Source: Pseudomonadota bacterium
GTDB lineage: Bacteria > Pseudomonadota > Alphaproteobacteria > Rhodospirillales > Casp-alpha2
Assembly: GCA_022563215.1 (NCBI GenBank)
Contig: JADFNT010000052.1
Span: 1-8,761, forward strand
Length of the DNA: 8,761 bases
Direction: 5' to 3'
The position numbers and the translations under genes are program-made. Below are positions 1-8,761 of this stretch, piece by piece. The stretch's first letter is position 1. Each line of letters opens with the position of its first letter. The notes beneath the pieces were generated by a model. It did no database searches. It saw nothing but the letters and a program-made list of their open reading frames with translations, and had not been told where the DNA came from.

Positions 1-24
1 TCCGGTTCACATTGGTTCACCGGA
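1..24. repeat. Inverted repeat TCCGGT/ACCGGA containing a direct repeat GGTTCAC
   Basis: TCCGGT at 1-6 is the exact reverse complement of ACCGGA at 19-24. Within the same 24 bases the heptamer GGTTCAC occurs twice, at 4-10 and 14-20, a spacing of 10 bp or about one helical turn. This geometry would suit a regulator binding site for a gene to the left. It touches the window edge, so the full element cannot be judged. The function is inference only. Confidence 0.35.
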
Positions 25-63
25 AATGCCCTATCTATTTGTTTTAACCGCAAATTCGTCGTC

Positions 64-81
64 GCGAATGAGTCCATTCGC
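64..81. repeat. Perfect 7-bp hairpin (GCGAATG / CATTCGC), 4-nt loop
   Basis: GCGAATG at 64-70 pairs perfectly with CATTCGC at 75-81 around the loop AGTC. It lies about 50 bp past the stop codon of the CULT gene, where a 3'-end or RNA-stabilising hairpin would be expected. On neither strand is it followed by a run of T, so it does not meet the usual criterion for intrinsic termination. A competing stem, ATTCG at 54-58 with CGAAT at 65-69, uses overlapping bases. Confidence 0.4.
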
Positions 82-130
82 TCGGGATTTGCTCTAGTCC
101 CTCCTCGTTTGTTTCCGCATCTTGCCGGCG

Positions 131-499
131 TCATTGCGGGTGGCTCGATAGCCGGTTCTTGACCAACCCAAAAAACGCATCGCCGCCCGCCTCCTGGCGG
201 AAATGCCAGCCCAAATGCCCGCCGCAGCCCCGGCACAGGGCGAAGTTCCAGAGATAGCCCTGAAACCAGGTATGATCGGAGGTCGGCTCGCCCTCGGCCG
301 AAGCACCAGGCGCCTCGGCGAAGCAGACGATGCGGAAGCTATAGCCGGTGGGATTGGTGAACACGCGTTCGCGCCCGCCCATGGAGATCGCCCAGCGGGT
401 CCGCGTTACCAGGTGCCCGCAGGCGGCGCAATAGAGCGCGTCGTCGGTCTTCTCTTCCGCTTCGGTCGTGTCGTCGGTATCGGGCTTGATCTGGAGCAC
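131..499 (-). CDS. Stand-alone CULT-domain (cereblon-like) protein
   Basis: The product is a 122-residue single-domain protein of the CULT family, the thalidomide-binding fold of cereblon and of bacterial homologues such as the Magnetospirillum protein MsCI4 (about 124 residues). Two zinc knuckles are visible, C24-x-x-C27 and C89-x-x-C92. The ligand cage is complete: N49, H76, W78, W84, W98 and F100. These match human cereblon N351, H378, W380, W386, W400 and F402 with one constant numbering offset. There is no signal peptide or membrane segment, so it is probably cytosolic. The family binds cyclic imides and some nucleosides such as uridine, but its bacterial role is unknown. The start is GTG at 499, preceded by GGAGA at 506-510 with a 6-nt gap. 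It is the last gene after gatCAB and a GNAT enzyme, 50 bp from the latter. Family assignment is firm; function is not. Confidence 0.9.
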   Translation of the reverse strand: MLQIKPDTDDTTEAEEKTDDALYCAACGHLVTRTRWAISMGGRERVFTNPTGYSFRIVCFAEAPGASAEGEPTSDHTWFQGYLWNFALCRGCGGHLGWHFRQEAGGDAFFGLVKNRLSSHPQ

Positions 500-505
500 G
501 GCCCG

Positions 506-510
506 TCTCC
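506..510 (-). promoter_or_regulatory. Ribosome binding site of the CULT gene
   Basis: On the minus strand GGAGA occupies 510 to 506, six bases before the GTG codon at 499-497. It supports this GTG start in the absence of a nearby ATG in frame. A TATACT hexamer (548 to 543, minus strand) could be a -10 element for a separate promoter in the 50-bp gap after the GNAT gene, but I see no matching -35 element. Confidence 0.55.
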
Positions 511-549
511 GTTCGCCGTTGAAAGGGCGGATTCAAAGAAACAGTATAC

Positions 550-1077
550 TTAATTTCCACCCAACTCCTTCACATAGTGATAGCGCCGGATGCCACCGCC
601 GACGGTGCGGTTGGTCTGCTCGTCCGCCACCACTTCGCGCACCAGGCGATAGCCCTTGGCCTCGTAAAGGGCCTTGGCGGCCTGCTGCAGGGCCGAGGTG
701 CTGAGGACGATGCGCGCGTATCCAGCGCGCGCGCAGAAGGCCTCCGCGTGCGTCAGGAGCTGGGCCCCGATGCCCCGGCGGCGCAAGCCAGCGTCCACGT
801 ACATGCGCCGCACCTCGGCCTCGTCGTCCGACAGGTGCTCGATGCCGACCATGCCGACGACGTCACCGTTGGTCTCCGCGACCCAGAAGCCGCTCTTGGG
901 GTGGGCTTGGTAGTATTCGGGGATGCGCCCCATCTCCTCGGTGATGGAACGCCGAATGTAGGTCTCGAAGGCGTTGGCCGTGTCCGGGGCCGCGATATGG
1001 CGGTTCCAGTCGATGAAGATTTCCGTGACCCGGTCCTGGTCGGAGGGCGTGAACGGGCGAATGACGAGCGATTCCAT
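550..1077 (-). CDS. GNAT-family N-acetyltransferase
   Basis: This 175-residue protein belongs to the Gcn5-related acetyltransferases, which move an acetyl group from acetyl-CoA to an amine. The N-terminal strand (residues 4-9, LVIRPF) leads into the fold. Motif A spans about 88-108, with the pyrophosphate-binding loop RRRGIG at 99-104. Motif B is seen around 131-144 (QQAAKALYEAKGYR). Length is typical of a one-domain GNAT. The substrate cannot be read from the sequence; small molecules, amino acids and protein N-termini are all possible. It starts 26 bp after the gatB stop, and the CULT gene starts 50 bp after its own stop, so cotranscription with gatCAB is likely. I see no strong Shine-Dalgarno before the ATG, which fits reinitiation or coupling after gatB. 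Confidence 0.85.
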   Translation of the reverse strand: MESLVIRPFTPSDQDRVTEIFIDWNRHIAAPDTANAFETYIRRSITEEMGRIPEYYQAHPKSGFWVAETNGDVVGMVGIEHLSDDEAEVRRMYVDAGLRRRGIGAQLLTHAEAFCARAGYARIVLSTSALQQAAKALYEAKGYRLVREVVADEQTNRTVGGGIRRYHYVKELGGN

Positions 1078-1103
1078 GACGGCAATGTGGGAGCCCAGGC
1101 CCG

Positions 1104-2561
1104 TCAGCCCCCCAGCTTCTCCCTCAGCAAATCGTTCACCATCTTCGGGTTGGCCTTGCCTTGGGTCGCCTTCATCACCTGGCCGACGAACCAGCCGATG
1201 GCTTTGTCGTTGCCGGACCTGACGTCGTCGGCCTGGTCCGGGTTCTCGGCGATGATCCTGGCCACGACGGCCTCGATCTCGCCCGTATCGGTGATCTGCT
1301 CCAGGCCCTTGTCGGCGACGATGGCGGCCGGGTCCTTGCCGGTCTCGAACATCTCGTCGAACACGTCCTTGGCCATGCGCCCCGAGATGGTGTCGTCGGC
1401 CATGAGGTCCAGAAGCCCGCCCAGGGCGCCCGGCGGGACGGGGCTTTCGGCGATGGCCTTGCCGGCCTTGTTCAAGGCCCCGAACAGGTTGCCGGTCACC
1501 CAGTTGGCGGCCTGCTTGGCGTCGCGGCCCTTGGCCGCCGTCTCGAAGTAATCGGCGGTTTCCCTCTCGGCCACCAGGACGCCGGCGTCATAAGCCGATA
1601 GCCCGTAATCGGAGACAAAACGCGCCTTCTTGTCGTCCGGCAGTTCGGGCAGGCTCTTCCTGATTCTCTCCACGTCCTCGTCGGCCAGCACCAGCGGCAG
1701 CAGGTCCGGGTCCGGGAAGTAGCGGTAGTCGTGGGCGTACTCCTTGGCCCGCATGGGCCGGGTCTCGTTCTTGGCGGCATCGAACAGCCGCGTTTCCTGC
1801 ACCACTTCCCCGCCGGCCTCGTAGGCCTCCACCTGGCGCTCGGCCTCGTGCTCGATGGCCTGCATGACGAAGCGCACGGAATTGACGTTCTTGATCTCGG
1901 TGCGGGTGCGGAGCGCGTCCGAGCCGGCGGGCCGGACCGAGACGTTGACGTCGGCGCGCATGGAGCCTTGCTCCATGTTGCCGTCACAGGTGCCCAGGTA
2001 GCGCAGGATGGAGCGTATCTTGCGCAGGTAGATGCCGGCCTCTTCGGGCGAGCGCAGGTCGGGCTTGGACACGATCTCCATCAGCGCCACGCCGGAACGG
2101 TTCAAATCGATGAAGGTGCGCTTCGGGTCCTGGTCGTGCAGGGATTTGCCGGCGTCCTGTTCCATGTGCAGGCGCTCGATGCCGATGTCCCGCGTCTCGC
2201 CGTCGGGCATGTCGAGCACCACCGTGCCCTCGCCGACGATGGGTTCGGCGTACTGGGAGATTTGGTAGCCCTGCGGCAGGTCGGCGTAGAAGTAGTTCTT
2301 GCGCTCGAAAACCGAATGCAGGTTGATCTTCGCCTTCAGCCCGAGGCCGGTCTTGACCGCCTGTTCGACGCAATACTCGTTGATGACCGGCAGCATCCCC
2401 GGCATCGCCGCGTCGACCAGCGACACCTGGGTGTTGGGCCCGGCGCCGAAGGCCGTGGCGGCGCCGGAAAAGAGCTTGGCCTGGGAAACGATCTGGGCGT
2501 GGATCTCGAGCCCGATCACCACTTCCCAATCGCCGCTTTCGCCTGAAATCAGGTAGCTCAT
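1104..2561 (-). CDS. gatB: Asp-tRNA(Asn)/Glu-tRNA(Gln) amidotransferase subunit B
   Basis: GatB (485 residues) is the tRNA-binding and kinase subunit of the cytosolic GatCAB complex. It activates the side chain of misacylated Glu-tRNA(Gln) or Asp-tRNA(Asn) with ATP and lets ammonia from GatA replace the phosphate. The N-terminal block [13 protein letters not shown] (12-24), the [10 protein letters not shown] motif (94-103) and the GatB signature [15 protein letters not shown] (151-165) are all present. The signature has Ala where many members have Pro. The C-terminal part from about residue 335 is the helical YqeY-like tRNA-binding tail, ending in a typical [11 protein letters not shown]. Length is normal and the gene looks intact. 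Its ATG overlaps the gatA stop by four bases (ATGA), indicating translational coupling. Confidence 0.98.
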
Positions 2562-4042
2562 GACGCGCCTCCCTTCGGCGAAGGCGGCCTGGCATCAAAC
2601 CCGGCCGCCTCTTCGAGGGCCGAGGCGGCGCGGAACAGGGTTACCTCGTCGAACGGCTTGGCGATCAGGTGCAGGCCCAGCGGCAGCCCGTCCCCGTCGA
2701 GCCCCGCCGGCACCGAAATCGCCGGCAGCCCGGCCATGGAAGCGGGCACGGTAAAGACGTCGTTCAGGTACATGGCCACCGGGTCGTCCATCTTGTCGCC
2801 GATGGCGAAGGCGGCCGACGGCGCCGTCGGCGTCAACAGCACGTCCACCTGCTCGAACGCCTCGGTAAAATCCTTGGCGATCAGGGTGCGGACCTTCTGC
2901 GCTTGGCGGTAATAGGCGTCATAGTAACCGGCCGACAGAACGTAGGTGCCGATCAGTATCCGGCGGCGGACCTCGTCGCCGAAGCCCTCGCCCCTAGTCG
3001 CTTCGTACATGTCGTCGAGCGACTCACCCTCGACGCGCAGCCCATAGCGCACCCCGTCGTACCGCGCCAGGTTGGAAGAGGCCTCGGCCGGGGCGACGAT
3101 GTAATAGGCCGGCAGGGCGTATTTGGTGTGGGCTAAGGAAACGTCGATGCATTCCGCGCCTTGGTCCTTCAACCAGTCCATGCCCTGTTGCCACAGCGCC
3201 TCGATCTCGCCGGGCATGCCGTCCAAATTATATTCCTTCGCAATCCCCACCTTCATCCCCTTGACCCCTTCCTTAAGCCCGGCGGAGAAATCGGGAACGT
3301 CGATCGGCGCCGAGGTCGAGTCCTTGGCATCGTGGCCGGCCATGGCGCCCAGCATGATGGCGGCGTCCTCGACGCTGCGGGTCAGCGGCCCGGCCTGATC
3401 CAGCGACGAGGCGAAGGCGACGATGCCCCAGCGCGAACAGCGGCCGTAGGTGGGCTTCATGCCGACGATGCCCGTGAACGACGCCGGCTGGCGGATCGAG
3501 CCGCCGGTATCGGTGCCGATGGCGCCGGAGCACAGGCCGCCCGCCACTGCCGCCGCCGAACCGCCGCTGGAACCACCTGGCACCAGGTCCTTGCCGCCGG
3601 GGCCCTTCCACGGGTTCTTCACCGGCCCGTAATAAGACGTGACGTTGGCGGACCCCATGGCGAATTCGTCCAAATTGGTCTTGCCCAGCATCACCGCGCC
3701 GGAGTCCTTGAGGTTGGCGCTGACGGTGGATTCATAAGTAGGCGTGAAGCCGTCGAGGATGTGCGAGCCGGCGGTGGTCAGCACGCCCTCGGTACAGAAC
3801 AGATCCTTAATGGCGATGGGGATGCCGTCCATGGGACCGGCCGCCTTGCCGCCGGCGCGCCGGGCGTCCGACGCCTTGGCCCGGTCGAGCGCGATGTCCG
3901 GCGTCTCGGTGATAAAGGCGTTGAGATCGCGCCCCCCTTCGAGCGCCTCGATGCAGGCCCGGGTCAGCTCCTCGGCCGTGAAGTCGCCGGCCTCGAGCCC
4001 CTTGCCGGCCTCGGCGAGGGAAAGTTCGGTCAGCGCGGTCAT
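2558..4042 (-). CDS. gatA: Asp-tRNA(Asn)/Glu-tRNA(Gln) amidotransferase subunit A (glutaminase)
   Basis: GatA (494 residues) is the amidase-signature subunit that hydrolyses glutamine and passes ammonia to GatB through an internal channel. The Ser-cisSer-Lys catalytic set is visible: K79 in IAIKD, cis-Ser S158 in the GGSSGGS loop (156-162), and the nucleophile S182 in [10 protein letters not shown], 24 residues after the cis-Ser as usual. The glycine/serine-rich amidase signature runs from about 150 to 200. Length is normal and no lesion is seen. Its ATG overlaps the gatC stop by four bases and its stop overlaps the gatB start in the same way, so the three subunits are translationally coupled and probably made in fixed ratio. 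An alternative reading as a generic amidase is ruled out by the gatC and gatB neighbours. Confidence 0.98.
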
Positions 4043-4350
4043 TCGACCACCTTCGGCACCGTGAAGAAGCCGCCGCCATCCTTACCGCCGGGGGCCGGTT
4101 CCGGATCGGTGGCGTTGGCCAGGATGTCCTGGGCGCGGCCGCCGTCGGTAATCTCGTCGTCGCGCCGGGGCCAATCCATGTCGGCGACCGACGTCATCGG
4201 CTCGACACCCTCGGTATCGACCTCGTTCAACTGCTCGACCCAGCCGATGATGTTGGAAAGCTCCACCGACAGGCCGTCGAGGGCATCCGCGGGCACCCGG
4301 ATGCGGGCAAGGATGGCGATTTTCCTGACGGTATCTTTGTCCAAGGACAT
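4039..4350 (-). CDS. gatC: Asp-tRNA(Asn)/Glu-tRNA(Gln) amidotransferase subunit C
   Basis: GatC (103 residues) is the small subunit that wraps around GatA and GatB and stabilises their complex. The N-terminal helix pattern ([14 protein letters not shown], 4-17), the [22 protein letters not shown] core and the C-terminal [12 protein letters not shown] tail are typical of the family, especially in alphaproteobacteria. The ATG at 4350 is preceded by GGAG at 4359 to 4356 with a 5-nt gap. It is the first gene of the gat run; its stop overlaps gatA. A possible promoter and hairpin lie in the 151-bp leader upstream. Confidence 0.96.
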
Positions 4351-4378
4351 CGGGACTCCGGATTTACGGATGGAGGCG

Positions 4379-4423
4379 AAAAAACAGAGGCCGGAGGGAG
4401 AAAAAGGGTTTCAAGCCCCGGCC
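4379..4423 (-). terminator. Possible intrinsic terminator or leader hairpin before gatC
   Basis: On the minus strand GGCCGG (4423 to 4418) can pair with CCGGCC (4394 to 4389), extended by two GC pairs beyond a bulged T. The loop is about 18 nt. Four bases later there is a run of six T (4384 to 4379). It lies after the SH3-like gene and before gatC, so it could end transcription of the former. The loop is longer than usual and the U-run is offset, so confidence is limited. If the promoter proposed at 4433-4461 is real, the hairpin falls inside the gatC leader RNA. Confidence 0.35.
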
Positions 4424-4432
4424 CGGGCGCCG

Positions 4433-4461
4433 ACGTTAGCCCGCCGATCCCTTGGATTCAA
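4433..4461 (-). promoter_or_regulatory. Candidate sigma-70-type promoter for gatCAB
   Basis: On the minus strand TTGAAT (4461 to 4456) resembles a -35 box in four of six positions. It is followed after exactly 17 bp by TAACGT (4438 to 4433), a weak -10 match with three of six positions. Predicted transcription would begin near 4426, about 75 bases before gatC. A second -35-like hexamer, TTGAAA (4414 to 4409), has no suitable -10 partner. The call rests on weak matches. Confidence 0.25.
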
Positions 4462-4501
4462 GGCGTCCGGCTTGAAGCCGCGAAGGCATCGCCGCCCGCC
4501 C

Positions 4502-5356
4502 TCAGGGGCTGTTCTTGATCAGGTCCCTCCAGGCGGATTTATTCCATGTCGCGAGGGTGATCACGACCGCGGCCCTCAATGCCTGGGGAACGGTCTTGGC
4601 GGAGATTTCCTTGGTCGCCGGGGTCTGTCCGAATTTCTCGATCGAGACGCTGTCGAAGACGACGCGGTTCTTGTCCTTGTCGTAAAGAAGGGTGGTGGAA
4701 AAGATGTCATCGTAGCCGCCCTCGATGTCCAAAACGTCGATACTGATCTGAAAGATCCGCTTGGTCCCCAATTGATAGGGCGCCTCGGTGATGAACATCG
4801 GGGTGCGGAACTTGACCTTGCGTTTGCCGTCCAGGCAGTCCCAATAGACGTCGTAATCGGCGATCTCGAAGACCTGTCCCTCGACTTGGCTTTTGCCCTC
4901 GAACCGGATGCGGTATCGGCACGAAGCCCCACCCTTCACCGATGTCTTGCCTTCAAGGTCACTATCCAGCGTGCCGTCGATCAACGGCAGAAGGATCCGG
5001 TCGTAAACGAAGCCCAGGTCCTTGCCGCCTTCGCGTACCGCCACCCAGGCGCTGGAGGCCCGGGCCACCACGTCAATGCGCTTGCCGGCCTTGAAGCTGC
5101 CGACCTTCTTGGATTTCGTCTTCGGCCGGGCGCGGATATTGACGTCCTTCAACACCAGATATTGGCCCTGCAGCGGCTTCACCTTGACGCCCATGAAGAT
5201 CATCGGCTTCGGCGGCGTTTTTTTCTCCGCCGCCAAGGCCGGGCCGACGGCGAGCGCGATCAGCAAAACCGCCGCCGCAACCGGACGGAAGGTCCCACCA
5301 CCGTTTGGATTTCTTGGCAAGGCCAAATGCCAGAAGCCGCCCTTTGCCTCAACCAT
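4502..5356 (-). CDS. Secreted SH3-like (SH3b) domain protein, function unknown
   Basis: The product has 284 residues from the ATG at 5356. A hydrophobic stretch at about 25-42 followed by ALAAEKK looks like a Sec signal peptide, preceded by a rather long n-region. Residues 68-122 (VLKDVNIRARPKTKSKKVGSFKAG and on) match the bacterial SH3 pattern: 'NIRARP', a spacer, 'G..F..GKRIDVVA', then 'AWVAV' and 'GFVYD'. Such domains often bind cell-wall or protein ligands. The remaining 150 residues are not recognised and contain only two cysteines after the signal (C146, C174), which could form a disulfide in the periplasm. The frame stays open upstream across ruvX, but that extension is antisense to ruvX and is not credible. 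ATG 5425 is an alternative start with poor RBS spacing. GGGGGG lies 6 nt before the chosen ATG. Confidence 0.75.
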   Translation of the reverse strand: MVEAKGGFWHLALPRNPNGGGTFRPVAAAVLLIALAVGPALAAEKKTPPKPMIFMGVKVKPLQGQYLVLKDVNIRARPKTKSKKVGSFKAGKRIDVVARASSAWVAVREGGKDLGFVYDRILLPLIDGTLDSDLEGKTSVKGGASCRYRIRFEGKSQVEGQVFEIADYDVYWDCLDGKRKVKFRTPMFITEAPYQLGTKRIFQISIDVLDIEGGYDDIFSTTLLYDKDKNRVVFDSVSIEKFGQTPATKEISAKTVPQALRAAVVITLATWNKSAWRDLIKNSP

Positions 5357-5385
5357 TGAGAGCCCCCCGAGCCCAGGAATAAGGT

Positions 5386-5414
5386 ATAAAAGAGGCTTAG
5401 GGTATGATAGCCAA
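5386..5414 (-). promoter_or_regulatory. Candidate promoter of the SH3-like gene
   Basis: On the minus strand TTGGCT (5414 to 5409) and TTTTAT (5391 to 5386) are separated by 17 bp and match the sigma-70 hexamers in four of six positions each. Transcription would start near 5379, about 23 bases before the ATG at 5356. This placement favours 5356 over the upstream ATG at 5425 as the true start. The 124-bp gap up to ruvX should also hold the ruvX promoter; on the plus strand TATGAT (5403-5408) is a good -10 hexamer but lacks a clear -35 partner. Confidence 0.3.
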
Positions 5415-5468
5415 CGTCGGGCCATGCCTCCACTGTCTTTTTTCCGGGGGCTTTTTTTTGACCCCTTC

Positions 5469-5474
5469 AAGGAG
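5469..5474 (+). promoter_or_regulatory. Ribosome binding site deciding the ruvX start
   Basis: AAGGAG at 5469-5474 lies six bases before a GTG codon at 5481-5483. This strong match and good spacing favour GTG 5481 over the in-frame ATG at 5424. The ATG would add 19 residues (starting MPPLSFFRG) that do not belong to the RuvX fold and has no comparable RBS. Confidence 0.75.
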
Positions 5475-5480
5475 CGCTTC

Positions 5481-5942
5481 GTGGCGATAACGGCCGTCGA
5501 TCGAATCAGGGACACACTCAAACCGGGACAGCGCCTGTTGGGGCTCGATGTCGGCTCCAAGACCATCGGCCTGGCGCTGTCGGACGTCACGTTGATGGTG
5601 GCGAGCCCGGCGGAAACCATCAAGCGCGGCAAGTTCGCCGCCGACGCAAAGCGCCTTGCCGGCATCATCGCCGGGGAAAACGTCGGTGGCCTGATCCTCG
5701 GGCTGCCGGTGCAGATGGACGGCGCCGAAGGCCGGCGCTGCCAATCGGTGCGCCAATTCGCCGACAACCTTCTCGAACACATCGATTTGCCCATCGCCTT
5801 TTGGGACGAACGGCTGTCGACGAAAGCCGTCGAGCGGGTGCTGATCGACGAGGCCGACATGACCCGCAAGCGCCGCGCCGAGGTGATCGACAAGATGGCC
5901 GCCGCCTACATCCTGCAAGGGGCGCTGGACTCGATGCCATGA
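5481..5942 (+). CDS. ruvX: RuvX/YqgF family Holliday-junction resolvase-like nuclease
   Basis: This 153-residue protein has an RNase H-like fold. YqgF/RuvX proteins are described as putative Holliday junction resolvases and as nucleases in processing the 5' end of pre-16S rRNA. Landmarks are the first acidic motif LLGLDVGSKTIGLALSD (19-35, with D23), ILGLPVQMDG (72-81), the second acidic motif DERLST (109-114, with E110) and VIDKMAAAYILQ (135-146, with D137). All three acidic catalytic positions are present. Length from the GTG start matches the family (about 140-160). Its TGA overlaps the ATG of the AEC transporter by four bases, so the two are cotranslated despite unrelated roles. Confidence 0.93.
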   Translation: MAITAVDRIRDTLKPGQRLLGLDVGSKTIGLALSDVTLMVASPAETIKRGKFAADAKRLAGIIAGENVGGLILGLPVQMDGAEGRRCQSVRQFADNLLEHIDLPIAFWDERLSTKAVERVLIDEADMTRKRRAEVIDKMAAAYILQGALDSMP

Positions 5943-6880
5943 CCGGCGTCCTGTCCGCCCTGGCCCCGGTGTTCGGGCTGATCGCCGTCGGCTACCTGCT
6001 CAAGTCCCGCCGCATCTTCACCGACGATTTCTGGGACCCGGCCGAGCGGTTGACCTTCTACTTCCTGTTCCCGGCGCTTCTGATAACGTCGATCGGCGGC
6101 GCCGAGGCCGTCGGCCCGGACCTGCTGCCGATGGCCGCCGCCCTGGCCGTGGCGACGGGGCTGATGGCCGGCGCGTTGATCGCCCTCAGGCCCCGGCTGG
6201 CCAAGGCGGGCCTCGCCGGGCCGTCGTTCGTGTCGGTGTTCCAGGGCGCCATCCGCCCCAACACCTATGTCGGCATCGCCGCCGCGATGGCGCTTTTCGG
6301 CGACGCCGGGCTGACGCTGACGGCGGCCGCCATCGTCGCCGTCATCCCGCTGGTCAATTTCCTGGCCATCGTCGGCCATTTGCGCTGGGCCGGGGGCGGC
6401 GCCGAAACATCCAACCCCGGAAACGGCTGGGGCGAGGCCGTGGCGCCGGCGCTGAAAAACCCGATCATCATCGCCTGCCTGATCGGCGCCACGCTCAACG
6501 TCACCGGCTTCGGCCTGCCGCCGGTCATCGGCCCGATCCTGGAAATCATCGGCCGCGCGGCGCTGCCGCTCGGACTGATGGCGGTCGGCGCCGGGCTCGA
6601 TTTCACCGCCGTCAGGGAGGCCCGCAATGCCGTCATCGGCACGGCGGCGCTGAAACTGGCGGTGACCCCGGCCGTCACCTATGGCGCCTGCCAGGTGTTC
6701 GGCGTTACCGGCCCGGCGGCCGCCGTCGCGGTGATGTTCATGGCCCTGCCGGTATCGGCGGCCAGCTACGTGATGTCGCGCCAACTCGGCGGCGACGGGC
6801 CGTTGATGGCCGGGATCGTCACCGCCACTACCCTTGGCGCCGCGGTGACGATGCCGCTGGTGGTGGTTTTGGCGGGGTGA
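5939..6880 (+). CDS. AEC (auxin efflux carrier) family transporter
   Basis: The 313-residue product is an inner-membrane protein with about ten hydrophobic segments in two halves of five, as is typical of the AEC/bile-acid-transporter superfamily. Recognisable points are FYFLFPALLITS (40-51, the conserved Pro in the first half), the hydrophilic centre at about 150-172, KNPIIIACLIGATLN (173-187) and the second-half motif AASYVMSRQLGGD (274-285). Bacterial members export or import small organic acids such as malate or malonate, but the substrate cannot be told here. The start ATG overlaps the ruvX stop, and no separate promoter is needed. It converges on ynfA with only 15 bp between the stop codons, and no hairpin terminator is visible there. 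Confidence 0.9.
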   Translation: MTGVLSALAPVFGLIAVGYLLKSRRIFTDDFWDPAERLTFYFLFPALLITSIGGAEAVGPDLLPMAAALAVATGLMAGALIALRPRLAKAGLAGPSFVSVFQGAIRPNTYVGIAAAMALFGDAGLTLTAAAIVAVIPLVNFLAIVGHLRWAGGGAETSNPGNGWGEAVAPALKNPIIIACLIGATLNVTGFGLPPVIGPILEIIGRAALPLGLMAVGAGLDFTAVREARNAVIGTAALKLAVTPAVTYGACQVFGVTGPAAAVAVMFMALPVSAASYVMSRQLGGDGPLMAGIVTATTLGAAVTMPLVVVLAG

Positions 6881-6895
6881 GGGTTATACCAAGGA

Positions 6896-7222
6896 TTACG
6901 CCGCCCGCGGCCCGAGCAGGATGACGGCGGCGCCGACGAGGCAAATCATGGCGCCGAGGAGATCCCAGCGGTCGGGGCGGATGCCCTCCGCCGCCCACAG
7001 CCAGACCAGCGACGCGGCAATGTAGACACCGCCATAGGCGGCAAAGGCGCGGCCGGCGTAAAGGGCGTCGATTTTGGTCAGCAGGTAGGCGAAAAAGAAC
7101 AGCGCCGCCAGGCCGGGAACCAGCCAAAGGGGGCTTTTGCCGAGCCGCAGCCAGGCCCAGAAGGCGAAGCACCCGGCGATTTCGGCGGCCGCGGCGGCGG
7201 CGTAGATAATCAACGATTTCAT
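6896..7222 (-). CDS. ynfA: YnfA/UPF0060 family small membrane protein
   Basis: A 108-residue integral membrane protein with four hydrophobic segments (about 4-22, 32-50, 60-77 and 88-105). It has the conserved early glutamate E14 in AAAEIAGC, and the family patterns [15 protein letters not shown] and [10 protein letters not shown]. Length equals the family norm. YnfA proteins resemble small multidrug resistance transporters and have been linked to drug efflux in enterobacteria; the role here is inference. The ATG at 7222 was chosen because an upstream extension (17 residues from 7273) overlaps the sulfotransferase and lacks the family sequence. The AGGGGG RBS partly overlaps the TAG stop of the sulfotransferase gene, so the two genes (11 bp apart) are probably cotranscribed. 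Confidence 0.92.
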
Positions 7223-7233
7223 CGCCCCGCCCC

Positions 7234-8094
7234 CTAAACCTCGTACCCCAGAAGCTTCAGCAACTCGCCGCATTGGCGGTTGAAGGACCGTTTTTCCGCC
7301 GCCTCGAAGGTGTGTTTCCAGTCGCCGGGGTCGACGTCCAATCGCGCCGCCTCCCAGGCCGCTTCGGCGGTGTCCTTGATCACCGCCTCGCCGTCGTCGA
7401 CGCCGAGGAATTTCAACAACGGCCTAAGCGCCGGCTCCGCCTCGCCCTGGGCGTCTTCGGCGCGGAAATGAAAACACTGTCCCGGGTGGTCGCGCTCGAA
7501 CCGCCGGGCGGCGGTAATGCTTTTGCTCCAGTTGCCGGCAAAGGTCTTGGCGAAATCGCCGAATTTTGGGTAAAGCTCGCGGAACTTGCCGCGGCTGAGG
7601 CCTGAATTGAATTCCCAGGCCGATACCGCTTCGTCGCGGCCGTCGCGGTAAACGTGAACGATTTTCAGACTCGGCACGACGCGGGCAAGCAAATCCAGCG
7701 ACACGACATGTTCGGGTGTCTTTTCGGCAATCACCTTGACGTCGGCGCCGTCGGTCCAGCGGTCGAGCGCCAGCCCGATGGCGGTGGTCATCATGTGGTC
7801 CACGTCCTCGAACGTGAAACCCGCCGCGTTGCCCGGAAGCCCGGCCTTTTGCAGCCGGTTGCCGACGGTTTCGGCTTCGGTGTTGTAATCGTCGAAAACC
7901 TTGGCCAACATCGGAAACAGGACATCGGTGAAGTGCCCCTCGCCCTTGCAGCAGATTTCCGGGTGCGCGTCCAGGCACTGTTGGACCCAGGCCGTTCCCC
8001 AGCGGGTCGCGCCGACGATGAAGACGATTTCCCGGTCCAGCAACCGGGCCAGGCGTTCGTGGTTTTTAAGGTATTCCTTCATGGTTGGCGGCAT
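7234..8094 (-). CDS. PAPS-dependent sulfotransferase family protein
   Basis: The product has 286 residues from ATG 8094 (282 from ATG 8082). It belongs to the P-loop sulfotransferases, which transfer sulfate from PAPS to a hydroxyl or amine. The 5'-phosphosulfate loop is [17 protein letters not shown] (22-38) near the N-terminus, and the 3'-phosphate region is [17 protein letters not shown] (144-160). A loop EKTPEH (124-129) also fits the family. The P-loop reads RWGTA where RSGTT/S is common, a visible departure that need not abolish binding. No signal peptide is present, so it should be cytosolic, acting perhaps on a lipid, sugar or secondary metabolite. Neither ATG has a good Shine-Dalgarno, so the start is uncertain. 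Extension to a TTG at 8193 would run over the pyrB start and is rejected. Confidence 0.82.
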
Positions 8095-8110
8095 TTTCCC
8101 GCACACGTGC

Positions 8111-8139
8111 TTGCGCCGCAACCCGTCAATCCATATAGT
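8111..8139 (+). promoter_or_regulatory. Candidate promoter of pyrB
   Basis: TTGCGC (8111-8116) and TATAGT (8134-8139) are separated by 17 bp. The -10 hexamer matches the sigma-70 consensus at five of six positions and the -35 at three. Transcription would start near 8146, giving a leader of about 25 bases before the ATG. That is too short for a classical pyrimidine attenuator. The element sits in the divergent gap between the sulfotransferase and pyrB. Confidence 0.45.
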
Positions 8140-8151
8140 GCGCGCCGCATT

Positions 8152-8160
8152 AAGGAGGTG
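8152..8160 (+). promoter_or_regulatory. Very strong Shine-Dalgarno of pyrB with long spacing
   Basis: AAGGAGGTG at 8152-8160 is complementary to the 16S rRNA 3' end over nine bases. The gap from GGAGG to the ATG at 8171 is 12 nt (10 nt counted from the end of the full match), longer than the usual 5-9. No ATG, GTG or TTG in the pyrB frame lies closer. The nearby GTG codons (8158, 8161) share a different frame that stops at 8187 after a few codons. Confidence 0.65.
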
Positions 8161-8170
8161 GTGTACGCCT

Positions 8171-8761
8171 ATGGCCAAAGGCGGTAAGGACAACGTCTAT
8201 TTTCCTCATCGGCATCTGCTCGGCATTGAAGGTCTTTCGCCGGAAGAAATATCGATTTTACTGGACCGTTCCGAAACCTACGTCGAACAGAACCGCCGCG
8301 CCGATAAGACCACGCCCCTTCTTCACGGCCGCACCATCATCAATCTCTTCTTCGAGGAATCGACCCGCACCCGGACGTCGTTCGAGCTCGCCGGCAAGCG
8401 CCTTGGCGGCGACATGATCAACATGTCGGTGGCCACCAGCTCGGTGAAAAAAGGCGAGACGCTTATCGACACGGCGATGACGCTGAATGCCATGCACCCG
8501 GACGTTTTGGTGGTCCGTCACCCCCATTCCGGGGCCGTCAAACTGCTGTCGGAAAAGGTCAACTGCGCCGTCATCAACGGCGGCGACGGCAGCCACGAAC
8601 ACCCGACCCAGGCGTTGCTGGACGCGCTCACCATCCGCCGGCGGCGGGGCACCCTGAGCGGCCTTCTGGTCGCCATCTGCGGCGATATCCTGCATTCCCG
8701 GGTCGCCAGGTCGAACATTCACTTGCTCAATACCATGGGGCCGCGGGTCCGGCGGATCGCG
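8171..8761 (+). CDS. pyrB: Aspartate carbamoyltransferase catalytic chain (partial, 3' end cut by window)
   Basis: The first 197 residues of aspartate transcarbamoylase are present, open to the window edge. The enzyme condenses carbamoyl phosphate with aspartate, the first committed step of pyrimidine synthesis, in the cytosol. The carbamoyl-phosphate motif STRTRTS is at 64-70, the mobile lysine loop SSVKKGET at 90-97, RHP at 116-118, and [18 protein letters not shown] at 138-155 with the active-site His H144. The second domain begins with [16 protein letters not shown] (167-182). The [12 protein letters not shown] version is the form seen in many non-enteric bacteria, in which pyrC or an inactive dihydroorotase-like gene often follows; that region is outside the window. 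The start is the ATG at 8171. Confidence 0.97.

What the first reader, a model, noticed from the sequence alone, without database searches (positions are those of the whole stretch)
131..499. Bacterial cereblon-like CULT protein with a complete imide-binding cage
The sequence shows both CxxC pairs (C24/C27, C89/C92) and N49, H76, W78, W84, W98 and F100. These fall at one constant offset from the human cereblon ligand residues N351, H378, W380, W386, W400 and F402. As I recall, the well-studied bacterial model MsCI4 has Tyr at the last position (Y101) and was mutated to Phe to mimic the human protein; here Phe is natural. The protein may therefore be a closer single-domain stand-in for the human pocket. 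The natural bacterial ligand and role are unknown.
Basis: partly seen in the sequence, partly recalled or inferred. Interest (0 to 1): 0.75.

Follow-up and report, generated by a model that had tools for sequence, protein, structure and literature searches.

The report
Part-humanised bacterial cereblon-like pocket protein
A likely alphaproteobacterium carries a one-domain relative of human cereblon, the target of thalidomide, with every residue of the drug-binding cage present and a fold predicted to match; it is one of many such bacterial proteins, and it likely recognises small ring-shaped imides, for an unproven purpose.

Summary

Phe at the cage base is ordinary: of 208 bacterial CULT sequences 105 have Phe and 102 Tyr, and on my tree they interchange at least 35 times. 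Rare is the trio Tyr355/His378/Phe402 (human numbering), three of five pocket changes engineered into humanised MsCI4: 3 of 208 have it, none has more. Overall the window protein is less human-like (30/102) than MsCI4 (37/100), and humanised MsCI4 and the isolated human domain already crystallise.

No operon partner is shared across families among the neighbours I read. The likeliest role is reading cyclic imides, perhaps on damaged protein ends, but that is inferred. Verdict: a genuine new member of a known family, of modest interest.

The parts
131..499 (-). CULT-domain protein, 122 aa (GTG start, stop 131-133)
   Evidence: ORF; PDB sequence match to MsCI4 and cereblon; fold; a CULT match in 82 of 317 genomes of the order
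440..499 (-). N-terminal tail, residues 1-20 (MLQ... acidic ...DD); residues 2-17 predicted disordered
   Evidence: pLDDT under 50 at 2-17; M1, L2, Q3, D19 and D20 at 90% or more in 31 sequences, but the tail differs in other families
419..430 (-). first zinc CxxC, C24 and C27
   Evidence: 208 of 208 sequences
344..355 (-). NPxG hairpin tip, N49-G52
   Evidence: N 208 of 208, P 207 of 208; G 207 of 208 in a set with MsCI4 in place of the fragment
341..343 (-). Y53 (human Y355), rare in bacteria
   Evidence: Tyr in 9 of 208
272..274 (-). H76 (human H378), whose backbone would bind the imide NH
   Evidence: His in 46 of 208; backbone role from PMC8900816 passages
266..268 (-). cage Trp W78 (W380)
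   Evidence: 207 of 208, one gap
248..250 (-). cage Trp W84 (W386)
   Evidence: 207 of 208, one gap
224..235 (-). second zinc CxxC, C89 and C92
   Evidence: 207 of 208, one gap
206..208 (-). cage Trp W98 (W400)
   Evidence: 206 of 208; one Cys, one gap
200..202 (-). cage base F100 (human F402, MsCI4 Y101), codon TTC
   Evidence: F 105, Y 102, one gap of 208
550..1077 (-). GNAT acetyltransferase gene, 50 bases upstream of CULT on the same strand; possible cotranscription, function unrelated as far as known
   Evidence: Pfam PF00583 E 1.5e-19; near CULT in 6 of 69 loci, all in the window's family
1104..4350 (-). gatC-gatA-gatB, the operon ahead of GNAT and CULT (gatB 1104-2561, gatA 2558-4042, gatC 4039-4350)
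   Evidence: Pfam GatB, Amidase, GatC; gatB within three genes of CULT in 14 of 69 loci

Best explanation
[quoted passage not shown] Shown by sequence: two CxxC pairs, NPxG hairpin, W78/W84/W98, F100, H76, Y53. Predicted: the fold. Inferred from MsCI4 and human structures: the imide NH and a carbonyl would bond to the backbone of H76 and W78, with no third bond because F100 lacks the Tyr hydroxyl, so affinity would resemble MsCI4 Y101F and human cereblon rather than wild-type MsCI4. Inferred and untested (I give this step about 0.35): in the cell it would act as a free-standing reader of imide ends, chiefly C-terminal cyclic Asn/Gln imides on aged or cleaved proteins or peptides, formed spontaneously or by the PIMT methyltransferase. 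The invariant cage beside a mostly variable rim fits a reader of the imide itself rather than of one partner protein. What happens after binding is unknown; hand-over to a protease by the disordered tail is a guess.
Against: No binding data exist for this protein. Not all of the rim varies: positions 357 and 397 are conserved (0.28 and 0.41 bits), and the mean of my ten rim positions (2.08) is only a little above the domain mean (1.71). PIMT is nearly universal in the order (305 of 317), so its presence proves nothing. A within-family excess of PIMT copies in CULT-bearing genomes (+0.39, permutation p 0.003, 244 of 317 genomes) was found post hoc and falls to p 0.09 without family f30 and to 0.13 without f30 and the window's genus; adjusted for genome size and completeness it was 0.27 +/- 0.15 on 177 of 317 genomes. 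No neighbour that I read is shared across families, apart from parvulin in two families and a rhodanese-like gene in three families of another class; peptidase-like genes precede CULT in three loci only (L047, L061, L080; by eye). Uridine also binds MsCI4 (PMC4449219 passages). CULT was not found in 235 of 317 genomes of the order (some incomplete), so the role is dispensable.
Confidence: 0.7

Rival explanations
1. The natural ligand is uridine or another uracil or dihydrouracil ring, and the protein is a pyrimidine sensor or store.
For: MsCI4 was solved with deoxyuridine (4v31), and low-micromolar uridine binding is reported (PMC4449219 passages). In 5 of 69 loci CULT directly follows plsY, with genes I read as pyrB and pyrC ahead of it (names by eye).
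Against: That arrangement was seen only in the window's own family, and pyrBC-plsY is, as I recall, an ordinary alphaproteobacterial cluster. I saw no nucleoside gene beside CULT recurring in other families (by eye).
Confidence: 0.15
2. The cage binds imide- or lactam-bearing natural products or xenobiotics and works as a sink or sensor for them.
For: MsCI4 takes many imides, lactams and related drugs (titles; PMC8900816 passages). Much of the rim is variable and the gene is patchy (82 of 317 genomes).
Against: I saw no resistance or biosynthesis gene recurring nearby (by eye). No CULT match was found in plasmids, phages or viral contigs, so no sign of a mobile trait.
Confidence: 0.1
3. The aromatic cage reads methylated lysine or arginine, or quaternary ammonium compounds, as other aromatic cages do.
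For: Cages of this build are typical for cations; this was proposed for cereblon (PMC4449219 passage).
Against: The same passage calls in vitro tests with such groups inconclusive. The backbone donor and acceptor pair suits an imide.
Confidence: 0.05
4. One reading: this is a natural closer single-domain stand-in for the human pocket.
For: The four cage aromatics match human. Y355, H378 and F402 together occur in 3 of 208 sequences.
Against: H353 and H357 are missing (T, F), as are I371 and V388 (E, F). 30 of 102 identical to human against 37 of 100 for MsCI4, and a tie of 12 of 22 at cage-and-rim positions, where 11 other bacterial sequences reach 13. Better constructs exist.
Confidence: 0.25

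Closest known systems
MsCI4 (cereblon isoform 4, MGR_0879, Magnetospirillum gryphiswaldense; PDB 4v2y, 4v32)
   Different: F100 instead of Tyr101, H76 instead of Phe77, Y53 instead of Met54, T51 instead of Ala52; different gene context (after gatCAB and GNAT, whereas a gene three residues from MsCI4, L072, follows a parvulin gene)
Humanised MsCI4 (6r0q, 9gjq)
   Same: Shares three of the five humanising pocket residues read from the alignment of 9gjq (Y355, H378, F402)
   Different: Natural, not engineered; lacks H353 and H357
Human cereblon thalidomide-binding domain (for example 9odr, 4tz4)
   Same: Same fold (1.4 A over 101 residues) and the same WWW-plus-F cage
   Different: 30 of 102 identical; no LON domain or DDB1-binding part; rim residues differ
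Yippee/Mis18 family (Pfam PF03226)
   Same: Related beta-tent family (PMC4287342); weak hit, 20.3 bits
   Different: Below the Pfam cut-off of 26.6 bits

Membership tests
CULT domain family, bacterial single-domain group (Lupas 2015) | two CxxC motifs for one zinc | tested here: met
   C24/C27 and C89/C92
CULT domain family, bacterial single-domain group (Lupas 2015) | three invariant tryptophans of the ligand cage | tested here: met
   W78, W84, W98 aligned to W380, W386, W400
CULT domain family, bacterial single-domain group (Lupas 2015) | conserved NPxG motif at the hairpin tip | tested here: met
   N49-P-T-G52
CULT domain family, bacterial single-domain group (Lupas 2015) | protein made of the CULT domain alone | tested here: met
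   122 aa; domain from about 19 to 121, short disordered tail
CULT domain family, bacterial single-domain group (Lupas 2015) | beta-tent fold | tested here: met
CULT domain family, bacterial single-domain group (Lupas 2015) | binds thalidomide, uridine or other cyclic imides | not testable with these tools
   needs purified protein
Cereblon proper (LON plus CULT, CRL4 substrate receptor) | LON domain and DDB1-binding region ahead of CULT | tested here: not met
   only about 20 residues precede the domain
Yippee/Mis18 (PF03226) | score above the Pfam gathering cut-off | tested here: not met
   20.3 against 26.6 bits

The most novel reading that the evidence does not exclude
Bacterial CULT proteins are a ubiquitin-free forerunner of the cereblon degron pathway: PIMT (or spontaneous cyclisation) writes C-terminal cyclic imides on worn-out proteins, CULT reads them with the same cage that thalidomide occupies in man, and the conserved disordered tail delivers them to a bacterial protease; the freely interchanging Phe/Tyr at the cage base tunes how tightly the mark is held.
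Probability: 0.12. Interest if true: 0.85.

Novelty: new member of a known kind. Interest (0 to 1): 0.3.

Why it matters
The family is well known as a drug-design tool, but its job in bacteria is open, and the seven paper searches made here listed none on it. This member is one of three of 208 sequences with three of the five humanising pocket residues occurring naturally, so it offers a natural test of which pocket residues set imide affinity. The wider tally suggests that the Tyr bond that distinguishes MsCI4 from human cereblon is gained or lost often, so it is more likely a tuning feature than a species-level difference. That matters to anyone reading human pharmacology off MsCI4.

Tried and rejected
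Phe at 402 as a distinguishing feature: rejected (105 of 208). Whole-pocket 'more human than MsCI4': rejected. Conserved operon partner across families: not found. Each family has its own neighbours (gatB, plsY, GNAT and a SelW-like gene in the window's family; parvulin in f21/f22; HIT in f24; SDR in f28; Der GTPase in f30). These neighbour names are my reading of sequences printed, not family-search results, except GNAT and gatCAB in the window; many neighbours were not read at all. My simple ORF caller forced the CULT gene in 10 of 72 loci and can misplace neighbours in GC-rich DNA; the second run failed to place CULT in 2 of 20 loci (L130, L134). Coupling of cage Phe to His378 on the tree: inconclusive (only 6 supported independent pairs). 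PIMT presence as a partner test: uninformative (305 of 317). PIMT copy number: weak, post hoc, driven by two groups. One search used 177 of 317 genomes and only genus g86 of family f24 (6 of 73): within family +0.40, p 0.006; within genus +0.39, p 0.018, or p 0.056 with genomes at least 85% complete. One search added the rest of f24 (244 of 317 genomes, 77 of the 82 with CULT; families without both states carry no information). Mobile origin: no match in plasmids, phages or viral contigs at the sensitivities used. NCBIfam: no family for the CULT protein. The promoter and terminator scan gave nothing on the minus strand.

Limits: the protein search listed the best 120 of 762, so the 208-sequence tally leans towards the window's kin; it includes one fragment (P0031) and the window itself. 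Counts and the tree use 208 sequences with MsCI4 in and the fragment out. The tree rests on about 100 columns and a quick search, so 35 changes is an estimate on one tree (shuffled labels gave 60-79). Cage geometry was not measured.

Full report
What is there. The window is a whole contig (8,761 bases) of an unnamed, incomplete genome: 2.1 Mb, 397 contigs, 74% complete. Two same-genus genomes (G019, G020) have CULT contigs of the same lengths as records titled Rhodospirillaceae bacterium and Alphaproteobacteria bacterium, so an alphaproteobacterium is likely. On the minus strand gatC, gatA and gatB are followed by a GNAT gene after 26 bases and by the CULT gene after another 50; the contig ends 130 bases beyond it. 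The CULT ORF is 131-499, minus strand, 122 residues, with a GTG start that aligns with ATG in relatives.

The family. A profile found CULT in 82 of 317 genomes of the order (57 of 212 good ones; two of the 82 are partial matches), in 4 of 385 sampled genomes of the class (own included) and in 21 of 398 sampled genomes of the phylum (own included); the other 20 of those all lie in one further class, where 20 of 48 genomes have it. No match was found in plasmids, phages or viral contigs. Lupas and co-workers (PMC4287342; abstract and parts 1-2 of 6 read) described the bacterial group as mainly delta-proteobacterial with a few alpha and gamma members, so the alphaproteobacterial spread seen here is wider than they reported, as expected from more genomes.

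The pocket, position by position. I aligned 208 bacterial or metagenomic CULT sequences with the human domain and MsCI4. The cage is invariant: N351 and the first CxxC in 208 of 208, W380 and W386 in 207, W400 in 206. Position 402 is Phe in 105 and Tyr in 102. On a tree built without that column the Phe/Tyr state changes at least 35 times, against 60-79 with shuffled labels, so it is inherited for a while but often switched; only 6 independent differing pairs lie on well-supported branches. Published passages say the Tyr adds a third hydrogen bond that raises affinity without changing the pose (PMC8900816 passages). Natural Phe is therefore common. His378 occurs in 46 of 208, Tyr355 in 9, His353 in 15. 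The five pocket residues changed in humanised MsCI4 9gjq, read from the alignment (a sixth change lies elsewhere), correspond to H353, Y355, H357, H378 and F402: the window protein has three, as do only two other sequences of 208, and none has four. MsCI4 has none. Yet overall identity to human is 30/102 for the window protein and 37/100 for MsCI4; both match 12 of 22 cage-and-rim positions that I chose, and 11 other bacterial sequences match 13.

Is a stand-in needed? Passages of PMC11480361 state that isolated human and mouse domains and MsCI4 all crystallise routinely below 2 A, and humanised MsCI4 structures exist (6r0q, 9gjq). The applied argument is weak.

Context. In 69 non-duplicate loci, the gene directly upstream lies on the same strand in 53 of 68 cases and within 60 bases in 40, so CULT often ends an operon. 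But the partner changes from family to family: gatB, plsY, GNAT and a downstream SelW-like gene in the window's family; a parvulin within three genes in 13 loci of families f21 and f22, including a very close relative of MsCI4 (L072, three differences over 101 residues); HIT, SDR and Der GTPase genes in f24, f28 and f30. A peptidase-like gene precedes CULT in L047 and L061 (M23-like) and in L080 (trypsin-like), read by eye. In the other class a rhodanese-like gene follows CULT in 5 of the 17 loci fetched, in three families; in 2 of the 17 my script did not place CULT. Parvulin (two families) is the only partner that I read in more than one family of the order by this route, so context does not identify the role.

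A test of the writer-reader idea. Human cereblon reads C-terminal cyclic imides (PMC12117711 passages), and PIMT can generate them (PMC13001092 passage). PIMT is in 305 of 317 genomes of the order and in 80 of 82 with CULT, so presence is uninformative. Copy number is higher in CULT-bearing genomes within families (+0.39 copies, p 0.003, 244 genomes), but this was not planned, is carried by family f30 and the window's genus (p 0.09 and then 0.13 without them), and shrinks to 0.27 +/- 0.15 after correction for size and completeness in 177 genomes. It is a lead, not support.

How it likely works. Shown: sequence features and homology. Predicted: fold. Inferred from solved relatives: imide bound between three Trp, with backbone bonds from H76 and W78 and Phe at the base. 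Inferred and untested: reading of C-terminal cyclic imides. Most of the rim varies while the cage is fixed, which fits recognition of the small ring itself; against this, rim positions 357 and 397 are conserved and the rim mean entropy (2.08) is only a little above the domain mean (1.71).

Literature check. Searches and 69 of the open PMC library listed no paper on the natural function of a bacterial CULT protein; most subscription papers are not held, so this is not proof of absence. Papers other than the six read in parts or passages (PMC4287342, PMC4449219, PMC8900816, PMC11480361, PMC12117711, PMC13001092) were seen only in listings.

Verdict. A real, complete, expected kind of protein; a new member of the CULT family with an unusual, naturally part-humanised pocket; ordinary in its headline feature.

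Noticed in passing
L072 (G120:C1:1385275-1401583): A CULT protein with three differences to MsCI4 over 101 residues lies 2 bases after a gene that reads as a tandem parvulin (peptidyl-prolyl isomerase); a parvulin lies within three genes of CULT in 13 of 69 loci, all in families f21 and f22.
   Followed up: partly
L126, L128, L132, L139, L142: In another class (20 of 48 genomes with CULT) a single-domain rhodanese-like gene follows CULT directly on the same strand in five of 17 fetched loci, in three families.
   Followed up: partly
   Followed up: no
L047, L061, L080: Peptidase-like genes directly upstream of CULT on the same strand: M23-like in L047 and L061, trypsin-like in L080 (by eye).
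   Followed up: no
L091 (G289): A CULT protein in which the third cage Trp (W400) is Cys while the other two are intact; a natural cage variant or a decaying copy.
   Followed up: no
G029:C96:2884-3237: CULT reading frame with one in-frame TGA: a broken copy or an assembly error.
   Followed up: no
window 323-325 and 335-337: Bacterial CULT proteins have a near-invariant Cys (C59, 196 of 208) and Phe (F55, 198 of 208) where human has Thr361 and His357: bacterial-specific conserved positions next to the pocket hairpin.
   Followed up: no
L147, L148, L152: The three CULT-bearing genomes of the window's genus each carry a PIMT with what looks like an N-terminal membrane or signal segment, alongside 4-5 PIMT copies in all; the seven CULT-free congeners have 1-3 copies.
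   Followed up: partly
window 5022-8761: Other genes: RuvX, an auxin-efflux-type transporter, YnfA/UPF0060, a sulfotransferase, and the start of pyrB (by eye) running off the contig.
   Followed up: no
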